Program-made: the position numbers and the translations under genes
Assembly: GCA_013214025.1 (NCBI GenBank)
Contig: JABSRN010000049.1
Span: 62,001 to 126,000, forward strand
From: Polyangiaceae bacterium
Lineage (GTDB): Bacteria > Myxococcota_A > Polyangia > Polyangiales > Polyangiaceae
Length of the DNA stretch: 64,000 nt
Reading direction: 5' to 3'
The notes under the pieces: model-generated
The model's input: the letters and a program-made list of their open reading frames with translations, nothing else
What the model was told of the DNA's origin: nothing
The model's database searches: none
Part shown: positions 1-64,000 of the stretch, one piece after another
How the letters are laid out: the number at the start of each line of letters is the position of its first letter
How positions within the stretch are numbered: the first letter of the stretch is position 1

Positions 1-152
1 TCGCTGAGGTATGGACGACGTTTGGAACCGACGAGCTTCAACGCTTCAACGCATTCAGCCAAGAATTGATCACCCGCTTGGAGGCCTACAGCTTGACTGC
101 TGAACCGACGAGCCTGGCCACAGAACACGAAGGAGAATCGAATCATGGCTAA
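1..152 (+). CDS. C-terminus of a probable MarR-family regulator (partial)
   Basis: An open frame enters from the left edge and stops with TAA at 150-152. It overlaps the leuC start codon by 8 bases. The roughly 49 visible residues end in an amphipathic stretch ([16 protein letters not shown], then [10 protein letters not shown]). This resembles the last helix of MarR regulators, where a W-x-x-L-[ST]-x-E-E-L pattern is common. Only the tail is visible, so the family call is an inference. The overlap suggests cotranscription with leuCD. The AGGAG that serves leuC lies inside this frame. Confidence 0.45.
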
Positions 153-1563
153 GAATCTGTACGAAAAAGTCTTTGAAAGCCACAGCGTCGCGACGCTCGC
201 GTCGGGGCAGACCCAGCTACTGATGGGGCTGCACTTGATTCACGAAGTGACTTCGCCCCAGGCGTTCAGCATGCTCGAAGAGCGGGAGCTCCCCGTGATG
301 TATCCGGAGCGCACCTACGCCACCGTGGATCACATCATCCCGACGAGCAGCCAGCTGCGGCCCTACCAGGACAGCCTGGCTGAGCAGATGATGGTGGCGC
401 TGGAGATCAATGTGAAACGGCACGGCATCCGTTTCTTGTCACCTGAGAAGAACGAACAAGGCATCGTTCATGTGGTCGGTCCGGAAATGGGACTCACTCA
501 GCCCGGCATGACCATTTGTTGCGGCGACTCCCACACCTCGACTCATGGTGCCTTCGGTGCCATCGCTTTCGGTATCGGTACCAGCCAGGTTCGCGATGTG
601 CTGGCCACCCAGAGCCTAGCGATGAGCAAGCTCAAGGTGCGGCGCATCGAGGTCAACGGCACACTACGTCCTGGCGTTTACGCCAAGGACGTCGCGCTGT
701 ACATCATCGGCCAGCTCGGCGTGAACGGTGGCGTGGGTTATGCCTACGAGTACGCGGGCACGACCTTCGAGTCCATGAGCATGGAAGAGCGCATGACCGT
801 TTGTAATATGAGCATCGAAGGCGGCGCTCGTTGCGGTTATGTGAACCCGGACCAGACCACCTATGATTACCTTCGGGGCCGTGAGTGCGTGCCGGAGGGG
901 GACGCGTTTGAGGCTACCGTGGAGGGCTGGGAGGCCATCAAGAGCGACGCGGATGCCAACTACGATGACGTCGTAGTGATCGCAGCCGAAGACATCGAAC
1001 CGGTGGTGACCTGGGGCATCACGCCCAGCCAGTCCACTGCGGTGGGTGGCACTATCCCGAGTCTTGGGGACTTTGCTCCGGACGAAAAGGATACGGTCGA
1101 AGAAGCCTACCGCTACATGTCGTTTGAGGCGGGGCAGCCCATCGCTGGCACCAAGGTCGATGTGGCCTTCATCGGCTCCTGTACCAACGGGCGTCTCAGT
1201 GATTTCGAAGCGGTGCTTGATTTGATCCGCGGTCGGGATCTGAAGGTCGCCGACCATGTGCGCGCACTCGTGGTACCGGGCTCTCAGAAGCTTCGCCGTG
1301 AGATGGTGGAGAAGGGCTACGACAAGGAGTTCACGGACGCGGGATTTGAGTTCCGTGAAGCCGGTTGTTCTATGTGTCTGGCTATGAACCCGGACAAGCT
1401 GATCGGAACCGAGCTCTGTGCGTCTTCTTCCAATCGAAACTTTAAGGGGCGTCAGGGTTCGTCGACGGGGCGAACCCTCCTGATGAGCCCGGTGATGGTG
1501 GCCGCGGCCGCCATCGCTGGCGAAGTTACCGATGCCCGTGAACTGTTCAAAATCCAAGCCTGA
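145..1563 (+). CDS. leuC: 3-isopropylmalate dehydratase large subunit
   Basis: LeuC pairs with LeuD to isomerise 2-isopropylmalate to 3-isopropylmalate in leucine synthesis. The 472-residue length is normal for the family. The aconitase-type active-site segment [14 protein letters not shown] lies at residues 125-138. The three cysteines that ligate the 4Fe-4S cluster are C346 (in IGSCTNGR), C408 and C411 (in EAGCSMC). The ATG has an AGGAG 9 bases upstream. leuD follows 17 bases later, which indicates an operon. leuA and leuB are not in the window. Identification is secure; the reaction is taken from the family. Confidence 0.97.
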
Positions 1564-1580
1564 GCCAAAGACAAAGAATC

Positions 1581-2186
1581 ATGACTGATAGCCAACGAAT
1601 CAAAATCTCCGGCCAAGCCATCCCCGTACGGGGAAATGACATCGACACGGATCGAGTTATCCCCGCCCGCTACCTACGAACCGTTGTGTTCGATGGTTTG
1701 GGCGAGCACGTCTTCGAAGACGATCGCGCACAACTCCAGGAAGCTGGCAAGACGCACCCCTACGACGAAGAGAAGTTTGCGGACGCCCAAATCCTGTTGG
1801 TGAACAAGAACTTCGGTTGTGGCTCCAGTCGCGAACATGCGCCCCAAGCCATAATGCGCTGGGGGGAGGGCACCCAGGTCATCATCGGGGAATCCTTTTC
1901 CGAGATCTTCTATGGCAACTGCATCGCTCTCGGCATCCCCTGCCCTCAGGTGAGCACGGCAGACATTGAGAGCCTGATGGCGGCAGTGGAAGCGAGCCCG
2001 AGCTTGGAGCTCACGGTCGATCTGGAGAGTCAGACCATCACTAGTGGTGATGTCGTAGTGAAGTTTACGATCCCTGACGGACCTCGCAGTCAATTCTTGG
2101 AGGGTCACTGGGACGCCACCAGTGAACTGCTGCAGAATCAGGACAAGGTTCGCGAGACGGCATCGGCGCTCGCGTACTTTAGCTAA
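1581..2186 (+). CDS. leuD: 3-isopropylmalate dehydratase small subunit
   Basis: LeuD is the swivel-domain subunit that completes the LeuC active site in leucine biosynthesis. The 201-residue length fits the family. Diagnostic motifs are [14 protein letters not shown] at residues 18-31 and [10 protein letters not shown] at 79-88, the substrate-binding loop of isopropylmalate isomerases. It lies 17 bases after leuC in the same direction and is almost certainly cotranscribed. The next gene converges on it after about 100 bases of C/G-rich sequence. Confidence 0.97.
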
Positions 2187-2285
2187 TACGATTCGGATCC
2201 CCCGCGCCCGGAGAAGGGCGGGCGGGTCCGGGGCCCCTTGTGGCCCGCCGTGTGGTGACGCGAGGCGCCGCAGGACGAGCGGAGT

Positions 2286-3440
2286 CTACAGTAACCAGGC
2301 TACCCAGGAAACGCCGATCCAGGCCCCCATGGCGGAGCCCATGGTAGCCGCCACGAACACCAACAAGACCCGAGTGAAGCGATTTCGCCGAAGCCCCGTG
2401 AAGCTGGTCATGTCGCGGTTGATGAGCTCGCAATCCTCCACGGTGGGTTTGAGCAACCAGGCTTCCATCAGACCGGCGACCATGCCGGCACCGATGGTGG
2501 GGTTTAGCGAGGTAATCGGAGAGGCGACGAAGGCCGTCAACACGGTGAGGAAACGCGCGCGAACGACCAGCGTGCAGAGGGCGGCCATGACCGAGTTCGG
2601 CAGGACCCAAGCGTAGATCATCTGGGTAAAGTCTTCGCCGGAGTGTTTGGTGTAGCCGTAGTAGAAAGCGCTCATCATCAAAGCGGGGATGACCCACTTG
2701 AGAAGTTTGGTGGATCTTGGGGTCGGTGGGATCTTACTGAGCTTTTCGCGATCCACTGTAGCGCCCAGGTAACGTTGCATGCCCTCGACATGTCCCGCCC
2801 CCACCACAGCGACGATGGTCTTGCCTGGAGCCTCCTGGATGTGACTCATCAGGTAGCGATCGCGCTCGTCGATCAGCGGCGTGTGCAGTCCCGGGATCGC
2901 GTTGGCAAATTCGCCCATGACTTCCGAGATGGTGTCGCGATCTTTCAGCTGTTCGATTTTCTCCTCGGTGATTTCCTCGCTCCCGAAGAATCCCCCCATC
3001 ATGGCGCCGACCATGTTGACCTTGTTGAAAAAAGATAGGGCAGCCCAGCTCCGTTTGAGGGTCGCCTGAATGTTGCGGTCCGCCAGTACCAGTTCTGCGC
3101 CGACCTTTTCGGCGGAGGAGACGGCAGCCATCAGCTCCGCACCCGGTTCCACGCCGAACTGCTCTCCGAGCTTTCGTTGGTAGCCGGTGAGCACGAGGCT
3201 GCTCAGCAAGAAGAGCACCTTGCCGTCCCGAATGACCTGGAAGATGTTTAATTTTTTCCAACGATCTTCGTCGGTCATCGCCTCATATCGAGTGGCGTCC
3301 AGCTCCACACAGACCGTATCGGGCTGGACCTTCTCGATCAGCGCGACCACCTCGTCCACACTGGCCCGGGACACATGGGCGGTTCCGAGCAGATGGATCT
3401 CTCGCCCTTGGTATTCGAGCACAGTGACGTTGTCGGACAT
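2286..3440 (-). CDS. TraB/PrgY-family membrane protein
   Basis: The protein has 384 residues when started at the ATG ending at 3440. The upstream open frame runs much further but lies antisense to the aminotransferase, so a longer start is unlikely. The N-terminal half shows the family signature: GTAHVS at residues 19-24, a conserved glutamate in CVELDATRY (E46) and GAGHVEG at 214-220. The C-terminal third holds about four hydrophobic segments ending in a Trp-rich tail. PrgY inhibits pheromone activity in enterococci, and TIKI relatives are metalloproteases. The role here is unknown; membrane-bound proteolysis is a guess. It converges with leuD and diverges from the aminotransferase. Confidence 0.85.
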   Translation of the reverse strand: MSDNVTVLEYQGREIHLLGTAHVSRASVDEVVALIEKVQPDTVCVELDATRYEAMTDEDRWKKLNIFQVIRDGKVLFLLSSLVLTGYQRKLGEQFGVEPGAELMAAVSSAEKVGAELVLADRNIQATLKRSWAALSFFNKVNMVGAMMGGFFGSEEITEEKIEQLKDRDTISEVMGEFANAIPGLHTPLIDERDRYLMSHIQEAPGKTIVAVVGAGHVEGMQRYLGATVDREKLSKIPPTPRSTKLLKWVIPALMMSAFYYGYTKHSGEDFTQMIYAWVLPNSVMAALCTLVVRARFLTVLTAFVASPITSLNPTIGAGMVAGLMEAWLLKPTVEDCELINRDMTSFTGLRRNRFTRVLLVFVAATMGSAMGAWIGVSWVAWLL

Positions 3441-3614
3441 GGGAACCGAGCGGGTCTTAGCGGGGGATTGGATGAGATCAAAGCCCGTCGACGCTTTGCT
3501 CAAGGAACGCGGCGAATCGCACAAATGGAGCGTTTTCTTCGGCGGCCGTGCCAAAAGTTCTTGCCGGCACTGGGTACAGGGACCAAGCCTGGGGGACGAT
3601 TCGGAGCCACGGTC

Positions 3615-4793
3615 ATGAGCGACAGAGTCTTTTCCCGCCGAAGCCAGTTCGATTTTCAGGCGAACCGCCTGTCGATTGCCTTCGCTGTCCGGGCACAATC
3701 CGGGCAAGCGCTGGTGGATCTCACCGTGAGCAGTCCACAAAAATGGGGGCTCGGCCCCGACCCCCAGGCTATATCTGAGGTACTCGGTCGCTGCGGGGGC
3801 GCACCCTATCAAGCGGAAGCTTTCGGAATGCTCTCGGCTCGAGAGGCCGTCGCTGAAGATTTTTGCGGTCGTGGGCAAAAGACCGATCCCGCGCATGTGT
3901 GGCTCACAGCGAGTACCAGCGAAGCTTACGCCCAACTGTTCCGGTTGCTTTGCGACAGCGGGGACGAGGTACTGGTTCCTCAACCGAGCTATCCATTGCT
4001 CGCCTATCTGGGGGCCTTTGACGGCGTCAAACTGGTTCCCTATCAATTGGTTTACGACGGAGTGTGGTCGGTAGACATGGACTCTGTGCGGGCCGCCCTG
4101 AGCGATAGGACACGCGCTATCGTGGCGGTAACGCCCAACAACCCCACGGGCAGTTTTCTTCGCCGGGAGGATCTTGAAGCTCTGAGCCAGTTGGATTTGC
4201 CCGTCATCAGCGACGAAGTGTTCGCCGACTACGCGTGGCCCGGCGACTTCCCGGATCTGATTTCCGTCCACACAGCGGAACCGGGGCCGAATCTACGCTT
4301 CGCTCTCGGAGGTCTGAGCAAAGCTAGCGCGATGCCGGGCATGAAGCTGGGGTTTATACGGGTGAGCGGGCCGGATGCTTTGGTGCAGTCTGCACAAGAT
4401 CGCATGGAGTTGATCCTCGATACCTATCTGTCGGTGGCGGCTCCGATCCAACATGCAGCTCGTGCCCTACTCGAGTTGGGGGGCACGGCGCGCTGCAGGA
4501 TCCTGAAGCGCTGCCACGCGAACTATCAGGCCCTGGGCGTTCGGGTGAAGGGCACGGCGCTGAGCCGACTCTCGTCCGAGGGGGGATGGAACGCGGTGCT
4601 ACGCCTACCCGCCGTTTTGGATGACGAGCAGTGGGCGCTCGCCCTCCTGGAGCGCGGTGTCTGGCTGCAGCCAGGGTACTTCTACGATTTCGCCGCCGGT
4701 GCCTTTGTTGTCGTGAGCTTGCTCACGGAGCCCAAAATCCTGATGTCGGCGATGGACAGCGTACTGATGGAAGTAACACACCGCTGCCCATAG
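3615..4793 (+). CDS. PLP-dependent aminotransferase, class I/II
   Basis: This 392-residue fold-type I aminotransferase has the expected landmarks: the substrate/PLP segment TSEAY near residue 101, NNPTG at 175-179, ISDEVF with PLP-ring Asp at D200, and the Schiff-base lysine K236 in GGLSKASAMPGMKLG. The amino acid substrate cannot be read from the sequence. The start ATG (3615) is preferred over upstream in-frame codons, which would overlap the divergent TraB gene. A strong hairpin spans the stop codon. Confidence 0.9.
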   Translation: MSDRVFSRRSQFDFQANRLSIAFAVRAQSGQALVDLTVSSPQKWGLGPDPQAISEVLGRCGGAPYQAEAFGMLSAREAVAEDFCGRGQKTDPAHVWLTASTSEAYAQLFRLLCDSGDEVLVPQPSYPLLAYLGAFDGVKLVPYQLVYDGVWSVDMDSVRAALSDRTRAIVAVTPNNPTGSFLRREDLEALSQLDLPVISDEVFADYAWPGDFPDLISVHTAEPGPNLRFALGGLSKASAMPGMKLGFIRVSGPDALVQSAQDRMELILDTYLSVAAPIQHAARALLELGGTARCRILKRCHANYQALGVRVKGTALSRLSSEGGWNAVLRLPAVLDDEQWALALLERGVWLQPGYFYDFAAGAFVVVSLLTEPKILMSAMDSVLMEVTHRCP

Positions 4794-4804
4794 GCAGCGG
4801 TGTG
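4777..4804 (+). terminator. hairpin overlapping the aminotransferase stop codon
   Basis: A 12-base-pair perfect inverted repeat (arms 4777-4788 and 4793-4804) with the 4-base loop CATA. The stop TAG at 4791-4793 straddles the loop and right arm. The sequence after it is T-richer (GTTGTCCTCGTC) but has no clean T-run. It sits between two convergent genes and may stop transcription in both directions. Confidence 0.6.
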
Positions 4805-4843
4805 GTTGTCCTCGTCGTTGGCCGACGGGACTGACTGACGTCT

Positions 4844-5647
4844 TCAGGAGCGCCGGCGACGAAGGGGCACGAGCAGGGCGAGCAGACCGAGCCACCCCGC
4901 GTTGCGCGACGCGGAGCGTGGACTTAGCTGACAACCCGCTCCGGGTTTCTCTTGGATGGTCCCGGGGTTGTCGTCGTCATCATCGGAGCCGCCGGCCCAG
5001 AACTCGTCGTCCTGAGGTGTGAGGGCAGGCCGATCGTAGTTTTCTTTGACGGGTTTGTCTTCGTCAGGATCGTCGTCGTCGTCCTTCTTCTTCTTTTCCT
5101 TGGTCTCGAACACCATGCTTCGGCGATCGATGATTTCATTTTCGCCGTTTAAGGTGATTTTCGTGGGGGTACCGATTTTGCGACCGCTGCGGGAGTGGCG
5201 GACGGTGACTTGGTAGACTCCTGCCTCGTAGCCAATGTCTCGGTCCAGCTTGAAGCTGAAGCGGGTTCGCTTCTGGATTTCTCCGCGGCCGACATCCATG
5301 AATCCCACGTCGACGCTTTGGATTTTCGGCGTTTGATTCTTCATCGGGACTTTTCGATCGATGGGATCGTCCCGGCCGTCCACACGACTGCGCTCGAAGT
5401 ACACCACTTGACGGAACTCAAACTTGAAGGGCACGTGGGCCATGTCCGGCGCCTTCGTCATGAAAAAGGTCATGTCCAGGCGCCAGGCGCCCGATGCGGC
5501 CTCGTTGAAGCTCTTCTTCTTCCACTGGACGCGGTCGCCGGCATGGGCGCTTAACGCGAGCAGGGAAAGACACAAACCCAGTAGTACGCTCAGTATCCGC
5601 TGGCGCTTTGGGGAAGAACAGGGATCGGAAATAGTGCGAAAATTCAC
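4844..5647 (-). CDS. secreted protein with MYXO-CTERM-like C-terminal tail
   Basis: Unknown function. The preferred GTG start at 5647 has GGAGG 10 bases upstream and gives 267 residues. An ATG ending at 5689 is the alternative. The N-terminus carries a signal peptide (ILSVLLGLCLSLLALSAHA, then GD). The mature region has a Lys/Asp/Glu-rich stretch, which argues for a flexible linker. The C-terminus has a cysteine (PGAGCQLSPR), then a hydrophobic helix (WLGLLALLVPL) and RRRRS. This is the tripartite layout of MYXO-CTERM sorting signals of Myxococcota, thought to anchor proteins at the cell surface. The sorting role is family knowledge. Confidence 0.8.
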   Translation of the reverse strand: MNFRTISDPCSSPKRQRILSVLLGLCLSLLALSAHAGDRVQWKKKSFNEAASGAWRLDMTFFMTKAPDMAHVPFKFEFRQVVYFERSRVDGRDDPIDRKVPMKNQTPKIQSVDVGFMDVGRGEIQKRTRFSFKLDRDIGYEAGVYQVTVRHSRSGRKIGTPTKITLNGENEIIDRRSMVFETKEKKKKDDDDDPDEDKPVKENYDRPALTPQDDEFWAGGSDDDDDNPGTIQEKPGAGCQLSPRSASRNAGWLGLLALLVPLRRRRS

Positions 5648-5895
5648 GACGTAACTAGCCTCCAGAAAACTGACGCTATCACGACTCATGGCCGGGGGAT
5701 CGCGGGAATGGCCGCGGGCGCCGAGTCTCGACGGCGCTGACGCCGGCTTCATCGGCAGCCCGGCGAAGGCGGGGGGCAGTTGTTATGGGCCGGTGCCGGA
5801 AAATGTTGCCGACGGCCGGGAATCAGGGGGTGCGCCGAGCCACCAGGATTGGCAAGATCCCCGAGCGTGTTCTTCGGAGCCGTCTGTCGGAGAGC

Positions 5896-6582
5896 ATGAG
5901 CGGAAAAAACCATACGAACAGGCTGACGACAAAAGTCTTTGCCCGCTGGAATTCGGGGCCGCGGCCCACGGCATTGGGTCGCAGCTCCCTCGGCTTGCGG
6001 CCACTCGTGGCCGTGCTGTGGCTGGTGCCCGCCTGCACTGGGGGGGCGAGCGGACTATCGCCGCAGTCACCCGAACCCGAGCCGACGGCAGGGTTGTCAA
6101 ATGCGACTGAAGTCGCCTCGGCGCCAACGGCCCGGGCAGAGTCAGCGCTACCGCCCAGCCGTTTGCAGCGGCGTCCCTTGGCCGGACTGGACGACAACTC
6201 GAAGCTAGTGGACGGCGTCTTGGAGCTGCCGCAGCCACTATTCCCGGACGCTGAAGGCTCCAAGTTGCGAGCGCGAGACGAACAGTTGCTGTCGCGAGTT
6301 GCCGAGTGGTTGCGCCTACATCCCGAGGTGCTCATGCTGCGCATCGAAGTGTTCGCGGGTGGAGAGCCGCGCCCCGGTGTCTGGGCGCACCGGACTCAAA
6401 TCGAGAGGGCCCAACGCCGGGCAGACAACATCTTCCGGTACTTGTGGAGGGGCGAAGATATCTGGGCGGAGCGCCTCGACGCGGTGGGATACGGCTTTCG
6501 CGCGGTTCATCGCGATCCGAAAATTAGCTGGCCTGTGGTGCTGCGCGTGGTGCTGCGAGCGCCGGCCCCTCGCGTTCCCTAG
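5896..6582 (+). CDS. OmpA-like lipoprotein
   Basis: Started at ATG 5896 the protein has 228 residues. A signal peptide ends in a lipobox (LVPAC then TGG), so it is a predicted lipoprotein. After a low-complexity linker, the C-terminal 110 residues match the OmpA/MotB peptidoglycan-binding fold: a P-D-x-E-G-S-K-L opening, R-D-E-Q-L-L-S-R-V-A-E-W-L, then E-R-A-Q-R-R-A-D-N-I-F-R-Y-L and G-Y-G-F-R. It probably tethers the outer membrane to the cell wall. The fold is divergent, so the domain call is moderately strong. It is divergent from the MYXO-CTERM gene, with about 250 featureless bases between them. Confidence 0.7.
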   Translation: MSGKNHTNRLTTKVFARWNSGPRPTALGRSSLGLRPLVAVLWLVPACTGGASGLSPQSPEPEPTAGLSNATEVASAPTARAESALPPSRLQRRPLAGLDDNSKLVDGVLELPQPLFPDAEGSKLRARDEQLLSRVAEWLRLHPEVLMLRIEVFAGGEPRPGVWAHRTQIERAQRRADNIFRYLWRGEDIWAERLDAVGYGFRAVHRDPKISWPVVLRVVLRAPAPRVP

Positions 6583-6606
6583 ACTCGCTTCAACGCTGCT
6601 GGGGCA

Positions 6607-7266
6607 TCAATCGTGTTCGGCCGCCGGGGGGACCACGCAGCGAAAGAACTGGGCAACGTGTTTGCCTATGTTGACGATGGGGTGACTGGGGTCCGCCGCA
6701 GCCGGCGTATCGTCTAGGCCGACGAGGGGCTGCCCATTCTTGACCAAGCCGCCGCCGACGCGCCACTCCAGATAACGCTCGCCATTCATGAACTGGGACG
6801 GGATCTCGGCGCCAGCCGCTACCTCGAAGAGGTACAAGCCCGCTTCCCGCGTTTCGATCAAGCGATGCACACAGCCGAACTCGAAGTCCTGGCTGTTGCG
6901 CGGAAAATCTTCGGTCTTTCGCTCCACGTGAACCGAAGCCGCTCGAGCTCGCCCTTCGAGAGCGCCGGGTTTTGCGATACTCAATTTCACGCCTCGGACC
7001 ACAGGATGCAGTCCCAGGAGCAGAGCCGATAGCTCTTCGACGGCCATTTCGATCAGGTGGTAGCGACGGAATCGCAGCATCGCCACGAGTTCGGCGGTTA
7101 CTTCTGAATAGTCCACTGACAGCGCGATGCGCCCCGTTCTTCCGGCTTTCCGGACGTCGGTAAGCAGGCTTAGATCCAGGCGGACCCGTTGGGCTCTCTC
7201 GCGCTCGTCCGGGCGAATGCCCACGATGCAGTCCAGCTCCAGTTGATGGATTCGGATTTCGTCCAT
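6607..7266 (-). CDS. folB: dihydroneopterin aldolase with extra C-terminal domain
   Basis: Residues 1 to about 117 are a FolB domain of folate synthesis, which cleaves dihydroneopterin. Expected catalytic residues are present: Glu in GIRPDERERAQ, Tyr in SVDYSEV and Lys in LSIAKPGAL. The protein (219 residues from the ATG ending at 7266) is much longer than an ordinary 120-residue FolB. The additional 100 residues read like a small beta-rich, possibly cupin-like domain (GLYLFEVAAG, ERYLEWRVGGGL). That part is an inference. No other folate genes are nearby. Confidence 0.85.
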   Translation of the reverse strand: MDEIRIHQLELDCIVGIRPDERERAQRVRLDLSLLTDVRKAGRTGRIALSVDYSEVTAELVAMLRFRRYHLIEMAVEELSALLLGLHPVVRGVKLSIAKPGALEGRARAASVHVERKTEDFPRNSQDFEFGCVHRLIETREAGLYLFEVAAGAEIPSQFMNGERYLEWRVGGGLVKNGQPLVGLDDTPAAADPSHPIVNIGKHVAQFFRCVVPPAAEHD

Positions 7267-7355
7267 TCCGAGCAGGGGCATAGGCTCGGTCACGAGAATC
7301 GGCAAGGGCGACAGCGGGAACTACCGGGCCTATGTTCAGCGCGTCGGATTTGCGC

Positions 7356-7790
7356 TCAGTGCGTGATTTTCGGTTTGGGCTCTACTTCGGCGATGATCAC
7401 GGGCCAGACGCTCTGTTCCCGGCTCCACGGGTCCTCCGGTATGCCTCGCCACTCGACGCGGAGTTCGTAGGTGCCAGGCACCGGTGGCATGGGCAGACCC
7501 AGGCAGCGAGTCCGATAGCGGTGGGTCTTGCAGCGGTGGCGATAAACCTCGCTGGAGGTTTCGATGCCCGTCTCCGCGACCAAGATGTATCGCACCTCGA
7601 AATCTTGAGTGGTCTCGCTGGCGGAAAGCGACCAGTAGGAGTGGATTTCGAGCGGGATGAGTCCTTTAGGAGGAGGAGGCGCGCCGGGCGGGACGTTGAT
7701 CTGCTCCACCAGATTGAAGAGCGTCACGTTGTTAGACTGCTGGTCTACAGACGAGCCGTTACATACGGTCAAGAAATAGCAACTCGGCAC
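7356..7790 (-). CDS. conserved hypothetical protein, DUF6941-like
   Basis: 144 residues from a GTG. The N-terminal pattern (a Cys-containing strand, then SSVDQQSNNVTLFNLVEQI) and the beta-strand-rich remainder ending in PGTYELRVEW resemble the small DUF6941 family, from memory. No catalytic motif is visible. It starts 12 bases after the end of the succinate dehydrogenase iron-sulfur gene on the same strand, so it may be cotranscribed. The function is unknown. Confidence 0.65.
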   Translation of the reverse strand: MPSCYFLTVCNGSSVDQQSNNVTLFNLVEQINVPPGAPPPPKGLIPLEIHSYWSLSASETTQDFEVRYILVAETGIETSSEVYRHRCKTHRYRTRCLGLPMPPVPGTYELRVEWRGIPEDPWSREQSVWPVIIAEVEPKPKITH

Positions 7791-7802
7791 AGGCCCAGGG
7801 AC

Positions 7803-8621
7803 TTAGTCGTCTTTTGACGAATCCACAACGCCGCCGTCTGCGGGGGAGGCCTCGTCAGCTCTTTCCTGTGGGGCCGCTTGGCTGGGCTCCGCGGAGCTAC
7901 TGGCGTAGTCGGAGCTGGACCGAAACAGGCTGCGCCACAGCTGTCGGCGAACTTTTCCGTTCAAGTCGCGGATTTCGGAGGCGAGGTCTATCCCCTGCGG
8001 GCAGTAGGCGGTGCAATTTTTCGCGCCATGGCAGCCCACCACGCCCTGCTCTCCGAGACTTAGGCGTCGGGCTGACTCTTGGTCGTCAAAGCTGCCCGCC
8101 GCGACAACGAGGCGCAGGGGTCCCACGAAGCTGCGATCGGAGCCGGTGTTGGGACAAACCTCGAAACAAATCCCGCATTCAATGCACGAACTGAGGGCTG
8201 CCGCCGATGTAGCGACGGTGGCGCCAGCGTCGCGTTGTTTTTGCCGTTCCACCACCAAACCCGTAGCGGTCGGGAATTTACTCAGCGGGGCGAGGGCGGC
8301 CGTCTTCTTATTCGCCTTACCTAGGATGGATTGGAGCGTCGTCTGACACGAGAGCTGCGCGACTCCGTTGACCAATACGGCACACTTTCCGCAGCCGCCG
8401 TCGGAACAGCCGTCGGACCCCGCACCTGGAAACTTGGGGAACGGTGGCTCACTGGTACCGTGCTCTGCCCGGAGTTGTTCGAGCGTGGCGAGCAGACTGC
8501 GGTCGAAGCCCTCCGACACGACTGATTCGAAGGGGGCAGTGGCATCGTCGACCTGGGCGCTTCGGTGGAGTTGCCCTCGGTGTATCTGCAGAGTGAGCTG
8601 TTGGATCTTGCGCTGGCTCAT
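7803..8621 (-). CDS. sdhB: succinate dehydrogenase/fumarate reductase iron-sulfur subunit
   Basis: The protein has 272 residues from the ATG ending at 8621. It carries all three iron-sulfur sites: 2Fe-2S cysteines C72, C77, C80 and C92, a 4Fe-4S set C146, C149, C152 plus C207, and a 3Fe-4S set C156, C197 and C203. It transfers electrons from the flavoprotein to quinone in the membrane complex. The last 40 residues are a Ser/Ala/Asp-rich tail absent from typical SdhB. The start overlaps the stop of the cytochrome b subunit by ATGA. The flavoprotein subunit is not adjacent. Confidence 0.92.
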   Translation of the reverse strand: MSQRKIQQLTLQIHRGQLHRSAQVDDATAPFESVVSEGFDRSLLATLEQLRAEHGTSEPPFPKFPGAGSDGCSDGGCGKCAVLVNGVAQLSCQTTLQSILGKANKKTAALAPLSKFPTATGLVVERQKQRDAGATVATSAAALSSCIECGICFEVCPNTGSDRSFVGPLRLVVAAGSFDDQESARRLSLGEQGVVGCHGAKNCTAYCPQGIDLASEIRDLNGKVRRQLWRSLFRSSSDYASSSAEPSQAAPQERADEASPADGGVVDSSKDD

Positions 8622-9283
8622 CCTACAATCAGCCCTCCCAGCAGGCCTGTCCCGGTACCTGCGAGCAAAGTGACGTGGCTGAGAAAGAGCCAGAGCAGAA
8701 CCGAGAGGGCGATGCAGCTCTGTCGCAGGAGACGCTCTCGTTTCGCACTGATCAATCCCCAGGTGAACGCGAAGCGTTCGACGCCGGTTCCTAGATGGAT
8801 GCTGAGTGCGGTCACTCCGCCGAGGTAGCCAATGAGCAACAGAGGAACTCCGGAGGTGGATGTCGCTGAGAGCTGCGCGAATACGAAGTCCAAGGAGTCT
8901 TCGGGGCGCAATTCGCCGCTCATCACCGGGATGCGGAACAACCAAATGTGGGTGGCGGCCCAGAACAGAATCACCGGCCCCGTGACTCGCTGGAGGCTGT
9001 AGCTCCAGTTGTTAGCGGCTGAATATCGGGTCAGATTGTAGCTCTTCGATATTGCCAATCGGAGGCCGTAGGCGGCGTGGACCAGCAACGGCAAATAAAC
9101 CAAAGAGACTTCGGCGATCAGCCACGGGACGCTGTCGGTGAGTTTTATCCAACCGGACATGGCCTGCCGTCCGCCGCCGAGTCCGGCCAATGGAACGGCA
9201 AAAACGACAGCCAGGATGCCCAGGGGAACAACCCCCAGCAGGGAATGTAGCCGTCCGATCAGCAGCGGTGCCCAGCCCGGCAT
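8618..9283 (-). CDS. sdhC: succinate dehydrogenase cytochrome b subunit (type B, diheme-like)
   Basis: A 221-residue membrane protein with about five hydrophobic helices, from RLHSLLGVVPLGILAVVF to LSVLLWLFLSHVTLLAG. Histidines lie in each of the main helices (RLHSLLG, VHAAYGL, ATHIWLF, ALSIHLG, LSHVTLL). This matches the one-subunit diheme anchor of Bacillus and Wolinella type complexes. The ATG ending at 9283 is chosen because longer starts would run into the divergent lipoprotein gene. It is translationally coupled to sdhB by ATGA. Confidence 0.88.
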   Translation of the reverse strand: MPGWAPLLIGRLHSLLGVVPLGILAVVFAVPLAGLGGGRQAMSGWIKLTDSVPWLIAEVSLVYLPLLVHAAYGLRLAISKSYNLTRYSAANNWSYSLQRVTGPVILFWAATHIWLFRIPVMSGELRPEDSLDFVFAQLSATSTSGVPLLLIGYLGGVTALSIHLGTGVERFAFTWGLISAKRERLLRQSCIALSVLLWLFLSHVTLLAGTGTGLLGGLIVG

Positions 9284-9321
9284 TGCGCTCTCTGGCGGTT
9301 CGGCGGAAGCTGTTGCTAAAG

Positions 9322-11223
9322 ATGGCGATCCCACCCCTCCAGCTTCGCACGGGCGGGCTCTCAGCGTCTCCCCCGATCTCGTCCCCGGCGGCGAGTGGCC
9401 GCTTGGGAGGGCTGGCTTTGGGTGTGGCCGTGCTGGGTTCCCTGGCGTGCGGTCCATCCGCGGACAATCGTCCGGCGCCTAGTCCTGCGCTGGCTAGCAG
9501 CGCGCGTGCCGAGGCTGAATTTCGGATATTGCTCAGGCAATGGGGCGATCTGCCACCGGAAGATCGTGGGCAATTGGAGCCGAAGCTTCAACAATTCGCA
9601 GAGCGATTCCCGAAGGATCCGCTGGCCCGTCGAGCTGGCGCCTATTTGGCGTGGTTGATGTTGGACCGGGGGCGACTGGATGCGGCAGCGGAGCTAGTGT
9701 CGCGGCTGCGATACGGCCCGCGTGGAGTGGTGTTGGACTTTGTCCGTGTTGTCTACGCTCGTACGCTGCTCTTGAAGGGGGAGAGCCGAAAGGCGCTGGC
9801 AAGTTTGCTGCCCATCAGGGGAAAAATTATCGACGAACATGATCGTTTCTTGCTGAATCTGACATTGGCTCGGGCCGCCATGGCTGCCGGTGAACTGGAT
9901 CTTGGTCGCGAGGTGCTACTGGACTGGTTGGAATACTCGGCCGTGGATCTTGCGCAATCAGAGGTGGATGCACTGATCGCTTCCATGAGTCTCGAAGAGC
10001 TGGAGTCGGGGTTGCGTGCTTTCGACCTGCCCGAGACCGCGATGGGGAAAAGGCGTGCCGCGGCTCGTGTCTGGCTGCGGAAGAAAATTCGCCAACGTCT
10101 CACCGAGGCCGCCCTGCGTGACCAAAATCGCGGGCTGGCCCAGCGACTGGTGCGTAGCGCCCTGCCGCGACTCCAGCGCAACTCTGAAGAAGAAGCGCTC
10201 TATCACCTCGCCAAAGAAGTGAACGAGTCTCCGCGAATTTCTGGGCGGACCCTAGGACTGCTACTGACGCACTCGGATCCCCGGGGCAGAGTTGCGTCAG
10301 CGGAGTTGGCGATTGGGGTCTCCTGGGCGCTTCGGTTGCCTCGGGCCGAGGCCAACGGCGACGCAGTCGAGCTATTGGTGCGCGACGATCGCGGTGATCC
10401 CGGTCGCCTGGAGGTGGCGCTCAGCGGTCTGGCCGGTGACGGCGCGGCCGTGCTGTTGGCGGGAGCCACGCCAGTGGAAGCGGGTCGCGCCGCTCGTTTC
10501 GCCGAGGAGCGCCAAATCCCCGTGATCTTGTTCAGCTTGCCGGATCCCCCGCTGCCCAATAGCCGCTACAGTTTCAGTTTGGTCGGGGACACGCCCACAG
10601 CGGTCGGCCGGCTTCGCGACGCGTTGGGGGTGAACGATTCAGCCAAGGTCATTCACGTGGGCGGGCCCGACATGAGCTGTAGCCGACAAGCCGAGGCCGC
10701 GGGTTTGACTCGCTTTCCGACCGCCGCGTGGCGGGCACGGGGAGTCAGCGCACTGTTGTTGTCGGGCGGTCCGCGATGCAGTCGAGACGTATTGCGTGAG
10801 AGCGCTGCCCTGGGACAGCCTCTAGACTTGGCGGTGGGTTTCGGAGCGGTGCACGAGACCTATCCGGATCTGGGGGGAACGTTGTGGGAGATCGGCGCCG
10901 GCGTATTTCCGGCTCGCCGGGCGCAATCCAAACCGCCGCGTCTGCAGGAATTTCTAAACGAAAAGCAACGAGAGCCCACCTGGAACGAAGCTCTCGGCTA
11001 TGACGCGGGGGTGCTGGCGGAACGAGCATTGATGACCCTCCCGCGAGAAGGTGTTCAAGACGAACAGGCTGTTCGCAAGCTCCACCGCCGCGCACGCGGG
11101 GCTCTGGCTTCAGCATCGGCGAGTCTATGGACCAGTACGGCTCCCGGCTTCGAAGGGCGGAGTCAAATTGTCCGAAAATTGATTGTCCACAGCTCGCAGC
11201 CCGGAAAGCGACCGGCACCATGA
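9322..11223 (+). CDS. LpoA/LppC-like lipoprotein (helical repeats plus PBP1 domain)
   Basis: A 633-residue protein with a lipobox (VLGSLAC then GPSA) after a Gly/Ser-rich leader. The N-terminal half is made of Ala/Leu-rich helical repeats of TPR type. From about residue 335 it reads as a type 1 periplasmic-binding fold (AVLLAGATPVEAGRAARFAE, QIPVILFSLPDP, AKVIHVGGPDMSC). The same order is found in LpoA, the outer-membrane activator of PBP1A. A peptidoglycan-synthesis role is inferred from that architecture. Its stop overlaps the tsaE start (ATGA). Confidence 0.7.
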   Translation: MAIPPLQLRTGGLSASPPISSPAASGRLGGLALGVAVLGSLACGPSADNRPAPSPALASSARAEAEFRILLRQWGDLPPEDRGQLEPKLQQFAERFPKDPLARRAGAYLAWLMLDRGRLDAAAELVSRLRYGPRGVVLDFVRVVYARTLLLKGESRKALASLLPIRGKIIDEHDRFLLNLTLARAAMAAGELDLGREVLLDWLEYSAVDLAQSEVDALIASMSLEELESGLRAFDLPETAMGKRRAAARVWLRKKIRQRLTEAALRDQNRGLAQRLVRSALPRLQRNSEEEALYHLAKEVNESPRISGRTLGLLLTHSDPRGRVASAELAIGVSWALRLPRAEANGDAVELLVRDDRGDPGRLEVALSGLAGDGAAVLLAGATPVEAGRAARFAEERQIPVILFSLPDPPLPNSRYSFSLVGDTPTAVGRLRDALGVNDSAKVIHVGGPDMSCSRQAEAAGLTRFPTAAWRARGVSALLLSGGPRCSRDVLRESAALGQPLDLAVGFGAVHETYPDLGGTLWEIGAGVFPARRAQSKPPRLQEFLNEKQREPTWNEALGYDAGVLAERALMTLPREGVQDEQAVRKLHRRARGALASASASLWTSTAPGFEGRSQIVRKLIVHSSQPGKRPAP

Positions 11224-11702
11224 GCGAGCCCGTCCTGGAAGTGGAGTTGCCCACTCGTCGCGCTACCATTCATCTGGCGCGCGACCTATCCGCCGAGCTA
11301 GGCTCCGGGGATCTTGTGATCTTGAGCGGTCAGCTGGGGGCTGGGAAGACCTTCTTCGTTAGAGCCGTGGCTCGGGCCCGGGGCTTGCGGGAGTCCGAAC
11401 GCGTCACCAGTCCGACGTTTTCATTGATTCAGGAGCTGCCTTTGGAGCCTCCGGTCGCCCACGCCGATCTGTATCGCCTCTCCACGGGCCCGGCTGTAGC
11501 GCAGTTGGGCCTCGATGAAATGCGCGATCTGGGTCACTTATTGTTGGTCGAGTGGGGCGAAAATTTCGTGGCCGAGTTGGGCGGAGACGCAGTGATCCTC
11601 AAGCTTTGCAGCCATCCTCGCAAGGCGGTTTTTAGCTGCACGGGCCCCCGTTCAGACGCTATCTGTCGCGCGCTCCAGGCGCGATTGGCCCGGCTCCCCT
11701 AA
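11220..11702 (+). CDS. tsaE: tRNA threonylcarbamoyladenosine ATPase TsaE
   Basis: 160 residues. TsaE is the P-loop ATPase that cycles the TsaB-TsaD complex making t6A37 in tRNAs. The Walker A motif GQLGAGKTFF, the switch region VTSPTFSLIQ, the HADLYRL segment and VEWGEN are all typical. The ATG overlaps the upstream lipoprotein stop (ATGA at 11220-11223). Longer upstream starts would lie within that gene and are rejected. Confidence 0.94.
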   Translation: MSEPVLEVELPTRRATIHLARDLSAELGSGDLVILSGQLGAGKTFFVRAVARARGLRESERVTSPTFSLIQELPLEPPVAHADLYRLSTGPAVAQLGLDEMRDLGHLLLVEWGENFVAELGGDAVILKLCSHPRKAVFSCTGPRSDAICRALQARLARLP

Positions 11703-11745
11703 TTCTTAGCTTTCCCTCCTCCGCAGGGGCACTTACACACTGTGT

Positions 11746-12561
11746 GTGGTGGCAAAGGCGAAAATTGCGTCAGGCTTCGCGCCCGTGGGCGCGTTTTTTC
11801 GCCACCAATTTTCGCCGGTACTGAATGTCCTGGCGGCCCTTGGCGACTATCTGCTGCTCACAGGCCAGACGCTTGTCTGGATGTGTCGCCCGCCATACCG
11901 CTTTGGTCGCTTGCTGGAGGCGATGGAGTTCATCGGCGTACAGTCGATTTTCATCGTGTCGCTCACGGGGCTGTTTAGCGGCATGGTGCTCGCACTGCAG
12001 ACGGTGGCGAGCCTGCGGACCTTTGGCGCCGAAGGCATCGTGGGCCAATTGGTCGCCCAAGCGATGACGCGCGAGATCAGCCCGGTTTTTTGCGCGTTGA
12101 TGGTGACGGCGCGGGCGGGTTCCTCCATGGCCGCGGAGATCGGCAACATGCGGGTGACCGAGCAAATTGACGCTATCACCACCATGGGAGTCAGTCCCGT
12201 ACAGTACCTGGTGGCTCCTCGCCTGCTCGCGGCGGTACTGATGGTGCCGCTGCTGACCGTGCTGTACACGCTGGTCGGGATGGGTGGGGCTTGGTTTGTC
12301 GCGGTCCAAGGCTTGGGTGTGGATCCCGGTAGTTTCATCTCCAACATTGAGCAAAACGTATTGCCCTCGGACTTTCGTATGGGCGAAATCAAGGCAGCGT
12401 GTTTTGGCTTTTTGATCGCCAGCATCGCTTGTCAAAACGGCTTCTTGGCGAGTGGCGGAGCTCGCGGCGTGGGGTTGGCGACTACGCGGGCAGTAGTGCA
12501 AGGTGCCGTGTCGCTGCTCATCGCTAATTATCTGATCACCACCTGGTTGATGGATCTGTAG
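11746..12561 (+). CDS. MlaE-type ABC transporter permease
   Basis: A 271-residue inner-membrane protein of the MlaE/YrbE family, the permease of phospholipid/lipid transport systems at the outer membrane. Family hallmarks are GLFSGMVLALQT, the AxxMxxREISPVFCALMVTARAGSSMAAEIG stretch (positions about 105-135), MRVTEQIDAI and GVGLATTRAVV near the end. Two consecutive GTG codons (11746, 11749) may start it. The ATPase (MlaF) and MCE protein (MlaD) that normally accompany it are not adjacent. Confidence 0.92.
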   Translation: MVAKAKIASGFAPVGAFFRHQFSPVLNVLAALGDYLLLTGQTLVWMCRPPYRFGRLLEAMEFIGVQSIFIVSLTGLFSGMVLALQTVASLRTFGAEGIVGQLVAQAMTREISPVFCALMVTARAGSSMAAEIGNMRVTEQIDAITTMGVSPVQYLVAPRLLAAVLMVPLLTVLYTLVGMGGAWFVAVQGLGVDPGSFISNIEQNVLPSDFRMGEIKAACFGFLIASIACQNGFLASGGARGVGLATTRAVVQGAVSLLIANYLITTWLMDL

Positions 12562-12593
12562 CGGGAGCGGCTCTCGAAGTTTTCGTAGCTATT

Positions 12594-14612
12594 GTGACTC
12601 CCATGAATCTAGTTCTCCCACTGCTGCTGCTGCTGCGTGGCGGGGAAGGCCCGCTGAGCATCGCCGAGCTCCGACGCTTGTCGAAGAGTCGCCGCCGTTG
12701 GGTACCGGTTCTGATCGCACTGCCGATGTTGATCTCGGTCGGGTTGGACGCCAGTCGGCGTGGTGCTCGGATGATGGAATTCGCGCCGTACTATCAGGGC
12801 ACCTATGCGGCTTCCATGCTGGAGAGCCTTTGTGTGTGGGGGCTTCTTCTGTACGCGGCTTCACGTCGCTACGGTCCGCGACGATGGGTCTTCAAGATCG
12901 CGTTTGCGCTCGCCCTGACCTTGAGTTTCGGTGGTCAGCGGTACTTTTTCGAGCAGTATAATGCCTACCTCAACGTAGACGTTTCGCTATTCGCATCGAA
13001 CTTCAAAGATAGCATCGTCAATCAATTGGGGGCGGATCTGCCGAACTATCTCGGCGCGATCGCACGACCGTCGTGTTTGGCTTTAGGATTGCTTTACCTG
13101 GGGCCGCGATTGTTGCGCCCCGGCGCCTATGCTGCGGGGGTGGCCCAGGCCTTGGCCCCCGTCATGCTGCTGGCCTCACTCTTTTTGCCGACACAGAACC
13201 GCCACGTTCAGGCCTCGGTGCCGGACATGCTCTACACCGAAGCCATCGGCGGGCTCATTCGGACCCAGCTGGGATGGACTGAGCAGTCCGATCAGATGCG
13301 GCCGCGATTGAGGGAATCCGCCAGCTTGCCCCTGCTCGTTGCGGACAGCGAGGATCCGAAGCGCAATGTGCTGTTCCTGATTCTGGAGAGTGTGCGAGCG
13401 GACGCGACCTGCATGGCATACGATCCGGATTGCGAAAAGACGGGCCACTCCAACGTCCTGCTTCCCGATCGCGTCCCCCTACGACAGATGCGATCATTAG
13501 CCTCGTGCACGGCCATATCGCTCTCTGTTATGTGGGGCGGAATTGCGCCAACGGAATCCCGCGACGTCTTGCATTCCGTGCCACTCATCTTCGATTTTGC
13601 GAAGGCGGCAGGCTGGGATACGGCGTTTTGGACATCGCAAAACATGATGTTTGGCAACGCGCGTCTATGGGTCAGAAATTTGGGCGTGAGCCAGTTCGTG
13701 AGTGCCACCGACTTGGAGGCGACCAGTGACCTGGATATGGGAGCGCCGGAGCACTTGTTGGCGACGCACGTTAACCAGCACATCGGTGAGCTGAAGGAAC
13801 CGTTCCTGGCGGTGGTTCAGTTTTCTAATGTGCACTACCCATACTACGTGGAGGCGGAGGGTCCGCAGCCGTTCCAGCCGGCTACCACGAGCAAAGCGCC
13901 GGGGGACAACGCCCACTTCTTCAACAATTACCTCAATTCGGTTCACCAAGAAGACCGTCATGTCGCGTCCATCATCCGTCACCTCCGATCGACGGAACGC
14001 GGTCGAAGGACAGTGATCATTTACACTAGCGATCACGGTGAAGCCTTCCGTGAACATGGGCAAATGGGGCACACCTTCAGCGTTCTAGATGAGGAGATTC
14101 ACGTTCCCGCGTGGGTCGATGCGCCTCCCGGAACCCTCAGCGAGACCGAGCGGGAGCATCTCGAGTCGAAGTCGGACTCCTTCTCCTACCATCCAGATCT
14201 GACCGCTACGGTGCTGGATCTCATGGGCGTATGGGAATTGGACGCAATCAGCGAACACCGCGAGCGCATGGTGGGACATAGCTTGCTGGACGCCGGCGAT
14301 AACGAGGCCGCGATGCCCTTGACCAACTGTGCCGGGGTGTGGAGTTGCGCCTTTGAGAACTGGGGGTACATGCAGCGCAATATGAAGTTGGAGGCTCGGG
14401 CGTGGGATCACGACTGGCACTGCTACGACATTGCGGCGGATCCTAAAGAGAAGACCAACTTGGGCACGCAAGCGTGTGCGCCACTTTACGACTTGGCCAT
14501 GAAGAGCTTCGGCAAGTTGCCAGGTGCCACGTCGGTACAGGAGCGAAATACCCGTCGGAAGAAACTGCACAAGCGGGGCAGGCGGCGGGACAAGAGCCGA
14601 GGCGGGGGATAG
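12594..14612 (+). CDS. membrane-bound alkaline-phosphatase-superfamily (sulfatase-like) transferase
   Basis: About 670 residues (GTG 12594 or ATG 12603). The N-terminal third has about five or six membrane helices. The catalytic domain shows the metal-ligand Glu in VLFLILESVRAD, a probable nucleophile Thr in SLASCTAISLSVMWGG, and the late metal site TSDHGEAFREHGQMGH. This layout matches EptA/LtaS/OpgB-type enzymes that move phosphoethanolamine or glycerophosphate onto envelope glycans or lipids. The true substrate is unknown. The C-terminus is Lys/Arg-rich. It follows the MlaE gene by 32 bases. Confidence 0.8.
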   Translation: MTPMNLVLPLLLLLRGGEGPLSIAELRRLSKSRRRWVPVLIALPMLISVGLDASRRGARMMEFAPYYQGTYAASMLESLCVWGLLLYAASRRYGPRRWVFKIAFALALTLSFGGQRYFFEQYNAYLNVDVSLFASNFKDSIVNQLGADLPNYLGAIARPSCLALGLLYLGPRLLRPGAYAAGVAQALAPVMLLASLFLPTQNRHVQASVPDMLYTEAIGGLIRTQLGWTEQSDQMRPRLRESASLPLLVADSEDPKRNVLFLILESVRADATCMAYDPDCEKTGHSNVLLPDRVPLRQMRSLASCTAISLSVMWGGIAPTESRDVLHSVPLIFDFAKAAGWDTAFWTSQNMMFGNARLWVRNLGVSQFVSATDLEATSDLDMGAPEHLLATHVNQHIGELKEPFLAVVQFSNVHYPYYVEAEGPQPFQPATTSKAPGDNAHFFNNYLNSVHQEDRHVASIIRHLRSTERGRRTVIIYTSDHGEAFREHGQMGHTFSVLDEEIHVPAWVDAPPGTLSETEREHLESKSDSFSYHPDLTATVLDLMGVWELDAISEHRERMVGHSLLDAGDNEAAMPLTNCAGVWSCAFENWGYMQRNMKLEARAWDHDWHCYDIAADPKEKTNLGTQACAPLYDLAMKSFGKLPGATSVQERNTRRKKLHKRGRRRDKSRGGG

Positions 14613-14669
14613 AAGCCGGGGTGCACTTGAGCAGCCGCCGAGGCCCGACCGCGTGGCGCCGATGTAGGA

Positions 14670-15623
14670 TCAGCTGAGCGCGAGCATTCGGTCCATCGGG
14701 ATCTTGGCGCGCAGCCGTAGCTCTTCCGGCATTTCCAGTCGCGGTTCGAGATCGCGCAACGCGAGATACACCTTCTCGGGCGTGTTGAGACGCATGAAGG
14801 GGCATTCGTTGCACGCGCAATTGGCTTCGGGCGGAGCCGGGATCAACGTCTTGCCCGGGGCCAGCTTTTGCATCGAGTGCAGGATGCCCGGTTCGGTAAC
14901 GATAATGAAGGTCGTAGCGCTGTCATTCTGCGCAAACTTGAGCAGAGCGGAGGTGGAGCCAACGAAATCCGCCATAGCGAGCAGGTGTTCTTCACACTCC
15001 GGGTGGGCGATGATCTTGGCGTCGGGGTTCTCGATCTTGAGCGCAATTAGTTTTCTGGCGCTGAATGTCTCGTGAACAATGCAACTGCCCTGCCACAGCA
15101 CCATGTCCCGGCCAGTCTCTTTGATTAGATAACGACCGAGGTTCTTGTCCGGAGCAAACAGGATCTGTTTGTCAGCGGGAATGGCGTTAACGATGGTCTT
15201 GGCGTTGCTTGACGTGCAGATATAGTCGCTCTCGGCTTTTACTTCGGCGGAGCAGTTGATGTACGAGATGGTGACCGAGCCGGGGTAACGGGCCTGCCAG
15301 GCGCGCAAACGATCCGCGGGGCAGCCATCCGCTAGGGAGCAACCGGCGGCCATATCCGGCACGAGCACGACTCGCTCTGGGTTCAATATTTTTGCGGTTT
15401 CCGCCATGAAGTGGACGCCTGCAAACAGGATGACATCGGCTTCCGTCTTCTGCGCGGCTTGGGCTAGCTGTAGGGAGTCTCCAACGATATCGGCGACGTC
15501 TTGGATTTCGCTCTCCTGATAGTAGTGAGCCAGGATGACCGCGTTGCGCTCTTTCTTGAGTCGTTCGATTTCCAGATCGAGATCGAGGTCGGCGAGGTGT
15601 GGGTCTGCGGAGCCGGACTGCAT
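14670..15623 (-). CDS. nadA: quinolinate synthase
   Basis: 317 residues from the ATG ending at 15623. NadA condenses iminoaspartate with dihydroxyacetone phosphate to quinolinate in NAD synthesis. It carries a 4Fe-4S cluster. The sequence shows [25 protein letters not shown], the first Cys region [13 protein letters not shown], then [10 protein letters not shown] and CACNECPFM. Upstream in-frame codons add a Pro-rich stretch that does not look like the enzyme. nadB and nadC are not in the window. Confidence 0.94.
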
Positions 15624-15804
15624 GGGAGGTCTCTCTGTGCCGGCGCTGACGGGCGCCTGGATAATCGTCGGCGAGATGGCGTTGGGCGGCGGTTTTGGGC
15701 GTTCCAGTGTGGATCGCTGCGAGACGCTAGGGCTCTCGGGACGCCCGCGCAAGGGTGTTGCTGAGAACCCGCCAATGTCCGGGGATCCGGGCTAGGCTGA
15801 GGGG

Positions 15805-18800
15805 GTGAGTCGCAGGAAGATGCCCTGTCCGCCGCAGATAAGTGGCCATACGCGCGTCGGAACGCTGCGCCGCTGGGTCCGGCTGATCGCGCTCGCCCAG
15901 CTCGGCGCCTGTGGCTCGCCGAGCGCCGCTGTGGTGACGGGGCAGCCCGCTGTGGCCGGGGCAAAAGCCAAGAAGTCGAAACCGCGGGCGCCGCGATGGC
16001 TCTTGTTGCCTGAACGTCTCGCCAAGTCCCAAAAGTATGAGCCGACGACTGCGCTAGGCGGAGAGGGCGCCATGGGTCGTTCCTCGGGCAACCGAGTGAT
16101 CGCCCATGGCATGCGCATCACCGATTTTGCAGACGGCGCCATCGAGTGCGCGACGACGCTACTGCCGGAACCGACCCAGGTGGTTGAGTTGCCTGCGCGG
16201 TTTGGTTCGGGCTTCCTCCACTACGGGCGGGAATCCATTTGGCGCAGTGAAACGTGGACGGGTGAGTTAGTGCCGGTGCTTCGCTTGAGTGGGGCCATCA
16301 AGCGATTGATTCCGGGCTTTGACCGTCTTTATGTGAAACGGGCGGGTTCGCTTCACTCCCTCTTAGCGATTGACTTGAACGAGAAGCAGCTGACGGCTAT
16401 CGGAGCGCTTCCCGATGCGCCTCGCTACGCCAACGCGGGCTTTCTGGATGCTTGGGTGGGCGCTGTTCAAACAGACCTTCGAGGTTTGCTCGTTAGCTTC
16501 GATGCGGGCGTGAGCTGGCATCCCGCGGGCTCAGATATCCACTCCTTCACGACCCACGGCGATCACTTTCGTGTGCGCACGAAGAGCGGCAGTTTTCGAT
16601 TGGAGAGGAGCGGCCGAAAGTACGCGCTGGAACCCAGAGTGGCTAATGCTGACTCGCGGGTGGCCGACGCGTCGTCAGGGAGCCGGGGGGGCGAGCGCCC
16701 GCTGGCGGCGGCCGTAGAGCGCGGCATCGCCTTGAGCGACGATAGGGCATGGGTTGAGCTGGGCGGAGATCTGGTGGAGGTGGATACCCGCCGAGGCGAG
16801 ATCCGGCGAAAGCGCCGAGCCGCGTTTCCGGAAGGCATGAGCTGTCATGGACTGGCGCTGCAGAACTCGCCAGGATTCTTGTGTGAGACGGCGGGCGGCC
16901 CGACGCTGCTGCTCGAGGCACGGTCCTGGTTGGAGTTGGATACCGTTCTGCGCTTCGCCGGGCCGCGTCGGCTGTACGCGATCAGTGCCGGCGCCTTGGT
17001 TTTCTCCGGGGGCTGTAGTGGGCGAGCCGAGCCGGCGGAGTCTAGGTACTGCATTCGTCATCGAGACGGTACGATCGAAGAATTCGAAGTTGCTGGAGAC
17101 ACGGGAGTGGAGCGACTGATCCCCTTGCGGGATGGCGCGGTCGTGGTCTTGGCGCCACCCCGTTTTGGCAGCGCCGGAAGCGTCAGTGTATTTCGTGAAG
17201 GTACAGGCCAGTCCTTGGCATTGAAGCTCGCTTCTTTAGACGATGACCAGCGAGCGTTCGCCGAAACGGGGTTATGGCTTCGGGGTTTTCATGAGGCGGT
17301 TGACGGCAGCCTTCGGGGATGGATCGTGGGCTCCGACCGCTTCGCTGGCGTTAAGATATCCATCCAGGGCGCGGTCGAGCTGTCGGAGATGAAAGCCGGT
17401 CTGTCGAGGACCATTCTTTCCGGTCCGCGGGCGCTTAAGCTGAGTGCCGTGGGCGTGGTGGAGCTGAGCGTAGACGGTGGCTTTCACTGGGTTCCGACCG
17501 AACTACCCGAGAGCGTTGCGGACACGATCATTCTGCCCCGTGGCAATTCCACCTCGAGTCACTTGCGACTCGGCTGTTCAACAGTGGGCTGCTCTTTCGG
17601 TCCGTGGCTGCGTATTGGATTCAGTACAGCGAAGACTCGACCCGCCCTCACTGCAGTAGAGAGTCCCGACTACCAAGGTGTGGAGGGCCGGCCGGGCATG
17701 GACTGGAGGTTGCACTGTCAGCCCAACGGACAGCGGAGCCCGCGTCAGGTGGTAGCCCAGCGTGGAGCGCTGCGGGCGCCATCCCGTCGTGCCGCCTTGT
17801 CCTCTCGGCCCCAGCTTAGCGCTGTACTGGGTGCTGATCTGGAGAGCTCTGCCTGGGTCCCGTTTTTCGCCCATCGGGTTCCGATCAAGGTCGAAGGGGA
17901 TACGGGCTTCGACTACGGCACTGAGGAGCAGGCGGTGCGGGTTCGCGGCTACGTTTGGGGCGATCCGAATCATTGGGCCGCTTCTGCCAACTGGGTTCTA
18001 CGAGGTTTTGACCCGTACTCCGTTGGACAGTCCTTGTGGAGTTCCGCCGTCACCAAGACGCCGTGGAGCGATCCTGCATACGCTGCTCAGGCGTTTGGCC
18101 GCGTGTCGCGCGTCAGAACGACCTGGCTCCCGGTATTGGATGCCAGCGCCCAGGCAGGGGCGCTGATGTTGCGCAAAGGCTCGAGCTCGGAGCTTCATCT
18201 GTTTGAACAGGGGCGGCCGATTGTTAGCCTCAAGGATGCCGTCAATGTGCGCAGCTTGGCTGGGGTGTTGCGCCTGCCTGACGCGTGGCTGCTAGCCGCT
18301 CGGGAACACTCGGGCTTTCGGATCTTCCGTATCAGTGGGAATCAAGTGTCAGCGACATGGGAGTATCCCGTGAAATCGGGAGGACGGTTTGAAATGGGGC
18401 TTGCTCGGTCCACTCGTGGGGACAGCGTGGCTCTTTGGCTTGGGGGCGCGGAGTCGCTATTTTTCTATCCCATGGACCCGCGGACGGGTGGCTTGAGCTC
18501 CCCGGAAACCGTGTCGAGAAAGGCTGTTGAGACGGCCCCCGTCGCGTGTGGTCCACAGCCCACCGGTTGGCAATTCGAATTGAGAATTCCGAGTTCCCGG
18601 CGAGTCGATCTTGGGGATGGCTCCTCGGGGGGTATCAAGGAAATGACAGCGCGCCTCCTCACACAGGGTGGCCAGGTGTGCGTGGCGGAGATCGCAGGAG
18701 CCAGCAGTCAGCCTCTCGGGGAGGCTCCACGAGCCGCTTCGGGACAGGCCGCTGAAAAAAAACTGGGACTCGTTCCGTTGAGCCTCGTCGATCGTTCGGT

Positions 18801-18834
18801 TGGCGTATCTTGGGGGTTTGCTTGCGCGCGCTGA
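15805..18834 (+). CDS. large lipoprotein with Asp-box (BNR-type) repeats
   Basis: Unknown function; 1009 residues from a GTG. After a basic N-terminus the signal ends in a lipobox (LAQLGAC then GSPS). The body is beta-rich and contains at least two Asp-box motifs (SFDAGVSWHPAG around residue 232 and SVDGGFHWVP around residue 555). That implies a beta-propeller like those of sialidases or photosystem assembly factors. No catalytic set can be recognised. No partner gene is obvious. It is divergent from nadA and isolated downstream by about 245 bases. Confidence 0.7.
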   Translation: MSRRKMPCPPQISGHTRVGTLRRWVRLIALAQLGACGSPSAAVVTGQPAVAGAKAKKSKPRAPRWLLLPERLAKSQKYEPTTALGGEGAMGRSSGNRVIAHGMRITDFADGAIECATTLLPEPTQVVELPARFGSGFLHYGRESIWRSETWTGELVPVLRLSGAIKRLIPGFDRLYVKRAGSLHSLLAIDLNEKQLTAIGALPDAPRYANAGFLDAWVGAVQTDLRGLLVSFDAGVSWHPAGSDIHSFTTHGDHFRVRTKSGSFRLERSGRKYALEPRVANADSRVADASSGSRGGERPLAAAVERGIALSDDRAWVELGGDLVEVDTRRGEIRRKRRAAFPEGMSCHGLALQNSPGFLCETAGGPTLLLEARSWLELDTVLRFAGPRRLYAISAGALVFSGGCSGRAEPAESRYCIRHRDGTIEEFEVAGDTGVERLIPLRDGAVVVLAPPRFGSAGSVSVFREGTGQSLALKLASLDDDQRAFAETGLWLRGFHEAVDGSLRGWIVGSDRFAGVKISIQGAVELSEMKAGLSRTILSGPRALKLSAVGVVELSVDGGFHWVPTELPESVADTIILPRGNSTSSHLRLGCSTVGCSFGPWLRIGFSTAKTRPALTAVESPDYQGVEGRPGMDWRLHCQPNGQRSPRQVVAQRGALRAPSRRAALSSRPQLSAVLGADLESSAWVPFFAHRVPIKVEGDTGFDYGTEEQAVRVRGYVWGDPNHWAASANWVLRGFDPYSVGQSLWSSAVTKTPWSDPAYAAQAFGRVSRVRTTWLPVLDASAQAGALMLRKGSSSELHLFEQGRPIVSLKDAVNVRSLAGVLRLPDAWLLAAREHSGFRIFRISGNQVSATWEYPVKSGGRFEMGLARSTRGDSVALWLGGAESLFFYPMDPRTGGLSSPETVSRKAVETAPVACGPQPTGWQFELRIPSSRRVDLGDGSSGGIKEMTARLLTQGGQVCVAEIAGASSQPLGEAPRAASGQAAEKKLGLVPLSLVDRSVGVSWGFACAR

Positions 18835-19079
18835 GCGCCAACGTTTCAACGTTGCAAGGTCGCTCATTCGAAACTGCGTGATGATGACAGTGGCGTTACT
18901 CGGAGAGGCTTTCTCGAGCGCTCCCGTTAATTGCAATCGCAGATTAGGGTTGTTACCAAAATAGGGTTCGCGCGGAGTGTGGCTGTCCCCCCCGGCCCCT
19001 TTGCGCGGGCACTAAGTGTTTGCCTGCCAGATTCAGCCTGCCTGCGACTCATGACCCGGGCGGCGGGTGGCACCGAGTC
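18835..19079. other. intergenic gap between convergent genes
   Basis: No gene seen. It contains a short palindrome-like AACGTTTCAACGTT at 18840-18853 and a C-run. No clear terminator with a T-run is visible. Confidence 0.4.
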
Positions 19080-19886
19080 CTAGCTGCGGCCGAGTTCTCG
19101 GGAGCGCGCGGTGGCGGCCGCGACTGCCTGCATCAGGGTGTGACGCAGGCCGCCCGCTTCTAAGGCGTTGACCCCGGCGATGGTGGTGCCTCCGGGGCTG
19201 GTCACGAGGTCTTTGAGCACACCAGGATGTTTGCCGGTGTCGAGCACCAGCTTGGCCGCGCCCATCACGGTTTGAGCCGCGAGCAGGGTGGCTACGTCTC
19301 GCGGTAGACCCGCTTGCACGCCGCCGTCGCTTAGGGCTTCGATGATCAACATCACGTAGGCGGGTCCGCTACCAGACAGTCCCGTGACGGCGTCTATCTG
19401 GGACTCATGGAGAACGACCGTGATACCGACGGCGGAGAATAGACTTTGGGCGAGGGTGAGGTGTTCGTCTGTGCAGAACTCGTTGGGGGCGAGTGCCGTC
19501 GCACCGCTTTGGACCAAGGCGGGCGTATTCGGCATTGCGCGCACAACGGCGGTTTTCGGTGCGAGGGCGTTTTCGAAGGTGGACAGAGGAGTGCCGGCGA
19601 GGATCGAGAGCACCAAACAGTTGGGGCTGAGGCTATCGGCGCACTGGGAAAGCACGGCGTCGATCAGCTGAGGTTTGACTGCGAACAGCACGACCTCGGC
19701 CCAGGCACCCAGATCCGTGTTGGAGGAGGTGGTCTGCACACCGTGGTTTGACTCGAGCAGCTCACGACGATCGGCGCTCGGGTCTGAGACCCGAATCTGC
19801 TCCTTCGTCAATGTGCGAGCTGCGAGCAACCCACGGACGAGCGCTTCGGCCATGTTACCCCCACCGATCAAGCCAAGTTTTGTCAC
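19080..19886 (-). CDS. proC: pyrroline-5-carboxylate reductase
   Basis: 268 residues from a GTG. ProC reduces pyrroline-5-carboxylate to proline. It has the N-terminal Rossmann motif GLIGGGNMAEAL, LFAVKPQ, the RAMPNTPALV loop and the C-terminal helix signature SGSGPAYVMLIIEALSDG, followed by TSPGGTT. The start overlaps the dnaJ stop by GTGA, so the two are translationally coupled. Confidence 0.95.
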   Translation of the reverse strand: MTKLGLIGGGNMAEALVRGLLAARTLTKEQIRVSDPSADRRELLESNHGVQTTSSNTDLGAWAEVVLFAVKPQLIDAVLSQCADSLSPNCLVLSILAGTPLSTFENALAPKTAVVRAMPNTPALVQSGATALAPNEFCTDEHLTLAQSLFSAVGITVVLHESQIDAVTGLSGSGPAYVMLIIEALSDGGVQAGLPRDVATLLAAQTVMGAAKLVLDTGKHPGVLKDLVTSPGGTTIAGVNALEAGGLRHTLMQAVAAATARSRELGRS

Positions 19887-20962
19887 AGGAATAGCCTCTT
19901 CAGTCGCCGAACAAAGGTTCGTGGTTCTTGACGGACTTCGTCGCCAAATTCGCGACCCAGCTCTTCGACCAAGCTGAGTTCCGTTTCTGTCATTTCCGTT
20001 GGCACACGGACTCGAATGTCCACCAGTTGGTCGCCAGAGCCCGCGCGAACTCGGTGGGGAACACCGAGGCCCTTCATTCGCAAGACCTGTCCAGGTTGGG
20101 TCCCCGGAGGGATCTTGAGAGACGCCCTGCCCTGTAGGGTCTCGACCTCGACCGTGGTGCCGAGGGCAGCCTGCGGAAAACTGATCGGGAGAGCGCAGCG
20201 CACGTTGTCGCCGTCTCGGCTGAGAAATTCGTGCTCCCCGATCTTGATGCGGACGTCCAAATCCCCGGGCGTGGACGTCCCGGGTGCGTGGTGCCCCTCG
20301 CCCTTGACCGCGTAGCTCTGGGCATCCTCGAGCCCGCTGGGAAAATCCACCTCCAGAGTTACTCGGCGTTTATGCTGTCCGCTCCCAGCGCAGGGGGTGC
20401 ACAAGCTCTTGGGTTTTTGCCCGCGGCCACGACACTTTTCGCACCGGCGTTCGGGGCGAAAGCGAAACAGGCCCTTGCCGCCCCGGATCTTCCCGCGCCC
20501 GCGGCACGCGTTGCAGGGGGAGAGTCCGATACCACCGCGACCCTCGCAGGAATCACATTCAGTTTGCCTATCGTAGGATACGGATTTTTTGCAGCCGGTG
20601 GCAGCCTCCTGAAGGCTCAACTCGACGGTGGCCCGGGCCCGACTGGTACGTGCGCTGCGCACACCGACGGCGCCCAGAAAATCAGAGAACAGATCCCCGA
20701 AGCCGCCCAAGTCGACTTCCGGAAGCTCATCGCCGTCGACGCCGATGCCCCACATATCGTAGCGGCGTCGGCGCTTTGAGTCGTTCAGCAGCTGGTAGGC
20801 CGCGTTTAACTCGCGAAAACGCCGTTGGGCACCCTCGTCGCCGGGATGCAGATCCGGGTGAACTTTGGCTGCTCCTCGACGAAAGGCAGAGCGGATCTCC
20901 GCCTCTCCGGCACTCCTATCCAACCCCAGCAATACATATGGATCGTCCACGGGACCGGGCAT
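19883..20962 (-). CDS. dnaJ: chaperone DnaJ (type I J protein)
   Basis: 359 residues. DnaJ delivers substrates to DnaK and stimulates its ATPase. The J-domain occupies residues 1-70 with its HPD tripeptide (VHPDLH). A short Gly/Phe linker follows, then four zinc-binding CxxCxGxG motifs (CDSCEGRG, CNACRGRG, CEKCRGRG, CTPCAGSG) and the C-terminal substrate domains (FPQAALGTTVEV, KIPPGTQPGQVLR). It lies 12 kb from grpE-dnaK and next to proC. It could be a specialised second DnaJ. Confidence 0.93.
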   Translation of the reverse strand: MPGPVDDPYVLLGLDRSAGEAEIRSAFRRGAAKVHPDLHPGDEGAQRRFRELNAAYQLLNDSKRRRRYDMWGIGVDGDELPEVDLGGFGDLFSDFLGAVGVRSARTSRARATVELSLQEAATGCKKSVSYDRQTECDSCEGRGGIGLSPCNACRGRGKIRGGKGLFRFRPERRCEKCRGRGQKPKSLCTPCAGSGQHKRRVTLEVDFPSGLEDAQSYAVKGEGHHAPGTSTPGDLDVRIKIGEHEFLSRDGDNVRCALPISFPQAALGTTVEVETLQGRASLKIPPGTQPGQVLRMKGLGVPHRVRAGSGDQLVDIRVRVPTEMTETELSLVEELGREFGDEVRQEPRTFVRRLKRLFL

Positions 20963-21053
20963 AACACAACGCGCGGGGGCCGTGACCGCATAGAATCGCG
21001 ATGTTGGCCCTCCAGATCTAGCTACGGGGCATCGAACGGGTTAGTGTCGTGAA

Positions 21054-21455
21054 GTGAGTGATGAGCGACTGAGTGATGAGCGACGTGGCAAAGCCCGAGT
21101 GCCGATTGAGTTGAAGGTTGGCTATCAGCGGGTCAACGCATTCCTGGCCGACTACACTTCCAATATCTCCAAGGGTGGCACCTTTATCGCTACCGAGCGG
21201 CCCCTGGCCGTGGGGACGCAGTTCGTCTTCGCCCTCGGCATTCCGAAAATGGACGAGCCGCTGCGGCTACGGGGCAAGGTGATGTGGATCACCAGCGTCG
21301 AAGAAGCCTCCAAGGCGAACCCAGCCGGCATGGGCATCGAGTTCCTTTACACGGACGACAGCGAGCGCACTGAACTGGAGAAGGCCGTCCGCAAGCTCGT
21401 TGAGAACGAGTTGGGCAAAGTGCTCGCCGAGCGTATTCTCGGTCCTGCGCATTAG
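21054..21455 (+). CDS. PilZ domain protein
   Basis: 133 residues from a GTG. The cyclic-di-GMP-binding PilZ signature is present: basic R-x-x-x-R (DERRGKARV) and N-x-S-x-x-G (SNISKGGTFI) about 30 residues later, then the conserved GIEFL near the end. The length and composition resemble the short PilZ proteins common in myxobacteria. The first 30 bases contain a duplicated AGTGATGAGCGAC, so the start could lie at either copy. It stands alone between divergent dnaJ and a convergent lipoprotein gene. Confidence 0.85.
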   Translation: MSDERLSDERRGKARVPIELKVGYQRVNAFLADYTSNISKGGTFIATERPLAVGTQFVFALGIPKMDEPLRLRGKVMWITSVEEASKANPAGMGIEFLYTDDSERTELEKAVRKLVENELGKVLAERILGPAH

Positions 21456-21557
21456 CCCCGGCGTCCCATCAGCGCGTCCCGTGCAGCGTCTGTTGGCCAG
21501 CGCTCCGAGGGAATAGCCTCTGTTGTTGACCGGCAGGGAGCTGTGGACACCGATAGA

Positions 21558-23795
21558 CTAGGGCAGCGGAAGGCCCTGGGGTAGTGGGAAACGCGTCTGT
21601 TTTTCGCTTAAGTTGCGGGCGATAGTGACCTCGACGAGCTCGATGGCTTCGCTCTTCCCGATGGACAATAGGGATGATTTTGCTTTGGCCGGCGTCTGAG
21701 ACATGGCTGCATAAAAGCGTGCCTCCACCTTTTGGACGCGGGTGGTGGCGGCGGCCAGCAACTGTTCGTGGCTTTGGCGCCCGTTCCCCCATGCCTTGAG
21801 CCGGGCGGGCCAGCCTTCGCGAGCGCTGATCGAAGACAGGGCGTCCTCCCACGTGCCATCGCTAGATACGCCGAGTCGTTGCTCAAGCAACTTCAGCCAG
21901 AGGGCGGTGTAAATCAGATCTTCGTCGTCGAGATTTGCATCGATGGATTGCCGAACTGTCTTGCGTCCCAAGGCGAGCTGCCCGAACACCAGTGCGCGTC
22001 GCGAGGTGTCCAGTAGCGTCATCGAGAGCTGCCTACTGTCGTTAGAAGATGCCTCGAAGGCACGTTCGCCGGCTCGTGTCGCATGGGAGAGCTCGCCGTA
22101 GTGCTCAAGGATCTGGGCGAGGGTTCGCTCGGCTCGCGCCGTTTCCGCCCCGGTGTGGGCGGTATTGCGGGCGTCAAGAGAGCGCAAGAGGGCTCGCTCA
22201 AGGGCCTTTCCCTGGGCCCTAGCATCGCCGAGCGCTCCGTACAGTTCGAAGCGGAAGAGCTCCGTCTCCGCTTCCCCGGCGATGTTTCCGTTCGACCGGT
22301 GAATCTTGAAGACGCCATCTAAGTCGGCCAAGGCGGACTTGAGTTTTCCCTGCTGGCGATGGATGGCTGCCAAACGTTTCAGCGCGTCGGCGCTGGGGCC
22401 GATCGCGACAGCTTGGCTGAGGTAGCGTGCCGCGGCCGCTAGATTGCCCGCTCGTGTTTCAATCACACCCATCGTGTAGCGGAGTTGATTCGAGCGAGGT
22501 TCGATGGGCGATCCAGCTTCACGGGAGGCCAGTTCGAGCAATGGCGCTGCATGCAGATAGGCCCGCCGAGCCGCCGCCACATCACCCATGGACTCTTCGG
22601 TGATCAACGTCCGGAGCAGCACATCCAGGGCGACGCCTAGCTCCTGGGGAGACGGGTCGCCGCCGAGCGCCTCGACGAACATCGGCGCGCAAGCCTCGCC
22701 CATGGCGTACTCCACTAAGACAGCGCAGAGCGGGATGGTGCCCTCCACGTTGCCGATCTGCTCGCGGTACAAGCCGACGGCGGCGCCGAAGGCGGCTCCG
22801 TTCGATATGGCATCGTCCAAGCCTGTTTGGTGCGGCTGGCCCGGTCCGGCTCGCCCCAGCAACGAGAGGAATCCGAGCCAGGACTCCGGCGCATCGCCGT
22901 CGCTCAAACGTCCAAGCTGCTCTTGAAGGTTCGGGGGAACGACGCGATCGAGGCTGGGGTGATCGAGGGCCGCGAGACCCTCGTCGATGTGCCCACTTCT
23001 CAAGAAGAGTGCGGCCAGATTCAGCGCGCCCGTGCGGAGTGCGCGATACGCTTCCATGCCTTCTTCACGCTCTTGCATCGTGCGCGGGGCGGTCTGTTCA
23101 GAGGTGAATGCCTTCGCGAGCTTGACCCAATCCTGAATGGCAGCGACAGCTTCGCTTCGGCTCTTGAGTGTGGGCTCCACCATCGCCCGCTGCAGTGTGC
23201 TGCGCTGAATTTCGCCTGCTCGGCGCATCGGCCCGGCGCTGGTGTTCTCTGCTCGGGTCCAGTCGTTCAGAGCGGCCATATGGGCCTGGGCGTCGGTGCG
23301 TTCGCCCAGAGTCGGCGAAATTTGCTCAAGCATGCCGTAGAACGCTAATGCGCGTCCCGAGTTACCAACCTTGGACACCGCTCTTGCTGCATGCAGCAGT
23401 GCAGCGTCCTGGCCCTGGAGCAGATCCGCTGAAAATTCACCGGGGCGTGCCAAGTAGAGCGCGCCGACCAGGGCCCGCAGCCCGGCTTCCGGGTGCCCAT
23501 TGACGAATCGCAGCTCGGCTCGAGATAGCTGGTAGCGCATCGCGGCGCCCAGCTGTTTGAGCCTCTCTCCGCTGGGCTCCGTTTCCCGGAGCAGTTCGTG
23601 GACGATTCCCGCGAATTGTGCGGGTTCGATGGTGATGTGGGGAACTTCCGCGCCGGGTCCGCCGGTGGGGTGCTTCGCGGTACTTTGGCCGTTGCCGCAG
23701 CCGGCGAGGGAAATGCAAGCGGCGAGCGCGACCCCGCATCCGACTCGCCTGGCAACCGCAGGAAGGGACGCAATCAACCCGTTTTTGGACGACAT
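21558..23795 (-). CDS. TPR-rich lipoprotein
   Basis: 745 residues with a lipobox (CISLAGC then GNG) after a short signal. The body consists of Ala/Leu-rich helical hairpins of tetratricopeptide type throughout, for example PSADALKRLAAIHRQQGKLK and RKTVRQSIDANL. No catalytic motif is visible. It diverges from the large kinase gene across 145 bases and may share a promoter region with it. A scaffold role at the outer membrane is a guess. Confidence 0.7.
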   Translation of the reverse strand: MSSKNGLIASLPAVARRVGCGVALAACISLAGCGNGQSTAKHPTGGPGAEVPHITIEPAQFAGIVHELLRETEPSGERLKQLGAAMRYQLSRAELRFVNGHPEAGLRALVGALYLARPGEFSADLLQGQDAALLHAARAVSKVGNSGRALAFYGMLEQISPTLGERTDAQAHMAALNDWTRAENTSAGPMRRAGEIQRSTLQRAMVEPTLKSRSEAVAAIQDWVKLAKAFTSEQTAPRTMQEREEGMEAYRALRTGALNLAALFLRSGHIDEGLAALDHPSLDRVVPPNLQEQLGRLSDGDAPESWLGFLSLLGRAGPGQPHQTGLDDAISNGAAFGAAVGLYREQIGNVEGTIPLCAVLVEYAMGEACAPMFVEALGGDPSPQELGVALDVLLRTLITEESMGDVAAARRAYLHAAPLLELASREAGSPIEPRSNQLRYTMGVIETRAGNLAAAARYLSQAVAIGPSADALKRLAAIHRQQGKLKSALADLDGVFKIHRSNGNIAGEAETELFRFELYGALGDARAQGKALERALLRSLDARNTAHTGAETARAERTLAQILEHYGELSHATRAGERAFEASSNDSRQLSMTLLDTSRRALVFGQLALGRKTVRQSIDANLDDEDLIYTALWLKLLEQRLGVSSDGTWEDALSSISAREGWPARLKAWGNGRQSHEQLLAAATTRVQKVEARFYAAMSQTPAKAKSSLLSIGKSEAIELVEVTIARNLSEKQTRFPLPQGLPLP

Positions 23796-23940
23796 TGGCT
23801 GGGGAGTCTACTCGATTCGGGCTCCGGGTCATCTATCGTGGGTCCAGGTCCAAAGAATCGACGCGGCTTGCGCCTCCGCACACGATCTGTCGGCCATCGA
23901 GGCGGTGAGAGAGCCAAAGATCGGCTATGGTCGCCGCCGT

Positions 23941-26900
23941 ATGAGCGATCCGCCGCCTCGTGCCACCCCGACGCAGCTTGCTGAATTCGAAATAATTCGG
24001 CGGCTCGGGATCGGCGGCATGGCCGAAGTCTTCCTAGCGAAGAAACGAGGCGCTGAGGGCACCTACAAACTGCTGGTCGTCAAGCGAATATTGCCGGCCC
24101 ACACATCGTCGCGTCGCTTTCAGTCGATGTTCGCCGAAGAGGCGCAACTCGCCACCCGGCTCAACCACCCCAACATCGTCCAGGTCTACGAGTTTCAGGA
24201 CTACGGCGACGAGGGGCAGTTGCTCAGCATGGAATATGTAGAGGGGCCCGACCTGAGGAAATTGGTCCTCGCGGCCAGAAGCAAAGAGGTCCGAGTTCCG
24301 CCTTTCGTGGCCGCCTATGTATTGGGCGAGGTCGCTAAGGGGCTGCACTACGCCCACGAACGGAAAGACGAGGGCGGTGAACGTCTCGACATTGTGCATC
24401 GGGATGTGTCCCCTCAGAACATTCTGTTGAGTTTTGACGGGGCGGTTAAAATCGCCGATTTCGGCATCGCCACGGCGAACCTCTTTCGCGAGGAGCCGGG
24501 CGTTCTCAAGGGCAAGACGGGCTACATGTCGCCCGAGCAGGCTCGGGGAGAAAAGGTCGACTGTCGAACTGACATCTACTCATTGGGGGTAGTGCTTCAC
24601 GAGGTGTTGACGGGTCGGCCGCTTCACGGCTCCGCCAGTGAGGGGGAACTGCTGGCCCTGGTGCGGGATGGCAATGTGCAGCCGCCCAGCTTGTATGCGC
24701 CCGGCGTACCCGAAGATCTGGAAGCTATCGTGATGCGCGCGCTTTCCCGGGAGAAAGAAGATCGCTTCCAAAACGCGCGGGATTTTGCCGCCGCTCTAAC
24801 CCGCGTGTTGTTTCAGCACAAAGAGCTAGTGGATAGCCAAGTTCTGGAGGGCGTGATCTCTCAGCTAGTGAGTCGCGAACATACTTCTCCTGGCGTGGCT
24901 CTGGACGAATCTGCGGACGGTGGCGATCCCGGTGAATTGTCGGCGGACTCTGCCGTGGGAAACGATTCGAATAATCCCGACCGGAATCGGGTAGAGGAGC
25001 GCAGACTTCGGGCGAAGTCCGGACGCGAAGTGCGCCACGTCGCCGTGGTGAGCCTGCGCTTAAAAAAGATGGACGAGCTCGCTGCGGCGATGGGATTCGC
25101 TCGTGCAGCGCAGTTCAGTGATCTGCTCCGGGCGACATTGGATGAAATCGCGTTCAAGCGAGGCGCCAGGTGGTCCTGGGAAGATCGCGAAGTCGAGCAA
25201 GATGGTCGCAAGTGGAGCATCGCGACCGGCGCGCGAGCGGTGCTCGGACTGCTCGCGAATCCGGCGGGCGCTTCCGCCGAAGCTGCCTGGCTGGCCGTCG
25301 ACGTGCACGAAGCCATTCAAGGCGCCTGTGACGGCATGAGTGTGGAGCTCTGGGCTAGCGTCGGAATCGTTCGCGGTATCGCTACCGGTAGTCGGGATTT
25401 GGACGGCCATTTGATTCGCCATCACCTGGAAAAATCTGCGGATTACCTGGCTGACGCTCTGGGCGAACGAGCGCCCGAAGGGCAGACCTGGGTGGCCGGC
25501 GGGTTGTATCGCTTGGTGCGGCGAGAATTCGTGTGGGGGGACGCTCCCACCATTGAGCTGCCCGATGCCGAGGCGTGGAACTTGCCGGGCAATATGCGCA
25601 TCTACGCCCTCAAGCGACCGCTCACCCGTCAAGAGCGCCTGCAGCAGGCGGCGAATGCCCCTCGGGACTTGATCGGACGAGACGCTGAGCTCGGGGACTT
25701 GCACGCCGCTTACCACCGCGCGGTCTCAGTGGTTTCCGCCGGCCCCTTATCCAAAGTGACATCCAGCTTGTACGGCTCGGCCTCCGGAGACACCGACCGC
25801 GAACTCGTGGGGCGCATGGTCAGCCGAGTGGTGGTCGGTGAAATGGGGATCGGCAAGACCGCCTTGGTGTCGACCTTCTTGACGGAACTCCCGCCGGACG
25901 CACGAGTTTTGCGCATCGAATGTTCGCCGGTACGCTCCGAGGTGCCCTACTACGCGGTGGGCCAGTGTGTACGTGAGCTGACGGGAATTCACCTCGACCA
26001 GCTTCCCTCCGAAGCCAGCGAATTGATCCGTACCGCCCTCGGCGAATTTGCCAGCGGCGAGTCGGGCGAGGACATCGTGGACCGCTTGGCGTCACTGGTG
26101 ACGGGCCGCATGACGCCTGCCCAAGACCAAGAGGATGCCGTCCACCACAAACATCTGCTGGCATCCGGCCTACGACGCTTTCTGCTGCGCGCGGCCTTGG
26201 ACGCGCCACTGGTAATGGTAGTCGAGGGTGTGCAATGGGCGGATCTAGCCAGTTTGGAATTGCTGACGTCGATCATCAGCCGCACGGATCCACTGCCCAT
26301 CCTGACGATTTTCGTCACCCGCCCCGATCAGCGAACCGACGCTCGCACCGAAGGCCTTGTCCGCATCGATCTGCGGGCGCTGAGTTCAGACAAACAGATC
26401 CGCTTGGTTCAGGCTCATGTAGAAGCCAGCGAAGGCGTAGGTGCGGCTTGTCGGGAACTGCTTCCTCGAGCCGCAGGCAACCCCTTCTTCTTGCTAGAGA
26501 TAGTGGATGCTTTGCTGGAGCGCGGTCTGCTCGAAGTGGTAGATCTGGAGGATGGTGGCGCTGAGCTTCGGCGAACGGAGCGAGCGGGCGAGCACCGCGA
26601 GGCTCTCCCTTCGACGCTCGAACAACTGATCGCGGACCGTCTCAACGAACTGCCGCCTCAGGAACGGCGGGTGGTCTCGTGGTTGGCGGTATCGGGTGGC
26701 CCCCTCGAGGAATCGGATCTAGCTGAACTGGCCGGGGCCAGTGACGATGCGGTGATCCGACTTTGCGCCCGAGGATTGTGCGACGCCCGAGGGGACGCGG
26801 TCGATGTGCGGCATCCGCTCACTCGCGACGTAGCCTACTTGGGATTGGAGATGCCTGAGCGCGTCGCCATGCACAAACAGCTGGGTGAATTTTTGCTCAA

Positions 26901-28380
26901 GACGCCGGCGGCCGAGGGGCTCAACGCCGCGATCGTCGCTCGGCATTTGGCCTACGGCGGCGCGGTGGAGCAAGCCGCCGACTGCTACCTGGAAGCCGCC
27001 CGGGCCGCTCAATCCAGTTACCAACTCAGTTACGCGATTCGCTATTTTCGCCAAGGACTCGACATCCTGCCGCCGGATAATTTCCGACGCATGGAGGCGC
27101 TGTCCGCGCTGGAGAACATCTTTCGAATCCAGGGGCGCTCCAAAGAGCGGGAGACTTCGCTGGCTGAGCTCAGGCGGTCGGTGCACGACGCGGGCAGCAG
27201 CCATTGGGCCGCCATAGCGCTAATTCGGACCGCCCGTTTCGATCTCGACGCGGGGAATTTTGCGCGGGGTTTGGCTCTGTCTCGCCAGGCGGAAACCGTC
27301 GCGCGGCAGGCCGGCTCCTCAACCTTGGAGGTGGAGGCTCAGGCCTTGATGGCGGAGACCCTGCGCGATCTGGGAGACATGCAAGGAGCTTTGGCGGCCT
27401 GTGACCGAGCCCTGGAAACGGCGAGTCACTCTCGTGTGCCGTCACGCCTTCGGGCGGACGTGCTGCGAGCTCGAGGAACGCTGCTACTGCGCGTCGGGCG
27501 TGTGCAAGAAGCGGTGGACGCTCAGATCGAGTCCATCGGCGTGTTTCGTCAGGTCGGTGCGCGGCGCGCCGAAGCGCGGGCGAAAAATGCTCTCGCCTTC
27601 GCCATGTTGGTGCAAGGCCGATTCGAGGACACCATCGCGTTGGCTCTCGAATCGATTCGCATCGACCTGTCTATCGGTGGACGCTTTCAAGTCGCTAAAA
27701 CCCTGAGCAACATCGGGCAGTCCTACGCCCGCCTCGGCGATGGGGCCCAAGCTATCGCTTACCTGTCCCGGGCCCGGGATGCACACCAACTGTACGGTGA
27801 TCAAGACGGCCGCGCCGATACGCTGCTCGTCAGCGCAGAGGTGCTCATGGAATTCGGCGAGGTCAGCCAGGCGGAGACCTTCGTCGGCGATGCTGGAGCG
27901 CTCTCGGCCGTAACGGGCAGCGCCTATGACTCCGTGCACGAGAAGATTCTGCGCGCGATTGTAGCTCGTCACGCGGGAGATTCTGGCAGTGCCGTGATGC
28001 ACGCCTTCGATGCTCGTCAGGTGGCCGAGGCTCAGGCTTACGTGGCGTTCCATTTCTACGCGATGGCGATCGAGTCGGTTGCGCGAGTTGAAGTGGGCGA
28101 GCAACACACGGGCGTGCTGCTCGCCACCACCGCGATGGGCGCGATCGAGACGGTGCAAGGATCTGAGTACGGACTCGAGACCCGTGCCCTGTGTTGTGAC
28201 GCTCTCCGATTGGCGGGATCACCTCAGCTCGATATCTTGTTGGAGCGGGCCCAGCGTTTTACGGAGGCCATTCGAGACTCCATTCGCGAGCCCAGCCTAC
28301 GGGAGGGCTTCGTTGGGCGCGCCCTGGTGGATCGCCTGATTCGCGGGTCGGTCTCTGAAGCTGCGCCGCCCAACAAGTGA
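23941..28380 (+). CDS. Ser/Thr protein kinase fused to AAA-type ATPase and TPR domain
   Basis: 1479 residues. Residues 14-290 are a Hanks-type kinase that looks active: G-loop GIGGMAEV (23-30), Lys48, HRD 153-155 with N160, DFG 173-175 and SPEQ 197-200. Residues about 365-560 resemble a degenerate class III nucleotide cyclase domain without clear metal or substrate residues. An ATPase follows with LIGRDAEL (577-584), Walker A GEMGIGKT (633-640) and a divergent Walker B around VMVVEGVQWAD (758-768), where Glu replaces the first Asp. The remainder is TPR-like. No membrane helix is seen, so it is cytoplasmic. It is a paralogue in design of the gene at 34952. Confidence 0.9.
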   Translation: MSDPPPRATPTQLAEFEIIRRLGIGGMAEVFLAKKRGAEGTYKLLVVKRILPAHTSSRRFQSMFAEEAQLATRLNHPNIVQVYEFQDYGDEGQLLSMEYVEGPDLRKLVLAARSKEVRVPPFVAAYVLGEVAKGLHYAHERKDEGGERLDIVHRDVSPQNILLSFDGAVKIADFGIATANLFREEPGVLKGKTGYMSPEQARGEKVDCRTDIYSLGVVLHEVLTGRPLHGSASEGELLALVRDGNVQPPSLYAPGVPEDLEAIVMRALSREKEDRFQNARDFAAALTRVLFQHKELVDSQVLEGVISQLVSREHTSPGVALDESADGGDPGELSADSAVGNDSNNPDRNRVEERRLRAKSGREVRHVAVVSLRLKKMDELAAAMGFARAAQFSDLLRATLDEIAFKRGARWSWEDREVEQDGRKWSIATGARAVLGLLANPAGASAEAAWLAVDVHEAIQGACDGMSVELWASVGIVRGIATGSRDLDGHLIRHHLEKSADYLADALGERAPEGQTWVAGGLYRLVRREFVWGDAPTIELPDAEAWNLPGNMRIYALKRPLTRQERLQQAANAPRDLIGRDAELGDLHAAYHRAVSVVSAGPLSKVTSSLYGSASGDTDRELVGRMVSRVVVGEMGIGKTALVSTFLTELPPDARVLRIECSPVRSEVPYYAVGQCVRELTGIHLDQLPSEASELIRTALGEFASGESGEDIVDRLASLVTGRMTPAQDQEDAVHHKHLLASGLRRFLLRAALDAPLVMVVEGVQWADLASLELLTSIISRTDPLPILTIFVTRPDQRTDARTEGLVRIDLRALSSDKQIRLVQAHVEASEGVGAACRELLPRAAGNPFFLLEIVDALLERGLLEVVDLEDGGAELRRTERAGEHREALPSTLEQLIADRLNELPPQERRVVSWLAVSGGPLEESDLAELAGASDDAVIRLCARGLCDARGDAVDVRHPLTRDVAYLGLEMPERVAMHKQLGEFLLKTPAAEGLNAAIVARHLAYGGAVEQAADCYLEAARAAQSSYQLSYAIRYFRQGLDILPPDNFRRMEALSALENIFRIQGRSKERETSLAELRRSVHDAGSSHWAAIALIRTARFDLDAGNFARGLALSRQAETVARQAGSSTLEVEAQALMAETLRDLGDMQGALAACDRALETASHSRVPSRLRADVLRARGTLLLRVGRVQEAVDAQIESIGVFRQVGARRAEARAKNALAFAMLVQGRFEDTIALALESIRIDLSIGGRFQVAKTLSNIGQSYARLGDGAQAIAYLSRARDAHQLYGDQDGRADTLLVSAEVLMEFGEVSQAETFVGDAGALSAVTGSAYDSVHEKILRAIVARHAGDSGSAVMHAFDARQVAEAQAYVAFHFYAMAIESVARVEVGEQHTGVLLATTAMGAIETVQGSEYGLETRALCCDALRLAGSPQLDILLERAQRFTEAIRDSIREPSLREGFVGRALVDRLIRGSVSEAAPPNK

Positions 28381-28424
28381 ACACGGGGCGCGCTGCTTCG
28401 GGAGCTGGGATCTAGACGCTGGGG

Positions 28425-30719
28425 CTAGGCGGGGGATAGATACTGCGCCAGTACCTTGCGGGTGCCGAAGCCGCGAAAGCGCGCCACGACGGTAACGTTG
28501 CCGTCGTTCTCGACACTCTCGACGATGCCCTTGCCGAAGCGCTTGTGCATGACTTTGGAGCCCTTGCGGATTTCCACGCCTTGGTCTGGCGGAATGTCGT
28601 CGAAAGCGTCGTAATCGACCACTTGTTCGCCTTCAGCGAGGGAGGGCTCGCCCGTCGGCGCGGTCTCGGCTTCCGGGCTGCGCCAGGCAAGTCGGGTGCT
28701 TTGTTCGTAGCGTGGTGCTTCGGGACGGCTGCTGGAAGAGTATCGAGAGCGCTCGGGGCGTGGGTTGCGATTCGGCGGGGGCCGCTCGAATTCGTAGGCG
28801 GATTCGTGAAACTCGGTTGCGTCTGGCGGCAAGTCGGCGAGAAATCGACTGGGGGCTAGATATCGAGTCTGCCCGAAAATCATTCGGGTGGAGGCGTGAG
28901 AGATATGCAGCTCGGTCCGTGCACGGGTGATCGCGACGTAGGCGAGTCGGCGCTCTTCTTCGAGCTCTTCGGGAGAGTCGCCGTCGATGCCGCGATAAGG
29001 GAAGACCTCTTCTTCCATGCCGGTGAGGCACACCGTATGAAACTCTAGGCCCTTGGCAGCGTGAACGGTCATCAAGGCGACCTTGGGGGCATCGTCCATG
29101 GTGTCGACGACGCTTACTAGGGCGACTCGCTCTAGGTAGCTGGCGAGGTTGGGCTCTTCTCCGGCTTCGGCCGTATCTTTTTCATACTCCAGGATGGAGC
29201 CCCTGAGTTCCTCCAAGTTTTCTAGTCTGGCGTCCGCTTCCGCGCTGTCGTCGCGGCGCAAAAGTTCGCGAAAGCCAGTGCGCTCCAGCACCTCGGTGAT
29301 CAATTCGTGGGGGCCTGCGCGCTCGGCGACTTCCCGTAGTTTTTGAATCAGTCCCTGGAAGGCCAGTACCTTTTTCTTCGGTCCCGCGCCGAGCTCGCTG
29401 ACCGCCGTATCGATGGCGTCCCACCCGCAGCTGCTTCGGGCCGAAGCTGTCGTCATGATGCGCTCGACGGTTTTTTGTCCGATGCCTCGGGTCGGCGTGT
29501 TGATGACGCGGATCAAATCGGCATCGCTCCGCGGGTTGTCGATCAAGCGCAAATAGGCGAGCGCGGTTTTGATCTCGGCGCGCTCGAAGAACTTCATGCC
29601 GCCAATGATTTGGTAGGGGATGCCTTCGGATCGGAGGGCTTCTTCCAACACCCGCGACTGCGCGTGGATGCGGTAAAATACGGCGATCTCGTTGGCAGGG
29701 ACATCCCGCCGCAGGGAGCGTTGGATGACGCTCAGCACTTCGGCTGCTTCCAGACGTTCACTGGAAAGTCGGCGCACATGCACGGGCTCGCCGGGTTCCT
29801 GAGCAGTCCACAGTTTCTTCGGTTCGCGATCTCGCGCCGGGGCGATCACGGCGAGAGCGGATCTGACGATATTGCCGGTGGAGCGGTAGTTCTGCTCAAG
29901 TTTGACGATTTTTGCCTCGGGAAAATCCCGATGGAAGCCGCGGATGTTCGTGACGTTGGCACCTCGCCAACTGTAGATGGATTGGTCGTCGTCCCCGACT
30001 ACGCAGAGGTTCTCGTGCCGCGCGGCGAGGGCGCGCACCAATCGATACTGAATCGTATTAGTGTCCTGAAATTCGTCGACCATCACGTGATCGAAGCGCT
30101 CCTTCAGTTCTTGTGCCGCCGCGCTCTCCTTATTCTCGACGATGCGAACCGCGAGCAAGATCAAGTCTTCGAAATCTACGGCATTGGCAATGCGCATCGC
30201 TTTTTCGTAGCCCTCGTAGAGCACCACGAGGGTCGAGTCGAACGAGCGAGAAACGCGAACGTCTGCGGGGCCGAGGCCCTGGCGCTTCTGCCGATGGATT
30301 CGACCCAAGACTTGTTTGGGCGGGTAGGCGCGTTCGTCGGTGTCCGCTGCGCGCATCACACGTTTGAGTACGGCCTTTTGATCGCTGTCGTCGTAGATGA
30401 CAAAAGTTTTTTCAAGACCGACTTCGGCATAGTAGCGGCGCAATAGCTTGGCGCAGATCGCGTGAAAGGTGCCGACCCAAAGGTCCCGGGTGACGGCCGC
30501 TCCGGCGAGCTTGTCGAGTCGTTCGCGCATCTCTCCCGCCGCCTTGTTCGTGAAGGTCACGGCCAGGATGCGATGGGGCGCCACATTGTGCTCGGCGATC
30601 AGATTGGCGATGCGGTAAGTGATGACTCGCGTCTTGCCGCTGCCAGCGCCTGCGAAAACGAGCAGCGGCCCTGCTGAGTGAGCTACGGCAGCTTTTTGCG
30701 GTTCGTTGAGTCCGGTCAC
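28425..30719 (-). CDS. UvrD/PcrA-type ATP-dependent DNA helicase
   Basis: 764 residues from a GTG. This superfamily 1A helicase unwinds DNA 3' to 5' in repair and replication restart. Visible motifs are Q-motif LNEPQKAAV, Walker A FAGAGSGKTRV, DEFQDTNTIQY (motif II), GDDDQSIYSWRGA (motif III), LEQNYRST (motif IV), MTVHAAKGLEF (motif V) and VAITRAR (motif VI). The C-terminus carries the PcrA-type Tudor-like domain (VMHKRFGKGIVESV). PcrA and UvrD cannot be separated from the sequence alone. Confidence 0.95.
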   Translation of the reverse strand: MTGLNEPQKAAVAHSAGPLLVFAGAGSGKTRVITYRIANLIAEHNVAPHRILAVTFTNKAAGEMRERLDKLAGAAVTRDLWVGTFHAICAKLLRRYYAEVGLEKTFVIYDDSDQKAVLKRVMRAADTDERAYPPKQVLGRIHRQKRQGLGPADVRVSRSFDSTLVVLYEGYEKAMRIANAVDFEDLILLAVRIVENKESAAAQELKERFDHVMVDEFQDTNTIQYRLVRALAARHENLCVVGDDDQSIYSWRGANVTNIRGFHRDFPEAKIVKLEQNYRSTGNIVRSALAVIAPARDREPKKLWTAQEPGEPVHVRRLSSERLEAAEVLSVIQRSLRRDVPANEIAVFYRIHAQSRVLEEALRSEGIPYQIIGGMKFFERAEIKTALAYLRLIDNPRSDADLIRVINTPTRGIGQKTVERIMTTASARSSCGWDAIDTAVSELGAGPKKKVLAFQGLIQKLREVAERAGPHELITEVLERTGFRELLRRDDSAEADARLENLEELRGSILEYEKDTAEAGEEPNLASYLERVALVSVVDTMDDAPKVALMTVHAAKGLEFHTVCLTGMEEEVFPYRGIDGDSPEELEEERRLAYVAITRARTELHISHASTRMIFGQTRYLAPSRFLADLPPDATEFHESAYEFERPPPNRNPRPERSRYSSSSRPEAPRYEQSTRLAWRSPEAETAPTGEPSLAEGEQVVDYDAFDDIPPDQGVEIRKGSKVMHKRFGKGIVESVENDGNVTVVARFRGFGTRKVLAQYLSPA

Positions 30720-30826
30720 CCTTTGGCGCTAGCGCGACGGCCTGCGGCACTCAATAGGGACATCCCGGGCAGCGAAAATTGGCGCCGGCTGTGGGGATTC
30801 TTGGGCCCCTAGGCCATCTGCGCAAT

Positions 30827-31960
30827 ATGGACGATGATGCTCGCGTGCGGCTTCCGTTCCGAAATGCCCCGGCGCGGGGAGTTGCGTTAGGCCCGCGAAT
30901 GTGGGGCGCGCGGCTGGCGCGATATTGTGCGCGGCGCTATCGCGTGTGGGTGTCGCCGGAGCGGGTTTGGCTGCACCATGCCAGCGCTGTTCCGGAAATT
31001 CTTCCTTCGCAATGCGCTTGTTGTGGACTTCCCGCGTCCCAAGTTTCCGCAGAGGGCGATTCCGGCTGGCAGCGCCTGGTGCCCTACTGCGACTATTGTC
31101 TGGGTCACGCCTCTCGACCCGCTACGCGCCAGCTGGGTGCGTGGCTGGCCAGTACGCTGCTCGCCGTCACCGCCTCCGCTACCTTTCCACTCATCTGGCC
31201 GTGGTCCAGTTGGGCCATTCAATTGATCGTCGTTCTGTTGTTGACGGTCACGCCGGTAGGCTTGGAGCGTTGGTGGCCGCCGAGCCGAGCGAAAGGTCAC
31301 GTCGCTGCCAAAGCGTTGTGGTTGGGTTCTGATGGTTTGGTTCGGCTTCCGACACGGGCAGTGGCGAACGGGTGGTTGCCTGCGGGGCGGACCGGGCAGC
31401 CACGCAGGGAACCAGGTCGGCGCCGCGACGGTCGTGGGGTCATCTTCCCGCTCGCGCTGGCGGCCCTGCTGTTGCCTGTATTTCATCGGCTTCATCACCC
31501 TCCGCTCCGAGTGCTGAACTTGAGTCGGGAGGTCCTGAGCCTTGAGGTGGATGGCCGTAGTATGGGAACTTTACAGCCATCTAGTTCCGAGAGCGTGAGC
31601 GCGGGACTGCATCTGCGTCTGCCCAGCGGCTCTCGACAATTGCTCGTGCGCAACCAACAGGGTGCGGTACTAGCTGAGACCCGGGCCGAGCTGCTGAGTG
31701 GTGCCCATCATTTGTATGCGCCGCTCAGCCCTCACCAATGTTTTTGGATTGAGCAGATGAGTTACGGCCGGGCCAAACACCCAAAGGCTGCAATGAACCG
31801 GGCGCTGGGCGGGCACACTCGTTTTTGGGTGCTGCCGGATTCTATCGATATCTGGTTCGCTCCGCTGCCTCAGGAAGTTGCCGACGGCATGTCCAGCGGG
31901 GGCGTCGTTTCGGCTCTTCGACACGCGCTCTGCGTGGACGTGCCCGAGCTGACCCGCTGA
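30827..31960 (+). CDS. membrane protein with two CxxC pairs
   Basis: Unknown; 377 residues from ATG 30827. Near residue 65 there is CACCG and about 30 residues later YCDYC, a possible zinc-ribbon-like pair. Two hydrophobic segments follow (LASTLLAVTASATFPLIW, then AIQLIVVLLLTVTPVG). After an Arg-rich stretch there is a third helix (VIFPLALAALLLPVF) and a beta-rich domain. It diverges from the helicase gene. No recognised family. Confidence 0.6.
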   Translation: MDDDARVRLPFRNAPARGVALGPRMWGARLARYCARRYRVWVSPERVWLHHASAVPEILPSQCACCGLPASQVSAEGDSGWQRLVPYCDYCLGHASRPATRQLGAWLASTLLAVTASATFPLIWPWSSWAIQLIVVLLLTVTPVGLERWWPPSRAKGHVAAKALWLGSDGLVRLPTRAVANGWLPAGRTGQPRREPGRRRDGRGVIFPLALAALLLPVFHRLHHPPLRVLNLSREVLSLEVDGRSMGTLQPSSSESVSAGLHLRLPSGSRQLLVRNQQGAVLAETRAELLSGAHHLYAPLSPHQCFWIEQMSYGRAKHPKAAMNRALGGHTRFWVLPDSIDIWFAPLPQEVADGMSSGGVVSALRHALCVDVPELTR

Positions 31961-32086
31961 TCTCGCCTATACGGTACGCGGCCCAGGGCGTGCGCAGCAG
32001 GGTCTTATACGCGCTGCATCATTCCGTTAGGAAAAATGGGATCGTAGAGCTAGACTGCCCGTTGCCCAGAGCATAGGAATTAGAGC

Positions 32087-32941
32087 GTGAGCGAAACGTC
32101 GAACCCAGCCGTACCTGAATCAAGAGCCACCGCAGAGGGAGCCAGCGATAGCGCTCCACCCGCCTCAGCGTCCTCCAAAGACAGCGCTGCGCCGTCTGCT
32201 GTTGAGGCTGAAGTGGTTGAGGCCGAAGTATCGCCTGCCAGCGGAGAAAAGCCGGTCGAGGTGATCGATGCCGTGGAGGAAGAGGTCGATATTCTCGATC
32301 CTCTCGAAGAAGCTCAAGCAGAAGCGGTCAAATTCAAAGAGCAGCTGTTGCGAACTGCGGCAGACTTCGACAACTTCCGCAAACGATCCCGGAAAGAGGT
32401 GACTGACGCTGCGCGTCGTGGCCGGTCGGAATTGCTCTTGGAGTTGTTACCGGTATTCGACAATTTGGAGCGCGCGACCGCTCACGCAGCTTCCGCAAAG
32501 GACGTGAAATCCTTGGCGGACGGAGTGTCGATGGTGATGCGTCAGTTCACTGACACGCTAAATAAGTTGAGCATCAGTCGGATTGAGACGGTGGGCAAAC
32601 CCTTCGATCCGTCGGTTCACGAGGCCATCCAGCAGCAGGAAACAGCCGATTTCGAGCCCGGGACTATCGCTGCCGAGGTCCAAGGAGGCTACCGCCAGGG
32701 GGATGCGTTGATTCGCCCGGCGATGGTGGTTGTAGCCAAAGCGCTGCCTACTCCCGAGCCTGCCGAAGAAGCCAAGGAAGAATCTAGCGCCGCTGATGGC
32801 GAATCCGCGGCGGCCGGCTCCGAGGCACCGGCCGAATCGGAGGGCACTGGTGATGAGGGCACTGGTGATGAGGGCACTGCGTCAGAAGATTCCGACGACG
32901 CTGCCGACGCTGCCGACGCTCCGAGCGCTGAAGAGGAATAG
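32087..32941 (+). CDS. grpE: nucleotide exchange factor GrpE
   Basis: 284 residues from a GTG with AGGA about 8 bases upstream. GrpE releases ADP from DnaK. The core (residues about 85-225) has the long coiled coil ([29 protein letters not shown]) and the beta-domain motif [11 protein letters not shown]. The length exceeds the usual 180-200 residues because of acidic, Ala/Ser-rich tails at both ends. The C-terminal tail has a tandem repeat of EGTGD. It precedes dnaK by 64 bases. Confidence 0.95.
32840..32878 (+). repeat. 15-bp tandem repeat in grpE
   Basis: GAGGGCACTGGTGAT occurs at 32840-32854 and 32855-32869, followed by a partial third copy. It encodes EGTGD repeats in the acidic tail. 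A GACGCTGCC repeat follows about 25 bases later. Confidence 0.8.
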
Positions 32942-33005
32942 CGTGAGACCGGTTGGCGATTTGTTGCTAGCCTGATCAACTCGCTGCTCGCAGACGTTTG
33001 TAATT

Positions 33006-34874
33006 ATGGGAAAAATTGTCGGTATTGACCTAGGCACCACCAACTCTTGCGTGGCTGTGCTCGAAGGCACATCCGCTTCCGGTGCCCCAGAAGTAATTGT
33101 CATCCCCAACGCGGACGGCGCCCGCACCACTCCCAGCGTTGTCGGATTCACGGCTTCTGGTGAACGCCTGGTTGGACAGGTTGCCAAACGCCAGGCAACG
33201 ACCAACCCAGAGAACACCATTTACGCTGTGAAGCGTCTGATGGGGCGCAAGTGTAATGAGGGGGAAGTTCAGAAGCAGAAGGCTCTGGTCCCCTACCACA
33301 TCGTCGAACACGACAACGGCGATGCCTGGGTAGAGGCTCAGGAGAAACGCCTCTCGCCTCCCGAGATCGCAGCGATGGTGCTCGGCGCGATGAAAGAGAT
33401 CGCAGAGACCTATCTGGGCGAAGACGTGACTGAGGCCATCGTCACGGTCCCTGCTTATTTCGACGACGCTCAACGTCAAGCGACCAAGGATGCCGGAGCG
33501 ATTGCTGGCTTGGACGTCAAGCGCATCCTCAACGAGCCGACGGCTGCTGCGTTGGCGTACGGTTTGGAGACGAAAGATGCCCAGACCATTGCGGTTTACG
33601 ATCTTGGTGGCGGTACTTTCGATATTTCGGTGTTGGAGATCTCGGAGGGGGTATTTAACGTCAGGGCGACCGGTGGCGACACCCATCTAGGTGGTGAAGA
33701 CTTCGACATTCGCATTATCGATATGCTCGCCGATGAGTTCAAGAAGACGAACGAGATTGAGCTCCGCGAAGATCGCATGGCGTTGCAGCGCCTCCGGGAA
33801 GCGGCGGAAAAAGCGAAGCATGAGCTGTCGTCGTCTCTGAAGACGGAAATCAACATTCCGTTTATCTCCACAGGTTCTGACGGCCCCTTGCATCTGGAGC
33901 GCTCCTTCACCCGCAGTGATCTCGACATCCTCTGTTCCGATCTCATCGAGCGCACTATCGACGCCTGTCGAGTGGTGTTGAAAGATTCGGGCCTCAAGGA
34001 GAGCGCTATCGACGAGGTGGTGCTGGTGGGCGGCATGACACGAATGCCTGCCGTGCAGAAGGCCGTCAAAGAGTTCTTCGGCCGGGGGCCGAACAAGGGC
34101 GTGAACCCGGACGAGGTGGTGGCCACGGGTGCCGCGGTCCAGGGGGCAGCCCTCGGTGGCGACATCGACGAAGTGCTGTTGCTCGACGTGGCGCCGCTAT
34201 CCATCGGTGTCGAGACAGGCGGCGGGGTGTTCACGGCATTGATACCGCGCAACACGACTATCCCGACCGAGAAGAGCGAAGTGTTCACGACTAGTTTGGA
34301 CAACCAGCCCTTCGTGCCGATTCACGTATTGCAGGGCGAGCGTGAGATGGCGGAGGACAACCGAAGCCTGGCGCACTTTGAGCTGACGGGTATTCCGCCA
34401 GCACCCCGTGGCGTGCCCAAGATCCAGGTGACCTTCCGAATCGACTCGGATGGCATTCTTGCCGTCGAGGCGACGGATCTTGGTACCAGTCGGACTCAAG
34501 CCATCAATGTGACACCCAGCAGCGGGTTGAACGAGGCCGAGATCCAGCGACTGCTGGAAGAAGGCGAGCGCTTCAAGGAAACGGACCAACTCCGTCGCGA
34601 TCTAGCGGAGGTGAAGAATCAAGCGAACACGCTGATCTACACGTCCGACCAGGCGCTTGAGGGCTACAGCGATCTACTCGAGGCCGACAAGGTCACCGAG
34701 ATCCAGGAGCTCATTGATGTGCTGCGGGAAGCTCTCGAGACGGAAGCCGATCTCGGCGCCATTCGCGAAGCCTACACCTTGCTAGAAAATGCCACTTTCG
34801 CCATCGCTGAAGCGATGTACGGAGTGGACGAAGAAGAGTACGGCGAAGAGGGCGAAGCGGAAGCATCCGAATGA
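33006..34874 (+). CDS. dnaK: molecular chaperone DnaK (Hsp70)
   Basis: 622 residues, normal for the family. It shows the ATPase signatures [32 protein letters not shown] and [21 protein letters not shown], and the substrate-domain start VTPLSIG-like [12 protein letters not shown]. Notably VAP replaces the more usual VTP, a minor change. The C-terminus is acidic. It is cotranscribed with grpE. No CIRCE element was seen upstream of grpE. Confidence 0.97.
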
Positions 34875-34951
34875 CGCTTGAGTCCTGAATCGCTTGAGTC
34901 CTGGGGGACCAAGTCGTAACGGTCTCACATGAGACTGGGTCTGGGTGAGCC

Positions 34952-37594
34952 GTGAGCCTCGCGAAGGTGCCGGAAAGATACGGCCCGTACAGCGTCATCG
35001 AGGAGTACGAGAACGGACCGGTATTTCGTAGTCTGCGGATCAAGAGCCATGGCGTAGAGGGCTTCGAAAAGCGCTTGGTGGTCAAAGAGCTGCAGCCGCG
35101 CTACGGCGAATTCCAGAAAGCGCGCGACTATTTTGTCGAGCAAGGCCGCAGCGCGGTCCGTTTGCGTCACCGGAATTTGGTGTCGACCTTCGATGTGGGC
35201 ACGCTGGCCCCGGAATATCCTGAGCGGGTTTTCGTGGTGCAGGAGCACATCAGCGGCGTGTGCCTCGCGGATTGGCTCGACGCCCTGGATGCGAAGGGCG
35301 AGCGGTTTCCCTTGGAGCTCGCGCTGTACCTCATCGCAGAACTCGCCCGCGGGCTCGATAGTGCTCACCGACTTCGGGACGACAATTTACGGCCGGATGC
35401 TGCCACCCACCGCTGGCTGACGGCCGCGGATGTTTGGCTCACTCGCGATGGCGAAGTGAAGTTGGCGGATTTTGGCCTGACGTCGACGGCCTTGATTCGC
35501 AGCGCGAGTGTTGACGAGTTGCCGCTTGCCATGGCACGGGACATTGCCTCGCTGAGTCCCGAGCAACTCTGCGGGAAGCCTTTTGGCCCCTGGAGCGATA
35601 TCTTCGGTTTGGGGGTGTTGAGCTACGAGCTACTCAGCGGTGTTTCGCCGTTCCTGGAGGGGAGTCCCGCGGAAACGGCGGCGCGGGTAGTGGAAGGCGG
35701 AGCGCGACCCCTGCAGACTGTTCAAGCGCTGCCGGAGGACATTGGCTTGCTGATTGATGGTTGCCTCAGCGCGTCCGTCGAGAATCGTCCTCGGGAAGCG
35801 GCGCTGATCTATGAAGGCATATCCTCGTCTGCGCGGCGAGCGGGCCTTCGGGGAGGGCAGTTCGCCCTGGCGAAATTTATTCGGGATTCCTACGACACCT
35901 CCTCGGCGCCTCCCCCGTTGGCGTCGGCGCTGGATCGGGACGCCAGTCTGCGGCCGTCCTTGCCCGTAAACGTGCCGGAAGTGGATTTGTTGGGCGCTAG
36001 CGGCGTCGTAGCTGGAACTCATTGCGACGGAGCTCTGCTCGCGGTGACTGGCTGTCCCGGGCAAGACTGGGATCGCGAGGCTGCGGGCGTTTTGCTTGAG
36101 CGCTGGGGCGGGATCCGCATCGATGTCCCATCCGGCGCCTTGCTGGGCTGGTTCGGAACAGGCGCCGGCGGGAATGCGGAGGCCGCGGTTCGTGCTGGCC
36201 TGGGACTACTACGAGTGCTGGCAGACGGTGGCTCCCCCAGCGTTGGCATTGATTGCGGGCAGCTATCGATTTCTGGGGGCCGGCCTGTTTCCGATGCCAA
36301 GCTTGCCCGGCTCAGCGAGTCGGCCGAAGCCCTCGCTGGGCGGTCGGAGTCGGCGCTGATGGTGAGTACAGCTGTGGCGGGACCACTGCGCTCCTTCTAC
36401 GATCTCAGCAGAGAGGGGTCTGAAGCTCCCAAGAGTTGGCGCGTTGGCGATCCCCGCTGCTCTTCGGCAGAGTCTCGATTTGTCGGACGTCGCGCCGAGT
36501 TCAAAGCCATCAGTGAATGTCTGTCGCGCGCCTCTAGACGAAAGCTTCAGGTGGTCGCGGTGGTGGCGGGGGTGGGCATGGGAAAATCGCGGCTGCTCGC
36601 TGAGGCGGGGCGTCGCATGAAACGCGCTCAGCTCGATGTGGGTTACTACGTAGCGGGCTGTGCAAAGCTGGACCAGCGGCCCTACGCGGCCATCGCGGCC
36701 ATGTTGGGCCAACTGTGTGGAATGCAACCCACTGATTCCCTCGAGCGAGTGGCAAGTGTCGAGCCCAGGTTGCGGACGCTGGGCTTGGAGAGTTCCCAAA
36801 TCACGACAGCGTTGGATCTCCTGCGGGGTACGGCGGATCTCACAGCCGTGGCCGTAGGGGCTGCGTTCACGGAGATCCTGCGGAGCCTCAGCAAGGATCG
36901 GTTGCATGTGCTGTTCTGGGATGACGCTGACGAGCTCGACCGGGAGAGCTTGGCGTTGCTCTCGGTGATCAGCGGCGAGCTGAGCGGATCTCGATTGGTC
37001 CTTGGCTTTGCCGCGGTTACAGCCCTCGCCACAGAAATGGGCGCGCTGCCCATCTTGATACCTCTCCTTGAGCCCAAGTTTGCCGAAGAGCTCTGCCGGG
37101 CCCGGCTGGGAGCGGCCGCGTCGGCAGCCCCGGGCGTAGCTGTCGTGATGTCAGCGGCGGACGGAAACCCGGCTCACCTCGAAGTCGCGAGCGATCTGTG
37201 GCTCGAGCTGCGTGCTGGATCGGCGTCGGTGACCCGTCCGGATATACTCCAAGGGACTGTGGAAGAGCTGATGCTCGAACGGCTCAGCAGATTGGGCGCC
37301 GCGGTGTCGGATTTGGCGCTCGCTGTCGCGGCCTTGGGATCTCCGGTCGACGTGGCCGTCGCGGCACAACTGCTGGGTGTGACGGTGTCGGAGCTTCACC
37401 AGCACGGTGGCGCGCTAGAGGCCGCGGGTTTGGCTCGCCGCAATCCACCGACGAGCATCAGTCTCAGTTCCGGTCTATCGCGAGCGCTCCGTGCGGCGGG
37501 CTCCCCGCGACTGACCCTGTTGCGAGATCGTTCCGGAGAGGCGCATACCGTCGTGTATGGGCGACTCAGTCGCTTTGACCGAAGCCAGCCATGA
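34952..37594 (+). CDS. pseudokinase fused to an AAA-type ATPase
   Basis: 880 residues from a GTG. Residues 10-300 follow the Hanks-kinase fold (VVK at 43-45, DFG 173-175, SPEQ 202-205, SDIFGLGVL). The glycine loop is missing and the catalytic loop reads HRW at 153-155 instead of HRD, with the metal Asn160 replaced by Asp. Phosphotransfer is therefore unlikely. Residues about 345-490 resemble a degenerate cyclase-type domain. An ATPase follows (FVGRRAE 510-516, Walker A GVGMGKS 540-546, Walker B around VLFWDDAD 653-660). It ends in a helical region. It lies 77 bases after dnaK. Confidence 0.88.
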   Translation: MSLAKVPERYGPYSVIEEYENGPVFRSLRIKSHGVEGFEKRLVVKELQPRYGEFQKARDYFVEQGRSAVRLRHRNLVSTFDVGTLAPEYPERVFVVQEHISGVCLADWLDALDAKGERFPLELALYLIAELARGLDSAHRLRDDNLRPDAATHRWLTAADVWLTRDGEVKLADFGLTSTALIRSASVDELPLAMARDIASLSPEQLCGKPFGPWSDIFGLGVLSYELLSGVSPFLEGSPAETAARVVEGGARPLQTVQALPEDIGLLIDGCLSASVENRPREAALIYEGISSSARRAGLRGGQFALAKFIRDSYDTSSAPPPLASALDRDASLRPSLPVNVPEVDLLGASGVVAGTHCDGALLAVTGCPGQDWDREAAGVLLERWGGIRIDVPSGALLGWFGTGAGGNAEAAVRAGLGLLRVLADGGSPSVGIDCGQLSISGGRPVSDAKLARLSESAEALAGRSESALMVSTAVAGPLRSFYDLSREGSEAPKSWRVGDPRCSSAESRFVGRRAEFKAISECLSRASRRKLQVVAVVAGVGMGKSRLLAEAGRRMKRAQLDVGYYVAGCAKLDQRPYAAIAAMLGQLCGMQPTDSLERVASVEPRLRTLGLESSQITTALDLLRGTADLTAVAVGAAFTEILRSLSKDRLHVLFWDDADELDRESLALLSVISGELSGSRLVLGFAAVTALATEMGALPILIPLLEPKFAEELCRARLGAAASAAPGVAVVMSAADGNPAHLEVASDLWLELRAGSASVTRPDILQGTVEELMLERLSRLGAAVSDLALAVAALGSPVDVAVAAQLLGVTVSELHQHGGALEAAGLARRNPPTSISLSSGLSRALRAAGSPRLTLLRDRSGEAHTVVYGRLSRFDRSQP

Positions 37595-37644
37595 GTTCCG
37601 GCGGCTTGAGGCGCAGCTAAATGTGGGTACACTCCGCAGGTGCA

Positions 37645-37657
37645 CCTACACTGTAGG
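37645..37657. repeat. short palindrome after the pseudokinase gene
   Basis: CCTACA-C-TGTAGG, a perfect 6-bp inverted repeat with one central base, in the gap after the pseudokinase stop. A related CCTACAC is found at 37946-37952. It may be an operator; the evidence is only the symmetry. Confidence 0.3.
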
Positions 37658-37712
37658 CAGACCGTGGCTGGAGCGATGCCGTGGCTCGACGGGTGTCCGC
37701 CGAACACAGCGA

Positions 37713-37922
37713 TCAGGCGGAGGCGGATTCCGGGGCGGGGCCGACGATAGCGTCGCCACTCACCTTGGCGAGGGCCGGGCCATTGCTCATCCACAGAGAG
37801 ATTGTTGTGGTGCGCGCAGGGAAACTCGTATCGATCCGTAGGATCCTTCCCTGACGGCCATCATCGAGGAGCACCATCTGCCCGGTAGTCATCAAATGCT
37901 GTAGCTTCCCCCGTCTTGCCAT
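37713..37922 (-). CDS. possible small protein downstream of dnaA
   Basis: A 69-residue frame starting at the ATG ending at 37922 (MARRGKLQHLMTTG). It is compact, with a balanced composition and beta-strand character (VLLDDGRQGRILRID). A TATACT lies 7 bases upstream of the ATG and could serve as a -10 box for a nearly leaderless message. It lies in a 583-base gap between the pseudokinase and dnaA and is not recognised as any family. It could be spurious. Confidence 0.35.
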   Translation of the reverse strand: MARRGKLQHLMTTGQMVLLDDGRQGRILRIDTSFPARTTTISLWMSNGPALAKVSGDAIVGPAPESASA

Positions 37923-38060
37923 GACGTTGAGTATAGGCCCATTGCCTACACTCGCCAGTTTTGGGAGGTGCATCGCCCCCGACGAACCCGGTTGAGTCCG
38001 AATGGAAAAGGCCAACGATATGGAATCGTTCTGTAAGTTGCGATTACATCTACTGAACAC

Positions 38061-38109
38061 AGGGCTTGTTCAGCAGAGGGCCCTTGCGGTCAACTGCTGA
38101 ACAAGCCCT
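38061..38109. repeat. 16-bp perfect inverted repeat downstream of dnaA
   Basis: Arms AGGGCTTGTTCAGCAG at 38061-38076 and CTGCTGAACAAGCCCT at 38094-38109, with a 17-base spacer. Neither side has a T-run, so it is not a standard intrinsic terminator. It lies about 70 bases after the dnaA stop on the minus strand. Confidence 0.75.
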
Positions 38110-38133
38110 CGTGCGCTGACAAGCGGCCTTGTG

Positions 38134-38168
38134 ACCGACAGTGGTTCGGGCGCCGGAGCACTGTCGGT
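38134..38168. repeat. 10-bp perfect inverted repeat at the dnaA 3' end
   Basis: Arms ACCGACAGTG at 38134-38143 and CACTGTCGGT at 38159-38168, with a 15-base spacer, starting 9 bases beyond the dnaA stop. It may act as a transcript-end hairpin for dnaA. A smaller ACAAG...CTTGT palindrome lies between it and the 16-bp repeat. Confidence 0.65.
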
Positions 38169-38177
38169 GAGCCTCGT

Positions 38178-39698
38178 CTAGAGAGCTAGCTGCTGTTCTA
38201 AAGCGGCCAGGTGAGCCGTGACTTCCGGGTCCATGGCTTTCAGGCTCTCAACGCGCCTCACGGCGCTCATCACTGTGGTGTGATCGCGATTTCCGAAGGC
38301 CCGCCCGAGTTCCGGGAAGCTACAGCTCAAGCGTTTCCGGCAGAGATACATCGCTACCTGACGAGCGAAGGCGACACTGCGGTGTCTGTCCTTACTCAGT
38401 AGTTCGGCGTTGGTGAGCTTGAAGTGGCTGCACACTGCTTTCTGGATCTCTTCGACACTGACCACCTTGGCGCGTTGGGGAGCTGCCTGCCGTAGCTCGT
38501 GGCTGGCGAAATCGTAGGTGATGGCTTGGCCGGTTAGCGAGGACTTCGCCGCGAGGCGTATCAAGGCGCCTTCGAGCTCTCGCACGTTGCTGTGAACCGT
38601 CTGGGCCAGCAGCACCGCTACATCGTCGTCCAAATTGATGCCCTCGAGAGCAGCCTTCTTGCGGACGATCGCGACCCGGGTCTCAAGCGCTGGTGCCTGG
38701 ACGTCAGCCACGAGGCCGGACGCAAATCGAGAGATCAAGCGATCCGGCATGCGCTGGAGCTCGTGCGGGTACTTGTCACTAGACACAACGATGGACTTGT
38801 CCGCGTCGTGCATCGCATTGAACGTATGGAAGAACTCTTCCTGGGTCTGTTCGCGGCCCGCGAGAAACTGAATATCATCCAGCAGGAGGAGATCACAGCG
38901 GTCGCGGTAGCGCCGACGGAACTCGTCCATTTTGTGATGCTGGAGCGCCTCGATGAATTCGTTGGTGAACCGTTCGGCTGATACATAGAGGATCATTGCA
39001 TCGGGCCGGGCAGCCTTTACCTGGTGCGCGATGGAGTGCATCAAGTGGGTCTTGCCCAAGCCGGTCCCCCCGCAAATGAACAGCGGATTGTATCGAGGGC
39101 CGCCACCCCCAGCCGACGCGATAGACGCGGCGTGGGCCAGGGCGTTGGACGGTCCCACAACAAAGTTGGGGAAGGTGTGCATTGGGTTGATGGGATCGCC
39201 GAGCGCAGCCCCAGAGCGGGGCATGGCTCGGGGGCGCGACGAAGGAGCCGATCGCGATCCGGGGTATGAGGACGGATTGGACCGCGAAGGAGGAGCTTCA
39301 GAAATGCTCGCCGCGCCCACTGCCGGACGCTCTTCGCGTTCGATCGTGCCGCTGCCTCCGGCGCTGGCCTCAGGCGGAGCACTGGCACTAGGCGCCGCCA
39401 CCGGCGTCTCCAGCTTCGCGCTGATGCTCCAGGCCACTTGAATGGCCTCCACGGCCTCATTCCCTGCGGCTGATAAGCTTTGTCGCAGGCCGTCCGTTAG
39501 AGCCGGGACGAAGTGACTCTTGACCCAATCCCGAACGAACTCGTCTCGGGCAGTGAGTCTGAGGGTGAGGGATCCGCCCTCGCCCTCAGTCAGCCCGCCG
39601 AACTCAACGCTGCAGAACCACTGGTCAAATGAGGCTGGAGACCGATCTCGCGTGTAGGCGATGGCGTCGGCCCAGAGTTTAGAATCTTCTAACGGCAT
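38178..39698 (-). CDS. dnaA: chromosomal replication initiator DnaA
   Basis: 506 residues from the ATG ending at 39698; a TTG ending at 39719 would add 7. Domain I is residues 1 to about 90. Domain II is a long Pro/Ser/Ala-rich linker (about 97-165). Domain III is the AAA+ core with Walker A CGGTGLGKTH (209-218), Walker B LLLLDDIQF and the VRELEGALIRL segment. Domain IV ends with the DNA-binding signature AFGNRDHTTVMSAVRRV. A perfect DnaA box lies about 50 bases upstream, which is consistent with autoregulation and a nearby origin. Confidence 0.97.
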   Translation of the reverse strand: MPLEDSKLWADAIAYTRDRSPASFDQWFCSVEFGGLTEGEGGSLTLRLTARDEFVRDWVKSHFVPALTDGLRQSLSAAGNEAVEAIQVAWSISAKLETPVAAPSASAPPEASAGGSGTIEREERPAVGAASISEAPPSRSNPSSYPGSRSAPSSRPRAMPRSGAALGDPINPMHTFPNFVVGPSNALAHAASIASAGGGGPRYNPLFICGGTGLGKTHLMHSIAHQVKAARPDAMILYVSAERFTNEFIEALQHHKMDEFRRRYRDRCDLLLLDDIQFLAGREQTQEEFFHTFNAMHDADKSIVVSSDKYPHELQRMPDRLISRFASGLVADVQAPALETRVAIVRKKAALEGINLDDDVAVLLAQTVHSNVRELEGALIRLAAKSSLTGQAITYDFASHELRQAAPQRAKVVSVEEIQKAVCSHFKLTNAELLSKDRHRSVAFARQVAMYLCRKRLSCSFPELGRAFGNRDHTTVMSAVRRVESLKAMDPEVTAHLAALEQQLAL

Positions 39699-39748
39699 AT
39701 TGTTCGGAGCGGATGGCAAAACGACAAACGGAACAGGGGCTCAACAAC

Positions 39749-39757
39749 TTATCCACA
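39749..39757 (+). promoter_or_regulatory. DnaA box
   Basis: TTATCCACA, identical to the E. coli consensus R-type box, about 50 bases upstream of the dnaA start codon. It may serve in origin function, dnaA autoregulation, or both. Confidence 0.7.
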
Positions 39758-40208
39758 GGGTGTGGACGTTCGCCCCCAACGATTTGAAACGACGGGGAGA
39801 GAAGTTGAGCAACGGAGCCAGGTCTAGAGGGGTGGGGTCGTGATTAGGAAAGTGCGTATGGGGTCCGCGAAGGGTCGGCAAGAAAGCGGTCGGCCGGTGA
39901 GCAGCGGCGGTCGGCGAAAAAGCGAGGACAAAACGAATGGCTGAAGGGTCGGGGAGTCGGGTTCAGGCTGGCGGGTCAGGAGCCGTGTCGTTTAGAAACG
40001 TCAGTCAAGCACCCGGAAACTGCGCGTGCTCCGCATGTCCGCGGTTCCACCCATCATCCACTTTCGCCAGGCACAGATAGCTGTGCTGCTCCTCTCCCTC
40101 TGATGTGCCGACGTTGCCTAGCAGGCGGTCGGTTTTGTGTTGTCCCGAGCCACTGACTCGAAGACCGTATTTGTTACCTACTGAATTTAGAACGTTCTGA
40201 GAACTGCG

Positions 40209-40240
40209 ACGTGCTGAAAAAGTGACGTACTGAAAAAGTG
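40209..40240 (+). repeat. 16-bp tandem duplication
   Basis: ACGTGCTGAAAAAGTG (40209-40224) followed directly by ACGTACTGAAAAAGTG (40225-40240), with one mismatch. It lies in the gap upstream of dnaA and could be an origin-associated repeat. Confidence 0.7.
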
Positions 40241-40275
40241 ATCGGGTAACGCGGGCCGATTGAAGATTGGCGACC

Positions 40276-40313
40276 GTTGCGGCTGTGCGTTGCGGCTGTG
40301 CGTTGCGGCTGTG
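40276..40313 (+). repeat. 13-bp direct repeat, three copies
   Basis: GTTGCGGCTGTGC occurs at 40276-40288, 40289-40301 and 40302-40313 (the last copy lacks the final base). The spacing is exact and head to tail, like a small iteron array, within the candidate oriC gap. Confidence 0.75.
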
Positions 40314-41077
40314 TTGAAGCAGATTCGGCGCGAATAAACCTTCGGATGCTGGCGAGTAATAAGTTGCTGACTTTGGCCGGTAGGACTTAAGTGCAGAGGT
40401 CTCCAAAAGGAACTGCGCTCAAGGAAGCCGAGCTAGCATCGGTTGTTCAGGGAGTTCAATGCCTTAATGAGTTTGGGCGCTGAACGCGCAGAAAAACCGA
40501 TGATCTTTTTCTCCCCTTGGGAAGGCCCATGGCCATTCTCACGACGACGTGATCGAACGCCCGCGAACACCACGATAGAACGTGTACGAGCGTGCAAAGC
40601 GCGCATCCTGCAGTCACAAACAAGCTAGCGCGCGTGGGCTTTTCATTCGTCAAGGCACCATCATAAAAAACACAAAGGCGCGCGCAGTGTGTTCAGGATC
40701 CGAACTGTTTTCATTCAGTCGGTGTCGGGTTCCTGTTGATCGGTGGCGTGGATGATGGAAGGGCAGAGCCACGAATTAATTTCAAATTCACACTTGCGAT
40801 TTGCTGCGCACCTGCGCCGCGATCGCGGCGAAACATTTCGAGTTAGCGGGAGACCGTTGACCCAAGCTATGGCTTCGCTCGGAACGGGTTGGGGGCGATG
40901 GGCTTGTGCGGCGGTCTGGCTTCCGTGTCGGCGGGGAGCTCGGCTGACCCTCAAGATGGGGCTGTGGCGTCTGGGACCCGAGCCTCGCTGCTCTCTCGCC
41001 CCTGTGCGTTTTTGTTGGCCACGCTCCGTCTAACCAGGTAGCTGTGACCGCACTTCTATACGAGTCGTGAGCTGCCT

Positions 41078-42106
41078 TTGAGACAACACCGCCAACATCG
41101 GAGCCCAGACCCGCGCGGCCTGACTTCCGCGGCCCCCAGCTGGGTGTTGGCGCTGGCCGGGGTCGGGTGCGTAGCGCTGCAGCCAGCAGAGGCCGTCGCT
41201 GCGCCCAGCGAACTGCCGTCAGAATTGGGCTACAACTACGGCAAGCAGGAATCCCCGCGAGTTCTCGCCATGGGCGGCGCACTGCGCGCGCTCAGCAACT
41301 CCACAGAGGCGCTTTATGAGAACCCCGCCAACATGGCGGCAACCCGGGTTTACCACTTCGCCGGTGTGGTGCAGCTGGTACCCCAAGCGGACCGCCAGAG
41401 CTACGGGGCCACTGCCGTGGACTCGGTGGTGAGCAAGTCCCGATTAGCGGGCGGAGTCACCGGAGTGTGGAGCCAGCAAGACTCAGACGGGCTGGATCGG
41501 AAATTTCGCGATCTGCGTCTGGGATTCGCCTACCCGTTTTCGGATAATTTCATGTTTGGGGCTTCTGGTCGATACTTCACGTTGTCCCAAGAAGGCCCCC
41601 TTCGGCTCAAGGATGGAAGTTCCCACCCACTTCGGGCGGGCACGGGCTTGGTCAACACCGAGATCGTCAAGGACATCACTTTCGACGCGGGCGTCACGCT
41701 CAAACCTATTCCCGAGTTGGCCTTTGCCGTCGTAGGCAACAATCTGACGGATCCCGGACATGGTTTCTTGCCGCTGCAGTTCGGTGCCGGCATCGGTTAC
41801 GGCAACCAAGATTTTTCCTTGGAGGTCGACGCCGTCAACGATTTTACGACCTACGGCGACACCACGAGCGTGTTGATGGGCGGTGGCGAGCTACTGATCG
41901 CGGATCACTACTCGGCACGCGGTGGCTACCGCTATGACGAAGCTCTGGATGTATCGGCCGTCAGCGGTGGCATCGGCTACGTGAATCGCGAATTCTCGGT
42001 CGACCTCTCGGTGCGACGTTCCTTGGGCGAATTGGCGGCGACCTGGATTGCTTTCGGATTCAAGTACCACCTGGAGTCGACCGGGCTCACCGGTGGCGGC
42101 TATTAG
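41078..42106 (+). CDS. outer-membrane beta-barrel protein, PorV/OmpP1-like
   Basis: Up to 342 residues from a TTG (41078); the true start is uncertain. A signal-like segment ends near AEAVAAP. The mature start (PRVLAMGGALRALSNSTEALYENPANMA) carries the motif of PorV/FadL-like barrels, in which a GxGGA.. A..N..P pattern marks a surface-exposed N-terminal region. The remainder alternates polar and aromatic residues, with repeated G-x-G-Y strands, and ends in a Gly-rich Y. The substrate is unknown. It converges with the next gene. Confidence 0.75.
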   Translation: MRQHRQHRSPDPRGLTSAAPSWVLALAGVGCVALQPAEAVAAPSELPSELGYNYGKQESPRVLAMGGALRALSNSTEALYENPANMAATRVYHFAGVVQLVPQADRQSYGATAVDSVVSKSRLAGGVTGVWSQQDSDGLDRKFRDLRLGFAYPFSDNFMFGASGRYFTLSQEGPLRLKDGSSHPLRAGTGLVNTEIVKDITFDAGVTLKPIPELAFAVVGNNLTDPGHGFLPLQFGAGIGYGNQDFSLEVDAVNDFTTYGDTTSVLMGGGELLIADHYSARGGYRYDEALDVSAVSGGIGYVNREFSVDLSVRRSLGELAATWIAFGFKYHLESTGLTGGGY

Positions 42107-42123
42107 TCGTCGCTGTCACGGGG

Positions 42124-43446
42124 CTAGACTGCGGCGTGTTCCACCAGCGTCATCAGTTCACTCAGCCCTAGGCGGAGCGATGCCTGGTCGGCCACAACGT
42201 GGGGCGGGAGTTGGTTTTCACAGCGTAATTGTTCTGCGGCCGTGGGATTGCGAAACCAATCGTTGTTGTGCTCTTCGGTGAGAGTGGCATTTTGAGCGAG
42301 GGCGAGTAGCGCCCCGGCCAGTCGCTGGGGATCTTCCAGTCGCGCTCTGAAGATGACCCCAAACAAATTTGGAAGCAGTGGGTCGCCGAACGCCCGGTTG
42401 GACAATTCAAGGAAACGTTCCGCCGCTTCTTTTTCTCCGGACAAGAGCGCTTGTCGCAGCAGAACGCGCATAGCCAAGGAGCGCACATGCAACAGAACGC
42501 TGCGACTCAGGGCTCTGCGATGATCCTCGAAGCGGCTCCGATCGACGTCTAAGAAACGTTTTGCGAAGCTGGCCTGTAACGGCAATGCGCCGAATAGGAA
42601 GCCGGATTGATGCGCGCGCAGATTGTAAGGGTCACGGGCGACCACGAAGGGCTGATCGGTGGGCCCGGCGGCTCGCTCCCAAGCGTGGCCGACGGCGTAG
42701 AGTGCTCGCAAGAAGCTTGCCGGTGCGTGGGGGGCAGGCAGATTCTCAAGTTCGGGGCTCAAGCTAGCAAACAGATCCGTGTCGGCAAACCATGACGATA
42801 GACTGCGTGACGAGATCAGCGCTGGCCACACCGCGGGAGAATTGTGCCCGAGGCCGTGGCAGACGAAGGCACCGAGGTTGCGAATGCCGATGCCGTCGTA
42901 GATCGCGTCGCTTTGGCTGAGCAATTCTTCCGCAATCGCGCAGAGTTCCGAACTGGGGCTTTCGACTTCGTCGGGTCCGCTAAGCCCCATGCGCTCGGCC
43001 AATTCCTGGCGGCGTTGCCAGAGCACAATGTGGCGGAGGGTCAACGGCGCTCCCCGTTCGGCGAGGGCTTCGGCGTAGTGACCTCGTCTCGCTTCGTCCG
43101 CTACCAAGCCGCTCATGAGCGCGGCGACGCTTAGGGGATCGCCATCCAATTGCGAACTGGGCTCTGCTGTGAACCGCCGCAGCACGGCGAGCTGCCAAAT
43201 ATGGGCGCCGTTGATTCGTTGCTCGGCGAGGCGATACACCCACGCCCGGAGGCGGCCGGCAATGGGCACGTCATCGGAGAGTTCGCACAGTTCGCTGAAC
43301 GTTTGATGTCCGGTGGCCCAGCGCGTCCTTTCGAAGGGATCGCCGGAGTCTGAGGGATCACTGCGCAGCGCGGCTCGCCAGTATTGCCAGGCATCGGCGG
43401 TTTCCCGCAGGGTGCGGTCCAGCTTTAGGGGATCGACGTCGCTCAT
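42124..43446 (-). CDS. hypothetical protein, 440 residues
   Basis: Not recognised. The protein is soluble, without signal peptide or membrane helices, and is Leu/Ala-rich and largely helical (VLLHVRSLAMRVLLRQALLSG, AERFLELSNRAFG). There are His/Glu-containing stretches (CHGLGHNSPAVW, AVGHAWERA) but no clear metal-binding motif. It overlaps no neighbour and diverges from ccmE. Confidence 0.6.
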   Translation of the reverse strand: MSDVDPLKLDRTLRETADAWQYWRAALRSDPSDSGDPFERTRWATGHQTFSELCELSDDVPIAGRLRAWVYRLAEQRINGAHIWQLAVLRRFTAEPSSQLDGDPLSVAALMSGLVADEARRGHYAEALAERGAPLTLRHIVLWQRRQELAERMGLSGPDEVESPSSELCAIAEELLSQSDAIYDGIGIRNLGAFVCHGLGHNSPAVWPALISSRSLSSWFADTDLFASLSPELENLPAPHAPASFLRALYAVGHAWERAAGPTDQPFVVARDPYNLRAHQSGFLFGALPLQASFAKRFLDVDRSRFEDHRRALSRSVLLHVRSLAMRVLLRQALLSGEKEAAERFLELSNRAFGDPLLPNLFGVIFRARLEDPQRLAGALLALAQNATLTEEHNNDWFRNPTAAEQLRCENQLPPHVVADQASLRLGLSELMTLVEHAAV

Positions 43447-43550
43447 CTGTCCGAGCTACAGCACAGATTTCGACAGTCAGCTAGCCAGTACGTTGCCGGG
43501 ACTGCGGTGGCGTCTGGACCCGTGGCAAACTCGGGGTTAGGATCCCTTTC

Positions 43551-44150
43551 GTGAGTCGACTCGACGAAGAACTGAATGAGGCCCTGGAAGTATCGGAATC
43601 CGGAACTGATGGCGCCGCCCCTCCAGGCGTGGCGGTTGAGGTTGCCGAGACAGATACCGAGCCGCCGAAACGTAACGTGGCCCTGCTTGGCGGATTGTTG
43701 GTCATGGGCGCAGCTATTCTGGGATTAGTACTCAGTAACGCTGGGGATACTGCGATCTACTCCAAGACCGTCCCGGAATTACTTGAGGAGAGCGCGCGCC
43801 TGTCGGGCAGAACGGTGCGTGTGACCGGCACCTTGGTAAGCGGTTCCTTGGCTAGGCGGCAGGAACCTTGCGAGTACCGTTTCCAACTACAGAAGGACGG
43901 CAAAACTGTGCCCGTGCGCTACGCCCAATGCGTGGTGCCGGATACATTCCGCGACGTACCCGGAATTCCAGTAGAGGTGACGGCCGAAGGCAAATTGGCC
44001 GAGGGGGGACATTTTGAGGCGTCGCACATCATGGCCAAGTGCCCCAGCAAGTACGAGATGAAGGAGCGTGCGGCCAACGGGGAAGAGATCCCCCACGGTG
44101 AAGTGCTGGATCCGGCTAGCGCGCCGAGTGTCGCCACCCCCACGCCCTGA
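43551..44150 (+). CDS. ccmE: CcmE-like heme chaperone, CxxxY type
   Basis: 199 residues from a GTG. CcmE carries heme covalently to the cytochrome c synthetase in system I maturation. One membrane helix (residues 42-62) is followed by a periplasmic OB-fold (GRTVRVTGTLV, VEVTAEGKLAEGGHFEASHIMAK). The usual heme-binding HxxxY is replaced by C164-PSK-Y168. CxxxY CcmE proteins are known from archaea and deltaproteobacteria, where they belong to a variant maturation system. Extra cysteines are C107 and C127. Other ccm genes are not nearby. hemE starts 92 bases later. Confidence 0.85.
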   Translation: MSRLDEELNEALEVSESGTDGAAPPGVAVEVAETDTEPPKRNVALLGGLLVMGAAILGLVLSNAGDTAIYSKTVPELLEESARLSGRTVRVTGTLVSGSLARRQEPCEYRFQLQKDGKTVPVRYAQCVVPDTFRDVPGIPVEVTAEGKLAEGGHFEASHIMAKCPSKYEMKERAANGEEIPHGEVLDPASAPSVATPTP

Positions 44151-44242
44151 ACTTTCAGTGACGGCGTAACCACCGCGATTCCGCCTGGGCATTGGTTGCC
44201 CACGCATTCACTTTCCGCCGTGGTCGGTGTACCCATTCAGAC

Positions 44243-45271
44243 ATGTGGGATAGATTTTTAAGGGCTTGTCGTGGAGAGCCGGTAGACCGGACACCGGTGT
44301 GGTTCATGCGTCAGGCTGGGCGGTACATGCCCGAGTACATGGCGATTCGGAAAAAGTACACGCTACTCGAGATCGTTGACCGACCCGAGGTCGCCTGCGA
44401 GGTGACTCTCCAGCCGGTGATCGCCCACGGCGTCGACGCGGCGATCCTTTTTGCCGACATCCTGTTGCCCCTAGCCCCCATGGGCGCCTCCTTCGAATTT
44501 GCGAAGGGCGAGGGCCCGGTGGTGCATTCACCGATCCGTGTCGCAGCCGACGTCGAGCGCTTGAAAGTCATTGATGCAGCGGAAGAGCTGTCCCACGTGA
44601 TGGAGGCCATCAAGCTGATCCGCCACGAGCTGGATCAGAAGACGCCGCTTATCGGATTCGCCGGCGCGCCCTTCACGTTGGCCAGCTATCTGATCGAGGG
44701 CGGCAAGAGTTCGAATTACGCCCGGACCAAGGGCATGATGTATGGCGACACGGCGACGTGGCACAAGCTCATGGGCAAGCTCAGCGCTGTGGTGCAAAAC
44801 TATCTACTCGCACAAATCGACGCTGGCGCTCAAGTCGTGCAGCTCTTCGATTCTTGGGTGGGCGATCTGTCTCCGAGCGACTACGTCGAATACATCAAGC
44901 CGCATCTTGAGCCGATCTTCGCCGCCCTGGCGAAGACGGATGTACCGGTGATTCATTTCGGTACGGGCACGGCGCTCTTGTTGAAACATCAGCGGGATAT
45001 TGGCGGTGACGTGATTGGCGTTGATTGGCGCACGCCGCTGGATTGGGCCATTGCGCAGTTGGGCCCGGACGTCGTGGTGCAAGGCAATCTCGAGCCCAAT
45101 CTACTGAGTGCCCCCAAGGCGCTTTTGGATGCTCGCATCGAGGACATCCTGGAGAAGGGCCGCGGCGCCAAGTCTCACATCTTCAATCTGGGTCACGGGA
45201 TCCTGCCTCACACCGATCCAAGCAGCGTCAAATACGTTGTCGAGCGTGTGCACGAACTCTCGGCCCGTTGA
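44243..45271 (+). CDS. hemE: uroporphyrinogen decarboxylase
   Basis: 342 residues from ATG 44243. HemE decarboxylates uroporphyrinogen III to coproporphyrinogen III. Diagnostic features are PVWFMRQAGRYMPEY near the N-terminus, ILFADILLPLAPMG, GFAGAPFTLASYLIEGG, QLFDSWVG, and FNLGHGILPHT near the C-terminus. It is followed by hemY after 9 bases, so the two form an operon. Confidence 0.96.
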   Translation: MWDRFLRACRGEPVDRTPVWFMRQAGRYMPEYMAIRKKYTLLEIVDRPEVACEVTLQPVIAHGVDAAILFADILLPLAPMGASFEFAKGEGPVVHSPIRVAADVERLKVIDAAEELSHVMEAIKLIRHELDQKTPLIGFAGAPFTLASYLIEGGKSSNYARTKGMMYGDTATWHKLMGKLSAVVQNYLLAQIDAGAQVVQLFDSWVGDLSPSDYVEYIKPHLEPIFAALAKTDVPVIHFGTGTALLLKHQRDIGGDVIGVDWRTPLDWAIAQLGPDVVVQGNLEPNLLSAPKALLDARIEDILEKGRGAKSHIFNLGHGILPHTDPSSVKYVVERVHELSAR

Positions 45272-45280
45272 GGCAAAGCC

Positions 45281-46717
45281 ATGGCGCATAAAAAAATCGT
45301 TATCGTCGGCGGGGGCATCACCGGCTTAGCGGCGGCGTACCAGCTGCTGAAAAGCGGTACAGATGCAGATGTTACGCTGGTCGAAGCCTCCGATCGCGTA
45401 GGCGGCATCGTTCAGACAGAACACGTAGAGGGCTTCGTTATCGAGCGGGGACCGGATTCATTCCTGAAGACGAAATTACATGCCCGTCAGCTAGCGGTGG
45501 AGTTGGGTTTGGAACCCCAATTCATTTCACCGCGCTCGCATCGGCTCTATTTCGTTCACAAAAGTCGCTTAGAGAGCCTTCCCCCCGGCATGGTTCTCGG
45601 TATTCCCACTCGGGCCAAGGGCGCGTGGAACACTCCATTGCTTTCGAAAAAGGGAGTGCTTCGGGCGCTAGCCGAACCCGTCGTGCCAGTGCGGCGGGGC
45701 AATGGTGATGAGTCTGTTCTTGAGTTTTTGAGCCGGCGTCTGGGACGAGAGGCCGCGACCCGCATTGCCGCTCCCTTGCTCAGCGGGGTATTCGCAGGAG
45801 ACGCAGCGGAGCTCAGTATCCAGTCCACTTTTCCTCAACTAATAGAATTAGAGAAAAACTACGGCAGCCTGCTTGGCGGGCTTTTTGCTCAGCGATCCGG
45901 CATCGTCGGGGAAGCCAATGCCCTCACTCGTGCCGCTCAAATCCTGAGTTGGATGATGCGCGATGAGGATGTCGCGGACAGTCCTTTTGTGTCCCTCGCG
46001 GGAGGCATGGGCGGGCTAGTGGACGCTATCGTCGATGCCCTGCCACCCGAGTGGATACAAACCAACTGTCAGGCCCATAGCGTATTGCCCGCCAAGTCGG
46101 GGGGCTGGACAGTGGCGACCGAAGGCGCTGGCGTTCTGGAAGCGGATGCAGTTCTTCTCACGACTCCCGCACGGGTCAGCCAACGAATCTTGCCTGCCGG
46201 AGCGCTTCGGGAAGAGCTCGGGCAAATCCCGTTTCGGTCGACTGTCATCGTGACTTTCGCTCTTGAATCGGAAGGCTTGGGTCACGATTTGAACGGTGTA
46301 GGATTTGTCGCACCCGATCGAGACCGCCGGTTGATTGCGGGCACTTTCAGCTCGTCCAAATGGTCCGGCCGGGCGCCGCGAGGCAAGGTGCTACTTCGTG
46401 CCTATCTCTGTGAGTACCCCCAGGGTTCTCGCTTGTGCGATGCCTCGGATGCCACCTTGGTCGGATGGGCGCAGGCCGGCTTGCTGAAACTGTTCGGGCG
46501 CGTTGGCCAACCGCTGTTCACACGAGTCGTGCGCTATCGCCAAGCGAGTCCCCAGCCAGTGGTCGGCCATCAACAGCGGATGGCCGGTATCGACCGGGAG
46601 CTCGAAAATTTCCCTGGTGTGTACCTCGCGGGTGCCGGCCTCCGCGGCGTTGGGCTCCCGGACTGCATTCGACAGGGCCGCGAAGCCGGTCGCCGGATCC
46701 TCGCAGATCTAGGCTGA
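45281..46717 (+). CDS. hemY: protoporphyrinogen oxidase (HemY type)
   Basis: 478 residues. This FAD enzyme oxidises protoporphyrinogen (or coproporphyrinogen) IX to the porphyrin, a late step of heme synthesis. The FAD motif IVGGGITGLAAAYQL is at the N-terminus. RGPDSFLKTK, PLLSGVFAGDAAELS and the C-terminal GAGLRGVGLPDCIRQGREA are typical of HemY. Whether it acts on the proto- or coproporphyrin form cannot be read here. It forms an operon with hemE. Confidence 0.93.
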   Translation: MAHKKIVIVGGGITGLAAAYQLLKSGTDADVTLVEASDRVGGIVQTEHVEGFVIERGPDSFLKTKLHARQLAVELGLEPQFISPRSHRLYFVHKSRLESLPPGMVLGIPTRAKGAWNTPLLSKKGVLRALAEPVVPVRRGNGDESVLEFLSRRLGREAATRIAAPLLSGVFAGDAAELSIQSTFPQLIELEKNYGSLLGGLFAQRSGIVGEANALTRAAQILSWMMRDEDVADSPFVSLAGGMGGLVDAIVDALPPEWIQTNCQAHSVLPAKSGGWTVATEGAGVLEADAVLLTTPARVSQRILPAGALREELGQIPFRSTVIVTFALESEGLGHDLNGVGFVAPDRDRRLIAGTFSSSKWSGRAPRGKVLLRAYLCEYPQGSRLCDASDATLVGWAQAGLLKLFGRVGQPLFTRVVRYRQASPQPVVGHQQRMAGIDRELENFPGVYLAGAGLRGVGLPDCIRQGREAGRRILADLG

Positions 46718-46862
46718 TCCGGCGGGTGCTTCGCAGGCGGAGCGGCGGCCTTCGATATATCGTCGTGGCCCCGCTGGCGCTGGCAAACAGCCCGCGCCAT
46801 GCTGATTTTTGGATCGCTCAGTTGATTCCTGAGTGCCTTTCCGGCAAGGGTAGCGACCCCGA

Positions 46863-46933
46863 TCCGGTGTCGTTCAATGGTAGGACAAGGGACTTTGAAT
46901 CCCTGAATCGTGGTTCGAATCCTCGCACCGGAA
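46863..46933 (+). tRNA. tRNA-Gln (UUG)
   Basis: The cloverleaf can be folded by eye: acceptor TCCGGTG/CACCGGA (7 pairs), D-stem GTTC/GGAC, anticodon stem AGGGA/TCCCT with loop CTTTGAA (anticodon TTG), and T-arm CGTGG-TTCGAAT-CCTCG with one T-T mismatch. CCA is not encoded. Confidence 0.93.
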
Positions 46934-46958
46934 CCGACGAAACCGAGCCGGACGATCG

Positions 46959-46998
46959 CTAAGCCGCCCACCCTGGGGGGTGAGGGCGGGCGGCTTAG
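46959..46998 (+). terminator. GC-rich hairpin after tRNA-Gln
   Basis: An 11-bp perfect inverted repeat, CTAAGCCGCCC (46959-46969) and GGGCGGCTTAG (46988-46998), starting 25 bases after the tRNA. No strong T-run follows. It is probably the transcript end of the tRNA or of the hemE-hemY operon. Confidence 0.6.
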
Positions 46999-47384
46999 CT
47001 CTGCGTCCGGCTTTGTCTCGTCGGGGATTTCCTGAGGTCCTCGGGCTCGCCTTCGGCGAGTCCAGTGGACGAGCCGCACCCGGCGTTCGCTACTTCAGGG
47101 CGTCGGGGCACTACTGAAGTTTTTCTCTTAGGCCTTCGGACTTTCAGGCCTGCGGCGTCCTCGGCCCTCATTGGGCGTGCGGATGTTCCGACCGGGGCCC
47201 CAACTCCAGTCGGGTCCGTGCATTCAGCTGGTTCTAAGCTGGAGCGTCGGTGGGTCTGCCGTGATTCGACGTGGTTCCGAAACGTAGCCGCGGGCGGTCG
47301 ACAACCTGGCAAATAGGAAGAAAACTCCAGTACCGCCGGAGCCTGAGGCGAGATCGCCCAAGCGTCTGGCTCGAGCCCTGTCTT
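46999..47384. other. intergenic gap before the ECF sigma gene
   Basis: 386 bases without a gene. A small hairpin CTCGCC-TT-GGCGAG is visible near 47047. The sigma gene's promoter should lie here, but no consensus was identified with confidence. Confidence 0.4.
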
Positions 47385-48011
47385 ATGATGAGGGGACTGA
47401 GCGTTACCGTGACCGAGGCTGATGACGAGAGACGGTTTCTGCGGCGGTTGCAGGCGCGGGATGAGCATGCGTTCAACGAGCTGGTGCAGCTGTACGAGGG
47501 GCGGGTGTATCGGCTGGTGTTGCGAATCTTGGGGAAGCCGGACGAAGCCGAGGACATGGCTCAGGATGTGTTTGTTGCCGTGTTCCGATCGGTGGACAAA
47601 TTCCGTGGCGATTCCAAGCTGAGCACTTGGATCTACAAGATCGCGATCAATCTCTGTAAGAACCGGGGTCGCTACTGGAGTCGGCGGCCGTCGGAGGCGG
47701 CCGAAGACTTGGGGGATGTTGAGGAGAAGGGCTGGCTTGAGGAAGGCCCGGCTCGCACTACCGCGGAGCTCAGCGCACCGGACCAACACGTTCAGGGCTA
47801 CCAAGTCGAAGAGATTGTGCGTCGTTGCATCCAGGAGCTCGGGCCCGACTACCGCGATGTAGTGGTGCTCCGCGATGTGGAAGAGCTGCGCTACGAGGAG
47901 ATCGTAGAAATCACCGGATTGCCCGAGGGCACAGTGAAAAGCCGCCTGCATCGCGGGCGCGCCTTGCTTAAAGCTCGTGTGTCTCGTCTATTGGGGGAGA
48001 AGATCGAATGA
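47385..48011 (+). CDS. ECF-type RNA polymerase sigma factor
   Basis: About 208 residues from ATG 47385 (47388 or GTG 47409 also possible). Region 2 (FNELVQLYEGRVYRLVLRIL, then AEDMAQDVFVAVFRSVDKF and STWIYKIAINLC) and region 4 (YRDVVVLRDVEELRYEEIVE, LPEGTVKSRLHRGRALL) are clear. It is of the RpoE-like group. The stop overlaps the next gene by ATGA, a layout usual for sigma/anti-sigma pairs. Confidence 0.92.
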   Translation: MMRGLSVTVTEADDERRFLRRLQARDEHAFNELVQLYEGRVYRLVLRILGKPDEAEDMAQDVFVAVFRSVDKFRGDSKLSTWIYKIAINLCKNRGRYWSRRPSEAAEDLGDVEEKGWLEEGPARTTAELSAPDQHVQGYQVEEIVRRCIQELGPDYRDVVVLRDVEELRYEEIVEITGLPEGTVKSRLHRGRALLKARVSRLLGEKIE

Positions 48012-48337
48012 CCGAAGCAGATGAGGAAAATGGCCCGGACTCAGGGCACGATGAGATTCGTTCACTAGTGAAGGGTGCGTTCCGAGGGCAACAGGAGGAT
48101 CGAGTGGATGTGCTCGCCGGAGTTCAAGCAAAGATTTACGATCGCTCGGGGGGGAAATTTTTCTCGGACGGTTGGAGCACTTCGCGCACGCCGCCGATCT
48201 CGACCTATCTGGTGACGAGTTGGGTCATGCTCTTGATTCTTGCTGCGCTCTATTGCGTGCTCGCCCCGATATCCGGGGAGCCCAAGCGCGTACCGACTTA
48301 TCCAGCGCCGGTACGAGTCATCCCCGCAACGCAGTAG
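48008..48337 (+). CDS. small single-pass membrane protein, candidate anti-sigma factor
   Basis: 109 residues: an acidic cytoplasmic N-terminus, then one membrane helix (YLVTSWVMLLILAALYCVLA) near residues 68-87 and a short Pro-rich outer tail. It overlaps the sigma gene by ATGA, the usual place for an anti-sigma factor. The zinc-binding HxxxCxxC of ZAS anti-sigmas is absent. The role is inferred from position and topology only. Confidence 0.65.
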   Translation: MTEADEENGPDSGHDEIRSLVKGAFRGQQEDRVDVLAGVQAKIYDRSGGKFFSDGWSTSRTPPISTYLVTSWVMLLILAALYCVLAPISGEPKRVPTYPAPVRVIPATQ

Positions 48338-48402
48338 TGGCGCGGAGAGACAGCGCGGAGAGTTGCCGCCCTGCGGGAGGGAGCAGTATTTGTGCCGGAA
48401 GT

Positions 48403-49596
48403 TTATGCGTCGAACTGCACGGGCAGTTGGTTGGGGCCGCGGAACGCGAGCCCGACCACCATGGATTTCTCTTCTTCCCCGTCCTGGAATCGCAGGTTCG
48501 GCAGACGCTTGAGCAGCACTTCTAGACCCACCTTGGCCTCGGCATAGGCGAGGCGGGAGCCGGCACAGAAGTGTTTGCCGAGACCGAAGGCTCGGTGCTC
48601 CTTGAGCGCTTCAGCTCCGCGATGGATGTTGAATTGGTCCGGGTCGTCGAACTTATTCTCGTCTCGGTTGGCGGATCCCAAGGCGAGGATTACGGCTTCG
48701 CCCTTGGCGATTTCGTAGTCGCCGATCTTTACGTCTTCTTCGCACAGCCGCGACACTAGGCCGACAGGTGACTCCCAGCGGAGGGTTTCGTCCAGAGCAG
48801 GAACGACCAAGTCGCTGTTGTCACGTACCTCGGCGAGTTGCTTTTGGTTCGTGAGTAGGCCGTAGAGCGCGCTGCCTAGCAGGTGGTAAGTCGTCTCCGC
48901 GCCAGCCAGCACGAGCAGGCACACGAAACTGATGATCTCTTCATCCGTGAGGTGCTCGCCGTTGACCTCGGACGTGCAGAGCTTACTCAGCAAGTCGTCT
49001 TCGGGGTTGTCGCGACGACCCTTAACGAGCGGCGCGAGGTACTCTTTCAGTTTGGCGGAGGCGGCGAAGCCAGCTGCCGGATCCACTCCGATGGTCGCGA
49101 GAGCCGCGGCTGTCTCGTGTACGAACTTTACGTCCTCGGCAGGTAGCCCGAGGATTGTGGTGAAGACTCGCAAGGGGTAGTTGAACGTGAATTCCTTCAC
49201 TAGGTCGACTTCGCCTTGGCCGGCGAAGTCATCGATGATTTCGTTGGCGATCTTGTCGACATTTGCCATGAAATCTCCGCGAAGGGCGCGGGGAGCTAGC
49301 GAGGGAGTGACCAGGTTGCGGTGCTTGGTGTGCTCCGGGCCGTCCATCTCCACGATGGTCTTGCCCATGACCAGCCCGATTCCGCGACTGTTGGACCGGT
49401 TTGAGTAACGTTTGTCGTCCTTCAGGATCTCAATGCAGTCATCAAAGCGAGTGACCATATGAGCGTAGTAGGCCGCACCCTTGAGCAGGATGACCGGTTC
49501 TTCCTGCCGTAGACGTCGAAAGGTCGGAAAGGGATTTTCGACCGGTCCAATTTCATTGTGGCCGAATATGTCGACGAACTTAGTTGCTTTGCCCAT
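48403..49596 (-). CDS. cytochrome P450
   Basis: 397 residues. A soluble bacterial P450 with the I-helix oxygen-binding motif AGAETT (231-236), ExxR at E270-R273, and heme-binding FGLGKHFCAGSRLA with the cysteine ligand C344. The substrate and redox partners are unknown; no ferredoxin gene is adjacent. It follows the TetR gene by 19 bases on the same strand, so the regulator probably controls it. Confidence 0.95.
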   Translation of the reverse strand: MGKATKFVDIFGHNEIGPVENPFPTFRRLRQEEPVILLKGAAYYAHMVTRFDDCIEILKDDKRYSNRSNSRGIGLVMGKTIVEMDGPEHTKHRNLVTPSLAPRALRGDFMANVDKIANEIIDDFAGQGEVDLVKEFTFNYPLRVFTTILGLPAEDVKFVHETAAALATIGVDPAAGFAASAKLKEYLAPLVKGRRDNPEDDLLSKLCTSEVNGEHLTDEEIISFVCLLVLAGAETTYHLLGSALYGLLTNQKQLAEVRDNSDLVVPALDETLRWESPVGLVSRLCEEDVKIGDYEIAKGEAVILALGSANRDENKFDDPDQFNIHRGAEALKEHRAFGLGKHFCAGSRLAYAEAKVGLEVLLKRLPNLRFQDGEEEKSMVVGLAFRGPNQLPVQFDA

Positions 49597-49615
49597 GGTG
49601 ATTAAGTCTCCGGGT

Positions 49616-50203
49616 TCACAGAAGGGAGAGTGGGGGGGATTTCTGTGGGGAAATGAGGGTTCGGTACATGGCTGTGACGCCGTCGACCATCTTCTGCGGA
49701 TCGGGATCTTCGAATAGGTACATCGAGATCAAGAAGCGCGTCATCCAGTCGGTGAATTGTTTGGCGTCGACTTCGCTATTGGCGAGAGCGGGCGCTTGTT
49801 CGAGATAGGGGGCGAGCACGTGGTGCAGCTCATCTCGAATTGTCGGAAATAGAGATCGCAGGGATACCATCACGAAGGCAGGATCTGTATTGAGCAGACG
49901 CCTCAAGGCTTCGTGTTCGTGCATGTGCAGGATGGTTTGCTCGAGCATCACGCGAACGCGCTCGTCTCCGTCGGAAGTTTCGTTAACGCTGTGAATGACC
50001 CGCTCCCAAAATCGGGCGACTTCGAAGCGCCCGAGGGCGATGAGCAGCGCGTCCTTGGTGGGGAAATAGCGGTAGAGCGTGCCGCGGGAGACACCAGCGA
50101 GTTCGCTGACGTCGATCATGCCGAGCTTCGAGATCCCGTGGCGGGCGACGGCGCGAACGGCGCCATCGAGGATGCGCTTGCGGGTCTGGGCGGGGTTACT
50201 CAT
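49616..50203 (-). CDS. TetR-family transcriptional regulator
   Basis: 195 residues. The N-terminal helix-turn-helix reads GMIDVSELAGVSRGTLYRYFPTKDALL (about residues 23-50), typical of TetR. The C-terminal ligand domain is divergent. It is the first gene of an operon with the P450. An inverted repeat 16 bases upstream is a likely operator for autoregulation. Confidence 0.92.
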   Translation of the reverse strand: MSNPAQTRKRILDGAVRAVARHGISKLGMIDVSELAGVSRGTLYRYFPTKDALLIALGRFEVARFWERVIHSVNETSDGDERVRVMLEQTILHMHEHEALRRLLNTDPAFVMVSLRSLFPTIRDELHHVLAPYLEQAPALANSEVDAKQFTDWMTRFLISMYLFEDPDPQKMVDGVTAMYRTLISPQKSPPLSLL

Positions 50204-50219
50204 AAAAGTGAACAGATGA

Positions 50220-50240
50220 GACAGTTAGTGTTCAACTGTC
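50220..50240. promoter_or_regulatory. probable TetR operator
   Basis: The inverted repeat GACAGTT (50220-50226) and AACTGTC (50234-50240) with a 7-base spacer lies just upstream of the TetR start codon. A second GAACA...TGTTC pair (50210-50214 and 50229-50233) overlaps it. No other candidate was found in the rest of the 294-base gap to the PP2C gene. Confidence 0.5.
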
Positions 50241-50497
50241 CCGGCTAGTCGAACAAATCGGACAGAACTTGTCAATGTGTTCCGAGTTCGTGCGGCCAAT
50301 AACCGGTGTTCCGGATAAGTAGCTGAAATTGCAGGCCGTTCAGCCATTTTTGACCGATCTGAGCAGGGTAGCCTGGGCGGCGGCCCGCGGGAATCGAACG
50401 CGACGGAGTGTATTGAGAGCGTCGACCGGTGGGCGGTCGCGCCGTCAGAGCGTGCGATGAACGAGGAGGGTCAGCCCCAGCTTCAGACGACCCAGCT

Positions 50498-51271
50498 TCA
50501 GACGACCCATCGAGCGAGTACCGCGCTGATGTTATCGGGTCCGCCGGACTCGTTGGCCGCGTCGATCAAGTTCTGGCTAGCGCTCTTTAGATCGGGAGCT
50601 GCGTTGATGATGTCGAGAATTGCTTCGTCGCTGATCGGGCCGGCGAGACCGTCGCTGCATAGCAACATGGTGTCGCCCTCAAGGGGAGTCTCGAAGCGGG
50701 TGTCTACCTTGACGGTGTCCTTCATGCCGAGCGCACGAACAATCACGTTCTTGTGGGGGAAGTTTTCAAGCTCTTCCTCGGTGAGGTTCTTCATCTTCTT
50801 GTAGTCATTCAAGAGCGAGTGGTCCTCGGTGAGCTGCTCCAGCTTACGATCACGAATGCGGTAGACGCGGCTATCACCGACGTGAGCGATGTAGACACGG
50901 TCCTCTACGGCGAAGATCGCGACAACGGTAGTGCCCATGCCTTTAGACTTTGAATTGCCTGCCGCACCTTCGAAGATCCGCAAGTTGCTCAGCTTGATCC
51001 CCGTGATGAGACGGTTCTCTTCGTAGCCCTTGCTGCGGTCCATCTTGTAGGGCCACGTGCGTTCGGGATCGTCCGCTGTCGACGCGAAAAAATCGCGCAG
51101 GGTTTCGACCGCCATCTTGGATGCGACTTCGCCTGACGCGTGTCCGCCCATCCCGTCGGCAACGATGTACAAACCAAACTCTGAGTGGATCGCGAAGTTG
51201 TCTTCGTTGTGAGCGCGTTTGCGACCGATGTCAGTTTGACCGGCGACTTCAATTCGGAGTGGTTTAGGCAC
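50498..51271 (-). CDS. PP2C-type Ser/Thr protein phosphatase
   Basis: 257 residues from a GTG. It dephosphorylates Ser/Thr phosphoproteins with two metal ions. Metal-ligand motifs are present: RAHNEDNF, VADGMGGHASGE, LLCSDGL and GPDNISAVL. It resembles the Stp/PstP type, commonly partner of Hanks kinases. The kinases in this window are not adjacent to it. The gene stands alone, separated by 104 bases from rpiA. Confidence 0.93.
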   Translation of the reverse strand: MPKPLRIEVAGQTDIGRKRAHNEDNFAIHSEFGLYIVADGMGGHASGEVASKMAVETLRDFFASTADDPERTWPYKMDRSKGYEENRLITGIKLSNLRIFEGAAGNSKSKGMGTTVVAIFAVEDRVYIAHVGDSRVYRIRDRKLEQLTEDHSLLNDYKKMKNLTEEELENFPHKNVIVRALGMKDTVKVDTRFETPLEGDTMLLCSDGLAGPISDEAILDIINAAPDLKSASQNLIDAANESGGPDNISAVLARWVV

Positions 51272-51375
51272 GTCCCGTCATCTTCTGCGGACGTCTCGAA
51301 TACGTCAATTGACCTTTGCTAAACCTTCGCTTTGTTAAGCACGCCCGCAGCTGGGGGACTGGCCGCAAATCGACC

Positions 51376-52050
51376 CTACAGCGTCAGTTCGCGGACTCCG
51401 TCGGACCCAGCGATGAGCACCAGGTCGGCCCGCTGGACAAATAGTCCGGTCTCCACAACTCCCGGGATATTTAGCAGTTTGGCGTCAAGTTCCGCTGGTT
51501 CTGCGAGGATCCCGGCCGCTAAATCGTAGATGTAGTTGCCCGCATCCGTCATCCATGGCTTCCCGTCGCGCATCCGCAGGCTAGGTTCGCCGTGCTGCTG
51601 GAGCTGAGCGACAGTTGCTTGGTGAGCAAAACTGAGCACCTCCACTGGAATTGGCCATTTCTCCCCGAGTTTCTCACTCAGCTTGGATTCGTCGACGACG
51701 ATGATGTTCTTTTTCGCGGCCTGGTTGACGATTTTTTCTCGGGTCTGACATCCGCCGCCGCCTTTGATGAGATCAAGCGACGCGCTGACCTCGTCGGCAC
51801 CATCTACACACACGTCGATGACCCAGGGTCCGTCATCGGACAAGAGTTCGATGCCTAGTGAGATAGCTTGCTCCCGGCTGGCTTCGCTGGTGGGCACTCC
51901 CTTGAGTTTTCTTCCGCCGGAGACCAGTCGTCCCACGCCATTGATGAACAGCTTGGCGGTGGAGCCAGAGCCCAGCCCCACGATGCCCTCTTCCGGCAGG
52001 TATTGGAGCGCGGCTTCGGCAACCTTCTGTTTGGCTTCGTCCTGGGTCAT
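51376..52050 (-). CDS. rpiA: ribose-5-phosphate isomerase A
   Basis: 224 residues. RpiA interconverts ribose-5-phosphate and ribulose-5-phosphate in the pentose phosphate pathway. Family motifs are VGLGSGSTAKLFI, DGADEVSASLDLIKGGGGC, EKIVNQAAK with the catalytic lysine region, and NYIYDLA. The length is normal. Confidence 0.96.
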   Translation of the reverse strand: MTQDEAKQKVAEAALQYLPEEGIVGLGSGSTAKLFINGVGRLVSGGRKLKGVPTSEASREQAISLGIELLSDDGPWVIDVCVDGADEVSASLDLIKGGGGCQTREKIVNQAAKKNIIVVDESKLSEKLGEKWPIPVEVLSFAHQATVAQLQQHGEPSLRMRDGKPWMTDAGNYIYDLAAGILAEPAELDAKLLNIPGVVETGLFVQRADLVLIAGSDGVRELTL

Positions 52051-52142
52051 GGCGTCGACCCTATCGCGTCCCTTGGCCTGGGGCGAGCGCCGTAAACCTA
52101 GACTGAAAGTACCGCGCAGGGCGCTGCCGTCGGAGGGAGCCG

Positions 52143-53396
52143 CTATTTTTGGGCGGTGCGGCGTTCGCCTTTGGCGGGCATGATGTAGAAAAAGTCTCGC
52201 CGCGCGCGGTCCCGAATGAACTCCCCGTCGCTGAACTCGAAGCCGTCCGCCAACGGGAGGGCGAGGCGCTCTTCGGTCTTTGCGTTTTTACTGAAGACGA
52301 CGAACTTCGGATAGGAGAAGTTCACGTCGAGTTGGGCGACAGTGGGAGCGCCCACGTGATGCATGCCGAGGGCGATGGCCGGCGCCGTGGTGTGATTGCT
52401 GATGCCGATGTAGAGCGTGTCGTTGTCTGGGCTGAGTCCGATAGCTGAGCGGCGGATGACAGTTTCGCCGTCCAGGGTGGCGCCCCATTTACGCGTATTT
52501 CCAGACTCTAGGCGGCTATTTACCTTGCCGTCCTCGTACATGCAGTTGGGCGTTTGACGCCACCAAAGCATGTCTGCTTGCTGGTCTTTCACTTTGCCCC
52601 AGGAGGCGAGCCTCATGCGGCCGTCCTTGTACTTTACGAGGGTGCAGACGCCCTTGCGCGCTTTGACGAAGGTCAGCCCGCCGAGAAACATGCCGTATCT
52701 GCCATGCTCGGTCTTGAAGCCCCCGTTGAAGGCGGCGAGCACATTCGTGCGGTGAGTTTCGGGGATGGTGCCCGGTCGTTCGATCTCTTTGGCTTCTTCT
52801 TCCCGTGCCTGGGGCTCGTAGCGTCCTGCGACCATGTGAATGTCGGCTCGGCGGAGATCGATGGCAACGACGAAGAGCTCGGCCCAGGACCGATTCTTGT
52901 CAGGATGAAGAAGCGTCTTGTAGAGCCGTGGCTCCTCTTTGGGTCGTTTGGGATCTTGAATGCCCACCCATTGACCATCGCCGGGGGCTGACCAGCTCTC
53001 GTGCACAGGTCCTGCAGCTTTTGGTTGGAACGGCGGCAACACGGGGGATGCGTCTGAGCCGTTCTGATCGGGCGAGGGGTTCGGCTGTGGGCGGGCGCTT
53101 GTCTCGGGTACGGCCCAATAGGCTTTGGGCTTCTGCCCACGGCGAGTGAAGCGAAATACCTTGTCTTGGACGCTGTATCCGAAGTCCTCGATGCTCGTGA
53201 CGTTCTCGGCTCCGATCACGCTCCGGAGGCCATCAGCGACGAACGGGCCCAGCCATTCCACCCGGTTCACGGCGATCCAGAGAGCGAGGACTGCGATGGG
53301 GGTGCCGCCGATCACGGCAATCACCGCCATTCGGCGCCATTTGGAGGCACTTTTTCCGCTGTTTGTGGATTCTGGCTGCTTTGGCGGTAGCCCCAT
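52143..53396 (-). CDS. membrane-anchored phosphodiester glycosidase-like protein
   Basis: 417 residues. One N-terminal membrane helix (MAVIAVIGGTPIAVLALWIA) is followed by a Pro-rich linker. The C-terminal half resembles the DUF2233/NAGPA phosphodiester glycosidase fold: AAFNGGFKTEHGRYG, then RSAIGLSPDNDTLYIG and AQLDVNFSYP. The substrate is not known; a cell-wall or exopolysaccharide phosphodiester is a guess. It diverges from the Omp85 gene with 67 bases between. Confidence 0.75.
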   Translation of the reverse strand: MGLPPKQPESTNSGKSASKWRRMAVIAVIGGTPIAVLALWIAVNRVEWLGPFVADGLRSVIGAENVTSIEDFGYSVQDKVFRFTRRGQKPKAYWAVPETSARPQPNPSPDQNGSDASPVLPPFQPKAAGPVHESWSAPGDGQWVGIQDPKRPKEEPRLYKTLLHPDKNRSWAELFVVAIDLRRADIHMVAGRYEPQAREEEAKEIERPGTIPETHRTNVLAAFNGGFKTEHGRYGMFLGGLTFVKARKGVCTLVKYKDGRMRLASWGKVKDQQADMLWWRQTPNCMYEDGKVNSRLESGNTRKWGATLDGETVIRRSAIGLSPDNDTLYIGISNHTTAPAIALGMHHVGAPTVAQLDVNFSYPKFVVFSKNAKTEERLALPLADGFEFSDGEFIRDRARRDFFYIMPAKGERRTAQK

Positions 53397-53463
53397 GGGC
53401 CTACCTTAATGGATCGTCCGGTAGCAGGCCCATTTGTGCGCTTTGTTGTAAGAATCGGCATAG

Positions 53464-56400
53464 ATGCGCGCCCTTTGCACGATCTGCCAGCTTCTGCTCC
53501 TCGTGGCGGTGGTTGGGATCACTCCCGTGGTGGCCCAAGAGGTTGGCACCTTGGCGGTCGCGCCCAACTCTTTGGCACCGGCGAACCGATCGAAGCTCAT
53601 CTCCCGCATCGACATTATTTTTGAGGGTGGGCGGTGGAGTGATTCCGTCAAGCTGCAGCGAGTTCGAGTTGGTGAGGTTTTCACGCCGGCGCTGGCGCGT
53701 CAGGCCATGGCCGAGCTTTTGGATACGGGGCGATACGCATCGGTCAGGGCGAGCGTGTTGCCTGCGGGCGATGCGCTGATTCTGCGATTGGCCGTGGTGC
53801 CGAGGCGCATCATCGCCGCGGTGAAATTCATCGACGGAAAATTGCCGGAAGGTCCGGCTCGACGGGCCGCAGAAGTGGCGGTCGGTGATGAGCTGACAGC
53901 TCTCAAGCTGCCCGCTATCGCCGAGCGACTGGTCAGTTATTATCGCGCGAGTGGCTTCCCCGATGCCGCGGTGCAACCGAAAGTCGTAGATACAGACCGT
54001 GCACTGGAGGTGCTCCTTCTCTTGCACGTTGACGCGGGGGACCCTCGGATCGTGCGCGAGCGCATTTTCGCGGTGTCTTCGGTGTCGTCTCCCGCGCTGG
54101 CGTCGGTCCTACGCTCCTACGAAGTGCGAGTCGGGGCCAGACTGGACGAAGCGCGGCTCTCGGACGCGGATCGTGCGCTGCAGGATTCCCTTCGCCGGGG
54201 TGGCTGGCACGCAGCTTTGGTGAGTCACTCCTTGGGGGGCGACCGCCGCGATCGACTCAGTGTGAACGTTCAGGCTGGTGCCTACACCCGCATTCGTTTC
54301 GAAGGGGTGCGCGCCTTCGATGCTGTGGAATTGCGACGGAGTCTCGATTTACAAGAGAGCGATGACCGATCGGTCACGACTTTGGCGGGGCGGCTCCGAA
54401 AACACTACGTGGCGCGGGGCTTTCTCGACACGTCCGTGACACCGCGTCCCCGCATGTCGAAGGACCGGAGCCTCTTAGACTTGAAGTTCGTCGTTCGCGA
54501 AGGCACTCGTGTTACCGTGATGGCTCGTGAGTACCCGTGTCTGCGTGGGGCGCGCAGCGCGGACGAAGTGGGCGAAGAGATCGACAGCTTCTTGACCGAG
54601 GCGCTCCCCGGCAGCGGCGTACTCGCCGCTGTGGATTCAACCGTGCTGGATTCGCGCTTGGGCCCCCGCGGGCGCACCGGATCGCGCCCGATGCCCGAGT
54701 CTCTCGATCCCTGGGCGACCTACGTGCCTGAGGTCTATGACCGAGCCATCGAGCACTTGAAGGGACTGTACCGATCCGAGGGATACCTGTCTGCCGAGGT
54801 GGGTCCTGTCGTTCCCATGCGTCGCCGCTGCAGCACGCAGTCTCCACCGGGCCGCTGCTTGCCGGTGGGTCAGCGGGAGCGTCCGACAGTGATTTGCCCG
54901 AAGGATGACTTAGCGCTTCCCCAAGAAGATCCAGGAGCGGGCACGGTCGTGGCGTGTCGCGCTGACCGCGCGCGGGGAATATCATGTGAGCGCAGCGTGG
55001 TCCTGCATATTCCCGTTAAGCTGGGTCCGCGCTCCACTCTCTGGGACGTAGCCTTCGATGGCAACGAACGCTTGCCGTCTGCAACCCTGCTGGAGGCCGC
55101 CGACGTCAATCTGGGGCAGCCTGTCTCTCAGGTGGCCCTCGAGCAAGCCCGGCACCGGGTGTTGGAAGCGTATAAGGAGGAAGGCTACGCCTTTGCCGCC
55201 GTCGAGCTCAGCCTCGATTTGTCACCGGATCATTCTCGGGCGCGAGCGCGCTTCACGGTAAGCGAGCACGAACAGGTGATCGTTCGCGACATCGTCGTGC
55301 ATGGCGCCAAGCTGACGCTCGAATCGTTGATCTTAGGCCGGGTCGCGCTAAAGATCGGCGGCATATATCGACGCAGTGAGGTGCGGGCTACCGAAGAACG
55401 GCTGGCAACCCTAGGCGTTTTCAGCAACGTGACGGTCGCGCTTCAGGATCCGGAAGTGCCGGCGAAACAGAAGCTTGTAGTCATCACCGTACGCGAGCGA
55501 CCGGCGCAATACTTGGATATTCGACCCGGTATCAGCACCGGCGAAGGACTTCGAGCCACCTTCGAGTACGGTCACCGAAACGTTGCCAGGCGGGCCATCC
55601 AGTTCGTCTTTCGGGTGCAACTTGGTTTTCTGCCGGGGTCGTTCATTCTTGATGACAATGTTCGCCAACGTTTTGATGACCTTCCCCTTGGTCGCAGGTT
55701 GGAGCGGCGCAACACCGCATCGGTAGAGTTTCCGGAGATAGGCTTGGGGCCGTTGTTTCGCTTCGGCATCGAGGGCGTGGACGTTCGCGACAACTCCCGC
55801 GACTTCGGCATCACCAAGGATGCCGTGATCCTCACCTTGAGATTCAGGCCGAGCCTCAAGTTTTCCACCGAGCTGGGAGCTTCTTTTGAACTCAACGACG
55901 CCGAAATTTTCGGTAAGGATGAGGCGGGAGCACTGCAGGCTTACTTGGAGCAGAACAACTCAGCTTCCTTGCGCCGTTTGCTCGACGTTCCCCAGGGCAG
56001 CACATTTGTGGTCGCCCAACGCACCGGGCTGTCATGGGATCGCCGGGACAACCCCTTCGCGGCTACTTCCGGCAGCTTCTTCTCGGTGGGGGTGGAACAC
56101 GTGCAGGCCTTCCCCTCCGAAGACACGTTGACCACGCAGGCGGCGGATGAGATCACCGAGACGGTGACTCAGAAAGAGTTCACCGATAGCCAGTTCCTTC
56201 ACGTGACCCACCGCGTCGCCGCCTACGCTAAGTTGACCGAGGGGGGGCTGACCTTGGCGACGAGCTTCCGCTGGGGGATGAACTACCAATTGAGGAACGA
56301 TTCCTTGACCTACCCCGATCGCTTTTTCTTTCTCGGCGGGGTCGATTCGCTCCGCGGCTTCGTGGAGTCTTCGATGATTCCCCAGGATCTGGCCGAACGT

Positions 56401-56709
56401 ATCCTCGACCCCAATGACGCTTTCAGTGAGGAAAGCGTTACGATTCGCGGCGGAGATGTATTCATCAATCCTCGGGTGGAGCTGAGAATCCCGTTGGCAG
56501 GAATTTGGCAGACAGCGTTGTTTGTCGATAGCGGCAATTTTTGGCTCGATCCCGCACGGCTCGATCCGACGGTATTGCGCTACGCAGTGGGTTCGGGTTT
56601 GCGCGCCCAAACGCCGATTGGACCTTTGGCGCTCGACTACGGGATCAATCTAGATAGACGCCCGTGGGAGGATCCCTGGGCGATCCATTTCAGCATCGGA
56701 TTGTTCTAA
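53464..56709 (+). CDS. Omp85/BamA-family outer-membrane protein
   Basis: 1081 residues with a signal peptide (LLLLVAVVGITPVVA then QE). The N-terminal two thirds contain several POTRA domains. The C-terminal third is a beta-barrel of the surface-antigen type (FEYGHRNVARRAIQF, FFLGGVDSLRGF, LALDYGINLDR) ending in the outer-membrane C-terminal residue F. It is larger than BamA (about 800), because residues about 446-520 form an inserted loop with five cysteines. Either BamA itself or a TamA-like assembly factor is possible. Confidence 0.85.
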   Translation: MRALCTICQLLLLVAVVGITPVVAQEVGTLAVAPNSLAPANRSKLISRIDIIFEGGRWSDSVKLQRVRVGEVFTPALARQAMAELLDTGRYASVRASVLPAGDALILRLAVVPRRIIAAVKFIDGKLPEGPARRAAEVAVGDELTALKLPAIAERLVSYYRASGFPDAAVQPKVVDTDRALEVLLLLHVDAGDPRIVRERIFAVSSVSSPALASVLRSYEVRVGARLDEARLSDADRALQDSLRRGGWHAALVSHSLGGDRRDRLSVNVQAGAYTRIRFEGVRAFDAVELRRSLDLQESDDRSVTTLAGRLRKHYVARGFLDTSVTPRPRMSKDRSLLDLKFVVREGTRVTVMAREYPCLRGARSADEVGEEIDSFLTEALPGSGVLAAVDSTVLDSRLGPRGRTGSRPMPESLDPWATYVPEVYDRAIEHLKGLYRSEGYLSAEVGPVVPMRRRCSTQSPPGRCLPVGQRERPTVICPKDDLALPQEDPGAGTVVACRADRARGISCERSVVLHIPVKLGPRSTLWDVAFDGNERLPSATLLEAADVNLGQPVSQVALEQARHRVLEAYKEEGYAFAAVELSLDLSPDHSRARARFTVSEHEQVIVRDIVVHGAKLTLESLILGRVALKIGGIYRRSEVRATEERLATLGVFSNVTVALQDPEVPAKQKLVVITVRERPAQYLDIRPGISTGEGLRATFEYGHRNVARRAIQFVFRVQLGFLPGSFILDDNVRQRFDDLPLGRRLERRNTASVEFPEIGLGPLFRFGIEGVDVRDNSRDFGITKDAVILTLRFRPSLKFSTELGASFELNDAEIFGKDEAGALQAYLEQNNSASLRRLLDVPQGSTFVVAQRTGLSWDRRDNPFAATSGSFFSVGVEHVQAFPSEDTLTTQAADEITETVTQKEFTDSQFLHVTHRVAAYAKLTEGGLTLATSFRWGMNYQLRNDSLTYPDRFFFLGGVDSLRGFVESSMIPQDLAERILDPNDAFSEESVTIRGGDVFINPRVELRIPLAGIWQTALFVDSGNFWLDPARLDPTVLRYAVGSGLRAQTPIGPLALDYGINLDRRPWEDPWAIHFSIGLF

Positions 56710-56914
56710 CGGTTGGGTGGCCGGTGCTTCGTACAGCTCGATCGTCAGCCCGCAGAGCACGCCGGCGACCCGGAGAGCCCGGAGAGCCATCGTGACCAGA
56801 GGGAGCTTCCGGACGGGCCCCGGCTGCCCTAGAGATCAGCCTCAGAAAAACGGGACCCCCACCCTATGGGGCCGAGATGTCGATGGCCGTTGGGTCTAAG
56901 GCTGGAGAGACGAG

Positions 56915-58705
56915 TTGGCTGGCACTGAAGTGAACGATATCCCGATCGGGCTGGGGGCGCAGTTTATGCGTCACTCGCCGCGATTTGCCGTCGGCATGGC
57001 CTTCCTGGCGGGCTATCAGATCCTTCAACGAGATATCGATCTAACGGTGAAGGACGCCGTTGACGAAGCGGTCGCCGGAAATACCGAACTGGTTCAGGCT
57101 CTCGGTGTCGCGATGGTGGTGATGGCGATCTTCGCCTTTATCATCCGGGTGCTGTCGCGTATGGCGATTTTTGATGGGGGCCGTATTGCCGAGTACGAAC
57201 TCCGCCGGGCCCTGCTGGATCGACTTCACACCTTGGGTCCGTCCTTCTACGGGCGCATGAGCACCGGCGAAGTGATGAGCCGCGTTACGAACGACCTGGC
57301 TCAGGTTCGCACTCTATTGGGTTTCGGTGTGCTCACCTCGGTCAATACCGTGTTCGCCTTGGTCAGCGCGCTCAGTGTCATGATTCCCATATCGAGCAAG
57401 CTGACGGCTGCTGCCCTCAGCGTCCTGCCATTGCTTTTCTTGGTGATGCGGCAGCTGTCGGGTCAGCTTTACACTCGCCAGCGAGAAAATCAGGAAGCGC
57501 TCGGAAGCATGAGCGAGAGCGTGCAGGCGAGCATCGCCGGCGTGCGGGTGATTCGATCCTTTGGGCTTGAAGCCTTTGAGGCCAGGCGATTTGATCACAT
57601 CAACCAGGACTACCTGACTAAGGCTCTGGCGATCGCCCGACTGCGCGGATCCATGTGGCCTGTCATGCAGACGATTACCGCCATCTCGGTCGTCATCGTG
57701 TTTTGGTACGGCGGACACCTCATGCTAGCCGGTGAGCTCACTGAAGGAGATTTTTTGGCGTTCTATCGGGCACTATCGCGCCTCGTGTGGCCGCTGATCG
57801 CCATCGGTTTTCTTGTGAGTGTGCTGCAGCGGGGCCGCGCCGGTTACGATCGCATCGCCGAAGTCTATTCAGCCATTCCGGATATCGTCGACGGCGACAA
57901 GCTCGGTGCAGATTCTGCCGCTGGCTCTCTTGATGTGCGCGGACTCAGTTTCGCCTATGGCGAATCGCGGGTGCTGAACGACGTTAGCTTCGAGTTGCCT
58001 GCGGGCAGCTCGTTGGCGATCGTGGGTCGAACTGGCAGTGGCAAGTCGACGATTGCCAGCTTGCTCGCACGACTACAACCGACTCCCACTGGCACGGTCT
58101 TCTTAGATGGCGTGGATGTTTGCGAGCTTCCACTGAGTGCGGTTCGTGAAGTCATCGGATTTTCCCAACAGAACCCGTTCTTGTTTTCCACCACAGTTGG
58201 CCGCAACATTGGTTACACACTTTCGGAGCCGGACAGTCAGGCCTCGGACGCGATCATTCGGTACGCCGCGTCGGAAGCGCAAATCTTGCCGGAAGTGGAA
58301 GACCTTCCGAACGGCTTTGATACCGTCGTCGGAGAGCGAGGGGTGCAGCTATCCGGCGGGCAAAAGCAGCGTGTAGCCCTCGCGCGCGCTTTCGTGAAGG
58401 AGCCCAAAATCCTCGTACTCGACGACCCGCTCAGTGCCGTCGACGCCCGCACCGAAAAGGCCATTCTCGAAACTATCGACCGTCAGCGGGCCGAGCGCGG
58501 GGTGTTACTGATTACTCATCGCGTGTCCGCAGCGAGCCGCTGCGATCAAATTCTGGTACTGGATAAGGGCGTGGTTGTTGCTCGCGGCACCCACGAGCAA
58601 TTGGTCGCTCGTGAGGGCCTGTACGCCACCTTCGCCGAAGAGCAACGCATCGAGGGCGAGCTCGCTCGTTTGAGTCAGGCCGAAGAGGAGGCGCTTCATG
58701 TTTGA
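56915..58705 (+). CDS. ABC exporter subunit with degenerate Walker B
   Basis: 596 residues from a TTG with GGAGAG 6 bases upstream. A six-helix exporter domain precedes the ATPase domain with Walker A GRTGSGKST, the canonical signature LSGGQKQR, and Walker B ILVLDDPLSAVDA. In the Walker B the catalytic glutamate is replaced by Asp (DDP). In heterodimeric exporters such as TM287/288 this is the partner whose site is degenerate. It overlaps the next gene by 8 bases. Confidence 0.9.
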   Translation: MAGTEVNDIPIGLGAQFMRHSPRFAVGMAFLAGYQILQRDIDLTVKDAVDEAVAGNTELVQALGVAMVVMAIFAFIIRVLSRMAIFDGGRIAEYELRRALLDRLHTLGPSFYGRMSTGEVMSRVTNDLAQVRTLLGFGVLTSVNTVFALVSALSVMIPISSKLTAAALSVLPLLFLVMRQLSGQLYTRQRENQEALGSMSESVQASIAGVRVIRSFGLEAFEARRFDHINQDYLTKALAIARLRGSMWPVMQTITAISVVIVFWYGGHLMLAGELTEGDFLAFYRALSRLVWPLIAIGFLVSVLQRGRAGYDRIAEVYSAIPDIVDGDKLGADSAAGSLDVRGLSFAYGESRVLNDVSFELPAGSSLAIVGRTGSGKSTIASLLARLQPTPTGTVFLDGVDVCELPLSAVREVIGFSQQNPFLFSTTVGRNIGYTLSEPDSQASDAIIRYAASEAQILPEVEDLPNGFDTVVGERGVQLSGGQKQRVALARAFVKEPKILVLDDPLSAVDARTEKAILETIDRQRAERGVLLITHRVSAASRCDQILVLDKGVVVARGTHEQLVAREGLYATFAEEQRIEGELARLSQAEEEALHV

Positions 58706-60590
58706 GCCGCTTCAACCGACCGTGGCAGCCGCGCCGGAGTTGTCGGAGTCGCCGGAGTCGTCGGAGTCTCTTCGGAGCCGGACCGAGCGAACTGAGGCGC
58801 TACTGAAGGCCTTCCACGAGGAGGCGGTTCTCGGTAACGCCTACGACGCTCGTCTGATCGGTCGGCTCTGGCCGTTTATCTCGCCCCATCGACGATTGGT
58901 GATTCTGTCGATTGGCACTGGCATCATCACTTCCTTGGCGGCGCTTTCCCGTCCCCTGATCATGCGTTTTGCCATTGACGACGGAGTAGCTGCCAAGGAC
59001 CCCAGCGTACTGTTGCGGGGCGGCTTGATGCTGGCAGGCGTGGTCATCTTCAGCGAACTGCTGCGCTTCGTGCAGACCTATTCCATTCAGGTTGCCGGCG
59101 CGCGCGCCATGGCCGCCCTCCGTCAACGGGTGTTCGGATTCCTTCACGAGTTGCGCTTGGCGTATTTTGATCGCCAGCCGGTGGGTCGCCTCGTGACCCG
59201 GGTGGTAAATGATGTCGACGCCGTGTTCGAGCTATTCGGCTCGGGAGCGCTCAACGCGCTCACGGACATGCTCAGCTTGATCGGTATCGTAGTGATGATG
59301 TTGATCCTGGATTGGCGTTTGGCGCTCATTAGTTTTGCGGCGGTACCGCCGGTGGCCTTGCTGGCGCGGGCTGTACGGAGGCGAGCGCGGGAGGCGTTTC
59401 GGGAGATTCGTTCCAAGACCGCGCGCATGAACGCGACGGTGAACGAACAGGTTAGCGGCATGAGTGTGGTTCAGGCCTTCGGTCAGCAGGAAGCCGCCGC
59501 CGAAGAGTTCGATCGAATCAATGTCGCCTATCGGGAGGCGAATATCCGCGCGATTAAGTTCGAGGCGACCCAGGACGCTGCCATCGAGATGGTCTCCACC
59601 GTATGCCTCGCGTCCATCCTGCTCTCGCTCGCCGGACACCCGGTGAGCTTCGGCACCGTGGTGGCGTTCAACGCCTATTTGCTGAGCTTTTTTGAGCCGA
59701 TCAGTGCATTGGCCCAGCGATACACGATCCTGCAGAGCGCGATGGCGGGGGCAGAGCGTGTGTTTGGGTTGCTCGATTTGGAGGAGCAAGACGCTCCGCC
59801 GCGGGACGCTGCGGCGGCTACCGACGAAAATGTTGCGCTGAGTTTTGACTCGGTAGATTTCGAATACCGCGAGGGCGTTCCCATTCTGCGGGGCGTTTCC
59901 TTTGAAGCCAAGGTCGGCGAGAAGTTGGCCTTGGTCGGACCCACCGGCGCCGGTAAGTCAACGGTGACCGCTCTGTTACTGCGTCTCTATGAGATCCAGA
60001 ACGGGGTGGTGCGCGTTCAGGGGCGAGACGTAGTGGGTTGCGAACGCACGGAATTGCGTCGAAAGTTTGCTGTCGTGCCCCAGGAGGTCTTTCTATTTCC
60101 CGGGACGGTGGCCAGCAATATCGCGCTCGGGGAGACCGAGGACCGCGAGCGAGTCGAAGGTGCCTTGCGACGAATAGGCGCGTACGAGACCTTTACCGAG
60201 CGAGCTGGTGGCTTGGACGCCCCCGTGGTGGAACGGGGCGCCAATTTCTCAGCCGGTGAGCGGCAACTCATTGCGTTTGCACGAGCGATGTACCGAGACG
60301 CTGAGATCTTGATCCTGGACGAGGCCACCGCCAGCGTAGATTCGGCGACCGAGGCGAGGCTCCAGCACGCTCTCGAAGAGCTGATGCGAGACCGAACATC
60401 GCTCATCATCGCTCATCGCCTCAGCACCATCCGCCATGCGGATAGAATCGTGGCCTTCGCCCGTGGGCGAGTCGTCGAGCAAGGGACTCACGCTGAGCTG
60501 TTGGAGGCCGGCGGGCTCTATGCTCGGCTGCACGAGCTGCACTTTTCGAAACAGGCTGGGCAGGGCACGACGACGAACTCAGACGTCTAG
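58698..60590 (+). CDS. ABC exporter subunit with catalytic Walker B
   Basis: 630 residues, with GAGGAGG upstream. The exporter domain is followed by an ATPase with Walker A GPTGAGKST, a non-canonical signature FSAGERQL, and Walker B ILILDEATASVDSAT with the catalytic Glu. It pairs with the preceding gene: canonical LSGGQ there plus catalytic Glu here make one working site, and the other site is degenerate. The cargo is unknown. Confidence 0.92.
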   Translation: MFEPLQPTVAAAPELSESPESSESLRSRTERTEALLKAFHEEAVLGNAYDARLIGRLWPFISPHRRLVILSIGTGIITSLAALSRPLIMRFAIDDGVAAKDPSVLLRGGLMLAGVVIFSELLRFVQTYSIQVAGARAMAALRQRVFGFLHELRLAYFDRQPVGRLVTRVVNDVDAVFELFGSGALNALTDMLSLIGIVVMMLILDWRLALISFAAVPPVALLARAVRRRAREAFREIRSKTARMNATVNEQVSGMSVVQAFGQQEAAAEEFDRINVAYREANIRAIKFEATQDAAIEMVSTVCLASILLSLAGHPVSFGTVVAFNAYLLSFFEPISALAQRYTILQSAMAGAERVFGLLDLEEQDAPPRDAAAATDENVALSFDSVDFEYREGVPILRGVSFEAKVGEKLALVGPTGAGKSTVTALLLRLYEIQNGVVRVQGRDVVGCERTELRRKFAVVPQEVFLFPGTVASNIALGETEDRERVEGALRRIGAYETFTERAGGLDAPVVERGANFSAGERQLIAFARAMYRDAEILILDEATASVDSATEARLQHALEELMRDRTSLIIAHRLSTIRHADRIVAFARGRVVEQGTHAELLEAGGLYARLHELHFSKQAGQGTTTNSDV

Positions 60591-60737
60591 AACCGCTTCT
60601 GAACACCCTCAGCACCAGCATGACCCGGCCAGAGTCATCCGGGCCAGTGCATCACGGTATTTTTTGATCGCGGTTCGCTGTCTCCTACGGTCGCGGATAT
60701 TGGTTAGATCTGCTTACGGCGCTCAGCTATGCCGCAA

Positions 60738-61301
60738 TCAGTTGGCGTCTGCCGTGGAGGCATCTCCGCTGTCGGCCAAAGCTAGAGCGTCGCTGCCGCC
60801 GTCAAGCGCCGGCAGCGTCAACGGGACATAGGAAGCGGTCACGCGAAGATAAAAATCGGCGCAGGTGTCGTTTCTTACCTGGATGTATTCAGCGGTTATA
60901 TTCTCAAACACCACTTCGTTGCCCGCAGCTTCACTCGTGTCCCCCACCGAGCGATCTGAGTTCGAGCACTCGTGATTGGGGTCCGGCATGGGACATTCGG
61001 CGAATGAGAGATAAGCGTTAAAGCTTTGCGGAGCGCCGTCGAGCTGGTGGTAGAGGCGGAAAGTTTCGCCGGGCGGAAAGTGCAAATAGGGACCGACGCT
61101 AGGAGAGCTTTGGTAAAAACTGGCTTCGCTACTGGTCGTGCCCTGTAGATAGGCGACCGCAGCCCGATCGTCTCCGCTCCGGTCGCAAGTTGGGCCCAGG
61201 CAGCCGGGACTCACGATGGCTACCAGTGCGGTGAGCGCCCAGCGCCTGGCCTGGCGGCGCCTATGGGGGCAGGGTCGATGGATGTCAGTTGGAATGGTCA
61301 T
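60738..61301 (-). CDS. hypothetical lipoprotein
   Basis: 187 residues. A basic N-terminus and hydrophobic segment (ALTALVAIVSPGC) precede a cysteine, a plausible lipobox. The mature part has six further cysteines, possibly disulfide-bonded, and a Ser/Ala/Asp-rich tail. No family is recognised. The gene converges with the ABC exporter operon. Confidence 0.6.
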   Translation of the reverse strand: MTIPTDIHRPCPHRRRQARRWALTALVAIVSPGCLGPTCDRSGDDRAAVAYLQGTTSSEASFYQSSPSVGPYLHFPPGETFRLYHQLDGAPQSFNAYLSFAECPMPDPNHECSNSDRSVGDTSEAAGNEVVFENITAEYIQVRNDTCADFYLRVTASYVPLTLPALDGGSDALALADSGDASTADAN

Positions 61302-61523
61302 GCTCGACTCCGTGCCAGAGGCGCGGCGGGGTCCCAGGCTAGCCCGCGCGGCTACACTGTCAACGGAAAGCGTCTTTATTCAGCCTGCGGATGGCCGGTC
61401 GGGTGTTTCGCCCCAGTCGCCAGAGCCCCCCGTGGACCGCCGGGCGTTTCGATTGCTGCTCGGATTGCGCTAGCGTGTAGCTTCCGGGCCGTCGGACGAG
61501 TCGGCGGGCTTTGTGCCAATTCT

Positions 61524-63086
61524 ATGACCAATACTTCCGATCCTAAGGCGCTGAATTCGCGTCAGGGCACTGTGTACCTGGTGGGCTCTGGCCCGGGAGA
61601 TCCGCGCTTGATTACCGTGCGTGGATTGGAGCTGTTGCGCCGTGCGGACGTCGTCCTACACGACCAGCTGTCTCACATGGCGTTGCTCGACGAGTGTCCG
61701 GCGACGGCTGAGCTCCGGGATGTTGGCAAGCGAGGGGGCAAAAAGAGTCCGTCTCAGGGTTGGATCACCGCCCAGTTGATCGAATTGGCCGAACAGGGGC
61801 GCGACGTTGTTCGTCTGAAGGGGGGAGATTCCTTCATATTCGCGCGCGGCGCCGAGGAGGCCGAAGCGCTGAGCCGGGCAGGAGTCCGCTTCGAAGTGAT
61901 CCCGGGCATCTCCTCCCCGGTCGCCACCTCAGCCTACGCGGGCATCAGCCTGACTCACCGTGATTTTTCGTCGAGCGTGACGTTCATTACGGGCAGCGAC
62001 AAGGTAGGCAAGGCCTGGTCACCGGAGGCGTGGCAACGGTTAGCGACGGCGACCGCGACCATCTGTGTGTTGATGGGCATGCGCCGTATCAAAGAAATTT
62101 GCGACGCCATTATCGACGGAGGTCGCTCGCCGGAGACGCCTGCCGCTGTGATCCAGTGGGGGGCGAGGCCTCAGCAACGCGTGCTCACGGCCCCTTTGTC
62201 TGAACTCGCGGAACGGTCGAAAGCGGGCGGCTTCTCAAACCCAGCGGTCATTGTTGTAGGGGAGGTCGTGAGCCTTCGAGAAACCCTGAGCTGGTTTGAG
62301 AAGAAGCCGCTTTTTTCCAAGCGGGTGTTGGTGCCCCGGCCGAAACAGCAGGCACGTGCCACAGCGCATTTGCTACGGGAACGCTCTGCCGAGCCCGTCG
62401 TGTTCCCAATGATAAGCATCGTCGATCCACCGGATTTGGCCCCGCTTCGAACGGCAATATCCAAGCTGGCTAGTTACGATTTGGTGCTCTTCACTAGCGC
62501 AAACGGCGTGGGCAGATTTTTTTCCGAGTTGGCGGCTCAGGGCGGTGATGCACGAGCCTTCGGCTCTGCGAAGGTCGGGGTGATCGGTCCGAAGACCGCC
62601 GAAGCCCTTCGGGAGCACGGCATCACGCCCGATCTGGAGGCACGGGAGTTCGTTGGGGAGGGTCTCCTCACTGCCATCGAGAAGGCCGGAAAGTTTGAGC
62701 GAGTACTGCTGGCGCGTGGTCTCGTCGGTAGGGCGCAGGTGCCGGATGCGTTAAAATTGACGGGAGCGTCAGTGGAGGTGGTGCCGGTCTACGAAACGTT
62801 GCCGGTGGGCGCCGAGGCGGGGTCATCGTTGTTCGCGATGTTTGAAGCCAAGGAGCTAGATTGCGTCCTGTTCACCTCGAGCTCCACCGTGCACTCGATG
62901 GTGGAAGTGTTGGGGGATCGTGCCCGCGAGTGCTTGAGCGGAGTCGTAGTGGCCAGCATCGGGCCGATAACCTCCGAGGCTTGCCGAGAGAACGGCATCG
63001 AACCCGATCTCATCGCTACCGAATACACGGTGCCGGGGTTGCTCGATGCACTCGAACAGCACTACTTGTCGCAAGCGCCGAGCTGA
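61524..63086 (+). CDS. cobA-hemD: uroporphyrinogen-III C-methyltransferase / uroporphyrinogen-III synthase fusion
   Basis: 520 residues from ATG 61524. Residues 1 to about 250 are SUMT (VGSGPGDPRLITVRGLELL, VVRLKGGDSFIFARGAEEAE, EVIPGISSPVATSAYAGISLTHRD), which methylates uroporphyrinogen III to precorrin-2. Residues about 262-520 are HemD, which closes hydroxymethylbilane (RVLVPRPKQQA, DLVLFTSANGV, FTSSSTVHSM). The fusion is a known one. It complements hemE-hemY elsewhere in the window. Upstream in-frame codons overlap the divergent lipoprotein gene and are rejected. Confidence 0.94.
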   Translation: MTNTSDPKALNSRQGTVYLVGSGPGDPRLITVRGLELLRRADVVLHDQLSHMALLDECPATAELRDVGKRGGKKSPSQGWITAQLIELAEQGRDVVRLKGGDSFIFARGAEEAEALSRAGVRFEVIPGISSPVATSAYAGISLTHRDFSSSVTFITGSDKVGKAWSPEAWQRLATATATICVLMGMRRIKEICDAIIDGGRSPETPAAVIQWGARPQQRVLTAPLSELAERSKAGGFSNPAVIVVGEVVSLRETLSWFEKKPLFSKRVLVPRPKQQARATAHLLRERSAEPVVFPMISIVDPPDLAPLRTAISKLASYDLVLFTSANGVGRFFSELAAQGGDARAFGSAKVGVIGPKTAEALREHGITPDLEAREFVGEGLLTAIEKAGKFERVLLARGLVGRAQVPDALKLTGASVEVVPVYETLPVGAEAGSSLFAMFEAKELDCVLFTSSSTVHSMVEVLGDRARECLSGVVVASIGPITSEACRENGIEPDLIATEYTVPGLLDALEQHYLSQAPS

Positions 63087-63147
63087 TTGATTCGAAACCT
63101 GATTGTCTAGGGAGCTGCCGGATTCAGTCGGCCGGGTGTGTGCCGCT

Positions 63148-64000
63148 TCAGTCCACGCGGTACCTGGCCAACAGGAACTTGTTGTTGAGCTTCTTCGTCG
63201 TCAGCACATCGAACTTTTTAGGGTTGTCCAACTCGCGCTTGAGCGAACTGATGCGGGAGTGCTCTGTAGTAAAGAAGAATACCTTCACACCGAGCTTCTT
63301 CTGCTTCTTCATCCACTGCTTGAATTTTTTTCCGCTCGACACAAAGGCGGGCATCTTGTTTCCAAGGTAGAAGTTCTCGCCCTTCCAGTTCATCTGATAC
63401 GCTACCAGGGGCTCCTTGGGCGTTGAGCGATGCTCATAGTAGGCCTGCATAGTTTCGCGCTGTCCCCAATGGGGCGAGCACCGAACGAGGTACACATTGA
63501 CGCCCCAGACGGCTCCAACAAGGGCGCTGGCACAAAGCGCTGTGGCGACATGGTGCCGGATGGGGCGCACCACCAGCAGCAGGCAGAGCACTGCGCTGAC
63601 CAAGCCAAAGGCCAATAGGATGCCCTGGAAGTCCAGATGCTCAGGCCAGTGGCGGGAATAGTTATAGGTGAATAGTTGCATCAAGCGTGAGTTGCCCGCG
63701 GGCTTGATGTCGTTCTTGGTAAGATCTCGAGTCACGGCCAGAAGCGTGAGCGCGGCCATCACACCGAGGGCAGCGATGACGCTGTGTTCACTGTCGAGCT
63801 CGCGAGTCCGAGCTTCATCGGGGCCGGCTTTTATTCGCTGCCGCCCGAACGCGATGGCGCCGAGTGTGATCAGTACGACGCCGAGCCCGATGCCCACGGC
63901 AGCGACCCACCATAGGGGCGCCTGGTCGCCAGGGGCATCTCCGGAAAGTGTGCCGGGGAAATTTCGAAAGGTGCCGTAGAGCATCAGCACGGAACCACTG
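63148..64000 (-). CDS. membrane protein, partial (5' end beyond the window)
   Basis: The C-terminal 280-plus residues of a membrane protein. Three to four hydrophobic helices are seen (VAAVGIGLGVVLITLGAIAF, VIAALGVMAALTLLAVT, GILLAFGLVSAVLCLLLVV). Then comes a hydrophilic C-terminal domain with RETMQAYYEHR and Lys-rich segments. The open frame continues past the window edge. The layout, with a soluble domain after helices, resembles GT-C type glycosyltransferases, but no motif proves it. Confidence 0.65.
   Translation of the reverse strand, partial: SGSVLMLYGTFRNFPGTLSGDAPGDQAPLWWVAAVGIGLGVVLITLGAIAFGRQRIKAGPDEARTRELDSEHSVIAALGVMAALTLLAVTRDLTKNDIKPAGNSRLMQLFTYNYSRHWPEHLDFQGILLAFGLVSAVLCLLLVVRPIRHHVATALCASALVGAVWGVNVYLVRCSPHWGQRETMQAYYEHRSTPKEPLVAYQMNWKGENFYLGNKMPAFVSSGKKFKQWMKKQKKLGVKVFFFTTEHSRISSLKRELDNPKKFDVLTTKKLNNKFLLARYRVD

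Follow-up and report, generated by a model that had tools for sequence, protein, structure and literature searches.

The gene at positions 34952 to 37594 of the window (the whole 64,000-nucleotide stretch of Polyangiaceae DNA analyzed here) has a GTG start and encodes an 880-amino-acid protein, PSK. Judged from its residues, PSK is a pseudokinase, with a kinase-like domain lacking the canonical catalytic residues joined to a degenerate cyclase-like domain and an AAA_16 ATPase. It belongs to an uncharacterized but conserved DnaK-locus family of this bacterial order, in which the Asp of the HRD motif was lost independently five times, PSK included, on a tree built from nonkinase columns. The best reading of PSK, and one we consider probable, is an ATPase-driven signaling protein whose kinase domain has become a noncatalytic module.

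Domain architecture of PSK

All PSK features lie on the + strand. The kinase-fold domain (residues about 7 to 300; 34970 to 35851) matched the Pfam Pkinase/PK_Tyr_Ser-Thr profiles above their cut-offs (E values, 8.4e−13 and 8.7e−18). In the family alignment, EEYENGPVF (35000 to 35026) stands where the family has the glycine loop GxGGMAEVF, Gln64 (35141 to 35143) replaces the helix-C Glu, HRW at residues 153 to 155 (35408 to 35416) replaces HRD with the catalytic Asp changed to Trp155 (codon TGG), and Asp160 (35429 to 35431) replaces the metal-binding Asn. The residue set of an active Ser/Thr kinase is incomplete (Glu64Gln, Asp155Trp, and Asn160Asp). The lysine of the VVK motif, K45 (35084 to 35086), is retained in PSK and in every family row covering it, and DFG is retained at residues 173 to 175 (35468 to 35476). 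The first-pass annotation had already recorded HRW, Asp160, the kept VVK Lys and DFG, and the lost glycine loop, and the family alignment confirmed them. A whole-protein AlphaFold model built from 28 sequences (mean pLDDT, 81) kept the kinase fold and aligned with PknA of Mycobacterium tuberculosis over 269 residues (Z score, 30; rmsd, 2.5).

A fold search with the whole model listed kinases only, and therefore the middle domain (residues about 355 to 502; 36014 to 36457) was folded and searched alone. It adopted a class III nucleotide cyclase fold (pLDDT, 90) and matched the adenylyl cyclase Ma1120 using Foldseek (E value, 8e−8) and in a profile search against the PDB (E value, 5e−5). No metal-binding Asp pair was conserved across the family in alignment A2, which is a family alignment rather than a residue-level alignment to an active cyclase. 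The following AAA_16 (STAND-type) ATPase domain (residues about 509 to 720; 36476 to 37111) scored above the Pfam cut-off (E value, 2e−14), and the family alignment located both Walker A (AGVGMGKS; 36566 to 36589) and a Walker B region around D657 (WDD; 36905 to 36925). In the model, a helical region that is winged-helix-like by position follows (37112 to 37561). The C-terminal TPR half of the orthologues is missing after it, PSK ending at residue 880, and no remnant was found downstream.

A dnaK-linked family with recurrent loss of kinase residues

Upstream of PSK on the + strand are grpE (32087 to 32941; Pfam GrpE E value, 9e−48) and dnaK (33006 to 34874; Pfam HSP70), the latter ending 77 bases before PSK. 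A search of the dnaK-PSK gap for terminator- and promoter-like sites came back empty, which would fit co-transcription. The order grpE, dnaK, family gene on one strand is shared by 30 sampled genomes including the window, with gaps of −19 to 271 bases, and the remaining family members are located elsewhere in their genomes. This bears out the link to the chaperone genes proposed in the first-pass annotation; a functional tie between PSK and DnaK may be supposed, with gene order as its sole basis. A literature search for a kinase in the myxobacterial dnaK operon found nothing relevant. Two ORFs near the locus had no Pfam match, one of 393 residues between uvrD and grpE (30779 to 31960) and one of 115 residues (37713 to 38060, −) between PSK and a dnaA-like ORF (38178 to 39719, −). 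The replication origin may be close to this locus.

Relatives were searched for across the order in 120 genomes. With PSK as the single query, a separate search of genome contigs identified no relative, the sequence being too divergent for this method. Against the dnaK-linked family profile, PSK matched over its full length (E value, 1.1e−271; 904 bits, with the PSK row included in the profile). Its true relatives are kinase/degenerate-cyclase/AAA_16/TPR proteins of about 1,300 residues, most of them with intact kinase motifs, and the full-length ones from other genera of the same family share 30 to 35% identity with PSK. Pkinase and AAA_16 were matched in all 28 aligned members and TPRs in many. 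The member from G029 (L082:6719-9466) has only 916 residues with its kinase motifs intact, and a TAG inside the matched stretch may be a truncation or a frame break.

Motif tables were compiled for 68 family rows and 20 more. The VVK Lys, the DFG Asp, and Walker A were kept wherever rows cover them. The HRD Asp was lost in five rows, namely the window (Trp), G094 (Thr), G063 (Gly), G090 (Gly), and an extra copy in G015 (Cys), and all five have also lost the helix-C Glu. The window's clade comprises 12 rows, with canonical kinase motifs found in G006 alone. Its three losers are PSK (HRW, Asn to Asp), G094 (HGT, Asn to Asp, DFC), and G063 (HGG, DFC), and eight more relatives have drifted more mildly: G012, G077, and G099 carry HGD and DFC; G020 carries HGD and DFA; G059 and G137 carry HGD; G147 carries HGD and DFA with the helix-C Glu changed to Gln; and G122 carries DFC with Asn changed to Ser. 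Outside this clade, where G090 (HGG) and the G015 extra copy (HRC) fall, nearly all members have the Lys, Glu, HRD Asp, Asn, and DFG, with variation at the HRD Arg (HLD, HCD, and HSD). HRW is therefore not conserved, since orthologues carry HRD, HGD, HGT, HGG, or HRW. The HRD orthologues, which the first-pass annotation would have taken as a sign of sequencing error, instead reveal repeated lineage-specific loss within one gene. In addition to the HRC copy, which lies away from dnaK (L072:6107-10030), G015 has an apparently intact copy spread over two contigs (L086 and L073), making a live-plus-dead pair within one genome.

On a careful tree built from nonkinase columns, the fewest changes of the HRD Asp that explain the rows are five. 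A single ancestral loss was rejected, a result to be read with caution given that two of the rows are long branches. Holding the clade's three losers together cost 69 log units (p = 2.7e−6), and holding the four dnaK-linked losers together cost 111 log units. G020/G094 and G122/G063 are same-genus pairs, each with one member that has kept the Asp. The exact placement of the window and G090 in the tree is unsure because both are long branches. Independent support for placing PSK in its clade comes from KIN2, a second kinase gene in the window, whose identities to G077, G137, G012, G147, G099, G006, G059, G094, G020, and G063 are 61 to 66%.

KIN2, constraint, and the weighing of explanations

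KIN2 (23941 to 28380, +) encodes an intact kinase, cyclase-like, AAA_16, and TPR paralogue. The first-pass annotation had described PSK as mirroring it, with motifs at equal residue numbers. The domain order is indeed common to both, but "mirrors" overstates the likeness because the convincing BLASTP alignment is limited to the kinase domain (29% identity), and PSK is without the TPR half. With KIN2 started at 23941, the numbering agrees for HRD/HRW (153) and DFG (173) but not for the Lys (48 in KIN2 versus 45 in PSK). KIN2 is merely one of the nearer of some fifty kinase matches in the window's genome (5.77 Mb in 184 contigs), and it is best placed as an ancient paralogue from another subfamily, not as the live counterpart of PSK. 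A recent tandem duplication of KIN2 was likewise rejected, as PSK matches the dnaK-linked family from end to end and KIN2 has its own orthologues at 61 to 66%. The HRD Asp is missing in 2 of 43 other kinase domains sampled from this genome. Two likely pseudokinases in the same genome are L190 (G000:C152:203142-203996), which has Val at the Lys, HGG at the HRD motif, Thr at the Asn, and DYG, and L199 (G000:C26:25001-25813), which has Arg at the Lys, HGN at the HRD motif, and Ser at the Asn.

The proposal that PSK serves KIN2, 11 kb away, as a catalytically dead partner or decoy would draw on the shared domain order and on the two genes also lying within about 16 kb of each other in G006, G020, G094, and G059. 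They are far apart in other genomes, though, and KIN2 is intact in genomes with a live PSK-family protein, in those with a dead one, and in those with none. A fixed pairing of kinase and decoy is unlikely because all key residues were intact in 19 of 19 readable KIN2 orthologues (another locus breaks off before reaching them) and an orthologue was found in 101 of 108 family genomes, versus 76 of 108 for the PSK family, a difference that is approximate as the thresholds differ. We regard this proposal as very improbable. The least credible explanation is that PSK is still an ordinary active kinase, its alterations being tolerated or products of sequence error. Orthologues with HGD that keep the Asn and the DFG Asp (G012, G020, and G059) may well be active, but PSK has also lost the Asn, the helix-C Glu, and the glycine loop. 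TGG differs from the Asp codons at all three positions, such that Asp to Trp requires three base changes, and PSK deviates at 40 of the 85 kinase positions that are at least 95% conserved across the family, with 45 kept. These two observations together rule out a base-call error behind HRW. Some pseudokinases transfer other groups, and K45 and D173, kept in all losers, could serve such a different transfer, as in SelO or SidJ. Against this, all five losers lack the helix-C Glu along with the HRD Asp, the PSK glycine loop is gone, and no common new residue has taken the site (W, T, G, G, and C), which makes other chemistry improbable.

The most serious alternative, possible but on balance unlikely, is that the lineages concerned no longer need the kinase output and the gene, under weak constraint, is heading for loss. 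The PSK branch is the longest of all rows and long in every domain; G090 is similar, and neither copy has the TPR part or any remnant of it. For these two a fading gene is a real alternative. The family fell below threshold in 32 of the 108 genomes, and the position downstream of dnaK was empty of family members in G002, G008, G010, G011, and G016. Decay would not readily explain why Walker motifs and 17 of 20 family-conserved AAA positions are kept in PSK, or why five separate lineages each have an intact long frame. The 880 codons contain zero stops, compared with about five in a neutral simulation at 0.1 substitutions per site, and GC by codon position is gene-like (0.70, 0.52, and 0.70). 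The open frame argues against long neutral decay, which concerns past decay and not present selection; at about 30% identity, the nearest relatives are too distant for dN/dS. On a fixed topology, kinase end-branch length divided by AAA end-branch length gave 3.2 for PSK, 3.5 for both G063 and the G015 copy, 3.0 for G147, and 2.1 for G094, whereas rows outside the altered set had a median of 0.83 and a maximum of 2.2 (36 rows). G090 was the exception among the losers at 1.26. The kinase part of PSK thus changes about three times faster than its AAA part.

Through all losses, the core of the ATPase was retained together with the Lys that contacts ATP and the DFG Asp, which suggests that the cell is keeping the ATPase and not the kinase reaction. 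A STAND-type switch with a repurposed kinase domain is the most economical explanation. Under this preferred reading, PSK would be the local version of a signaling ATPase encoded directly behind grpE-dnaK, and its ancestor would have carried a degenerate cyclase fold, a STAND-type AAA ATPase, and a TPR part in addition to a Ser/Thr kinase that was still active. Kinase chemistry would have disappeared, with the ATPase kept, in the window lineage and in no fewer than three further lineages that hold the gene at this position, each time separately. The AAA ATPase would then act as a working switch and the kinase fold as a regulatory or binding module, perhaps for a nucleotide or a protein partner, and PSK may be expressed together with the DnaK system. 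Both the absence of phosphotransfer and the ATPase activity of PSK are predicted from sequence. It is a doubtful, speculative extension that the grpE-dnaK operon of this myxobacterial clade carries a dedicated chaperone ATPase regulator whose kinase has repeatedly been converted to a pseudokinase; if true, it would provide a natural live-to-dead kinase series within one orthologous gene.

Comparison with known systems

The nearest curated architecture is TIGR03903, the TOMM system kinase/cyclase fusion, which has the same order of kinase, cyclase-like, ATPase, and C-terminal parts. It matched KIN2 and the full-length orthologues with E values of 1e−59 to 1e−46, but scores of at most 202 bits (KIN2, 202) lie far below its cut-off of 706 bits, and PSK was not among the matches listed. 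The kinase domains of M. tuberculosis PknA and PknB have their fold in common with PSK (Z scores of about 30). Both are active and anchored in the membrane, and neither has cyclase-like or AAA parts. EcpK of Myxococcus xanthus, also a myxobacterial pseudokinase, is reported to have a biological role (PMC12004946). It is one of the bacterial tyrosine pseudokinases and acts in polysaccharide synthesis, and its fold is unrelated to that of PSK. Kinases of the present kind are very numerous in myxobacteria, with 99 in M. xanthus and 317 in S. cellulosum (PMC2887360).

A 2025 review covers seven families of bacterial pseudokinases (PMC12599244), and a word search of that text returned no Myxococc-, AAA, TPR, or cyclase. 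The catalogued Ser/Thr pseudokinases (ActPs1-3, GLW, CP1, DYD, and DLHK; PMC12599244) likewise have a kinase fold with lost motifs and are conserved between species. Pseudokinases are usually met in this way, as finished, conserved families. The PSK family is unlike those in having live and dead members at one orthologous gene position, where the kinases of sister genera range from intact through half-altered to dead and the attached ATPase is conserved. Because sister genera hold these states at one position, side-by-side tests can address how the conversion proceeded and what benefit it brings.

Follow-up and report, generated by a model that had tools for sequence, protein, structure and literature searches.

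The question raised by this locus is whether a CcmE protein with a cysteine in place of the heme-binding histidine acts as the heme chaperone of a variant cytochrome c maturation system and, if so, which CcmH it is paired with. The ccmE gene, of the System I* type, lies at 43551..44150 on the + strand of the window (i.e., the whole 64,000-nucleotide stretch of DNA analysed), where its open reading frame is present, starts with GTG, and encodes 199 aa. The only Pfam match of the product is to PF03100 (CcmE; residues 70-170, E 1.4e-20), and its 73.9 bits are above the curated cut-off of 24.6 bits. The NCBIfam CcmE equivalog models match it below their cut-offs (best 57.4 bits vs 126), and these models probably describe other subfamilies.

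The sequence reads as a protein with a single predicted membrane helix at about residues 43-64 (43677..43742, +), followed by a periplasmic OB-fold domain that corresponds to the Pfam stretch (residues 70-170; 43758..44060, +). In the AF2 model (mean pLDDT 78.5), the OB domain is confident (pLDDT about 94-98 at residues 71-130 and 141-160), and a helix at 50-63 has low confidence. The PDB fold matches of this model are led by CcmE structures (8ce8_E, 1sr3, 1lm0, 1j6q, and 2kct). The last of these, the Cys-type CcmE of D. vulgaris, matches at 40% identity and is also the nearest solved relative by sequence (phmmer).

Within this domain, the presumed heme-binding residue is Cys164 (codon TGC, 44040..44042, +), and Tyr168 (codon TAC, 44052..44054, +) is presumably the axial heme ligand. 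The phmmer alignments place the stretch "imaKCPSKY" against the His-type motif of 8ce8_E and against "LMTKCP" of D. vulgaris 2kct. Across a 31-row CcmE alignment, Y168 is invariant and the C164 position is Cys in at least 90% of the rows (two of the 31 are of the His type). A sequence-only reading of this DNA had proposed that a cysteine replaces the heme-binding histidine, and we confirm this: the motif of the PF03100 protein, C164-P-S-K-Y168, is found at the position of His130, as the heme residue of E. coli CcmE is named in PMC3884852. C-x-x-x-Y/F is present in 88 of the 116 phylum-draw genomes with a fetched CcmE, and we therefore reject a sequencing error or a chance substitution at C164. 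The same reading had likened the protein to CxxxY-type CcmE of archaea and deltaproteobacteria, and its motif matches that of the variant named System I*, for which PMC3601427 gives deltaproteobacteria as the largest group and CPSKY as the main motif (25/36, with F for Y in four). Cys-CcmE itself is already published, and the window CcmE is a typical System I* protein.

Two additional cysteines, Cys107 (43869..43871, +) and Cys127 (43929..43931, +), had been called unusual, which is correct for the CcmE family at large and incorrect for the protein's own and closest families (f1-f3), where they are the rule. Both are present in 21 of 109 CcmE and neither in the other 88/109, with no protein having a single one. 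All 21 come from families f1-f3, throughout which the pair is present. The two residues, which we treat as partners from their co-occurrence in this comparison, flank a β hairpin predicted in the AF2 model (strands at 108-115 and 118-124), each just beyond one end of it. Since C107 and C127 are present jointly or absent jointly, the comparison suggests that they form a structural disulfide.

The genomic setting of ccmE, which had been described as apart from the other ccm genes and beside hemE-hemY, was also borne out. Downstream on the + strand are hemE, encoding uroporphyrinogen decarboxylase (44243..45271; TIGR01464, 429.7 bits), and a gene for a hemY/hemG-type protoporphyrinogen oxidase (45281..46717; TIGR00562, 261.2 bits). 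The hemE reading frame was listed from a TTG at 44192, and the ATG at 44243 is the more likely start. Upstream of ccmE lie a divergent 440-aa protein without a family and a PorV-like protein; these two (window 41078-43446) adjoin ccmE in many relatives too. ccmE adjoins hemE in 5 of 13 other genomes of its own family and, among 58 named loci that were examined, in 21; some loci in this comparison are cut by contig ends, and the two sets share some genomes. The link of ccmE to heme synthesis is real but confined to part of its own family.

The other ccm genes are found on four separate contigs (ccmF on C2, ccmC on C46, a ccmH-like gene on C15, and ccmB on C80); the search for ccmF, ccmC, and ccmB proposed from the sequence recovered all three. 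The CcmF matches PF01578 and PF16327, and the CcmC-like protein matches TIGR01191 below its cut-off. In the whole genome, there are only three Cytochrom_C_asm proteins: CcmF, CcmC, and a putative HemX-like protein beside an apparent hemA, the latter two names being our reading of the sequences. The PF13442 cytochrome c domain has seven matches, four of them over the cut-off, and c-type cytochrome substrates therefore exist in this genome. The names of the nearest loci indicate a Polyangiaceae-like myxobacterium as the host. A profile search of its genome (5.77 Mb, 184 contigs, 97% complete) found no second CcmE, HxxxY or other. The idea that a second, canonical CcmE does the work is thus rejected, and an overlooked copy is unlikely, though possible, given this completeness and number of contigs.

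The variant was named in a 2006 paper, which reportedly made the original claim that CcmH is absent from the Cys-CcmE system, and the sequence-only reading had proposed a missing ccmH as a check that would fit the variant. This check failed, since a single CcmH-family (PF03918) protein is encoded on contig C15 (L005 1327-1902, +; 45.2-45.5 bits vs a cut-off of 25), and its active site is altered. The LRCxxC redox motif that we sought in it is absent; the active site is LAPCCWNQTLDIHGSPAA, i.e., LAPCCWNQ, which aligns ungapped with LRCPKCQNQDIADSNAPIA, i.e., LRCPKCQNQ, of the P. aeruginosa CcmH 2hl7. Relative to LRCxxC, Ala stands in for the first Cys, whereas the second is retained and is directly preceded by an additional Cys. 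The AF2 model of this protein matches the folds of 2hl7 (E 0.007) and 2kw0 (E 0.07), each with a probability of at least 0.99, and no further PDB fold match exceeds a probability of 0.11. Consequently, both a total absence of CcmH and a System I with an unchanged CcmH are rejected. As for the group as a whole, PMC3601427 (2011) states that about a third of System I* members have a CcmH and that CcmH absence is not characteristic.

Within its own family (14 genomes), nine have only a CcmH of the APCC type, three only a fused CxCGxC domain, one both, and one none. In own-family relatives with the fusion, a CcmH domain with CMCGxCxRxLLxTCxC follows CcmF. More widely, CxCGxC and TCEGCAG CcmH domains are fused to the CcmF C-terminus in one open reading frame of about 830-1160 aa, at loci that include L116, L117, L118, L147, L148, L149, L181, and L297-L306. 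The CcmF of this genome (L006 7972-10155) keeps the linker and ends where its relatives have the fused CcmH domain. It has likely lost that domain, leaving the APCC gene as the sole CcmH. A frameshift hiding the domain was rejected, as the 900 bases that follow ccmF encode no such domain in any of the three forward frames. An open reading frame after ccmF (L006 10046-11029) has a membrane segment and ends in a CxxC region that resembles a zinc ribbon.

To relate the CcmE residue to the CcmH motif, we used genomes from several draws, with canonical CcmH defined by us as [LMIV][RA]C..C[QA]. The phylum draw comprised 140 genomes searched for both families, with CcmE in 131 and CcmH in 109. CcmE was fetched for 116 of the 131, the ones left out being G023, G033, G055, G059, G062, G065, G072, G074, G078, G084, G092, G095, G098, G110, and G118. 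The second draw comprised 80 genomes around an Acidobacteria locus, with CcmE in 53, all of which were read, and CcmH in 36; three weak CcmH rows, that of G215 and the second ones of G165 and G163, were left out. A named set of 16 genomes was picked by an AKCPSKYE CcmE and is thus unable to show His types; all 16 have a CcmH match, and G147 among them enters the counts with the second draw. For the third draw, 81 genomes were taken around an Armatimonadetes locus, of which 55 have CcmE and 3 have CcmH; the 30 of its 56 CcmE matches that were read are all of the Cys type, its three CcmH are all non-canonical, and its genomes are outside the pairing counts except for G141.

Among the fetched genomes of the phylum draw, the second draw, and the named set, all 33 with a His-CcmE have a canonical CcmH (28 + 5), and the 150 with a Cys-CcmE divide into 36 with no CcmH, 113 in which every CcmH is non-canonical, and 1 with both kinds. 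CcmE type therefore matches CcmH type in every compared genome except this one, G124, which is the sole Cys-CcmE genome with a canonical CcmH. Fisher's p for the association is 4e-32, a figure that overstates the case because the genomes are related. The two types are found unmixed, in data of a kind that cannot show mixing to be impossible. ccmE and ccmH are at most 10 kb apart in 32 of 33 His genomes and in 20 of 98 Cys genomes; the simplest reading is that the genes of the His-CcmE lineage stand in an operon-like cluster.

Several genomes needed separate treatment. G124 (L010, L399) has a CPSKF CcmE, a canonical LRCVVCQNQS CcmH, and an SPxCPG CcmH; we guess that the canonical copy could be part of an Nrf-type set. 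G224 (L342, L378), with CPSKY and HDEQY CcmE in one genome and no CcmH match, was kept outside the 33 and the 150; it could contain two systems or contamination. G079 and G186, which have CcmH and no CcmE match, were also excluded from the pairing counts. G099 was counted by its first, normal CPSKY CcmE, as its divergent second CcmE (CPETY; L123, contig C85) was missed by the motif rule and dropped. CPSKF, without the Tyr presumed to be the axial heme ligand, occurs in 19 genomes of families f13, f17, f19, f21, f25, f28, and f37, and those with a CcmH have the SPxCPG type in 18/18.

To what extent do these pairings reflect repeated change? A CcmE tree of 162 rows, computed from the columns that precede the motif, has its 26 His rows as one side of a branch (support 95). 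A CcmH tree of 134 rows, computed with the motif columns removed, likewise has its 24 canonical rows as one side of a branch (support 99). Both are "quick" trees on about 100 columns. The CcmE tree contains one His/Cys change in all, which leaves a single pair for the independent-pairs test, and repeated CcmE/CcmH co-evolution is rejected as an explanation that this one pair has no power to support. Since each type occupies one side of a single branch, and the pairing rests on one change in the CcmE tree, the trees point to one old split and offer no repeated test. The simplest reading is therefore that two old lineages were inherited as modules, rather than that the two proteins co-evolved repeatedly.

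The CcmH classes differ in which cysteine they have. At the second LRCxxC position, Cys is found in 24/24 canonical, 33/33 SPxCPG, 14/14 APCC, 3/3 TCEGCAG, and 55/56 CxCGxC rows, with four further rows falling outside every motif class. The first position holds Ser in SPxCPG, Ala or Ser in APCC, and Thr in TCEGCAG. In CxCGxC, a class with additional cysteines, it is C in 55/56; having Cys at both aligned positions, this class differs in its motif while retaining the pair. For classical CcmH, PMC3884852 suggests that the second cysteine, which is exposed, makes the attack. Judged by the alignment, three of the four variants would retain this attacking thiol, whereas the resolving thiol would be lost or shifted.

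Altogether, the window CcmE is very probably the heme chaperone of a System I* cytochrome c maturation pathway that includes an altered CcmH relative. Anchored by its one membrane helix, the protein would take up heme from CcmC on C164, close to Y168, and deliver it to the synthetase CcmF, which would attach it to apocytochromes c. The redox helper would be the CcmH relative with LAPCCWNQ rather than a classical CcmH. We infer its joint action with CcmE, and support for a shared pathway is limited by the location of the ccmH-like gene on a different contig from ccmE.

The strongest challenge concerns this partner. The APCC-type CcmH could be a separate paralogue with another job, in which case the system would run without CcmH, as in archaea and Desulfovibrio. 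This is consistent with the lack of CcmH in the 36 Cys-CcmE genomes mentioned above, which include G036 of the same family, and in 78 of 81 third-draw genomes, with the coexistence of an APCC protein and a CxCGxC CcmH in G032, G066, and G085 of the phylum draw and in three named genomes, and with the truncated end of CcmF in this genome. However, APCC is the sole CcmH in 9 of the 14 own-family genomes, the only good PDB matches of its model are CcmH structures, and the invariant second Cys is retained. We consider a separate role somewhat improbable.

A second alternative concerns the chemistry at C164, which could be a reversible axial thiolate ligand, so that heme is shuttled without a covalent intermediate. 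In its favor, CcmE of D. vulgaris, the closest solved relative, is reported to bind ferric heme non-covalently via its cysteine (PMC3884852), and a covalent heme therefore cannot be assumed here. However, the M. acetivorans CcmE stains for heme and loses the stain in C120A, this cysteine being described as needed for both heme attachment and holocytochrome formation (PMC9084895). In addition, PMC3601427 reports that a Desulfovibrio Ccm operon expressed in E. coli made holocytochromes and that its Cys-CcmE bound heme covalently. We regard the non-covalent shuttle as unlikely and favor a covalent heme on C164 that would be handed over to CcmF. A relic CcmE in a genome that relies on System II (ResBC) for cytochrome c maturation, as the scattered ccm genes might suggest, is highly improbable, given that CcmB, CcmC, and CcmF are all retained, that the only three Cytochrom_C_asm proteins are assigned elsewhere, and that CcmE is kept in 131 of 140 phylum genomes.

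The window CcmE is unremarkable within its group; its coupling with CcmH is moderately interesting and is the part worth following. In the open-access literature, we found no statement that the CcmH of Cys-CcmE genomes lacks LRCxxC, and subscription papers may contain one; the pairing seems less known than Cys-CcmE. We tentatively propose, as a view that may well prove wrong, that bacterial System I consists of two old unmixed modules: His-CcmE with an LRCxxC CcmH, and Cys-CcmE with a second-cysteine-only CcmH (SPxCPG, APCC, or TCEGCAG), a Cys-rich CcmH (CxCGxC, often behind CcmF), or none. The match between the CcmE heme residue and the CcmH redox site would come from interference, at a shared synthetase, between a classical CxxC reductase and a free thiol that carries heme. 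If true, this would bring the 2006 claim of "no CcmH" into line with the statement of 2011 that "a third have CcmH" (PMC3601427). If Cys-CcmE has its own CcmH type, the partner to test is named. At issue is whether heme release, and not only apocytochrome reduction, involves the CcmH redox site.

These results place the system among known ones as follows. The CcmE resembles those of Desulfovibrio System I* (D. desulfuricans and D. vulgaris 2KCT) in its OB fold and in the Cys replacing the heme His; unlike them, it has C107 and C127, specific to its own and nearest families, and its genome also encodes a CcmH-family protein. It shares the CxxxY motif with the M. acetivorans CcmE, in which the Cys is reported as needed for heme attachment (PMC9084895), whereas that archaeal system is without CcmH and this genome has one with LAPCC. 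As in the canonical System I of E. coli, homologues of CcmB, CcmC, CcmE, and CcmF are present, but E. coli has HDENY in CcmE, LRCxxC in CcmH, and one operon, compared with CPSKY, LAPCC, and scattered genes here. Finally, the CcmH-family protein shares PF03918, the predicted fold, and the second LRCxxC Cys with CcmH of P. aeruginosa (2HL7) and E. coli (2KW0), and it differs from both in having Ala for the first Cys and an extra Cys before the second.
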